A stretch of DNA of 35,959 nt from Saccharicrinis sp. Its GTDB lineage: Bacteria > Bacteroidota > Bacteroidia > Bacteroidales > Marinilabiliaceae. Positions 1 through 35,959 of this stretch are shown here, in pieces (the first letter of the stretch is position 1; every line of letters starts with the position of its first letter). The position numbers and the translations under genes were made by a program. The notes under the pieces were generated by a model. That model was not told where the DNA came from, made no database searches, and saw nothing but the letters and a program-made list of their open reading frames with translations. The stretch is from the NCBI GenBank assembly GCA_024635555.1, contig JAGXIO010000010.1, forward strand, positions 1 through 35,959. The letters run 5' to 3'.

Positions 1-1401
1 ACTACCGACATCTGGGAGGAAGATGCTTGGCGATTTGACCAATCTACTGCCCTTGAATATGACGAGAATGGCAACCTTCTGGTTATGACCAGTGCACAAA
101 CTAAGGTTATGCATACTTACGATGCAAACAATAATCTAATCATTACCATTTTACAAGAATATGATGGTGTGGAAGGAAAGTACCTCAATACTTTCAAAAC
201 GAGTTTTTCATATGATTCCCAAGGATATCAATCCGAAACCATTTCCTCTATTTGGACAGACAACGCATGGCAAACCATGGGTGGTAGCAGAACGGTTAGA
301 GAATATGACACGAACGGCGAAGTTATAAGTGAATTATCCTCTTACTACCAAATGGGTATGGGATGGTCGGAATCGTATGGTTATAAAAGAGAAAATACTT
401 ATACGGGAACGTTGTTAACCCAGGAAATTTGGTATAACAGGGATAATGGCGTTTGGGTGCCAGAGGATAAAACAGAATGGTTTTATGATAGTAGTAATAA
501 ACCCAATCTAGCGCGGGAATACGAGCACGACGGAAATGATTTTGTGCTCATGGGACGATATATAGATGTAAGTTGGTTTATATGGAACGGTAATATGGAA
601 GAAGAGAGTTATCCCAACAGTTACACCAATCAAACCTATAATGGTACTGGTGATATTAACGATGCTGCCAATTACACCAATAACGAAAAAATGATGGCTT
701 CGTACCCTGAGGGAAATGGAAACGGAATTCCACCAGTAATGATAGAGGTATATCAGAACTGGATCGGCGGTGAATGGGTAAATTCTGAACGTGGAACCTA
801 TGAGCAAAAGGACAATTATGTGAGCGATAAAGAAGAGGAATGGCAAAATGGTGAATGGCTTACAACTTACTATGATAAAACATATACAACACCTGCCATG
901 GCTTATTATATGCAGCACACCTATGTATCCGGTGCTTTGGTTAGGGTAGACAAGGATACGCAGACCTTTGATGCTTTCGGAAACCCTATTGAAGATAAGG
1001 AAGAAGCGCATACGGGTGATGAAAATTGGGTGCAGAATGGCGGAACTAAATATGAAATCAACTACGAGGGAACTACGTCCAAAATGTTGCAACGTATCAC
1101 CATGGAATGGAATTCGTTTACTGATATGTACGTTAATGACACAAGGGAAACATACGAATACGGAGCCACAAATATCAATACTAAAAAAGTGAGCGTTTCG
1201 GTTTATCCAACTGTTGTTAACTCCGAGATAAATATTCTTTCGGAACAAGATGGACTGGCGATTTTTTATTCTTTAACTGGTAGCTTGGCTCTGCAAACGC
1301 AGGTCTATGCCGGTGCAAATAGTGTATCAACCTCTGCATTGCCTTCGGGATATTATATTTTAAAAGTAAATAATGACACCTTTAAGGTGATAAAAAAATA
1401 G
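1..1401 (+). CDS. Secreted protein with T9SS type A sorting domain (5' partial)
   Basis: The frame is open from the first base of the window, so the gene begins upstream; 466 codons plus a TAG stop are visible. The body is rich in Tyr, Trp, Asn, Asp and Gly, with recurring short units of the W-x-N-G-x-W and E-Y-D-x-x-G-N kind, resembling the Tyr/Trp repeat modules of exported Bacteroidota surface proteins. The last ~70 residues (from about VSVSVYPTVVNSEINI) have the form of a T9SS type A C-terminal sorting domain: a YPT/YPN-like start, a GSL-like turn, a SALPSGYYILKV strand and a Lys-rich end. The protein is therefore expected to cross the outer membrane through the SprA translocon encoded later in the window. 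No catalytic domain is recognised. A hairpin terminator follows directly. Confidence 0.85.
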   Translation, partial: TTDIWEEDAWRFDQSTALEYDENGNLLVMTSAQTKVMHTYDANNNLIITILQEYDGVEGKYLNTFKTSFSYDSQGYQSETISSIWTDNAWQTMGGSRTVREYDTNGEVISELSSYYQMGMGWSESYGYKRENTYTGTLLTQEIWYNRDNGVWVPEDKTEWFYDSSNKPNLAREYEHDGNDFVLMGRYIDVSWFIWNGNMEEESYPNSYTNQTYNGTGDINDAANYTNNEKMMASYPEGNGNGIPPVMIEVYQNWIGGEWVNSERGTYEQKDNYVSDKEEEWQNGEWLTTYYDKTYTTPAMAYYMQHTYVSGALVRVDKDTQTFDAFGNPIEDKEEAHTGDENWVQNGGTKYEINYEGTTSKMLQRITMEWNSFTDMYVNDTRETYEYGATNINTKKVSVSVYPTVVNSEINILSEQDGLAIFYSLTGSLALQTQVYAGANSVSTSALPSGYYILKVNNDTFKVIKK

Positions 1402-1418
1402 GGAATCATTCAAACTAA

Positions 1419-1455
1419 AAAACCTCCATGGCAAATATGCTATGGAGGTTTTTTT
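1419..1455 (+). terminator. Rho-independent terminator of the T9SS cargo gene
   Basis: AACCTCCAT (1421-1429) pairs with ATGGAGGTT (1442-1450), with an inner GCA/TGC pairing, and a run of T follows at 1449-1455. It lies about 20 bp after the stop codon at 1399-1401. Confidence 0.85.
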
Positions 1456-1681
1456 GCTAGATGCCGACGCAAGGTTACAGAGTAGTTTTTATTAAAATTG
1501 TAGTGCGTCGGATTTGCATGATGCCGTAACCCCGGGTTTCACTTGGGGTTATTTACATTTTATCCTTCATGGTAATTCCTCGATGTAAAAATATATTTCG
1601 TCTCAAGCAGTTGGGGTGCTTTCATTTAAAACCCAATGCGGGAGAAAATAATGTCTCTTTCCGCAATACTGAGGGACAAGT
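1456..1681. repeat. Intergenic region with degenerate REP-like palindrome
   Basis: No gene is seen. CCGACGC (1464-1470) is repeated inverted as GCGTCGG (1505-1511). TAACCCC (1527-1533) and GGGGTTA (1545-1551) form a hairpin whose loop contains GTTTCACT, much like the TAACCCCCAG...CTGGGGGTTA units at 33.8-34.1 kb. The AT-rich tail with ATTTTATCC also resembles that cluster. I read it as a worn copy of the same repeat family. Confidence 0.5.
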
Positions 1682-1751
1682 CTTTTGTCTCTTATCTCTT
1701 ATCTTTTGTCTCTTATCTCTTATCTCTTATCTCTTATCTCTTATCTCTTTG
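1682..1751. repeat. Tandem 7-bp repeat (CTCTTAT)n
   Basis: About ten head-to-tail heptamers: seven exact CTCTTAT units at 1689-1702 and 1710-1744, with variant units CTTTTGT at 1682-1688 and 1703-1709 and a decaying unit at the right end. Read on the minus strand it is ATAAGAG repeated, starting 16 bp past the valS stop. Such arrays change length by replication slippage. Confidence 0.85.
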
Positions 1752-1767
1752 TCTCCTGTCTAAAAAA

Positions 1768-4395
1768 TCACTTCTTAAAACTGGCAATGCTTTCTTCCAA
1801 CGCTTTGATTTTTGCCTCGGCATCGGCTTGCTTTTGTTTTTCTATGGCCACCACTTGTTCGGGGGCGCTACTCACAAAGCGCTCGTTGCTTAGTTTTTTA
1901 GTAACGGATACCAAAAAGCCTTTATTGTACCTTAAATCTTGTTCCAAGCGTGCTATCTCAGCCTCCACATCTACCAAATCGCCCAAGGGGATAAAATACT
2001 CATTGGTCTTAACCATAAATGATAGCGCACCGTTAACCTTTTCGTTCACAAAAACAAGTTCTTCGGCATTGGCCAATTTAGCCAAAACGGCATCAAAATA
2101 TTTATCGTAGTTACCTGTATTATCCAAAATATTTAGGGCAATAGCATCTTTGTTGGCAATGTTTTTTTGCTTACGAATGTTCCTTACACCTGTCACAGCT
2201 TCCTTAGTTAGGTCAAAGCTCGCCAATAGTTTTTGGTCTACTTTGCCGGCAACGGGCATATCTGAAACCATAATACTCTCACCATCTTTTCTGTCCTCGA
2301 GCAATTGCCAAATTTCTTCGGAGATGAAAGGCATAAAAGGGTGCAATAATTTTAGTATTTTATCCAGGTTATGGATTGTTGCTTTATAGGTTGCTGCATC
2401 AATAGGTTGTTGATATGCTGGCTTAATTATTTCCAGATACCAAGAGGAGAAATCGTCGCGAAAAAGGGTATAAACCGCCATTAGAGCATCCGAGATACGG
2501 AACTTGCTAAAATGGTCGTCAATAAGCTCAATGGTCTGATTCAATTTGTTTTCGAACCACTCAATGCCTCTAATGGCACTTTCGGGTTGTGGGATATTTT
2601 GATCTATTTGCCACCCTTTTACCAGGCGGAAGGCATTCCATATTTTGTTAGAAAAGTTACGCCCTTGTTCGGTCAAACTTTCGTCAAATAGCAGGTCGCC
2701 CCCGGCAGGCGAGCAGAGCAACATGCCCACGCGTACGCCATCGGCGCCATACTGTGCAATTAAATCCAAAGGATCGGGCGAGTTGCCCAATTGCTTGCTC
2801 ATCTTACGGCCTTGCTTATCGCGCACCATGCCGGTAAAATATACGTTTTTAAAAGGATAAGTCCCCTTAAACTCGTAACCCGCCATAATCATGCGCGCCA
2901 CCCAAAAAAAGATAATATCATGCCCCGTCACCAAATCATTGGTGGGGTAGTAGTAATCTATTTCCTTTTTGTCGGAGCTAAAGCCGTCGAACACTGATAT
3001 AGGCCAAAGCCATGAGGAAGCCCAAGTATCCAGTACGTCTTTTTCTTGTGTAAGATTCTCAATTGTAAGGGTGGAGTCGCCAGTTTTTTCTTGAGCCATC
3101 TTTAGGGCTTCATCGGCTGTTTTAGCCACCACAAAATCGCCATTGTTTAAGTAATAAACCGGGATGCGATGGCCCCAGTACAACTGACGCGAGATACACC
3201 AGTCCTGGACATTCTCCATCCAATGACGGTACACGTTTTTAAACTTTGGCGGATGAAACTGAACCTCGTCGGACATAACGGCATCGAGTGCCACCTTAGC
3301 CATCTCGGTCATTTTCAGAAACCATTGGGTAGAGAGCTTGGGCTCGATTACAGCGCCTGTGCGCTCCGAACAGCCCACTTTGTTGTCATAGGGTTCTGTT
3401 TTTATCAGATTCCCTGATTTTAACAGATCCTTTTCGATTTCCTCGCGCACCTCAAAACGATCCTTACCAATATAAATATCGGCCGCTTGGCTTAAGGTAC
3501 CATTATCGTTTAAAATATCGATACTTTCGAGGTTGTGACGCATACCTATTTGGTAGTCGTTTAGATCGTGTGCAGGGGTAATTTTTAAACAGCCCGTACC
3601 AAATTCCATATCCACATAATCATCCTCTATAATAGGGATGGAGCGGTTAATCAAGGGTACTAAAACACGTTTCCCTTTGAGGTGTTTAAAACGATCGTCG
3701 TTGGGGTTAACGCAAACGGCGGTATCACCCAAGATGGTTTCGGGACGCGTGGTAGCAATGGTTACATGGCCATCTTCCCCTTCAATTTTATATTGTAGAT
3801 AATATAACTTGGAGTGCATCTCTTTGTACACCACCTCTTCATCCGAAACGGCGGTCAAGGCCTCTGGATCCCAGTTTACCATGCGAACGCCCCGGTAAAT
3901 AAGGCCTTTTTCATAGAGTTGCACAAAGGTGTCGAGCACGGCATCTGTGCGGCTTTCATCCAGGGTAAAACAAGTGCGATCCCAGTCGCAGGAGGCACCC
4001 AGTTTTTTAAGTTGCTCCAGTATGATGCCACCGTGTTTGGCGGTCCAATCCCAGGCGTGCACTAAAAACTCTTCACGACTAAGGTCGGCTTTGTCTATCC
4101 CCTCACTTTTAAGTTTGCCAACTACCTTGGCCTCGGTGGCTATGGAAGCATGGTCGGTTCCGGGAACCCAGCAGGCGTTTTTACCCATCATGCGGGCACG
4201 GCGCACCAATATATCCTGAATGGTATTGTTGAGCATGTGACCCATGTGCAGCATTCCGGTCACATTGGGTGGAGGTATTACAACGGTATAGGGTTCCCGC
4301 CCATCGGGTTCCGAATGAAAAAACTTTTGATCCATCCAATATTTATACCATTTGTCCTCCGTATGAGCCGGGTTGTAGGTGCTTGCTAATTCCAT
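1768..4395 (-). CDS. valS: Valine--tRNA ligase
   Basis: Class Ia aminoacyl-tRNA synthetase that charges tRNA-Val in the cytoplasm. The 875 residues match the usual bacterial length. The N-terminal catalytic core has PPPNVTG followed by HMGH at residues 50-53 (HIGH motif). The large editing insert follows, including the [13 protein letters not shown] segment that binds misacylated threonine. The second catalytic signature is KMSKQ at 531-535. The anticodon-binding helical domain comes next, then a C-terminal coiled coil (about 810-875) typical of ValRS that clamps the tRNA. The ATG at 4393-4395 gives the conserved N-terminus and lies about 30 bp from a canonical Bacteroidota promoter, so the gene is probably monocistronic. 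It ends with TGA beside the tandem 7-bp array. Confidence 0.97.
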
Positions 4396-4424
4396 GTTAT
4401 TTGGTTTATTCTTTTATCAAAGTG

Positions 4425-4457
4425 CAAAAATATAAAAATAACGAACATGGGTACAAA
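4425..4457 (-). promoter_or_regulatory. Bacteroidota-type promoter of valS
   Basis: On the minus strand a TTTG (4454-4457) and TATTTTTG (4425-4432, matching TAnnTTTG) are separated by 21 bp. This is the -33/-7 arrangement used by the primary sigma factor of Bacteroidota. The valS ATG begins 30 bp downstream. Confidence 0.65.
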
Positions 4458-4764
4458 GGTGCAGGGGTTAAATGAGATATTTAACCCAAAAGACTCAAAA
4501 TTAGCTTAAATAGCCTTGTTTGCTGTAGTTTATTGCTAATTTCACAAGAGGTTTTGTAAGTGTAGGATCAAAAGGTATGGGATTCTTATTATAGAAAAAA
4601 ATAGTGGTGCTAATTACAGCATGCTGTTTACTTATCAATAAAATACATTGTATTTGTGCGAAATTTCTTATATCTTGTAGTGAACTTATTAATTGATAAT
4701 GGATGTTCCGTCAAGCAATGGCATTTTTATAGCATCCAAATATTAACATTTTAAAATATTAACC
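4458..4764. other. Intergenic region upstream of ytxH-1
   Basis: AT-rich spacer between the divergent valS and the first ytxH gene. I see no open frame of note, no strong hairpin and no clear -33/-7 pair for the plus-strand gene. The last 24 bp before the ytxH ATG resemble the leader of the second ytxH copy at 8054-8077. Confidence 0.4.
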
Positions 4765-4998
4765 ATGAACTCAGGAAAAGTATTGTTAGGTTTACTTGCA
4801 GGTTTTACTGCCGGAACCTTGTTAGGCATGTTGTTCGCATCTAGTAATTGTGATACCGAAAACAAAAATAGTTTTTGGTGCAAGGATAAAGATGAGGACA
4901 ATACGGATGAGAAATTAAATGATTTTATAGAGGATATCACCGAAAAATTTGCCGATTTAAAAAAGGATATCATTGTTGAACAAGCTAAAGCCAAGTGA
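4765..4998 (+). CDS. YtxH-like small membrane protein (copy 1)
   Basis: A 77-residue protein. Residues 4-26 form one Gly-rich hydrophobic segment (GKVLLGLLAGFTAGTLLGML followed by FAS), the signature of the YtxH family of general-stress membrane proteins. The rest is a charged, mainly acidic tail with a heptad-like end (FIEDITEKFADLKKDI). It is closely related to the gene at 8078-8317: the first ~26 residues are almost identical, the acidic tails have diverged, and similarity continues into the 24 bp upstream. The stop is 4 bp from the convergent cupin gene's stop. Function in the envelope or stress response is inferred from the family only. Confidence 0.85.
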   Translation: MNSGKVLLGLLAGFTAGTLLGMLFASSNCDTENKNSFWCKDKDEDNTDEKLNDFIEDITEKFADLKKDIIVEQAKAK

Positions 4999-5002
4999 AA
5001 GA

Positions 5003-5353
5003 TTATATCCTTACCTCATTATAACCGCTTTTAATGACAGTAGAAATTATTTTGAACCGCTCATTTGCCTTGATAGTATTACGGTTATGGGCGGGGATGA
5101 TGATGGACTGTCCTGTTTGGAGCATATTACAATTTCCGTCAATAACAATCTCGGCCATTCCATCTATCACCTGAATAAAGGTGTCGAAGGGTGAGATTTT
5201 TTCCGACAGCACTTCCCCCGAATCAAATGAGGATACCGTAACATTTCCTGTGGGTTTCTTTATAATTGTTTTAATCACTATCGCATGATCTACATACTCG
5301 ATAATCTCCACCATTATAAAAATCTTAGCCTTTTCTTGTTCTAATTTTTCCAC
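5003..5353 (-). CDS. Small cupin-domain protein
   Basis: A 116-residue protein forming one cupin beta-barrel. The core strands run about 38-108: KKPTGNVTVSSFDSGEVLSE, then FIQVIDGMAEIVIDG, then a G-x-S-I-I-I-P-A-H turn. The usual first cupin motif G(X)5HXH(X)3,4E(X)6G is reduced: the expected histidines are not seen, and only the His of PAHNR remains in motif 2. Metal binding is therefore doubtful and the protein may be a sensor or structural barrel. It is convergent with ytxH-1 and downstream, in the same orientation, of the OmpA-family gene (187 bp gap with a hairpin). The substrate is unknown. Confidence 0.8.
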   Translation of the reverse strand: MEKLEQEKAKIFIMVEIIEYVDHAIVIKTIIKKPTGNVTVSSFDSGEVLSEKISPFDTFIQVIDGMAEIVIDGNCNMLQTGQSIIIPAHNRNTIKANERFKIISTVIKSGYNEVRI

Positions 5354-5452
5354 TTTATTGATTTTTTGCAGTGATTAAATATTTTTAGAGGGTTATATCT
5401 TGAAAGATAGTATTAGTTCCGTTTTCATCTTAATAGGTTTGTGACGATGAAT

Positions 5453-5488
5453 AGAATTACCCGAATGTTCGTTATTCAGGTAATTTCT
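5453..5488 (-). terminator. Hairpin after the OmpA-family gene
   Basis: The arm starting AGAATTACC (5453) pairs with the arm ending GGTAATTTCT (5488), with one bulge and an inner GAAT/ATTC pairing. It lies about 50 bp beyond the OmpA-family stop. The T-run is weak, so it is a probable rather than certain terminator. Confidence 0.45.
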
Positions 5489-5540
5489 ATTTTCCATAAA
5501 TGGGAGGGTTCACAAAAGAGGTGGCCATCCAAACTTATTA

Positions 5541-7010
5541 CTATTCGATAAAATTTGGTTTGATTACAATATCGATCCGGCGGTTCATTTTACGGCCGGC
5601 AACGCTTTCATTGTTGGCCACAGGTTTGCTTTCGCCAAAACCTATGGTGCTAAATCGTGCTTTGTCGATGGAAGTATTTGCATTAAGGTAGCTCAGCACT
5701 GCATCGGCCCTGTCCTGTGATAATTTTAGGTTAAGATCGTCGCCCCCTTGCGAATCGGTGTGTCCTTCTATTACGATGGAGGCATTATTGAACAGGTTCA
5801 TTGTTTCGCGCACCTGGGTAAGTAGCTTATAGTCTTCTTGTTTTATTTGAGCTTGTCCTACATCAAAGTTCACGCCGATCATGCGTATGATCACATCATC
5901 TTTTTGACGGAACACTTCAGCTTCTTCCTTGTCAAATGTTTGTTGTACTTGCTCAAATTTGGCGTTTATATCCTCCATTCTATCAATCCTGTTTTGTGCT
6001 TTTAGGGCTTCTGCGGATAAAGTACCTTTCATGTCGGTAATAATCTTTTGTTGTTCCCTTGCCATGGACTCCAGGTTTGTATTCATCGTCCGTTGACTGA
6101 TAACGGTAGATTTAAGATTTGATATGAGCTTTTTATCCTCCTCAATTCGATTAATAATTTTTGAAATGGGTTCGTCGATTCCATTATTGAATTTTACGTC
6201 GATGTTAAAACTCTCCCCTATTTTAGCCAATGGGGCATAACACATCAGTAGGTAATCTTCGGTTTCGAAATCTTTGTCATCCAGCACTTCTTCCTGTTTG
6301 GCTATATGCAATGCCAATAGTGCTTTATATTCGGCTTGTTTGGCCAAATGCCTAGCCATATCGGTATCGTATCTGTTGTCGACCAATTCTTTTTCTGCTT
6401 GGTCAACCAGGTTTTTGGCCTCTGCTATGGTTTTAGGCGCAACTTTGTCCACTTTCTTGTCGTCGGCTTTTTGCAATAGCTTTTTTGCATTGGCCAGATA
6501 ATTCGCTGTTATAGATTCCAATTCGGCCTTTCGGTATAAATCGGTAGCCTTGGCCGCATCTTCCTTTGCTTCGTTCGAATCTCCTTTTTCCAATTCCTCG
6601 GCGGCATCTTTCAATTTTTCTTCGGCATCATTCCATATTTCTTTTACAAACTGCCCTGCTTCGGCACTTATGGCATCCTGTCGGGCAGATAATGCACTCG
6701 AAAACATAACGCTGCCCACTTTTGTGTTTTGGGTTGCTTTTTGAAAATTGATGTTCGCTTTCAAAATTTTTTCTTTGATATCGGAAAGGTCTCCATTTTC
6801 GTCGTACTCCTTTTTGGCTTCTTTATATGCATCTACAGCCTCCTCATAGGCAAGGGGCGACAATATATCTGCGTAAGCATCTTTTGCCATCATCATAGAT
6901 TTGTTTACTTCATCAAATAAGGATGCTTGCAAGTTCTGGCCTTGAAGACTACACATGGCTATTGTTAGGGCAACCAAGATTCCCATTAACTTTATTTGTA
7001 CTTTTTGCAT
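5541..7010 (-). CDS. OmpA-family outer-membrane/peptidoglycan-binding protein with helical N-terminal domain
   Basis: Starting at the ATG at 7008-7010 gives 489 residues beginning with a lysine-containing hydrophobic signal peptide (MQKVQIKLMGILVALTIAM). An ATG 30 bp upstream would add ten residues ahead of the signal and is less likely. Residues ~20-330 are long, charged, Ala/Glu/Lys-rich helices (DUF4398-like and coiled-coil character). The last ~120 residues are an OmpA-like peptidoglycan-binding domain with VIEGHTDSQG and the NLKLSQDRADAV signature (the N-x2-L-S-x2-R-A motif), and end with GRKMNRRIDIVI. The domain should anchor the protein to the cell wall from the periplasm or outer membrane. 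It lies 148 bp downstream of the AraC-type regulator, in the same direction. Confidence 0.88.
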   Translation of the reverse strand: MQKVQIKLMGILVALTIAMCSLQGQNLQASLFDEVNKSMMMAKDAYADILSPLAYEEAVDAYKEAKKEYDENGDLSDIKEKILKANINFQKATQNTKVGSVMFSSALSARQDAISAEAGQFVKEIWNDAEEKLKDAAEELEKGDSNEAKEDAAKATDLYRKAELESITANYLANAKKLLQKADDKKVDKVAPKTIAEAKNLVDQAEKELVDNRYDTDMARHLAKQAEYKALLALHIAKQEEVLDDKDFETEDYLLMCYAPLAKIGESFNIDVKFNNGIDEPISKIINRIEEDKKLISNLKSTVISQRTMNTNLESMAREQQKIITDMKGTLSAEALKAQNRIDRMEDINAKFEQVQQTFDKEEAEVFRQKDDVIIRMIGVNFDVGQAQIKQEDYKLLTQVRETMNLFNNASIVIEGHTDSQGGDDLNLKLSQDRADAVLSYLNANTSIDKARFSTIGFGESKPVANNESVAGRKMNRRIDIVIKPNFIE

Positions 7011-7157
7011 AACATAGTTATTAAGGTTTATAATGTACATTCAAAGTTCGGCATGCAAAGGGTAAGTACTTTTACACTATAAAATGTAATATTTACATAA
7101 ATCACATATTATAAGAGGTTTTTAGCGCAAGAATATTGCAAATTGGGAGGTTAAGGA

Positions 7158-7718
7158 TTATACATCCTCCAGGTTTTGCTTGCGTTTGTTTTTTAGATTT
7201 CTATAAAATGTGGGGGTGTGACCGGTAATTCTTTTGAATTGGTTGGATAGGTGTGCCACACTGCTATAGTGCAGTTTATAGGATATTTCAGTAAGATTAA
7301 GTTCGTCATAAATAAGTAGCTCTTTAACTCTTTCAATTTTATGAAGAATGATAAACTGCTGGATGGTGATTCCTTTTACTTCGGAAAAAACATTGGATAG
7401 ATAGGTATAGTCATAACCAATTTTCTCACTTAAATAATCAGAATAATTAACCTTTGGGACTTCATCTGTGTAATGAATCAGCTCGATGATTACATTCTTG
7501 ATATTTTCAATCAGGACGCTGTTTTTGTCATCGAGAAGTTCAAAACCTGATTTTTTCAGGTTGCTTTTAAGCTGAAGTATTTGTGCTGGACTGATTTTTT
7601 CCAATATTTCGATTAGCCCCAAATCTACGATAACATAATGAAGTCCAAGTTTTTTGAGTTCCTCTTTTACCACCATTTTGCATCGCAAACTGACCATGTA
7701 TTTTACATATAACTTCAT
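7158..7718 (-). CDS. AraC-family regulator with degenerate HMA-like N-terminus
   Basis: The 186-residue form starts at the ATG at 7716-7718; an in-frame ATG at 7743-7745 would add nine residues. The last ~90 residues hold the two helix-turn-helix units of an AraC/XylS DNA-binding domain (LSEKIGYDYTYLSNVFSEVKG, then LTEISYKLHYSSVAHLSNQF and KRITGHTPTFYR). The N-terminal ~65 residues (KLYVKYMVSLRCKMVVKEEL) resemble the small heavy-metal-associated fold of a Bacteroidota AraC subgroup that usually carries MVCxRC. Here the first Cys is Ser, leaving SxxC, so metal binding is probably weakened or lost. There is no cupin-type sugar-binding domain. The gene sits between ompA and the second ytxH, behind a hairpin string, and may control this cluster (inference). 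Confidence 0.85.
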   Translation of the reverse strand: MKLYVKYMVSLRCKMVVKEELKKLGLHYVIVDLGLIEILEKISPAQILQLKSNLKKSGFELLDDKNSVLIENIKNVIIELIHYTDEVPKVNYSDYLSEKIGYDYTYLSNVFSEVKGITIQQFIILHKIERVKELLIYDELNLTEISYKLHYSSVAHLSNQFKRITGHTPTFYRNLKNKRKQNLEDV

Positions 7719-7793
7719 ACGATTTTTTACGATTTCCTGTATCACTCGAAGATAGCAAATAAATGATAGAAAAATGTGTATTTATTTTTAACC

Positions 7794-7939
7794 TGAAAAA
7801 TGCACGCATTTTTCACTTTCCGCTATCATAGGCGGAAAGCCGTAAAAGTTTAAGTAAACTTTTACGAGGGTTAACCCTCGATTCTGCTTAGGCAGAATCG
7901 GCCTTTGGTGCCCTATTCATAAATTTTATGAATAGGGCA
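7794..7939. repeat. String of six consecutive perfect hairpins
   Basis: Six perfect inverted repeats lie almost end to end. (1) TGAAAAATGC/GCATTTTTCA, 7794-7815, 2-nt loop. (2) CTTTCCGC/GCGGAAAG, 7816-7839, 8-nt loop. (3) CGTAAAAGTTT/AAACTTTTACG, 7841-7866, 4-nt loop. (4) CGAGGGTTAACCCTCG, 7865-7880, no loop. (5) CGATTCTGC/GCAGAATCG, 7879-7900, TTAG loop. (6) arms 7909-7923 and 7925-7939, 15 bp each around one base. Hairpins 3-4 and 4-5 share two bases. The string lies between araC (minus) and ytxH-2 (plus). No T-run follows any stem, so these are not ordinary terminators. Confidence 0.9.
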
Positions 7940-8077
7940 GGTTAAGTGTGAATTATGTAATTAATAAACAGAAATGTGTAAAGGTATAATTGATTTATAT
8001 ATTGATCTTGTGTTACCACAAGTGTTGATAGCCAGTATGCATTAGCGTTTGAATATTAAGTTTTTAAAACATAAATT

Positions 8078-8317
8078 ATGAGCTCAGGAAAAGTATTGTT
8101 AGGTTTACTGGCAGGTTTTACTGCCGGTACTTTATTAGGCACGTTGTTCGCCTCCAATAATGGTGACGCCGAAAGCAGAAATCATTTTTGGAACAACGAT
8201 AGAGATGTGAATGAAAATGAGGAGAAATTCAATCAAGTTATTGAGGATATAACGGATAAATTTGAAGATTTAAAAGAGGAAATCGTTTATGAAAAATCTA
8301 ATGCTAAGGGAAACTAA
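8078..8317 (+). CDS. YtxH-like small membrane protein (copy 2)
   Basis: A 79-residue paralogue of the 4765-4998 gene. The single Gly-rich membrane segment at residues 4-26 is nearly identical at DNA level too. The tail is acidic (NNDRDVNENEEKFNQ) and ends in a coiled-coil-like stretch (VIEDITDKFEDLKEEIVYEK). It starts 138 bp after the hairpin string and ends at a TAA, with a strong hairpin 20 bp later. As for copy 1, a role in envelope stress is known for the family only. Two paralogues with the same leader bracketing one regulator suggest co-regulation (inference). Confidence 0.85.
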   Translation: MSSGKVLLGLLAGFTAGTLLGTLFASNNGDAESRNHFWNNDRDVNENEEKFNQVIEDITDKFEDLKEEIVYEKSNAKGN

Positions 8318-8337
8318 ATAAAGATCAAGCCAAGGTG

Positions 8338-8374
8338 AAACACGCCTATTCTTGTTCATAGAATAGGCGTGTTT
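8338..8374 (+). terminator. Hairpin terminator after ytxH-2
   Basis: AAACACGCCTATTC (8338-8351) pairs perfectly with GAATAGGCGTGTTT (8361-8374), a 14-bp stem. The T-run is short (TTT), so termination is likely but not certain; it could also serve the opposite strand. Confidence 0.65.
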
Positions 8375-8379
8375 GTGAG

Positions 8380-8517
8380 TTATGCGATTAACTTTTCGAC
8401 AATTATTCCTACTAAGAATCCAATAGTTGCTTCTAGAAAGGTGAGGTAGTTTTTTCTCAACTTACTTTCGGGTATGATATCCTGTATCAATAGATATTTA
8501 TCGCAGCCAATCTTCAT
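8380..8517 (-). CDS. Possible 45-residue membrane peptide
   Basis: In the 358-bp gap between ytxH-2 and the DUF5686 gene a minus-strand frame from ATG (8515-8517) to TAA (8380-8382) encodes 45 residues: a charged N-terminal half (KIGCDKYLLIQ, then PESKLRKN) and a C-terminal hydrophobic segment (FLEATIGFLVGIIVEKLIA). The frame stays open about 34 codons upstream without a usual start, so it could also be the tail of a decayed gene. No family is recognised and no Shine-Dalgarno sequence is visible. Low confidence. Confidence 0.25.
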   Translation of the reverse strand: MKIGCDKYLLIQDIIPESKLRKNYLTFLEATIGFLVGIIVEKLIA

Positions 8518-8675
8518 TCCAATTTTTTGGGTTGTTGATAATATATTTTTACGATCGAACCGTAATCCGATAAAATCATTATTCCATTTTCGATTTTCCC
8601 CAAATTACATGTTCTATTCTGTGTAATAACGGTAATGAAATATTTACCGTCTCAGGCATAATCCCATCAGCTTTT

Positions 8676-11372
8676 TTAGGGTAAGTTAATGCTCACTCTA
8701 ACTCCCCAACGGTGAAATTCGAAATCGTGAAAGCCCGCAAAAACGCCCACATTCGCCACTAAATAAATCTGGCTTATGCCATAGCCTATTTCGTTGTAGT
8801 TTTCATAGCTTGGTATGCTGAGGTGACCAAAATAGAGGTTTTCGTTCCACATTTTATCTTGCAAAAAAGGTATGTTTTTAATGAGCAGATAGGGCATGGA
8901 GTAACTTAGGTGAGCTTCCATAAACCATTGGTTGGAGCTGTAACGATAATCGTGCAGCAGATTAAAACTATTGTTCCAGTCTTTAAACGATATGGGCACT
9001 TCGGCGGTGTTAAAATGGGTGAACTGCGAAAAGTGCATGGCTGTATTGTTAAAGTAATAACCACCTCTGGCATTGTAATTTATATTGTACATTAGATTCC
9101 AATCCACATTCTGCTTAATGCCAATTTCTGCCATATGATAGCGCGATTGAGTGTTAAAAGCAGCGTTGGTGGCTCCTTTGTATATGAGCGAGAAGGTAGG
9201 GTAATTTGAACTTACCATCCGTTTATAATCTCCTTCTATCCGATAAAAATATCTGGGTGTGTACACCAATTTTGATTCTACTTCAAATGCACTTCGGCTT
9301 TGGAAATGATTATCCCAGTTTCGCTTGTATACCTCATTGTTTGGGCTGTAGTTTTTTTTCGGATATCCAAAGGAATAATTGGTGCTATTTTTTAGTTGGC
9401 TCATATCGCGGTACTTTACGCCCACTTCAAGTCGTAAGCCGTTCGCTAAATCTCTGGCTCCGCCCAGCCATAGGTAATTGTTGCGGTATAGCTTCATGTA
9501 ATTATCCTTTAGCAACAATGATGAAGCCATGTTTACAAAAGGTGAAATACCCGTTTCGTTATTAAAATCGGTACTCCACTGTCCTGCCTCCACAAAAAAG
9601 AGGGTGCGTTTTATGTGTTCGGTATCTATTTTAAACTTTGTTGACCACATCAAATCCTGACGTCCGAAGGCATATTTGAGCTGAGGATATAGGTCGAGCT
9701 TCATTCCATTTTTCAAAAAGTATTTCACATAAACTTTCTGGCTAAAGTTAAGTGCATCCACGGAGTTAAAACTTAAAGAGTTGGGATAGATTAAACCATA
9801 ATATTTTAAACTAAAGCTTTCATCTTTGTTATAAATTCTTGTGCCAGCAATCGCTTTACCTATAGCCTTTAAAAAATTTGGCGTATTTTTTTTGTACGCT
9901 ATGCTGTCCTCGCTAAGTCCTGCCATGGCCAAGGTAAGGGAATCGCGTATGCCAAAGCTTTGTATTTCTTTTTTGCTAAGTGGTATGGGCCGGTATTTAT
10001 TCCAGTCGATGGAGTCGGGGCTTATGGTGTCGCGTACAACTTGAAACAGACTATCGCGCGATTTTAGCCTTAATCCCGATTCCGTTAGCTCGCGGTTTTG
10101 GTTTTCTTTTTCCATCAATCGCGATAGCCTCATCATTTCGCGGTTGCTCATATCGTCTTTTTCGAGCATCGACTTAATTTTTTCCTGTGTAGCGCTTAGG
10201 GGACGAGCGTTCTCCATTTCTTCGGCAATTTTTTTATCGGACGCTGCCCTGGCATACGATTCTTTTAGGGTAGTTGGAACGGGCAGGCCATAATCCAGCT
10301 CCACTTCATTGTATTTTACCGAACCACCATAATTACCACTTACCTTAAAACCCAATTTATTAACGGATACATTAAACTGGTAGCTCACGGGTAACCATAC
10401 TTTCTCTTTCACCTGTTCTTGCACTTGCTTGATGTGTACTTTGCCCAAAAATTGCTCATTGACCAAGTCAACAGAATGGATGTTCCAGAGGTTATCAACG
10501 ATGTAGATGTATCCTTCGAATAGTTTTTGGTTTTTTCGTTTGGGAGTTACTTTTATCTTGTTCACAAAATATTCGCCTTGCTCAAAAAAACCTTCGTAGC
10601 GGAAATCATAAAACGAGAATGCTTTGCGCGAAACCGGCGAAATGGCCAGCTCGCTTTCGGAATCGTAAAAGCTGTAATTTAAAAAACTCAGCACTTCGTC
10701 TTCGCCGTTATTGGGTATGGTGGAACGCTTTGATATTTGCTTGTGCACAAACTGGTTGGGTGAGTTAAAGGTGAGCTCGTTGAGGGATTCCGCCACATAG
10801 GTTTTTCCTTCTTCAATACCTTCATCTTTTAACTGACGACGGAATAGGGCAGGCACTTTATTCATGTCGAAGCCTCCCTTTAAATATACCGTAGCGCTGT
10901 AGTGTTTTACCTGTCGAAGAAAGTAAGGGGCTAAACTTATCGTTTTGCGCATGATGCCGTATGCCGGATCTTCGTTGCCTGAAAAAACCCTGACCTCCTT
11001 TATTTGGTAATCTTGAATATGTAACACGATGTCTTTTTGTATATCTCCTCCCTGCATGTTTACTTCTAGCTCAACCTTAGCATATCCCAGTGCTTGAATG
11101 GAGAGGTGTGAAATGCCCGCGGGTAACTCTACCTTATATTCTCCTTCAACGTTGGAGGTGGTTCCTGTGGTCAGTTCTTTGATGTAGATGGAGGCAAAGG
11201 GAATAGTTTCGCCATCGGAGGAGCTGATAACACCTGATATAACTTGCGAAAAAGAAACCACACCTGCCATGTTAATCAAAAGTAAGGTTAACAGTGTTTT
11301 GAGTGCGTAAGGTGCTGGTTTTATTTGTAATATGCTCTTGATTAAATTTCGCGGGAAGTATGCTGTTAACAT
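8676..11372 (-). CDS. DUF5686 protein with carboxypeptidase-like regulatory domain
   Basis: An 898-residue outer-membrane protein. A basic N-terminus and hydrophobic stretch (about 24-42, ending FSQ) act as signal peptide. Residues ~44-125 form a carboxypeptidase regulatory-like (CarboxypepD_reg) beta-sandwich (VISGVISSSDGETIPFASIY, then GTTSNVEGEYKVELPAG). From ~130 on the sequence matches the pattern of DUF5686: DPAYGIMRKTI, then many aromatic amphipathic strands ending in HRWGVRVSINLP, as in a beta-barrel with a C-terminal aromatic strand. The family's function is not established; its architecture recalls TonB-dependent receptors without the plug. It is downstream of sprA in the same direction, 206 bp away, beyond a GC-rich palindrome that probably ends the sprA transcript. 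Confidence 0.88.
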   Translation of the reverse strand: MLTAYFPRNLIKSILQIKPAPYALKTLLTLLLINMAGVVSFSQVISGVISSSDGETIPFASIYIKELTTGTTSNVEGEYKVELPAGISHLSIQALGYAKVELEVNMQGGDIQKDIVLHIQDYQIKEVRVFSGNEDPAYGIMRKTISLAPYFLRQVKHYSATVYLKGGFDMNKVPALFRRQLKDEGIEEGKTYVAESLNELTFNSPNQFVHKQISKRSTIPNNGEDEVLSFLNYSFYDSESELAISPVSRKAFSFYDFRYEGFFEQGEYFVNKIKVTPKRKNQKLFEGYIYIVDNLWNIHSVDLVNEQFLGKVHIKQVQEQVKEKVWLPVSYQFNVSVNKLGFKVSGNYGGSVKYNEVELDYGLPVPTTLKESYARAASDKKIAEEMENARPLSATQEKIKSMLEKDDMSNREMMRLSRLMEKENQNRELTESGLRLKSRDSLFQVVRDTISPDSIDWNKYRPIPLSKKEIQSFGIRDSLTLAMAGLSEDSIAYKKNTPNFLKAIGKAIAGTRIYNKDESFSLKYYGLIYPNSLSFNSVDALNFSQKVYVKYFLKNGMKLDLYPQLKYAFGRQDLMWSTKFKIDTEHIKRTLFFVEAGQWSTDFNNETGISPFVNMASSLLLKDNYMKLYRNNYLWLGGARDLANGLRLEVGVKYRDMSQLKNSTNYSFGYPKKNYSPNNEVYKRNWDNHFQSRSAFEVESKLVYTPRYFYRIEGDYKRMVSSNYPTFSLIYKGATNAAFNTQSRYHMAEIGIKQNVDWNLMYNINYNARGGYYFNNTAMHFSQFTHFNTAEVPISFKDWNNSFNLLHDYRYSSNQWFMEAHLSYSMPYLLIKNIPFLQDKMWNENLYFGHLSIPSYENYNEIGYGISQIYLVANVGVFAGFHDFEFHRWGVRVSINLP

Positions 11373-11490
11373 TTGGTTTGTTTTAGTTGTGTTTCGGCGG
11401 TAATATATTTGCTAAAATTAGCAATAGTATTTAACACAACAAACATAATGGAGGTAGGTTGTAGCCGAAGGGAATTATTTGTCAGGCTTG

Positions 11491-11574
11491 AACTCCGGGG
11501 GCGACTTGTAATTCTGGAGCAGTTTCTACTCCGGGTGCGACTTGGAGTCGCGCTCGGAGTTCGCGCCCGGAGTT
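11491..11574. repeat. GC-rich composite palindrome (ACTCCGGG family), copy 1
   Basis: An outer pair AACTCCGGGGGCGA (11491-11504) / TCGCGCCCGGAGTT (11561-11574) matches at 13 of 14 positions. Inside it, ACTCCG...GCGACT (from 11528) pairs with AGTCGC...CGGAGT (to 11560). The same ACTCCGGGTGCGACT core recurs at 31459-31493. It begins 5 bp past the sprA stop codon, so it may end the transcript. Confidence 0.8.
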
Positions 11575-11578
11575 TAGC

Positions 11579-14500
11579 TTATTGCGTCAATGAAAAGCGG
11601 AAGCTTACCCCAAAATTACTGTTGGAAGTAGGGTAGGAGCTCGAAATGTAGGGAGATGTAACCGCACGGTCGTAGAAAACTTGCATGTTAAACCTGTCGC
11701 TCAGTACATAATCGGCAGTTATTTTTAGGGTGTTTATTTTACGTCCCGATGTGAGTTGGTTCACGCCGTCTTCAATTCTTCTAAAAATAGCAATGTTGTC
11801 TTTCATTGAGAAATCAACTCTCAGGTTCAGGTCGCTCGACATTTTTTTTGCACCGGCTTTACTTCCTAAAATCAAGTCCATCTTATCAAAACGATAGCCC
11901 AAACCAATGGTTAGGTCGTTGTTGTAGTTCTCAATAATTTGGTTGTTGCTTAAACTTAGGTTAATGGTGCGCGTTTTTTTACTTTCTATTTTGGTGGTGA
12001 TGTTGTTTTTCCAGGTGATGTTAAAACCGATGAGTGGCATAAACATCTCGTTTAACGATACCGAGTTTACCTGATACTGCGACATGAAGTTGTCTTGCAG
12101 ATCCCTGATCCAACTTATGCCGTCGCTGCCATCCATATAACTCGAATTGGTAATAAATGAGCCCACATTATATGTGGAGCGATATCCGTGTGTTATTTCG
12201 AAGGTTTTAATGAGTTTTTTAACTGGCTTAATCTTGGTTAACCCGTTGTAAGTGACCCTCCAGTTGGGATGCATCTTTAGGATGCTGGGAAATAGATCGG
12301 TAAATATATTGTTGACGTCTTTGCCACTGTAAGCCGCTAAAAAGGCAGGTATCAGCACCTCTTGCGAGTTAAGACCGTAGCCGTTTTGTCCGAACTTATC
12401 CTTTTTTGGAGATGGATCGTATGGTGCTCCATCTTCAAGATCCTGAAGTCCGGTGCGTTCCTGGGCCAATTTGGCGGCCATCATTTGGCGGTTCTCTAAA
12501 AATTGGTTGTATGTTTTCGATTCGTAAATACCCGTTTTACTTACTTTTTCAAAGGCCGTGTTAATGAGGTTGAAGGTCATGGTAAAATTACCGTTTTCGC
12601 GGGTGTTGTACGACTGAAAACTACTGCCCTCCTTAAAGTAATACTCGTTCATGTTATTGGAGTACCTTCTGTTTGCCGTTAAGTCTATCCTTAAACCATC
12701 GATGGGCTCAATAGTTGCTTTTAAAGTAAAATCCTCCTGGTGGGTCATCACATAGGCTTGATTGATGGTGTCCACTGTAACCCAGCCTCTTTCTGCGGCT
12801 GTACGGGCAAAGTCGCGATCCTGCCATCCGGCAATAAAACCATAGCCCGGTGCATCAAAGCCATTATAGGTTGTTGATCCCATAAACTTGGTATCTGGCA
12901 AATAACCTGGTAATATGGTACCATTGGTTTCGGTGTAGTTTATGCTTATGCTTTTAACCCCGGTAATGGCCATGGCTGTATAATCGACAATAGTTCCCAG
13001 GATGGTTGATTTATCTTCGCGGGTTCCTGTTACCATAGCCCTGGCATTTTCGTAGTCCACCTCGGGTATAAATTCTATTTTGTTTTGGTCAATGGTTACC
13101 GATTCGCCACGTGCCGTGCGCCCGTTTGAGTCGAACATACGCACTTTGGCATCATCGCTGCGTAATTTATGGTTTATAATGTAGGATTGTCCTTTTTTAA
13201 GGTTGATACCCTCTTGGTTAAACCTAACTGTTTGTTTGTTGCTTGCATTCTGGTTTCGATCCGAACCACTGTATTTGCGATCAAGACCCTTGAGGTAGGC
13301 TGAACGATTGTATAGTGTTTTTAGATTGAGCTGTAAGGCCCCTTGAATATTATTTGAGTTGCTGATGGTGTTACCCCACTCAATGGCATTGTTAGTGGAT
13401 TGGGGTGCTGTTTGCCATCGGTACATTCCGCTGTAACGTATCGTTGTGTTAGTCCAATCCAGGTAAGGTATTTTGTCGATGGGTAGCTTATAGCTCAAGT
13501 TAAAATTGTGCTGGTAATTTGTCACCCTGCCACCGTTCATGATGTTCGACGTTACAGAATCTTTCCAGATTTCATAATCATCCTTAAGATCCTTATCTAC
13601 CACCAACACGCTTAATGGCTCATCAATACGGGCATTGGTTGTCGACTTAAAGTCAAACTGCAAATTTTTGGTTAGGTTATACCTCAAATCGAAATACCGG
13701 TTCCAGTTAAAATCCTTTCGTACCGTAATTGGAATTCTAAAATTTGGGTTGTTCACATTACGAAGCTGCTCCTGGGTATATTGCCTTAACATTTCGTTAC
13801 GATACGATAATTGCGTGGGCATTAAATAAAAGTTAAAGTCTTTTATCATTTTAAAAGCTTCGCTTTTTAGCGCCTCACTCTTTGCAAAAGGTTCGTATGC
13901 TTTTGGTCTGTTGTTAAAGCTATAGGCCAATACCCCACGGTAATCTTTTGCTAACCTCTCCTCTGTTTTTACGTTGTGTGCCGTGGTAATATTGTACGAG
14001 TAGGTGGCCGACAGGTTAGATACATCATAAATTTTCGATTCGCTGCCTTTGGGCCTTAAGCGTACATTGGTAAAGTTTACGCTCTTGCGTTTAACCACAT
14101 CTTGCGACATATTTTTAATGCTATCTCTTTGGGCATCGCTGCTGGCATTATCCAGAGCCACTTCTAAGGGTATATCTGGATCTAGTGGGTAATAATCAGG
14201 ACTGGCCACTTCTTTTGATAAACCGAAATAAAAAGGTATGGACATGCGCGATTTAGCTCCGGTAAATTTACCTAGTTCCAGGTTGGTGGCTATGTCGTAC
14301 TGAAAAAAGTCCTCCTGGCTGCGCTCCATCACATTTTTTTCGATACTACCAAAGCCTACCGTATGCATGTTACCGGCTAGCGAAACATTACCCAGATCCG
14401 ATAGTTTTATGTTCATACGGGCATTGGCGGCCCATCCACCTTCTTCGTTAAAATCGGTAAGCCTAAGTTCATTAAACCAAGTTTCGAAGGACACTACGTC

Positions 14501-17500
14501 ATCGGCTACGCTGTGCACACCTATCATAATGGTGCGTATGTTGCTCAGGTTAGGGTTGCCCTTTATTTTTACATAGTTGCGGTTATTGTCAGGGTCTTTG
14601 ACTGGGTACACTTCATTTACTGAGGCTCTTGGGTCTTCATTACGTTTTAGTTTAATAGCCTGAAACGCGCTAAGGGCAAAGTCGAAACGGTTGTTCTCTG
14701 GCCATATATCGCTTGCAGAGATGGCACCGTGGGCAGTCATCTCCAAAGGTATTTCGTACTCGTAATAGTTATTTTTACTATCGGATCCCAGACGTATAAA
14801 GGCTCTTACGTTATTGTTACCTACGCTGCCTTCCACAAATTCTTCGGCGTGAACTTCCAATTTCAAACGTCCATATTGACGCATGTCCATATTCAGGGTT
14901 TTAAATATGGCGCGTCGGTCGTTTTCGGCCATATCGGTTAATTTTAGCGATATGGATTGTTCGTTTAGTTGGCGCAGTTGCGGGTTGGCAGGGTCTATAA
15001 TACGGTCGATACCGGGAGGTAAAACGTAGTTGATGGGCGATCTGTTGGCATTTTCTTCAATATTTACAGCTCCCGACTCAAACTTGGTTTTCTCAGCATC
15101 CGTCTCATTAACATCTGGTTCACCATCTTCCAGAAGGTCGAGGGTATATTTTCGCCATTCGCTACGTACCAAATCCAGGGTAGCAAAACGCAGGATGGTA
15201 GTGTCCTGAAAGTTATGGGCAAACATACGCATAAAACGGATAGAGCGTGTGTCCTGAATGTTACCTATCGTGTCAGTAGGATTGTTGATAGGAATCCGGA
15301 ACTGGTACCATTTTACACGTTCCGTTTTTTTATTCTTCAGCTCCACTTCGGCCTCTCTAACATCGGTAATGTAGTTTGTACCCACTTCCATAGTGTTTGG
15401 ATCGAGCCTTACTCTATACTGATAATAACTTTCGTTTTCGCTTAAGGTATTGTCGCGGTTAATATCCTCCATGTTAGGGGTTGATATGGAGGCTGTAGCA
15501 TAGGATTCCGGTGAATATTCCGACGAAACTGAGTTTCCTTCTGGCCCATTAAAATTCTTGTATCTATCCAGGATAGTCGCTTTGTTTTCGTCAAGCTTAC
15601 TGCCTCTAAAGTATTGGTAATTATCGGCTGCAGGGTCATTCATGATGACCTTATAGGCGGTATCCGATAGGGCTATGGTTTGGATGCCTTGTTTAAACTC
15701 TCCGTAAAAATCCCATTCTTGTTTACTATTTAAGCCGTCCAAACCCACATCTTGTCTTAAACGAGCTTCGGGGTCGTTGCTAAATGCGTTCACCAGACTT
15801 TGCTTGGTGGGCACGTAACCCCAGGCGGTTGAATCCACATCGAATGGTTCACCAGGTCCAGGCATACCCTGCTCAAAAAATTTGCGCGAATCGCTCAATA
15901 CATCTTCGGATACGTTACCCAGGTTAAAATATAAATCTCCCGCCTTTTCAGGATTTTGATTATATACAAAAGGATCCATCATCCAGAATTCGATAAATTC
16001 AATGTTGGCAGCTTCAAAATCGCTGGTTTCTACCCTACGCTGAATACCGCCCCAACGTGTTTCTGGCTTGGTAAGGTCACCGTTTTGTTCCAGGTCGGTA
16101 GTAAAGTTATAGGGGCCTCGTTCCTTGGGATAATAAGCAAAGTTTAAAACAGGTATGTTGGTAGGTGTTCCCGTAGCCACCTCCTGGTTGGGGAATATCT
16201 CCTTGACAAATATCTCTCGTGAAAAGTGGTTCGACAGTAAGTCTAAATCGTTGCGCACATGGCTGGGCGTAAATTGGTTATCGCGCGAAAATAAGGGGTC
16301 AATGATATACCATGCTGCTTTTGCCCGCTCGTATCCTGCGCTCAAATCATTAATTAGTTCGGCATTTGGAAATAAATTCGTTTGCCCTTGAGGTGTGCTG
16401 GCCAAGCTCCATGCTGTCCAGTTGCGCATGTCAATGGATATTTTAGTACCCTCAAAGTCATCAATATACGCTTCACCCTCATTTTTAATAACATCGGGAT
16501 GACCAGGTATCAGCTGCGCATACTCACCTTCGAATGAAACACTCGATGGCTCTTTTACTTGCAGCAGTGGTATTCCGTTTAACATGTTGGTAATCCATTG
16601 CGACTCGGTAAAATACGAAGTATTAAAACCGTATATGGTGTTGGCAATGGGTTCGTCGCCAATGCTAACTTTTTGAGTAAGAGGTCGTTCGCGCAGGTGC
16701 ATAATAGTACCTCCGAAGTTAAAATCCTTGTTAAACTGATAGTTCAAGTGCGTGCCCATCAGCGTTTTGGTTTGCAAATTGAACATGCTCTGGCTTTCCA
16801 AGGATACCTGAATAGGCGTTCCGCTGCCCAACAAACCTTGGTTGATAATTTTTACGGTACCAAAAGAGTAGTCCACCGTATAATCCACATTTTCAACCAG
16901 TTTAATTCCACCAGCGGTAACTATTACCGAGCCTTGTGGTACGTTTTGTGCGTTTAGCGATATCTCACTGCCGGTGCTCGATTTATACTGTCCTTTAAGT
17001 CTGAATTTATTTTTCTCAGCATTCTGAGTTGCCAGTGTTTGGGTTGAATCGTACAGCGCCTGATAACCATATTTTTTCCACCGATCATCGTCTACGTCTC
17101 CTCCAAATAATTTTAAAAGATGTGACCCGAAAGGTTCTAAAATTGGGAAGATAATCCTTCCGTTTTGTGGATAAATGGTTTGGTTTTCGATATAATCGAA
17201 AGTGCCGTCGGGGATAGGATCGTAGGCCTCGTTTAGCTTGTCTAAGTCCATCAGGCTCAGCAATAATTTACCTTTTAGGGTGCCATTATCGGGTAAATAG
17301 TTTATAAGAGCACCTGTTGAGTCATCCACATAAACCACATCAAAAACAAAATCTTCTCTATTTACCTGATAGGCACCAATGGCATAGATGTTTTTCATCA
17401 TCAAATCCCAGGTTTGCTTAACCGTTGGGGTAAGGTTGGTGCTTTTTATCATTTTTAAAAACAACGACTGGGTTGATTCTATTCCATCGCCTGCAAACTC

Positions 17501-18982
17501 ACCTACTTTGTAGGTTTGTCCGTTGAAATCGTACTCGTAGGCAACTGCAAGTACTTCATCCGCATTAAGCGACATATTTAAGGAGATAAAGCCCAGTCTG
17601 CTATTAAGGTCGTATTCGGAGGATGACAGGAGACGCGCGTTTTCAATTTTTTCGTAGTCTATACCGTTTATTAGTTGCGTACTATTAAAAACTTGCGTTA
17701 CCTTGTTAATGTCGCGTACAGAACTATAGGAGCTGTTGAGCTTTGAATATACCCCATTGGCATCATTCGCTGGGCGTGCATAGGGGCTTGCTCCCCATTC
17801 GTCAGGGTTGTGTAGGTTGGCGCCTGTTTCGCCCAAATCCATCAGTGCTAAAATATTACGGGCCTCCTCGTACTGACCTGCGCGGTTGGTTATCCAAACC
17901 TCAATACGGGTAACGCTAATCTTTGAGAGCATGGGATAGTTCGATTGTGCTTCGTTATACAAATCCCTAAAGTAATTGGAGAGGAAAAAGTGACGGTTTT
18001 TATCGTACTCATTAATGGGCAATTCAAACTCTTGTTGCTGAGCACCACCTTGTAGATCCATCACCGATGTTTCGCCTTTTTGCTGCGAAAAAACGGAGGT
18101 CACACTCAGCTTACCAAACTGCATTTCGGTTTTAACTCCAAAAAGGCTCTGGCTGCCTGTTATTAAGGTTCCTGGAAGAGGCAGGGAAACATTACCCGCC
18201 TCAATAGATTTTATGATATCGTCTTCCTTGCCTTCGTATTCGAGTTTCATTTCGTTCTCAAACTCAAAGGTGGCTTCGGTGTTGTAGTTTATGCCCAGTT
18301 TAAGTTTGTCGCCAATGTTACCCTGGATGTTCATCTGTATTTTCTCCTGAAAATCGAAAGTGGTAGTCTTCCTCAGGTTTTCCTGTAGAGTGGGGTTGTC
18401 TATTTTATTGCGCGAAACGCCTATTTTAAGTTCGGCTACACCCTGAGGTTTTATGTTTATCAGGTTGCTACCAAAAATATTATCTAATCCTCCTATGCCA
18501 AAGTTTACGTTGGGATTAAAAATATTGAATTTATCATTTTCATCTACCACTCTAGCTCTGGACTCCCAGTAGGATATCATCGACTTACGGGTCTGCTCAT
18601 CGTTGTACTCCGCCAAAGTCATGGTGTAAGGTAACTTGATGTTTAGGTTGCCAATTTTTCGGTATAGGTGAACTTTGCCGGTTTTGGGATCGTATTCGGA
18701 GGTGTATTCTAAATCTTTAGGCGCAGCCAGCTCCATGGGTTTTTGTTGCTCAGGATTCAGAAAGGGGTTGTTCGATTTTTTTTCGATTGGGCTAAACCTA
18801 TTGCCCTCCTGTAGCTTTGTAGTGTCGGGCTGCTGGCCAGTAGTTTGGCTGCCCGGGATGCTAAGATTATCGGCAACAAAATTATTGGCGCGAATCTCCA
18901 GAAAACCGAAGCCCGTAAATAAAGTGACTATTAATGCACTAATAAGAATATATGGAAAAACTTTATTCAAGTTTTTTTGCAT
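11579..18982 (-). CDS. sprA: Cell-surface protein SprA, T9SS outer-membrane translocon
   Basis: 2467 residues, the expected giant size. SprA (Sov) forms the very large single-chain beta-barrel through which T9SS cargo crosses the outer membrane, and is needed for gliding where present. The N-terminus is basic then hydrophobic (about 8-28), a signal sequence. Family features seen include the periplasmic-side start LPYTMTLAEYNDEQTRKSMI, the FNIFNPNVNFGIGGLDNIFG segment, repeated GNIGDKLKLGINYNTEATF-like strands, and hundreds of alternating aromatic strands to the final FGVSFRFSLTQ. The ATG at 18980-18982 is 44 bp after ruvA, and ruvA-sprA adjacency is conserved in Bacteroidota. The cargo gene at 1-1401 is a predicted client. 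No frameshift is apparent. Confidence 0.97.
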   Translation of the reverse strand: MQKNLNKVFPYILISALIVTLFTGFGFLEIRANNFVADNLSIPGSQTTGQQPDTTKLQEGNRFSPIEKKSNNPFLNPEQQKPMELAAPKDLEYTSEYDPKTGKVHLYRKIGNLNIKLPYTMTLAEYNDEQTRKSMISYWESRARVVDENDKFNIFNPNVNFGIGGLDNIFGSNLINIKPQGVAELKIGVSRNKIDNPTLQENLRKTTTFDFQEKIQMNIQGNIGDKLKLGINYNTEATFEFENEMKLEYEGKEDDIIKSIEAGNVSLPLPGTLITGSQSLFGVKTEMQFGKLSVTSVFSQQKGETSVMDLQGGAQQQEFELPINEYDKNRHFFLSNYFRDLYNEAQSNYPMLSKISVTRIEVWITNRAGQYEEARNILALMDLGETGANLHNPDEWGASPYARPANDANGVYSKLNSSYSSVRDINKVTQVFNSTQLINGIDYEKIENARLLSSSEYDLNSRLGFISLNMSLNADEVLAVAYEYDFNGQTYKVGEFAGDGIESTQSLFLKMIKSTNLTPTVKQTWDLMMKNIYAIGAYQVNREDFVFDVVYVDDSTGALINYLPDNGTLKGKLLLSLMDLDKLNEAYDPIPDGTFDYIENQTIYPQNGRIIFPILEPFGSHLLKLFGGDVDDDRWKKYGYQALYDSTQTLATQNAEKNKFRLKGQYKSSTGSEISLNAQNVPQGSVIVTAGGIKLVENVDYTVDYSFGTVKIINQGLLGSGTPIQVSLESQSMFNLQTKTLMGTHLNYQFNKDFNFGGTIMHLRERPLTQKVSIGDEPIANTIYGFNTSYFTESQWITNMLNGIPLLQVKEPSSVSFEGEYAQLIPGHPDVIKNEGEAYIDDFEGTKISIDMRNWTAWSLASTPQGQTNLFPNAELINDLSAGYERAKAAWYIIDPLFSRDNQFTPSHVRNDLDLLSNHFSREIFVKEIFPNQEVATGTPTNIPVLNFAYYPKERGPYNFTTDLEQNGDLTKPETRWGGIQRRVETSDFEAANIEFIEFWMMDPFVYNQNPEKAGDLYFNLGNVSEDVLSDSRKFFEQGMPGPGEPFDVDSTAWGYVPTKQSLVNAFSNDPEARLRQDVGLDGLNSKQEWDFYGEFKQGIQTIALSDTAYKVIMNDPAADNYQYFRGSKLDENKATILDRYKNFNGPEGNSVSSEYSPESYATASISTPNMEDINRDNTLSENESYYQYRVRLDPNTMEVGTNYITDVREAEVELKNKKTERVKWYQFRIPINNPTDTIGNIQDTRSIRFMRMFAHNFQDTTILRFATLDLVRSEWRKYTLDLLEDGEPDVNETDAEKTKFESGAVNIEENANRSPINYVLPPGIDRIIDPANPQLRQLNEQSISLKLTDMAENDRRAIFKTLNMDMRQYGRLKLEVHAEEFVEGSVGNNNVRAFIRLGSDSKNNYYEYEIPLEMTAHGAISASDIWPENNRFDFALSAFQAIKLKRNEDPRASVNEVYPVKDPDNNRNYVKIKGNPNLSNIRTIMIGVHSVADDVVSFETWFNELRLTDFNEEGGWAANARMNIKLSDLGNVSLAGNMHTVGFGSIEKNVMERSQEDFFQYDIATNLELGKFTGAKSRMSIPFYFGLSKEVASPDYYPLDPDIPLEVALDNASSDAQRDSIKNMSQDVVKRKSVNFTNVRLRPKGSESKIYDVSNLSATYSYNITTAHNVKTEERLAKDYRGVLAYSFNNRPKAYEPFAKSEALKSEAFKMIKDFNFYLMPTQLSYRNEMLRQYTQEQLRNVNNPNFRIPITVRKDFNWNRYFDLRYNLTKNLQFDFKSTTNARIDEPLSVLVVDKDLKDDYEIWKDSVTSNIMNGGRVTNYQHNFNLSYKLPIDKIPYLDWTNTTIRYSGMYRWQTAPQSTNNAIEWGNTISNSNNIQGALQLNLKTLYNRSAYLKGLDRKYSGSDRNQNASNKQTVRFNQEGINLKKGQSYIINHKLRSDDAKVRMFDSNGRTARGESVTIDQNKIEFIPEVDYENARAMVTGTREDKSTILGTIVDYTAMAITGVKSISINYTETNGTILPGYLPDTKFMGSTTYNGFDAPGYGFIAGWQDRDFARTAAERGWVTVDTINQAYVMTHQEDFTLKATIEPIDGLRIDLTANRRYSNNMNEYYFKEGSSFQSYNTRENGNFTMTFNLINTAFEKVSKTGIYESKTYNQFLENRQMMAAKLAQERTGLQDLEDGAPYDPSPKKDKFGQNGYGLNSQEVLIPAFLAAYSGKDVNNIFTDLFPSILKMHPNWRVTYNGLTKIKPVKKLIKTFEITHGYRSTYNVGSFITNSSYMDGSDGISWIRDLQDNFMSQYQVNSVSLNEMFMPLIGFNITWKNNITTKIESKKTRTINLSLSNNQIIENYNNDLTIGLGYRFDKMDLILGSKAGAKKMSSDLNLRVDFSMKDNIAIFRRIEDGVNQLTSGRKINTLKITADYVLSDRFNMQVFYDRAVTSPYISSSYPTSNSNFGVSFRFSLTQ

Positions 18983-19026
18983 TGTTATGGTTACTATTGA
19001 TTAATATAGATTTGCTAAGGCTTTAA

Positions 19027-19608
19027 TTAAAGCATTTTCAGCGACTTTTTAATTACATCCTCCACTTTACTGCCGGGTTCTGAGGCTAAAATTTTATCCA
19101 CTACTTTTTGTGCGCTTCCTTTCATAAAGCCTAACATCACTAATGCAGATAACGCCTCATCTTTTATTGTATTGTTTGGTTCGGCAAATATTTTTTGGTC
19201 TGCGCCCATCTTGCCCAATTTGTCGGCCAAATCCACAATTATTCGCTGTGCCGTTTTAATGCCTATCCCTTTTATGCCTTTTAGCAGAGGTACGTTTCCG
19301 GTAGCGATGGCTTCGTGTATCTCACCCGGCAACATGGACGAAAGCATCATGCGTGCTGTATTGGCACCAATGCCGCTCACCGATATCAGATGTACAAACA
19401 TATTGCGTTCCTCAGTTTTGTAAAAACCATACAGGTTGTGTGCATCCTCGCGTATGCTCTCGTACAGATACAGTTGTATTTCCTTTTGGTTTTGAAGCTG
19501 GGTGTAGGTGTTCACCGAAATATTGATAAAATAACCCATCCCGTTGTTTTCCACCACACAATGTGCAGGACTCGCTTCTATGATATGACCTTTGATGTAT
19601 TCGTACAT
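19027..19608 (-). CDS. ruvA: Holliday junction DNA helicase subunit RuvA
   Basis: From the ATG at 19606-19608 the protein has 193 residues, the normal RuvA length. A longer in-frame start near 19704 would read through the palindromic element upstream and is rejected. Domain I (1-64) is the OB-fold beginning MYEYIKGHIIEASPAHCVVE. Domain II has two helix-hairpin-helix motifs, SVSGIGANTA (77-86) and GIKGIGIKTA (111-120), which bind junction DNA backbones. Domain III (~148-193, DEALSALVMLGFMK) is the RuvB-binding three-helix part. RuvA tetramers hold the junction for RuvB-driven branch migration. Located between thiL and sprA. Confidence 0.96.
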   Translation of the reverse strand: MYEYIKGHIIEASPAHCVVENNGMGYFINISVNTYTQLQNQKEIQLYLYESIREDAHNLYGFYKTEERNMFVHLISVSGIGANTARMMLSSMLPGEIHEAIATGNVPLLKGIKGIGIKTAQRIIVDLADKLGKMGADQKIFAEPNNTIKDEALSALVMLGFMKGSAQKVVDKILASEPGSKVEDVIKKSLKML

Positions 19609-19619
19609 ATGATAAAAAT

Positions 19620-19757
19620 AAAAGCCCCTCCCGACCTCCCCGAAGGGGAGGAGCCATGACGTAAAGTAATTGTTTTTTTGCAGTTTCACAGTACCCCTCC
19701 CCATTGGGGGAGGATGGGAGGGGCTTTTTTCTTTTTTTATCCCTCCCCTTCGGGGAG
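19620..19757. repeat. MITE-like palindromic element in the thiL-ruvA gap
   Basis: Outer arms AAAAGCCCCTCCC (19620-19632) and GGGAGGGGCTTTT (19716-19728) are perfectly inverted. Inside are two hairpins, CCTCCCC/GGGGAGG at 19635-19651 and at 19696-19713. A further CCTCCCCTTCGGGGAGG palindrome at 19743-19757 runs to within a few bases of the thiL stop. There is no coding capacity. This matches the small non-autonomous repeats common in Bacteroidota. Confidence 0.85.
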
Positions 19758-19758
19758 G

Positions 19759-20805
19759 TTAGGTGGGGCTTCCCATATTCCACCCTTGCGCCTGCAATTC
19801 TACTTCCTCATCGCCGTTGGTAATCAAGTATTGGCCTTTGCTTTCCTCGGTGATATGGCCTATGGTATATATTTTTAAATCTGTTTCTTGGTTAAACTTC
19901 GCATAATCTTCGATAGAAATGGTAAAGAGAAGCTCATAATCTTCGCCGCCGTTTAAAGCCGCTATCGTGGGGTTCATATTTATTTCTTCGGCAAAAAGCG
20001 AGGTGGCATGGTCGATGGGTATCTTATTTTCATAAATACGGCATCCGGTGTTCGACTGCCTGCATATGTGCATAATTTCCGACGACAGACCATCCGAAAT
20101 ATCAATCATCGCCGTAGGCTTAACGCCGATAGTTTTCAGAAACTCAATCACATCTTTGCGGGCTTCGGGCTTTAGCTGACGTTCTAAAATATAATCGTAA
20201 CCCGAAAGGTCGGGCTGAACCTCGGCATTACCTTGGTGTACCCGTTTTTCACGTTCTAGCAACTGCAAGCCCATGTAGGCAGCTCCCAAATCGCCACTTA
20301 CACAAATCAAATCGTTGGGTTTGGCCCCGTTGCGATATACAATATCTTCTTTGTTGGCTTCGCCTATGGCGGTTATGCTGATGGTGAGTCCGGTAAGCGA
20401 AGTAGAGGTGTCACCACCAATTAAATCTACATTGTGCTTGTCGCAGGCCATTTTAATGCCATCGTAAAGTTCCTCGATAATTGGGAGTGTAATTTTTGAA
20501 CTCACACCAATAGAAACTGTGATTTGTTTTGGCGTGGCATTCATGGCATATACATCGCTCAGGTTCACCATTACCGCTTTGTAGCCTAAATGAACCATGG
20601 GCGTATAAACCAAATCGAAGTGGATACCTTGAAGCAATAGGTCGGTGGTAATTATCATTTGTTTGCCCCCATAATCCAGTACCGCCGCATCGTCGCCAAT
20701 ACCTTTAATTGTGCTGTCGTTTTTAATTTTCAAGGCTCCGGTGAGGTGATCTATCAGGCCAAACTCGCCAAGACTCTCAAGGGTTTTTTCTTTATTTTCG
20801 CTCAT
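19759..20805 (-). CDS. thiL: Thiamine-monophosphate kinase
   Basis: ThiL phosphorylates thiamine monophosphate to thiamine diphosphate with ATP. The 348 residues show the PurM/AIR-synthase-like fold: GIGDDAAV (35-42), TDLLLQGIHF (54-63), NLSDVYAMNATP (81-92), GGDTS (130-134, Mg-ATP binding) and ISDGLSSEI further on. The ATG at 20803-20805 fits family starts. The last few residues (NMGSPT) lie at the edge of the palindromic element, which seems to have supplied the present stop codon. A promoter of the Bacteroidota type lies just upstream. It is first in a thiL-ruvA-sprA run, but the palindromic element may separate the transcripts. Confidence 0.95.
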   Translation of the reverse strand: MSENKEKTLESLGEFGLIDHLTGALKIKNDSTIKGIGDDAAVLDYGGKQMIITTDLLLQGIHFDLVYTPMVHLGYKAVMVNLSDVYAMNATPKQITVSIGVSSKITLPIIEELYDGIKMACDKHNVDLIGGDTSTSLTGLTISITAIGEANKEDIVYRNGAKPNDLICVSGDLGAAYMGLQLLEREKRVHQGNAEVQPDLSGYDYILERQLKPEARKDVIEFLKTIGVKPTAMIDISDGLSSEIMHICRQSNTGCRIYENKIPIDHATSLFAEEINMNPTIAALNGGEDYELLFTISIEDYAKFNQETDLKIYTIGHITEESKGQYLITNGDEEVELQAQGWNMGSPT

Positions 20806-20843
20806 ACTTACGGTTAAATGCCAAACAATTATAGATAAGTGTG

Positions 20844-20875
20844 CAAAAATAGCAAAAAAAGCGTGTGGGATGCAA
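20844..20875 (-). promoter_or_regulatory. Probable promoter of thiL
   Basis: On the minus strand TATTTTTG (20844-20851, TAnnTTTG) is preceded 21 bp upstream by TTG (20873-20875). The thiL ATG lies 38 bp downstream of the -7 box. Confidence 0.5.
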
Positions 20876-21115
20876 TATTATGAACAGGAGTTATGGGTGG
20901 GGTTACAAAAATAAGCTTGTTTTTTTACAAGACATGAAGGGGACAACCCCCTCCACTGCCGCACAGCCTGCGCCGTAAAAACGGAGATTTAATTGTATGG
21001 CTCAGCTAAAAAACGACAATCACTCTCTCTAATAAACCTATTTCTCCAGTGTAATCTTTAGCACTGCCTCCAAAATTGATATTTGCTTACATTAGAAGCT
21101 CTTGCTCCGGCTTTT
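20876..21115. other. Intergenic region between thiL and the IS66 remnant
   Basis: No convincing gene. Short hairpins are present (CTTGT/ACAAG around 20928, CCGT AAAA ACGG near 20973). Part of it may be further IS66 debris, since it lies downstream of the broken tnpA where tnpB would be expected, but no TnpB residues are readable. Confidence 0.35.
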
Positions 21116-21442
21116 TCAAATTGTTCTAATAACCACACCTTTTTGCTTTTGTATTAAACCCAATACAGATTTTATTCTGATCCCGTCAGGAAATTCAAGC
21201 TCAACCTTGGGCATGGCCATGGTGGTTTTTTCTCCCATCTGTGATCCGGGATTCTGTTTAGCTAAGAGCTCAACAAAATCCGGAGCGACAACAGTTGTTC
21301 GCGGCACTTTATTGTCGCGCTTGCGGCACCAGTATTCCAACTTTGAATCGGTGATGCCATGTTGTTGCGCAAAGGCTTTACGTGATAATCCCGATTCCTT
21401 CTACAGATCCACTAACCAAAACATTTTCTCATTCCTGTCCAT
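21116..21442 (-). pseudogene. IS66-family TnpA remnant with internal stop
   Basis: Reading from ATG at 21440-21442 gives MDRNEKMFWLVDL, an amber TAG at codon 14, then KESGLSRKAFAQQHG and ITDSKLEYWCRKR. This is the N-terminal helix-turn-helix of IS66 accessory proteins, where a Gln (CAG) would stand in place of the TAG. The frame continues to a TGA at 21116-21118 through a typical LEFPDGIRIK segment. The TnpB and TnpC genes that should follow are absent, so the element is dead. Downstream of the amber a 74-codon open frame begins at an internal ATG but lacks the HTH. Confidence 0.75.
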
Positions 21443-21554
21443 GATCGTTTTTATCGGCAAAAGTAACTTGTGTCAAATCGAAAAAATAGTTGCGTTTGCT
21501 CGGGTGGATGCAATCGGATGCCTTTTTATAAAGTTTGAAGAAATTTTATAAAAC

Positions 21555-21585
21555 AACAAAACCTTGAGCAAGTCCAGGTTTTGTT
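21555..21585. terminator. Hairpin near the IS66 remnant
   Basis: AACAAAACCT (21555-21564) pairs perfectly with AGGTTTTGTT (21576-21585). It may act as a terminator on either strand or be part of the old IS end. Confidence 0.4.
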
Positions 21586-21704
21586 TGAATATTTTAAAGT
21601 GCAGAAATTAAAGTGTTTTGTTTAGCACATAACGAATAGTACTGGACTAAGGTAATTGTCTTTTTCTGAAATTATTTTAAATTTCACTATTCTCTCCCCA
21701 GTAT

Positions 21705-21941
21705 CTACGATTCATTTTTTTCGTTTGTTTTCCATTTTGATATCATGGACATTATTAAAAATAACACAACTGCTCCAGCCGTTATCTTTGAGGATATATT
21801 TGCAGTATGTCCTAAGAGATTATACATATTACTTGAATTTGGATAGCTAGGCTTATAGTATGCCGCAACCAGTGCAATTGATACTGAGCATAGTGCTATA
21901 AACAATAAATAATAGGGGTGTTTAATGCTTATAAATTTCAT
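21705..21941 (-). CDS. Small two-helix membrane protein, unrecognised
   Basis: A 78-residue frame starting at ATG 21939-21941, with GAAAAAGGG just before it as a possible ribosome-binding site. Two hydrophobic segments are clear: about 11-28 (YLLFIALCSVSIALVAAY) and about 50-66 (KITAGAVVLFLIMSMI), joined by a polar loop (KPSYPNSSNMYNLLGHTAN); the C-terminus is charged (KWKTNEKNES). I do not recognise a family. It stands alone in the accessory zone between the IS66 remnant and the duplicated rnfA tail. Its composition resembles a real gene, but expression is unproven. Confidence 0.5.
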   Translation of the reverse strand: MKFISIKHPYYLLFIALCSVSIALVAAYYKPSYPNSSNMYNLLGHTANISSKITAGAVVLFLIMSMISKWKTNEKNES

Positions 21942-22094
21942 CCCTTTTTCTTTTCGATGTTATTAACTATTGCCAAAACTAATCAATTTAAAGTATAATC
22001 CTTATGTATTTATTTAATTTCCTTCAGAATCACAATGTTCTAAATTTATCTCCTAATCGATTCATCTTTTAATTATCTAATCAACTCATCCCTT

Positions 22095-22271
22095 TTACAC
22101 CATCCCTGCAAAACCCATAAAGGCAAGAGCCAATATTCCGGCAACCAAAAGTGCTATCGGCGTTCCTTTCATTCCTTTGGGCAGGTCAACCAAGTCGAGC
22201 TGTTCGCGGATGCCGGCAAAAATAATCAGCGCTAAACCAAAACCAATGGCTGTGGCGGTTGAAAAGGCAAC
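22095..22271 (-). pseudogene. Duplicated 3' end of rnfA (last 59 codons)
   Basis: This minus-strand segment encodes the same last 58 residues and TAA as the intact rnfA at 25154-25330, from VAFSTATAIGFG to FMGFAGMV. Over 177 bp there are ten differences, all synonymous by my codon-by-codon comparison. All ten lie in 22095-22196, while 22197-22271 is identical to its counterpart. Similarity extends weakly into the sequence after the stop (TTTTAAT...AATCAA). The copy ends abruptly at GGCAAC (22266-22271), where an LRR gene on the other strand begins. It has no start and cannot be functional. Confidence 0.92.
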
Positions 22272-22802
22272 TTAACTCTCCCTAGCGCACTTACATCGAT
22301 TGGAAGTTATGCATTTTATGGCTGCAACGGCTTTACAGGTAACTTAACTCTTCCTAATTCCATTACAACAATTGAACAAGGGAATTTTTCTATGTGTGAG
22401 CGGTTGAGTGGCGTGGTGGAAGTTTCCAGATCGGTTACTACAATAGGTAATGCGGCTTTTTATCGTTGTTTAAAGATAACAGAGTTCAGCTTAGGTGAAA
22501 ATATCAATAGTATCGGTGATGAGGCATTTAGTAGTTGCAGAAGTTTAGTTAAATTAAGGATTGCTACAAAAACGCCCCCTGAAGTTTATTCACGGACTTT
22601 TAACGACATATTTATAGAAAAATTTAAGGTAGATGTGCCAGCGGATGCAGTATCAGATTATCAATCGGCTGATTATTTGAAGTATTATATTTTCATTTCT
22701 GAAAATCAAAACACAGGTATTCTGAAAAATAATTATGAAACAGAAACAGCCGTTTATCCTAATCCGACACAAGGCAGGCTATTTATTAATGGAATGGATT
22801 AA
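22266..22802 (+). pseudogene. BspA-like leucine-rich-repeat protein, truncated at both ends
   Basis: Reading in one frame from GGC at 22266 gives GNLTLPSALTSIGSYAFYGC and NGFTGNLTLPNSITTIEQG, then MCERLSG...SVTTIGNAAFYRC...NINSIGDEAFSSC: four BspA-like LRR_5 units with the usual I-x-x-x-A-F-x-x-C pattern. A bridging segment follows, then the beginning of a T9SS type A tail (YPNPTQGRLFINGMD), where a TAA cuts the sorting domain after about 15 of ~70 residues. An ATG at 22392 would give 136 residues, but the LRR reading begins before it, at the rnfA fusion point. The parent was a secreted surface LRR protein. Confidence 0.8.
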
Positions 22803-23056
22803 CTGAATCAAATATATTACTTTTGCACAACCGAATTCTAAACATTTACAAGTCTCCCAAAACCTCGTAAATTATTCTGTCATCGTAGTCCATCACCACG
22901 TGAATTATGAATCCTTTACCCTTATAGTTTTTCCCTTTTTAAGTTGATTGACATCAAGTAAAAGTGTAATTATACTTTTCAAATTAAACGGTGGTCAAAA
23001 TCTAAACCGAAATAACTGGTAAGACTGCATTATACGTACAAAAAAAGTCTCCAGAA
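22803..23056. other. Gene remnant and spacer before abiE
   Basis: On the minus strand a 30-codon frame with no start (stop TAA at 22846-22848) reads KGKNYKGKGFIIHVVMDYDD and RIIYEVLGDL, which looks like the C-terminus of a real protein; I do not recognise it. A TAA lies directly upstream, so it is a fragment. The remainder is AT-rich leader to the AbiE genes. Confidence 0.4.
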
Positions 23057-23104
23057 ATGCTTTTTTATTTGTTTATTCTTTATAAATATTCTAATATTGT
23101 TACT

Positions 23105-23872
23105 GTGAGTATAGAAAATACAAATAAATTACAGAAGCTTCTGGAGATGCATGTTCCCAACACGCCACTGTTGTCATCTTGGATGATGGCCAATGGCTAT
23201 TCGTATCAACTTCAAAGGAAATATAAACAAAGCAATTGGCTAGAGGCTTTGGGAAGTGGTGCTTTTAAACGACCATCGGAAGAAGTTACTTGGCAAGGGG
23301 CAATCTATTCGATACAGCTACAAGCTAAATTGCCAGTGCATGTAGGAGGGCTTACAGCGTTATCTCTACATGGTGTTTCCCATTATTTAAGAGCGGGCAA
23401 AGAAGTTGTTTATCTATATTCCGACCTTAACACAAAACTGCCTACTTGGTTTGTAAAATATCCATGGCATGCAGAAATAGTGCTTACAAAAAGCGCATTT
23501 CTTCCTTTTGATTTAGGACTGACAAATAAGGGGAAAGGACTGTTTCCTCTTATTATTTCTTCGGTAGAAAGGGCGTTCTTTGAATGTTTATATCATGCCC
23601 CTGATACTATGGATTTAATTGAAGCTTACCATATATTATCAGGGCTGATGAATTTGCGTCCAAGATTATTAAATGAACTACTTGAACAATGCAATTCAAT
23701 AAAAGTAAAAAGATTGTTTCTTTTCATGGCTGAAAAGGCAAATCATCAATGGTTTTCACTTCTAAAAACAGACGACTTAGATTTAGGTTCAGGTGATAGA
23801 AGCATAGTGAAAAATGGTATGTATGATTCAAAATATAGAATAACGATACCAAAAGAAATCGAACAACTATGA
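23105..23872 (+). CDS. AbiEi-type antitoxin of a type IV toxin-antitoxin system
   Basis: 255 residues from a GTG start (23105-23107). An ATG at 23057 would add a hydrophobic 16-residue stretch (MLFYLFILYKYSNIVT) unlike family members, so the GTG is preferred but unproven. The N-terminal winged-helix part has TPLLSSWMMANGYSYQLQRK, YKQSNWLEALGSGAFKRP and GAIYSIQLQAKLPVHVGGLT, the usual AbiEi pattern, followed by an AbiEi_3-like C-terminal domain. In known AbiE systems AbiEi represses its own promoter and neutralises AbiEii without lasting complex formation. The stop overlaps the toxin start by 4 bp (ATGA), showing translational coupling. Both genes sit inside the rnfA direct repeats. Confidence 0.9.
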   Translation: MSIENTNKLQKLLEMHVPNTPLLSSWMMANGYSYQLQRKYKQSNWLEALGSGAFKRPSEEVTWQGAIYSIQLQAKLPVHVGGLTALSLHGVSHYLRAGKEVVYLYSDLNTKLPTWFVKYPWHAEIVLTKSAFLPFDLGLTNKGKGLFPLIISSVERAFFECLYHAPDTMDLIEAYHILSGLMNLRPRLLNELLEQCNSIKVKRLFLFMAEKANHQWFSLLKTDDLDLGSGDRSIVKNGMYDSKYRITIPKEIEQL

Positions 23873-24792
23873 TAAACCCCAAGTACCGAGAACAAGTTGA
23901 CCTGCTCTTGAAAGCTCTGCCAATAATTGCAACAGAAGAAATTTTCGCATTAAAAGGAGGTACTGCAATCAACTTTTTTGAACGAGAACTTCCCAGACTG
24001 TCTGTTGATATAGATTTAGCTTATATCGGATTCGAAGACAGGAAGACAGCATTTGAGAATATTCAAGTTGGTCTTAGGCGAATAAAAGATGCTTTTGTAA
24101 AATCGATACCGGGGATATCGATTTCTTCAACACAGGTGGAAGGATATGACTCAAAATTAAACTGCCAAACCGCTGATGCCCGAATCAAGATTGAAGTCAA
24201 TATGGTCACAAGAGGGCATATCGCTCCTGTGAGGCATATGGAAGTTACAGAAGCAGTTGAGCAAGAATTTGAAAAACATGCTTCGATCAATGTACTTTCG
24301 CATGCTGAATTATGGGGCGGAAAAATATGTGCAGCACTTGACAGACAGCACCCAAGAGATCTATTTGATGTTAAAATACTTCTTGACGAAGAGGGGTTTA
24401 CGGATGAGATAAAATATGGTTTCCTTGTTTTTCTTATGTGCCATATGCGACCAATGAATGAAGTTATCTTTCCAAATTATATTGACAACAGGGATGCCTA
24501 TGAAAAACAGTTTAAGGGAATGACCACCATTCCATTTACTTATAAAGACTATGAAGAAACCAGAGTACGACTTGTTGAATATATAAAAGGATCGCTGACA
24601 GTTGAGGATAAATTTTTTCTTTTAACATTTAAAATGGGTATTCCCTCGTGGAGCTTTTTTCCAATTCGTGATGTTAAAGAACTCACTGGCGTCAAATGGA
24701 AGCTTTTTAATATCAATAAACTGAAAAATCAGAATCCTATTAAATTTTCAGAACAACATTCTGAACTGTCGCGGAAGCTCTATGGAAAATGA
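23869..24792 (+). CDS. AbiEii/AbiGii-family nucleotidyltransferase toxin
   Basis: 307 residues. The nucleotidyltransferase (DUF1814) motifs are intact: LKGGTAINFF with SVDIDL (GG at 30-31, Asp47 and Asp49, metal-binding), RIKIEVN (105-111), and LWGGKICAALDRQHPRDLFD (148-167) with the catalytic-type K/D residues of motifs III-IV. Family toxins modify RNA targets (tRNA 3' ends in studied cases) to halt growth; here that is by homology only. The ATG overlaps the antitoxin stop. Nothing indicates decay, so the pair is probably active and may serve in phage defence or in keeping the surrounding block. Confidence 0.92.
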   Translation: MINPKYREQVDLLLKALPIIATEEIFALKGGTAINFFERELPRLSVDIDLAYIGFEDRKTAFENIQVGLRRIKDAFVKSIPGISISSTQVEGYDSKLNCQTADARIKIEVNMVTRGHIAPVRHMEVTEAVEQEFEKHASINVLSHAELWGGKICAALDRQHPRDLFDVKILLDEEGFTDEIKYGFLVFLMCHMRPMNEVIFPNYIDNRDAYEKQFKGMTTIPFTYKDYEETRVRLVEYIKGSLTVEDKFFLLTFKMGIPSWSFFPIRDVKELTGVKWKLFNINKLKNQNPIKFSEQHSELSRKLYGK

Positions 24793-25153
24793 AATTCTTT
24801 ATTTATACTTATAAAAATAAACCCATAGTGTATTTTTATAAAAAAATATGAAAGAAATTAAATAGTAGCTTCCCCTCTTTTAAAACAAGGTCGGTTAAGA
24901 AACATCTTATTTTTAGTCTCACCAAACCTGGTTAAATAAACAATCAAGGGGGACTAGTGTCCCAAAAGAGGTTTTAAAAACCGACTGCTTCTTTTCAATG
25001 TTTAATTATTACCCATTGCCGTTTAATACTAAATATGCTGGTATTTAATTGCAGAATATAAGGTAAGCGTAGCGAGTCAGAGCATACCTAAAAATAAAGC
25101 GCATGTCCAAAACGAACATACGCTTTTAATCTTTTTAATCAATTATCTTCTCC
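24793..25153. other. Intergenic region after abiEii with scattered inverted repeats
   Basis: No gene seen. CCTCTTTT (24874-24881) matches inverted AAAAGAGG (24964-24971); GTCGGTT (24890-24896) matches inverted AACCGAC (24979-24985); GGGAC/GTCCC (24950-24963) lies between. The pairs cross rather than nest, so this is not one simple hairpin; it may be the wreck of an insertion-element end. The right end contains the rnf terminator. Confidence 0.5.
25096..25126 (-). terminator. Terminator of the rnf operon
   Basis: AAAGCGCATGTCC (25096-25108) pairs with GAACATACGCTTT (25114-25126) with two mismatches, followed on the minus strand by an AT-rich TATTTTTA. It lies about 30 bp after the rnfA stop. 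Confidence 0.6.
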
Positions 25154-25726
25154 TTACACCATACCTGCAAATCCCATAAAGGCCAGCGCCAATATTCCGG
25201 CTACCAAAAGTGCTATCGGTGTTCCTTTCATTCCTTTGGGGAGATCTACCAGGTCGAGCTGTTCGCGGATGCCGGCAAAAATAATCAGCGCTAAACCAAA
25301 ACCAATGGCTGTGGCGGTTGAAAAGGCAACGGCTTGCAATAAGTTTAGGTCTTTTTGGATGGTCATAATGGCCACACCTAGGATGGCGCAGTTGGTGGTA
25401 ATCAGCGGTAAAAAAACACCCAAAGCCTGATACAGTGGAGGGCTCATTTTTTTTAGGATAATCTCTACCAATTGCACCAAAGCAGCAATCACCAAAATAA
25501 AGGAGATGGTTTGCAGGTAACCCACGTTAAAAGGATCCAGCACAAATTTTTGAACCAGATAGGTAACGATGGTGGCAATAACCATTACAAAGGTCACAGC
25601 CCCTGTCATACCCACGCCGGTAGAAATCTTTTTTGAAACACCCAGGAACGGACATATCCCCAGGAATTGGGCCAGTATGATGTTATTAACAAATATGGCC
25701 GATATAAATATTAAAACGTACTCCAT
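25154..25726 (-). CDS. rnfA: Electron transport complex subunit RnfA
   Basis: 190 residues, an integral inner-membrane subunit with six predicted helices. It is homologous to NqrE and forms a pseudo-symmetric pair with RnfE. The conserved half-helix motifs FLGICPFLGV (Cys25) and TNCAILGV (Cys113) supply two of the four Cys that hold the intramembrane iron-sulphur cluster. It is last in the operon, 3 bp after rnfE. Its 3' 177 bp is repeated at 22095-22271; the codons 5' of that are unique here, so this is the functional copy. Confidence 0.97.
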   Translation of the reverse strand: MEYVLIFISAIFVNNIILAQFLGICPFLGVSKKISTGVGMTGAVTFVMVIATIVTYLVQKFVLDPFNVGYLQTISFILVIAALVQLVEIILKKMSPPLYQALGVFLPLITTNCAILGVAIMTIQKDLNLLQAVAFSTATAIGFGLALIIFAGIREQLDLVDLPKGMKGTPIALLVAGILALAFMGFAGMV

Positions 25727-25729
25727 TGG

Positions 25730-26314
25730 TTAGGCTTTTTTAAGTTTGTTGATAACCGCAATTAAATATCCCAAGGCGATAAAAGCTCCCGGTGCCAATA
25801 CAAACACCAACATGCCGTATTGTTCGGGGAATATTACAAGGTCGAACATTTTACCGCTTCCTAAAAACTCCCTGATGGCTCCCAACATGGTGAGTGCCAT
25901 GGCAAAACCCAGACCCATACCGGCACCATCGAGGAACGAAGAGAAAACGTTGTTTTTTGATGCGAAAGCCTCGGCGCGTCCCAATACGATGCAGTTAACT
26001 ACAATAAGCGGGATGAAAAGACCCAGAGACTCAAACAATGCGGGCAAGTAGGCTTGCATCAAAAGTTCCACCACCGTAACAAAGGAAGCGATGATAACAA
26101 TGAATGCGGGGATGCGCACTTTATCGGGAATTGAATCTTTGACCAGTGAAACCACAATGTTACTCATGATGAGCACAAAAGTGGTGGCCAAACCCATACC
26201 CAGACCGTTGATGGCGGAGGATGTTACACCCAGCGTGGGACACATGCCCAGCAGCAGGGTAAATACGGCGTTCTCTTTAAAAAAACCCTTGGTAAAAATG
26301 GATAATTTGTTCAT
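25730..26314 (-). CDS. rnfE: Electron transport complex subunit RnfE
   Basis: 194 residues, six predicted membrane helices, homologous to NqrD. The cluster-binding cysteines lie in LLGMCPTLGV (Cys25) and VVNCIVLGRAEAFA (Cys108). It pairs with RnfA to carry electrons across the membrane between RnfB and RnfG/D. Its start ATG overlaps the rnfG stop by 4 bp, and rnfA follows after 3 bp, so translation is coupled. Confidence 0.97.
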   Translation of the reverse strand: MNKLSIFTKGFFKENAVFTLLLGMCPTLGVTSSAINGLGMGLATTFVLIMSNIVVSLVKDSIPDKVRIPAFIVIIASFVTVVELLMQAYLPALFESLGLFIPLIVVNCIVLGRAEAFASKNNVFSSFLDGAGMGLGFAMALTMLGAIREFLGSGKMFDLVIFPEQYGMLVFVLAPGAFIALGYLIAVINKLKKA

Positions 26315-26937
26315 GATTTGGCTCCTTTCTGTATCGTTGATTTTGCGCTTTGCGCATCAGCATTTTCTTTGTATGCGGTATAAGCTATCATAATGGCATC
26401 TAAAAAAGCCCTGGAGCTAATGGTAGCCGCGGTAATAGCATCAATGTCACCACCATCTTTCGAAACAATCATTTTTGTATTCGACGGGTCACGGTTGATC
26501 AAACTTTGTTTAGGATTGTCGCCACGGAACCAGTCGTTCATTTTAGAGCCCAGGCCGGGTGTTTCTTTGTGCTCTAACACGGAGTAGTTGATAATGGTTC
26601 CATCGGGTTTTAAGCCCACCATTATTTTTATTTCGCCACTAAAACCTTTATCTGTTTTGGTAGCGATGGCCACGCCCAGTAGTTCGTCCCCTTTTTTACA
26701 AGGGAAAACCTGCAAGGCGTATCCTTCTTTGGAGGTCAGTTGGTACATTTCGTCGGTAGGGTTATTATCGAACCCCGGAACAACCTCTTCTATTGCTTTT
26801 TGCTGCTTGGCCAGTTTGGCCATGGCGATGGGCTCTTTGGTTACTTTGTAAACCATGCCCAGACTAGCCCCTGCAACTACCGTAATAATAAGCAGGGTGA
26901 GCACCATATTTACTAATGTTGATTCTGTTTTTGCCAT
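26311..26937 (-). CDS. rnfG: Electron transport complex subunit RnfG (covalent FMN)
   Basis: 208 residues: a cytoplasmic N-tip, one membrane anchor (about 10-30), then a periplasmic FMN-binding domain. It has the conserved LEHKETPGLG (121-130) and the flavinylation motif ITAATISS (168-175), in which Thr172 would take FMN through a phosphoester bond made by ApbE. No apbE is present in the window. 9 bp separate it from rnfD. Confidence 0.96.
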   Translation of the reverse strand: MAKTESTLVNMVLTLLIITVVAGASLGMVYKVTKEPIAMAKLAKQQKAIEEVVPGFDNNPTDEMYQLTSKEGYALQVFPCKKGDELLGVAIATKTDKGFSGEIKIMVGLKPDGTIINYSVLEHKETPGLGSKMNDWFRGDNPKQSLINRDPSNTKMIVSKDGGDIDAITAATISSRAFLDAIMIAYTAYKENADAQSAKSTIQKGAKS

Positions 26938-26946
26938 GATTTAAAA

Positions 26947-27948
26947 TTATTTAGCAAATGCCGGTGTTTCACCAAAGCGTTTAGGTTTTATATACTTATC
27001 GATTAATGGAACAAAGGCGTTCATTATCAGGATAGCGAATGAAATACCTTCGGGATAGGCTCCAAATAGCCGAATGGCCACGGTGATAACACCAATGCCC
27101 ACACCAAATATAATCGCTCCCTTTTTGCTCATAGGCGAGCTGGAATAGTCGGTAGCCATAAACACGGCCCCTAAAAATAAGCCTCCGGATAATATATGGA
27201 ACATGGGCGGAGCGTACATCATGGGGTTGATATAGTGCAGTATGCCTGTTAAAATAAAAACGCTACCAATAACAGCGGTGGGTATGTGCCAGGTAACTAT
27301 TTTCCGAAAAAGCATAAAAGCTAAGCCTAGTAATATTGCAATTCCGGCCATTTCTCCGGCACTGCCTCCCTGAAGCCCCAGGAACATATCACGGTAACTG
27401 GGTATTTGGTCCAATACGTTGGTGGGTAGTTCGCCGCTAGCAATAGCTTCTTTCATCACCGAAAGGGGAGTAGCACTTGTTGTTACGTCGGTATAGGTAA
27501 AGGGTAGATTTTTAGGCACGGGCCACGAGGTCATTTGAACCGGAAACGAAATCAGCAAGAAAACCCTGCCCACCAAAGCGGGATTAAACGGGTTGTTGCC
27601 CAATCCACCAAAGGACATTTTTCCAATGCCGATGGAAACCAGCGCACCGATAACAATGATAAAGATGGGCAGGTTGGTGGGTATGTTAAAAGCCAATAAC
27701 AAACCAGTTATCATGGCCGAACCATCCCAAATGGTGGTATGCTGTTTCATTAAATATACTTGTATCAGATGCTCAAAAAGCATACACGATATAACGGCAG
27801 TAGCTGTTACAACAAAGGCACCCAAACCAAAATTGTAGAACGCAATGAGCAATGCCGGAACAAGGGCAATTACGACTCCGTACATATTTTTTTTCACGCT
27901 ATCGCCGCTGTGTACATGCGGCGACGGTGAAATAGTTAATGTGTTCAT
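26947..27948 (-). CDS. rnfD: Electron transport complex subunit RnfD (covalent FMN)
   Basis: 333 residues from the ATG at 27946-27948 (MNTLTISPSPHVHSG, the usual RnfD start); an ATG nine codons upstream is possible but adds an unconserved leader. It is a multi-pass membrane subunit homologous to NqrB, with GLGNNPFNPALVGRVFL (115-131) and the flavinylation site TSATPLS (Thr160 in the S-x-A-T context). Its Na+ or H+ translocation role is known for the complex. A 93-120 bp gap carrying a repeated motif separates it from rnfC. Confidence 0.95.
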   Translation of the reverse strand: MNTLTISPSPHVHSGDSVKKNMYGVVIALVPALLIAFYNFGLGAFVVTATAVISCMLFEHLIQVYLMKQHTTIWDGSAMITGLLLAFNIPTNLPIFIIVIGALVSIGIGKMSFGGLGNNPFNPALVGRVFLLISFPVQMTSWPVPKNLPFTYTDVTTSATPLSVMKEAIASGELPTNVLDQIPSYRDMFLGLQGGSAGEMAGIAILLGLAFMLFRKIVTWHIPTAVIGSVFILTGILHYINPMMYAPPMFHILSGGLFLGAVFMATDYSSSPMSKKGAIIFGVGIGVITVAIRLFGAYPEGISFAILIMNAFVPLIDKYIKPKRFGETPAFAK

Positions 27949-27977
27949 ATGTTTATAATTGATTTCATTTGTCATAT

Positions 27978-28036
27978 GGAACTCGCCATTACAATCATTC
28001 CCCCTTAGTGTGAGGGCACTCTCATGACTCGTTTCA
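27978..28036. repeat. Intercistronic repeat A in the rnf operon
   Basis: It begins GAACTCGCCA and ends CTCTCATGACTCGTTTCAT. The same ends, with a diverged middle of nearly the same length, occur at 30549-30604 before rnfB. Role unknown; it may be an mRNA processing or structural element. Confidence 0.55.
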
Positions 28037-28068
28037 TATGAATATTGTTTATCTATATCGTTAGCTAT

Positions 28069-29400
28069 TTATTTGGTGCGGCTGCGCATAATTTGTCCTA
28101 CTTTGCCCTTTCCCAGACGGATGTAATCCAGTAAGGGACGGCTCGATGGACAAGTGTAGCTGCACGAACCACATTCGATGCAGTCCATTATCCTTCTTTC
28201 TTCGGCAATGTCGTACATGGCTTTGTCGCTCACCGTCATTAGCAAGTAGGGCTCCAAGCCCATAGGACACACGGTGATGCACTTGCCACAACGGATGCAG
28301 TTTTGCACTGGCTTACGTTTGCTTTCCTCATTTTTAATAATGAGGATTCCCGAGCTACCTTTTGTAATAGGGATATCGGTGCTCACCAAAGCTTTACCCA
28401 TCATGGGGCCTCCGCCTATCACTTTGCCCGTATCTTGGGGCAGACCTCCAGCAGCTTCTATCAGGTTGCTGATAGGTGTGCCGATGCGTGCCAGAAAATT
28501 GGAAGGCTTGGTCACTGATTTTCCCGTAACCGTAACCACGCGCTCAAATAAAGGCTTATTTTTTTGCACTGCCTCGTAAACCGCTACGGTGGTGCCTACG
28601 TTTTGAACCACGGCACCCACTTCAATGGGCAACTTACCCGATGGTATCTGACGTTTTATACAGGCGTCTATCAATTGTTTTTCACCGCCCTGTGGGTATT
28701 GTACCTTTAAAGGCTCAACAGTAATTCCCGGGTAGGATGATGCTAGCGATTGCAGGTGTTTAATGGCATCGGGCTTGTTGTTTTCAATAGCGATAATGGC
28801 CTTGTCTACCTTGAGGGCTTTCATAAAAATTTGTGTGCCTACCATTATTTCGTCACCTTTTTCCAACATCAGCTGGTGGTCGGCAGTTAGGTAAGGCTCA
28901 CACTCCACGGCATTTATAATTAATAGGTCGCATGTTTTTCCGGGTGGTACCGAGAGTTTTACATGCGAGGGGAAAGTTGCCCCCCCCAGACCTACGATAC
29001 CGGCATTGGCAATGGTTTTTATGATTTCCTCCGAGCTGGCAGTAATTTCTTTTTTAAGTTGTGTGCTCCGGTCAATGCTCTCTTCCCATTCGTCGCCCTC
29101 TACTTTTATAAATATGGCGGGTTTTCTATAACCACTGGGATCTAATACATCGTCTATTTTAAGTACGCTACCCGATACCGGGGAATGTATGTTTGCGGAA
29201 ACAAAGCCTGCCGACTTGGCAAGTAAGGTGCCCACTTTTACCAAATCGCCTTTTGCTACAACGGGTGTGGCGGGTGCTCCAATATGCTGGGAAATGGGTA
29301 CGGTAACTTGAGCTGGCACAGGTAAAACTTCTATTTTTTTACCGGCCGAAAATTTGTTTTCGGGAGGATGGATACCTCCAAGTGAAAATGTCTTTAACAC
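28069..29400 (-). CDS. rnfC: Electron transport complex subunit RnfC (NADH-binding)
   Basis: 443 residues, a cytoplasmic peripheral subunit that reacts with NAD+/NADH through FMN. It has the Rnf-type N-terminus (FSLGGIHPPENK), a barrel-sandwich region (GDLVKVGTLLA), the Rossmann/FMN segment GIVGLGGATFPSHVK with NAVECEPYLTAD, a SLBB-like part, and two [4Fe-4S] sites of the C-x2-C-x2-C-x3-C type at 368-378 (CIRCGKCITVCP) and 407-417 (CIECGSCSYTCP). It has no long Lys/Ala-rich C-terminal tail like that of E. coli RsxC; instead RnfB here carries a tail. It lies 2 bp from rnfB. Confidence 0.97.
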   Translation of the reverse strand: MLKTFSLGGIHPPENKFSAGKKIEVLPVPAQVTVPISQHIGAPATPVVAKGDLVKVGTLLAKSAGFVSANIHSPVSGSVLKIDDVLDPSGYRKPAIFIKVEGDEWEESIDRSTQLKKEITASSEEIIKTIANAGIVGLGGATFPSHVKLSVPPGKTCDLLIINAVECEPYLTADHQLMLEKGDEIMVGTQIFMKALKVDKAIIAIENNKPDAIKHLQSLASSYPGITVEPLKVQYPQGGEKQLIDACIKRQIPSGKLPIEVGAVVQNVGTTVAVYEAVQKNKPLFERVVTVTGKSVTKPSNFLARIGTPISNLIEAAGGLPQDTGKVIGGGPMMGKALVSTDIPITKGSSGILIIKNEESKRKPVQNCIRCGKCITVCPMGLEPYLLMTVSDKAMYDIAEERRIMDCIECGSCSYTCPSSRPLLDYIRLGKGKVGQIMRSRTK

Positions 29401-29402
29401 GT

Positions 29403-30503
29403 TTAGTCCTCCTTATTTTTATCATCCGAAGATGCAGTGATATCTTTTTTTACCCTATCAGCCAATTCTGCATCTGCAGGTTTGCTAATGTTTGTTTCTT
29501 CTGAAATCGTTTCTTCAGAATCTGTATTTTTTGCCATAGGTTTATCTGCAATTGTTGCATTAGCCGCAGGTTTTGCAACTACCAATCTTGTACCTACAGG
29601 TGCGTCGGTAACGGCTTTTTCGGCAACAGGCTTATCAGCAGCTTTCCCTTCAACGATTGCTTCATCTTTAGCTTCTGTTTTTTCCTTTGGTGGCGGAAAG
29701 TTGATTTCGTGAATGGCATGGGTAGGACAAACAGGAACACACTTGCGACACAGTTTGCATTTTTCGTAGTCGATATAGGCCAGATTGTTCTCCATGGTTA
29801 TGGCATCGAACGGACAAACCTTAACACATTTTCCGCAACCAATACAGGCTACCTCACACGATTTTTTGGCCACGCCTCCTTTGTCCTTGTTTATGCACGA
29901 AACAAATATGCGACGACCTTTAGGGCCTACTTTTCGTAGTTCGATAATATCTTTTGGGCAGGCTTCTACACAGGCACCGCAGGCGATACAATTATCTTTA
30001 ATTACAGGTAGTCCTGTTTTTGGGTCCATGTACATGGCATCAAATTTACAAGCCTCTACACAATCACCTTCGCCCAAGCAACCGTAGGAACATCCCGTAT
30101 CGCCTCCATATAATGATGCGGCCACCGCGCAGGATCCGGCGCCATCGTAGTGGTTTGTTTTAGGTCGGTTGTCGCAGGTTCCATAGCAACGCACCACGGC
30201 AATCAATGGGGCCGCAGTACCGACCTCTTTACCTAAAATTCCGGCAACCGCGTTCATGGTGTCAGCACCCCCAACCGGGCAGTTTAGGGCAGATATGTCG
30301 TCGCTTTTTACTAAAGCCTCCGCAAAAGCTCTACATCCTGGGAAACCGCAGCCTCCGCAGTTGGCAGCGGGCAATGCTTCTTCTACCAAATCTATCCTCG
30401 GATCTTCGAACACTTTAAACTTTTGTGCCACAAAAAAGAGCACCAGCGCAGCAACCGTTCCGAGTATTGCGAGTGTTAAAATAGTTATGACTACTACATT
30501 CAT
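29403..30503 (-). CDS. rnfB: Electron transport complex subunit RnfB with long C-terminal tail
   Basis: 366 residues; receives electrons from ferredoxin. One N-terminal membrane helix (3-26) is followed by the Fe-S domain NCGGCGFPGC...NCPVGG (Cys49, 52, 57, 75). Further cysteines (106-151) and three ferredoxin-like C-x2-C-x2-C-x3-C units near 172-182, 220-230 and 249-259 give a long chain of clusters. Residues ~270-366 form an unstructured tail rich in Ala, Lys, Glu and Asp with repeated ADKPVAEK/ADKPMAKN phrases and no cysteines, absent from many RnfB proteins. The start ATG (30501-30503) precedes the helix directly. Confidence 0.96.
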   Translation of the reverse strand: MNVVVITILTLAILGTVAALVLFFVAQKFKVFEDPRIDLVEEALPAANCGGCGFPGCRAFAEALVKSDDISALNCPVGGADTMNAVAGILGKEVGTAAPLIAVVRCYGTCDNRPKTNHYDGAGSCAVAASLYGGDTGCSYGCLGEGDCVEACKFDAMYMDPKTGLPVIKDNCIACGACVEACPKDIIELRKVGPKGRRIFVSCINKDKGGVAKKSCEVACIGCGKCVKVCPFDAITMENNLAYIDYEKCKLCRKCVPVCPTHAIHEINFPPPKEKTEAKDEAIVEGKAADKPVAEKAVTDAPVGTRLVVAKPAANATIADKPMAKNTDSEETISEETNISKPADAELADRVKKDITASSDDKNKED

Positions 30504-30532
30504 CTCATTAAAATTATTTATTCATAATATGG

Positions 30533-30604
30533 TCCCGATGCATCGGGAGAACTCGCCAGTAATGCTTTCCTTGCCTGAGATGCTTCTCTCATAGCTCGTT
30601 TCAT
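30533..30604. repeat. Intercistronic repeat B and palindrome before rnfB
   Basis: A perfect 16-bp palindrome TCCCGATGCATCGGGA (30533-30548) is followed by a 56-bp sequence (30549-30604) sharing both ends with repeat A at 27978-28036 (GAACTCGCCA ... CTCTCAT, CTCGTTTCAT). A 28-codon minus-strand frame (30518-30604) runs through it, but the related copy does not keep that frame, so I do not call it a gene. Confidence 0.55.
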
Positions 30605-30620
30605 CTTATTTAGCTTTTAT

Positions 30621-31049
30621 CTATTCTATTATTTCTTTTATTGTGAACACAAATGTTTTTTTGAGCATAGGTGTGTACATCTTAACCACGAAAAAGTAAG
30701 GAACTAAAATTGCCAATGACGCTATGCCCGCAATTCCCTCGCTTTTTGTTATTCCGAAAACAACAAATAAGGTGATGAATACCAATACAAATGGATAGAT
30801 GTAGGCTATTAGGGAGGCTTTTAGACCAAGTGATTTTTGACCTTGGATAATCACTTTTTTGCCAACACTCAAATCGCTAACACCAAATGCGCTAACGTCA
30901 ATTATTTTTTCTTGCATATCGGCAGCGGTGCATGCTCCTTTTGCATGGCATGAAGCGCAAGCCGATTCGCTTAAAATGCGTACTTTAACCTGACTCTGAT
31001 CAACCGCCTCTATATATCCTGTATGCTCTACAAAGTTGAATTCCGACAT
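30621..31049 (-). CDS. rseC: RseC-like SoxR-reducing system protein
   Basis: 142 residues. The N-terminal cytoplasmic half carries the RseC cysteine motif (SACASCHAKGACTAADM; Cys31, 34 and 40), followed by a small beta domain and two membrane helices (about 75-100 and 100-122). It is the first gene of the rnf operon, as is usual in Bacteroidota. In E. coli RseC helps the Rsx complex reduce SoxR, but no SoxR is seen here, so a role as an Rnf accessory or assembly protein is more likely (inference). Confidence 0.92.
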   Translation of the reverse strand: MSEFNFVEHTGYIEAVDQSQVKVRILSESACASCHAKGACTAADMQEKIIDVSAFGVSDLSVGKKVIIQGQKSLGLKASLIAYIYPFVLVFITLFVVFGITKSEGIAGIASLAILVPYFFVVKMYTPMLKKTFVFTIKEIIE

Positions 31050-31070
31050 ATTAATTTTGAAATTTCAGAA

Positions 31071-31100
31071 CAAATGTAATTATTACGACAGTACAGAAAA
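31071..31100 (-). promoter_or_regulatory. Probable promoter of the rseC-rnf operon
   Basis: On the minus strand TACATTTG (31071-31078) matches the TAnnTTTG -7 box exactly, 21 bp before the rseC ATG. A -33 box is weak: only a T-rich CTTTTCTG stretch lies at about the right distance. Confidence 0.45.
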
Positions 31101-31140
31101 GCCTATTTAGTAATTTGGAATTGGTATAAATAAAGAAAGC

Positions 31141-31158
31141 TGCAATGTGTACATTGCA
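31141..31158. promoter_or_regulatory. Dyad upstream of the rnf promoter, possible operator
   Basis: TGCAATGTGTACATTGCA has two 8-bp arms separated by 2 bp, placed about 65 bp upstream of the proposed rnf -7 box. The form suits a dimeric regulator of the Crp/Fnr class in size, but the sequence is not a standard Fnr box; the regulator is unknown. Confidence 0.35.
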
Positions 31159-31344
31159 AAACCCTGATGGATAGTGTAAAGTGGAGATTACAATTTAAGG
31201 AAAATGAGGTGAATATTTTTTTTAGTTACCCCGTAAAATTGAATTGTTTTGTGTTATGAGTTGATGTGATGGAGAGTATAAAGAAATATTTACAAGATGA
31301 AATACATATAACTTTAAAATTGATAGTACATTATTTTTAATACG

Positions 31345-31437
31345 ACCACGAATGATGCGAATGAAGCGAATAAAACTGCTACGCACTTAAGGTTTGCCTG
31401 CGGCAAACCTATTCGTATCATTCGTTTAATTCGTGGT
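31345..31437. repeat. Large imperfect palindrome (ACCACGAAT family)
   Basis: Arms of 28 bp at 31345-31372 and 31410-31437 match inverted at 23 of 28 positions (both start ACCACGAAT). Inside lies a perfect hairpin AGGTTTGCC TGC GGCAAACCT (31390-31410). There is no coding capacity. This is a dispersed-repeat type common in Bacteroidota; it separates recG from the rnf operon. Confidence 0.8.
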
Positions 31438-31458
31438 TGAAAAGAGTGTTCAGCTTAT

Positions 31459-31493
31459 TACTCCGGGTGCGACTCCGAGTCGCGCCCGGAGTA
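31459..31493. repeat. GC-rich palindrome (ACTCCGGG family), copy 2
   Basis: TACTCCGGG-T-GCGACTC-C-GAGTCGC-G-CCCGGAGTA: two nearly perfect 17-bp arms, with only T opposite G out of register. It is the same core as the element at 11491-11574. It lies about 50 bp beyond the recG stop and could end that transcript. Confidence 0.85.
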
Positions 31494-31540
31494 TTCGAGT
31501 AAATACATATTATCCGCTGCCGTCGCACGGCTCGCACCAG

Positions 31541-33640
<2,100 letters not shown>

Positions 33641-33732
33641 AAAGCCATCAGTAAAAATTAGAATGTAGGCATTATGCTACAAGCAACATTTTAAAAGCTC
33701 AAAAATAACGGATTGAAAGATATGTTCCAAAC

Positions 33733-34137
33733 GTATTTCCAGTCCAACCAGAGTTTACCTATTTAAATAGAGCAGAAGACACCGTAGGTGTCGTCCTAAA
33801 GTAACCCCAGTAAAACTGGGGTTAAAGAAATGAGTGATATGCAACTTTGTAAGAGTTGTCCTCCTAGGTATTCATTGGCCAACTCCTACAGAGTTGTAGT
33901 GACTCTGATTGTAATACCCCCAGTGAAACTGGGGGTTATGCACGGAATACTCCTGCGGAGTAGTTGCTTTTAACGCATTATTTTTAATGTATTATTACAA
34001 ACGTAGTTTTATCCCGTCAGGGTTTACCCATTTAAATAGAGTAGTGTACACCGTAGGTGTTGGCCTAAAGTAACCCCCAGTGAAACTGGGGGTTAAAGGA
34101 GTGTGCGATATCCAACTCTGTAGGAGTTGACCTCTTG
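33733..34137. repeat. REP-like repeat cluster with duplicated three-hairpin module
   Basis: Two ~130-bp direct repeats (about 33733-33865 and 34005-34137) each hold, in order, a CACC GTA GGTG hairpin (33778-33792; 34048-34060), a TAACCCC(C)AG/CTGGGG(G)TTA hairpin (33802-33824; 34071-34095) and a CAACT(C)/(G)AGTTG hairpin (33842-33857; 34113-34129). The spacer between them holds CAACTC/GAGTTG (33880-33896), ACCCCCAG/CTGGGGGT (33914-33938) and TACTCC TGC GGAGTA (33948-33962), a differently ordered set. No RAYT transposase gene is in the window. The cluster abuts the purT stop. Confidence 0.88.
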
Positions 34138-34145
34138 GGCTTTTA

Positions 34146-35342
34146 TCACAAGCTAACCTGGATAGCTCCACTTGCCCTGTTCGCTTTCTCTCTAGCTTCC
34201 TCAACTGATGCGCCTCTGGCCAAGCATACGCCCATCCTTCTTTCTCCTTGTACTTCGGGCTTCCCAAACAGCCTTAGCTGGGTATCATGTTCCGCCAAGG
34301 CCTGTTCCAATCCAGAAAAGCTCACCTGAGTGGAATTTCCTTTTGCCATAATAACACTACTGGCAGCGGGGGCATGTTGAACGATGTTGGGGATGGGCAA
34401 TCCCAATATGGCACGCACGTGTAAAGCAAATTCGCTCAAATCCTGCGAAATCATGGTCACCATGCCGGTATCGTGCGGACGGGGCGATAGCTCGCTGAAA
34501 TAAACCTTGTCGCCTTTCACAAAAAACTCCACGCCAAACAGGCCTCTTCCTCCCAAGGCTTTCACCACTTTTTCGGCAATATATTGTGCATCGGCCAAGG
34601 CTTTTGGGCTCATGGCCTGTGGTTGCCACGATTCCTTATAATCGCCATCCTCTTGCCGATGACCGATGGGGGCGCAAAACGAAACGCCGTTAATATGGCT
34701 GACGGTGAGCAGGGTTATTTCGTAATCAAAATCCACAAAGCCCTCAATGATAACGCGGTCGTTTTTTGCTCGAGCACCTTTTATAGCGTGGTTCCAGGCG
34801 TGGTCAATATCTACTTTGCTCTTCACTACGCTCTGACCTTTACCTGATGAACTCATGATGGGTTTTACCACACAAGGAAAACCTATTTTTGCAATCGCGG
34901 CGTCGAATTCTTCTTTTGTCCCGGCAAATTGATAAGGCGATGTAAGCAATCCCAGCTCCTGCGCAGCCAGAGTCCGAATGCCTTCGCGGTTCATGGTCAG
35001 TTGGGTGGCCTTGGCGGTAGGTATCACGGCAAAACCTTCTTTCTCCAGTTCCAATAGCGTATCGGTGGCGATGGCTTCTAGTTCGGGGATGATGTAATGC
35101 GGTTTCTCATCGTGGATTATCTTGAACAAAGCTTTTCCATCCAACATGGATACCTGATAGCTACGATGTGCTACCTGCATGGCTGGTGCGTTTTTATATT
35201 GGTCGATGGCAATTACCTCAACACCGTAGCGTTGAAATTCTATGGCCACTTCTTTGCCTAGTTCGCCCGAACCTAATAATACTATTTTGGTTGCATTAGC
35301 CGATAGGGGAGTGCCTATGCTTATATTGGATGATTGGTTCAT
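34146..35342 (-). CDS. purT: Formate-dependent phosphoribosylglycinamide formyltransferase
   Basis: 398 residues. PurT makes formyl-GAR from GAR, formate and ATP in purine synthesis, bypassing the folate-dependent PurN. An N-terminal pre-ATP-grasp Rossmann part ([20 protein letters not shown], 21-40) leads to the ATP-grasp domain with SSSGKGQS (164-171, the nucleotide loop), [18 protein letters not shown], and the Mg-binding [15 protein letters not shown] (282-296). The C-terminus is complete ([16 protein letters not shown]). The ATG at 35340-35342 gives a normal length with a ~10-residue leader. Confidence 0.96.
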
Positions 35343-35385
35343 GAATGATGTTTTTTTGGAGGCGTAAAAATAGGATTAATAAAAC

Positions 35386-35424
35386 AAAAAGTGCAAAGTC
35401 TTGTGATAAGTCTTTGCACTTTGC
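35386..35424 (-). terminator. Terminator in the dps-purT gap
   Basis: AAAGTGCAAAG (35388-35398) pairs perfectly with CTTTGCACTTT (35412-35422), with an inner CTT/AAG pairing; on the minus strand it is followed by TTGTTTT. It would end transcription of the dps remnant before purT. Confidence 0.75.
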
Positions 35425-35467
35425 TTGATTTAAATTATTTTGCTTTGTAATGCCTATTTTATGATGC

Positions 35468-35680
35468 TTATTTTAAATAGGAGTTCAGCATCCACAATGT
35501 TTTCTCGGTTTGGGCAATATAATCGCTCATTAAGGAAACCGTTCCTTCGTCGTGGGCATCGCCTGCTAGTGCAAGTATCTCACGCTCTAAGGTAATTAAA
35601 GTAGCAAAATTTTCAACCACCAGTTTAACGGCTTTGCTTCCTTCGCTTACGCCTTACCTGCTTCCACTTTTTGTGGGTTA
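35468..35680 (-). pseudogene. dps: dps remnant: C-terminal part with frameshift
   Basis: The minus-strand frame ending TAA at 35468-35470 encodes 61 residues (SEGSKAVKLVVENFATLITL, EREILALAGDAHDEGTVSLM, SDYIAQTEKTLWMLNSYLK), the last two helices of a Dps ferritin-like protein. A TAA at 35654-35656 closes the frame upstream. A second frame (NPQKVEAGKA, stop at 35647-35649) meets it there, so a frameshift is likely. The N-terminal ~100 residues, with the ferroxidase ligands, are absent; instead an unrelated plus-strand frame begins near 35682. It appears to be a broken stress gene. Confidence 0.7.
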
Positions 35681-35681
35681 G

Positions 35682-35918
35682 TTTTCGCCCGAGTACCCAA
35701 GGGTTAAAACAAAAACAGAGGAACTATTGACGGAAGATATCATCGACCAGATTAAGAATATAGGAGATAGCGACCTGTTGCGTGAGGTGAGCATGGTGTA
35801 TTCCCACAACTTTGCCAAGCAGCATTTGCTCCAGATTTTGTTCGAATGTATAAGAAAATCAGTGCCTAGGCATTTACTTAATAAAAACCATGGTCATATT
35901 GTGGAATGGCGAAAGTAA
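35682..35918 (+). pseudogene. Unrecognised C-terminal gene fragment
   Basis: A plus-strand frame runs from just after a TAG (35679-35681) to TAA at 35916-35918: FSPEYPRVKTKTEELLTEDI, then DQIKNIGDSDLLREV, then HNFAKQHLLQILFECIRKS and a basic end HGHIVEWRK. The only start is a TTG at 35727; the coding look extends before it. It abuts the dps break, so the two pieces were probably joined by a rearrangement. I do not recognise the family; helical content and basic ends could suit a nucleic-acid-related protein, but this is a guess. Confidence 0.3.
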
Positions 35919-35959
35919 GTTTTTGCGGCTTCGTGCAATTACTTTATATTAGCAACAAA

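Follow-up and report, generated by a model that had tools for sequence, protein, structure and literature searches.

A string of six hairpins in a Saccharicrinis genome as a probable copy of a gene-less, MITE-like element at TTAA sites

The locus and its hairpins

The window analysed here is the whole 35,959-nt stretch of contig JAGXIO010000010.1 from a Saccharicrinis sp. assembly (GCA_024635555.1). Between an AraC-type HTH gene (7158-7745, - strand) and a YtxH-like gene, ytxH-2 (8078-8317, + strand), whose Pfam score of 22.2 bits lies below the cut-off of 37.5, it carries six perfect inverted repeats at 7794-7939, with stems of 8-15 bp and loops of 0-8 nt (Table 1). The repeats and both flanking genes are as the initial annotation had described them, and its picture of hairpins placed end to end is accurate for most, which touch or share two bases, but there are gaps of 1 nt (7840) and 8 nt (7901-7908). 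Folding of both strands, which it had proposed as a check, gives values far below those of shuffled sequences: the RNA fold of the + strand string reaches -79.5 kcal/mol (z = -11.3, with 0 of 200 shuffles as low), the - strand RNA gives z = -11.6 and the + strand folded as DNA gives z = -12.6. What had been overlooked is an outer stem, TTAACC/GGTTAA, in which 7788-7793 pairs with 7940-7945, and a further TTAA at 7871-7874 which, like GGGTTAACCC, lies inside the element. There is no gene in it, the longest stop-free run being 41 codons.

Two other features of the window deserve mention. The YtxH-like gene has a paralogue 3 kb away (4739-5000 and 8078-8317, with 79% DNA identity over 262 bases), and a 2467-aa gene at 11579-18982 (- strand) has SprA_N domains, for which the Pfam name is motility-related/secretion protein.

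Table 1. Features of the window copy
Feature	Position	Strand	Description and basis
Left 4-bp target duplication, TTAA	7788-7791	.	4-mer statistics; empty site of a family-B copy
Element proper, family A, 150 bp, CC...GG	7792-7941	+	model matches; ends from 4-mer statistics and the family-B empty site
Hairpin 1	7794-7815	+	stem 10 bp, loop 2; 96.7% of cells paired over 30 family-A copies
Hairpin 2	7816-7839	+	stem 8 bp, loop 8; 94.8% of cells paired over 30 family-A copies
Hairpin 3	7841-7866	+	stem 12 bp, loop 2; two pairs with changes on both sides
Palindrome CGAGGGTTAACCCTCG, junction of the two halves	7865-7880	+	stem 8 bp, loop 0; contains TTAA 7871-7874
Hairpin 5	7879-7900	+	stem 9 bp, loop 4; three pairs with changes on both sides
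Terminal hairpin 6	7909-7939	+	stem 15 bp, loop 1; core TATTCATA..TATGAATAG common to family B
Right 4-bp target duplication, TTAA	7942-7945	.	4-mer statistics

Two families with one plan

A BLAST search of the same genome with a 171-bp region found at least 22 full-length copies, the one in the window included, as well as partial ones (40 of 62 candidates scored); the other full-length copies are 91-98% identical, and such near-identity points to recent spread. We refer to these copies as family A. A covariance model, R1, built from 30 copies (22 from the own genome, G000; 3 from Saccharicrinis LH_M89, G005; and 5 from the congener G006) has at least 33 matches in the own genome, at least 13 in G006 and at least 6 in LH_M89 (in four places, two of them matched also on the other strand), with no match in the remaining six of eight congeners. 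Across the family at least 5 of 71 genomes are matched, two of which, with single matches beyond the Saccharicrinis trio, hold family B instead. The genome searches score part of the candidates (42 per genome for R1 and 8 for the order-wide search described below), so all such counts are lower bounds, and the E-values of the covariance models are rough. Own-genome copies keep 59-63 of 62-63 pairs and five copies of G006 keep 39 to 56. Four of the eight 3'-shortened copies viewed, none of them cut by a contig end, stop at the internal TTAA or 1 nt before its end; this fits a left half acting alone, although a deletion would look the same.

By mechanical ORF calls, 30 of 32 own-genome copies lie outside longer ORFs, as do all 49 in a set from the own genome and G006 that overlaps the 32. 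When the neighbours of 101 loci (duplicates dropped) were compared in search of a recurrent gene, only weak and scattered similarities appeared, orthologous loci aside. The initial annotation had offered a leader, an unnamed RNA, a protein-binding platform and a landing site for palindromes, and no mobile element. A role as leader of ytxH-2 in particular is at odds with copies that adjoin unrelated genes in tandem, divergent and convergent gaps alike. Nor is each hairpin an independent dispersed repeat, the outcome named there as refuting: the string is dispersed, but it spreads as a whole unit with its hairpins in a fixed order. The earlier interpretation is thus supported in part.

Family B, of about 147 bp, has fewer hairpins than family A on the same plan, in which TTAA-CC is followed by hairpins, GGG-TTAA-CC, a terminal hairpin and GG-TTAA. 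Its own order is TTAA-CCC, a hairpin, a small hairpin, a long hairpin closed by CGAC..GTCG, GGG-TTAA-CC, a terminal hairpin with TATTCATA..TATGAATA, and GG-TTAA; the halves meet at the same junction in both families. DNA similarity places B in at least 12 of 71 family genomes, in some as pieces only, and the exact terminal pattern occurs in 15 stretches, two of which are family A, from Prolixibacteraceae, Tangfeifania, Saccharicrinis and other Bacteroidales records. Of the 393 genomes sampled from the order, at least 25, in 19 of 206 genera, have a match to R2, the covariance model of family B; the own genome and one congener are among them. The aligned order-wide copies have variants of CGACTAAG..CTAAGTCGGGGTTAACC in common. 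Each model largely recognises the other family over its full length: R2 found 11 of 12 family-A loci (E 5.5e-7 to 3e-5, L010 being missed) and R1 found 11 of 12 family-B loci (E below 0.01, L169 being missed). Of the 26 order-wide loci viewed, L247 (short) and L258, which is an element, stand outside the alignment, and rows L164 and L191 (insertions) and L177 (the same as L230) are left out of alignment A2. Searches of viral contigs with two B-type patterns and of plasmids with two B-type copies found nothing, and a search of viral contigs with a neighbour protein found no relative.

Several A and B copies (L065, L104, L107, L109, L111) carry an extra palindrome, some 20-45 nt long, which either sits at the tip of a hairpin or replaces one arm and so makes the hairpin longer; one of these, GGCTGCGCCGAACG.., is common to an A copy and a B copy.

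Conserved order with compensatory changes had been named in the initial annotation as what would support a functional RNA; the order is kept, and compensatory changes are found clearly in family B and more weakly in family A. In B 96.2% of cells are paired. Changes on both sides occur in 14 of 50 pairs (8.0 when shuffled), there are 74 paired-change cells (25.9 when shuffled) and the covariation score is 0.211 (against 0.091); none of 500 shuffles reaches these three values, and slid versions of the structure give no more than 5 such pairs. The number of additional pair types does not exceed that in shuffles (25 vs 24.3). In A, where 94.9% of cells are paired, 9 of 63 pairs have changes on both sides (2.6 when shuffled), with 14 cells against 3.1; shifting the structure by -2 to +1 columns yields 8-9 such pairs as well, at 42-53% pairing, and RNAalifold on the family-A alignment returns 35 pairs, 4 with paired changes, rather than the full fold, and gains nothing from covariation (term +0.05).

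Target duplication and mobility

The ends were examined as the 4-mers adjoining CC and GG in 73 complete copies (30 of A, 21 of B and 22 order-wide), leaving out L254 and L260 (damaged ends), L247 and L258. TTAA stands at both ends of 47, and 13 of the 26 others have identical direct 4-mers (TTAG, CTAA, TTAT, TAAG, TTCA; 4 of 7 in A, 5 of 12 in B and 4 of 7 order-wide), with none inverted. Direct matches, at 60 of 73, exceed the 38.2 expected from shuffling (0 of 5000 shuffles as high); inverted matches do so too (47 vs 37.8, 0 of 5000 as high), because TTAA is its own reverse complement. The two 4-mers differ in 13 of the 26 non-TTAA copies, or in 15 of 28 when L247 and L258, neither direct nor inverted, are added.

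Flanks of 183 copies were also compared with the collected loci, flank matches over 97.5% being dropped, and among the matches listed (60 of 905 one-sided) there is a single clean empty site. The family-B copy L107 (own genome, C225) reads AAACAT-TTAA-(203 bp)-TTAA-AATGAAA, with the element at 1446-1648 between TTAA at 1442-1445 and at 1649-1652, and is absent from locus L195 of LH_M89, which reads AAACAT-TTAA-AATGAAA with one TTAA at 5858-5861; the flanks are homologous on both sides. A 4-bp target duplication is thereby shown statistically for A and B together and by an empty site for one B copy, and that copy, of B and not of A, is shown to have moved as a unit to a TTAA with duplication of 4 bp. 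A second length difference between these loci, of about 140 bp (L107 1215-1352), is present in the own genome and not in LH_M89 and was not recognisable as A or B.

The window locus itself was rejected as a clean empty site: LH_M89 is collinear with it up to 7791, after which 7792-8388 (the element and ytxH-2) is replaced by 37 bp, and the alignment of the right flank is no better than chance. The second YtxH-like paralogue is thus missing there together with the element. The flanks of another copy, L028, gave no empty site in LH_M89 or G006.

It is very probable, then, that the string in the window is one copy of a non-autonomous, MITE-like element of 150 bp, gene-less, running from CC to GG and inserted at TTAA with a 4-bp duplication; besides TTAA, the targets of such copies are sometimes TTAG, CTAA and similar. 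As in MITEs, it is short, gene-less and dispersed (at least 33 own-genome matches) with a duplication of fixed length, and the terminal inverted repeats of 15-30 bp are lacking: these amount to CCTG/CAGG only, about 4 bp, or 8 nt when TTAA is counted.

Mobilisation and recognition

We envisage that a TTAA-preferring transposase encoded elsewhere would move the element in trans, recognising its ends or its fold and, in the manner of DDE transposases, making target cuts staggered by 4 nt. The terminal inverted repeat being so short (about 4 bp), the fold probably plays a part in recognition, and we would guess that either it or internal sites assist. Candidate mobilisers are IS5, IS701 and piggyBac-like transposases. 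In a BLAST search of the own draft genome with family A, which might have brought up an autonomous copy, the 40 candidates scored out of 62 were all copies of the element or fragments of it. Scanning 295 loci (1.41 Mb, with overlaps) for TTAA/TTAG/CTAA pairs 0.7-3.5 kb apart gave five candidate pairs, and the two examined hold ordinary genes: the best lies over a long ORF, a SusC-type gene as judged from its sequence, and another consists of two B copies around a gene of ferredoxin/nitroreductase-like look. These two copies, in a Prolixibacteraceae MAG (L191 503-2464), are equally oriented, lie 1.8 kb apart and have flanking bases in common, perhaps through segmental duplication.

The piggyBac superfamily, known mainly from eukaryotes, targets and duplicates TTAA and has a C-rich start and a G-rich end; TTAA at both ends in 47 of 73 copies makes the present element similar, a likeness that concerns the element ends alone. 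IS5 and IS701 also make 4-bp duplications (PMC10359306 for IS5, PMC2266710 for IS701), and TTAA, TTAG and CTAA fit the YTAR given for IS5, but both carry a transposase and the element here is gene-less. Short, dispersed, tightly folded elements with paired ends and a target duplication are also represented by BOX, which is modular, and RUP of Streptococcus pneumoniae (PMC3049150). BOX and RUP are reported there from pneumococcus and some other streptococci, while the present element occurs in many genera of an order, targets TTAA and has extra hairpins in family A. Bacterial MITEs such as MITECca01 of Cardinium are likewise small, gene-less and mostly intergenic, and target duplication is a general MITE feature (PMC9769881; reviewed in PMC10969869). 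MITEs have, in addition, terminal inverted repeats of 15-30 bp (PMC3733652) and a parent IS, whereas ours are about 4 bp and the searches of the draft genome given above found no parent.

Dispersed intergenic hairpins also bring to mind REP sequences and their TnpA-REP genes, beside which, in Bacteroidetes, atypical structures with copies elsewhere have been described (PMC6006769, PMC3733652). The element might thus be REP- or IS200-like, with a Y1 (HUH) transposase, for example of the subclass 2.6 TnpA-REP of Bacteroidetes, moving it in single-stranded form, and the own genome does have 10 Y1_Tnp matches, of which those at L091, L093, L094 and L095 are genes between repeated multi-hairpin arrays of their own. 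Each of these genes has its own set of arrays, and they resemble the atypical REP genes of Bacteroidetes. We nevertheless regard such a mechanism as very improbable. The element ends and the family-B empty site display a 4-bp target duplication, and we know of none made by Y1 transposition. As a control, R2 was run on 40 Y1 loci from nine same-genus genomes (10 of the own genome, and 30 out of 41 matches), including the four with unrelated multi-hairpin arrays, and has no match at E up to 1 in any of them. In carriers elsewhere, where 30 loci out of 50 Y1 matches were covered, 29 have none; in the exception, L272, the match is 500 bp away, outside the gene's own repeats as read by eye. R1 over the 70 Y1 loci (out of 101 matches, from 23 genomes) gives a single match, weak (E 0.046) and lacking element ends, and unlike in REP systems no Y1 gene among these 70 is flanked by the element's repeat. 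When A and B were compared by BLAST with the ten own-genome Y1 loci, the lowest E-value was 0.016. Finally, neither GTAG nor GTGG occurs in the window copy, whichever strand is read, although a tested B copy does hold GTAG.

The paired changes allow two other readings of the fold. One is selection at the RNA level: besides being mobile, the element would be transcribed, as a structured RNA or as a module of UTRs, an idea that has been discussed for BOX or Correia elements. On the + strand of intact copies, G-T mismatches exceed A-C mismatches (74:7 cells and 15:7 pairs in A, 17:3 cells and 7:3 pairs in B), and family A lies on the coding strand of its neighbours in 16 of 22 co-directional cases (13 of 18 in the other set), matches under 80 or 40 aligned nt being dropped from these counts. 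Over all rows, however, G-T and A-C pairs are even in A (26:25) and reversed in B (7:11), the structure of family A was drawn from the + strand fold, which favours G-T, and family B leans the opposite way in orientation (3 of 10), making any orientation preference weak and inconsistent between the families. There is no constant neighbour and no Rfam family: Rfam has nothing at threshold in the window, and over eight loci gave two sub-threshold matches, the one over the element being STnc560 at 23.1 bits against a cut-off of 55. We consider RNA-level selection unlikely. The other reading, that the paired changes are a mutational by-product of template switching, which corrects imperfect palindromes and leaves stems that merely look selected, seems to us distinctly improbable. 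The longer palindromes grown at hairpin tips (L065, L104, L107, L111) do indicate that stems are remodelled, but among the five fully aligned family-A copies of G006 the loss is 12 to 24 of 62-63 pairs in four and 7 in the fifth, counted on a structure taken from the window copy that favours near copies, so correction does not hold old copies; moreover, the motifs CGACTAAG and CTAAGTCGGGGTTAACC recur across the order, though they are themselves largely paired.

Returning to a gene-less transposon, it is unusual in having many hairpins and tiny end repeats and in being spread across the order, with paired changes in B. Small bacterial elements of this sort have mostly been reported from one or a few species and tied to a parent IS, and our literature search turned up no description that we recognised as this element. 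That one folded plan, with its paired base changes, has matches in at least 19 of the 206 genera sampled means that the plan has lasted, and the empty site provides exact ends, so that the mobilising enzyme and the reading of the fold can be asked about directly. It is possible, if doubtful, that these are order-wide transposons of Bacteroidia recognised by a folded strand, with hairpins between three TTAA sites, rather than by terminal inverted repeats, and mobilised in trans by an enzyme that prefers TTAA and has no copy linked to them. If so, they would join structure-guided recognition, as in IS200, with the 4-bp staggered target cut of DDE transposons, two features that are usually kept apart.
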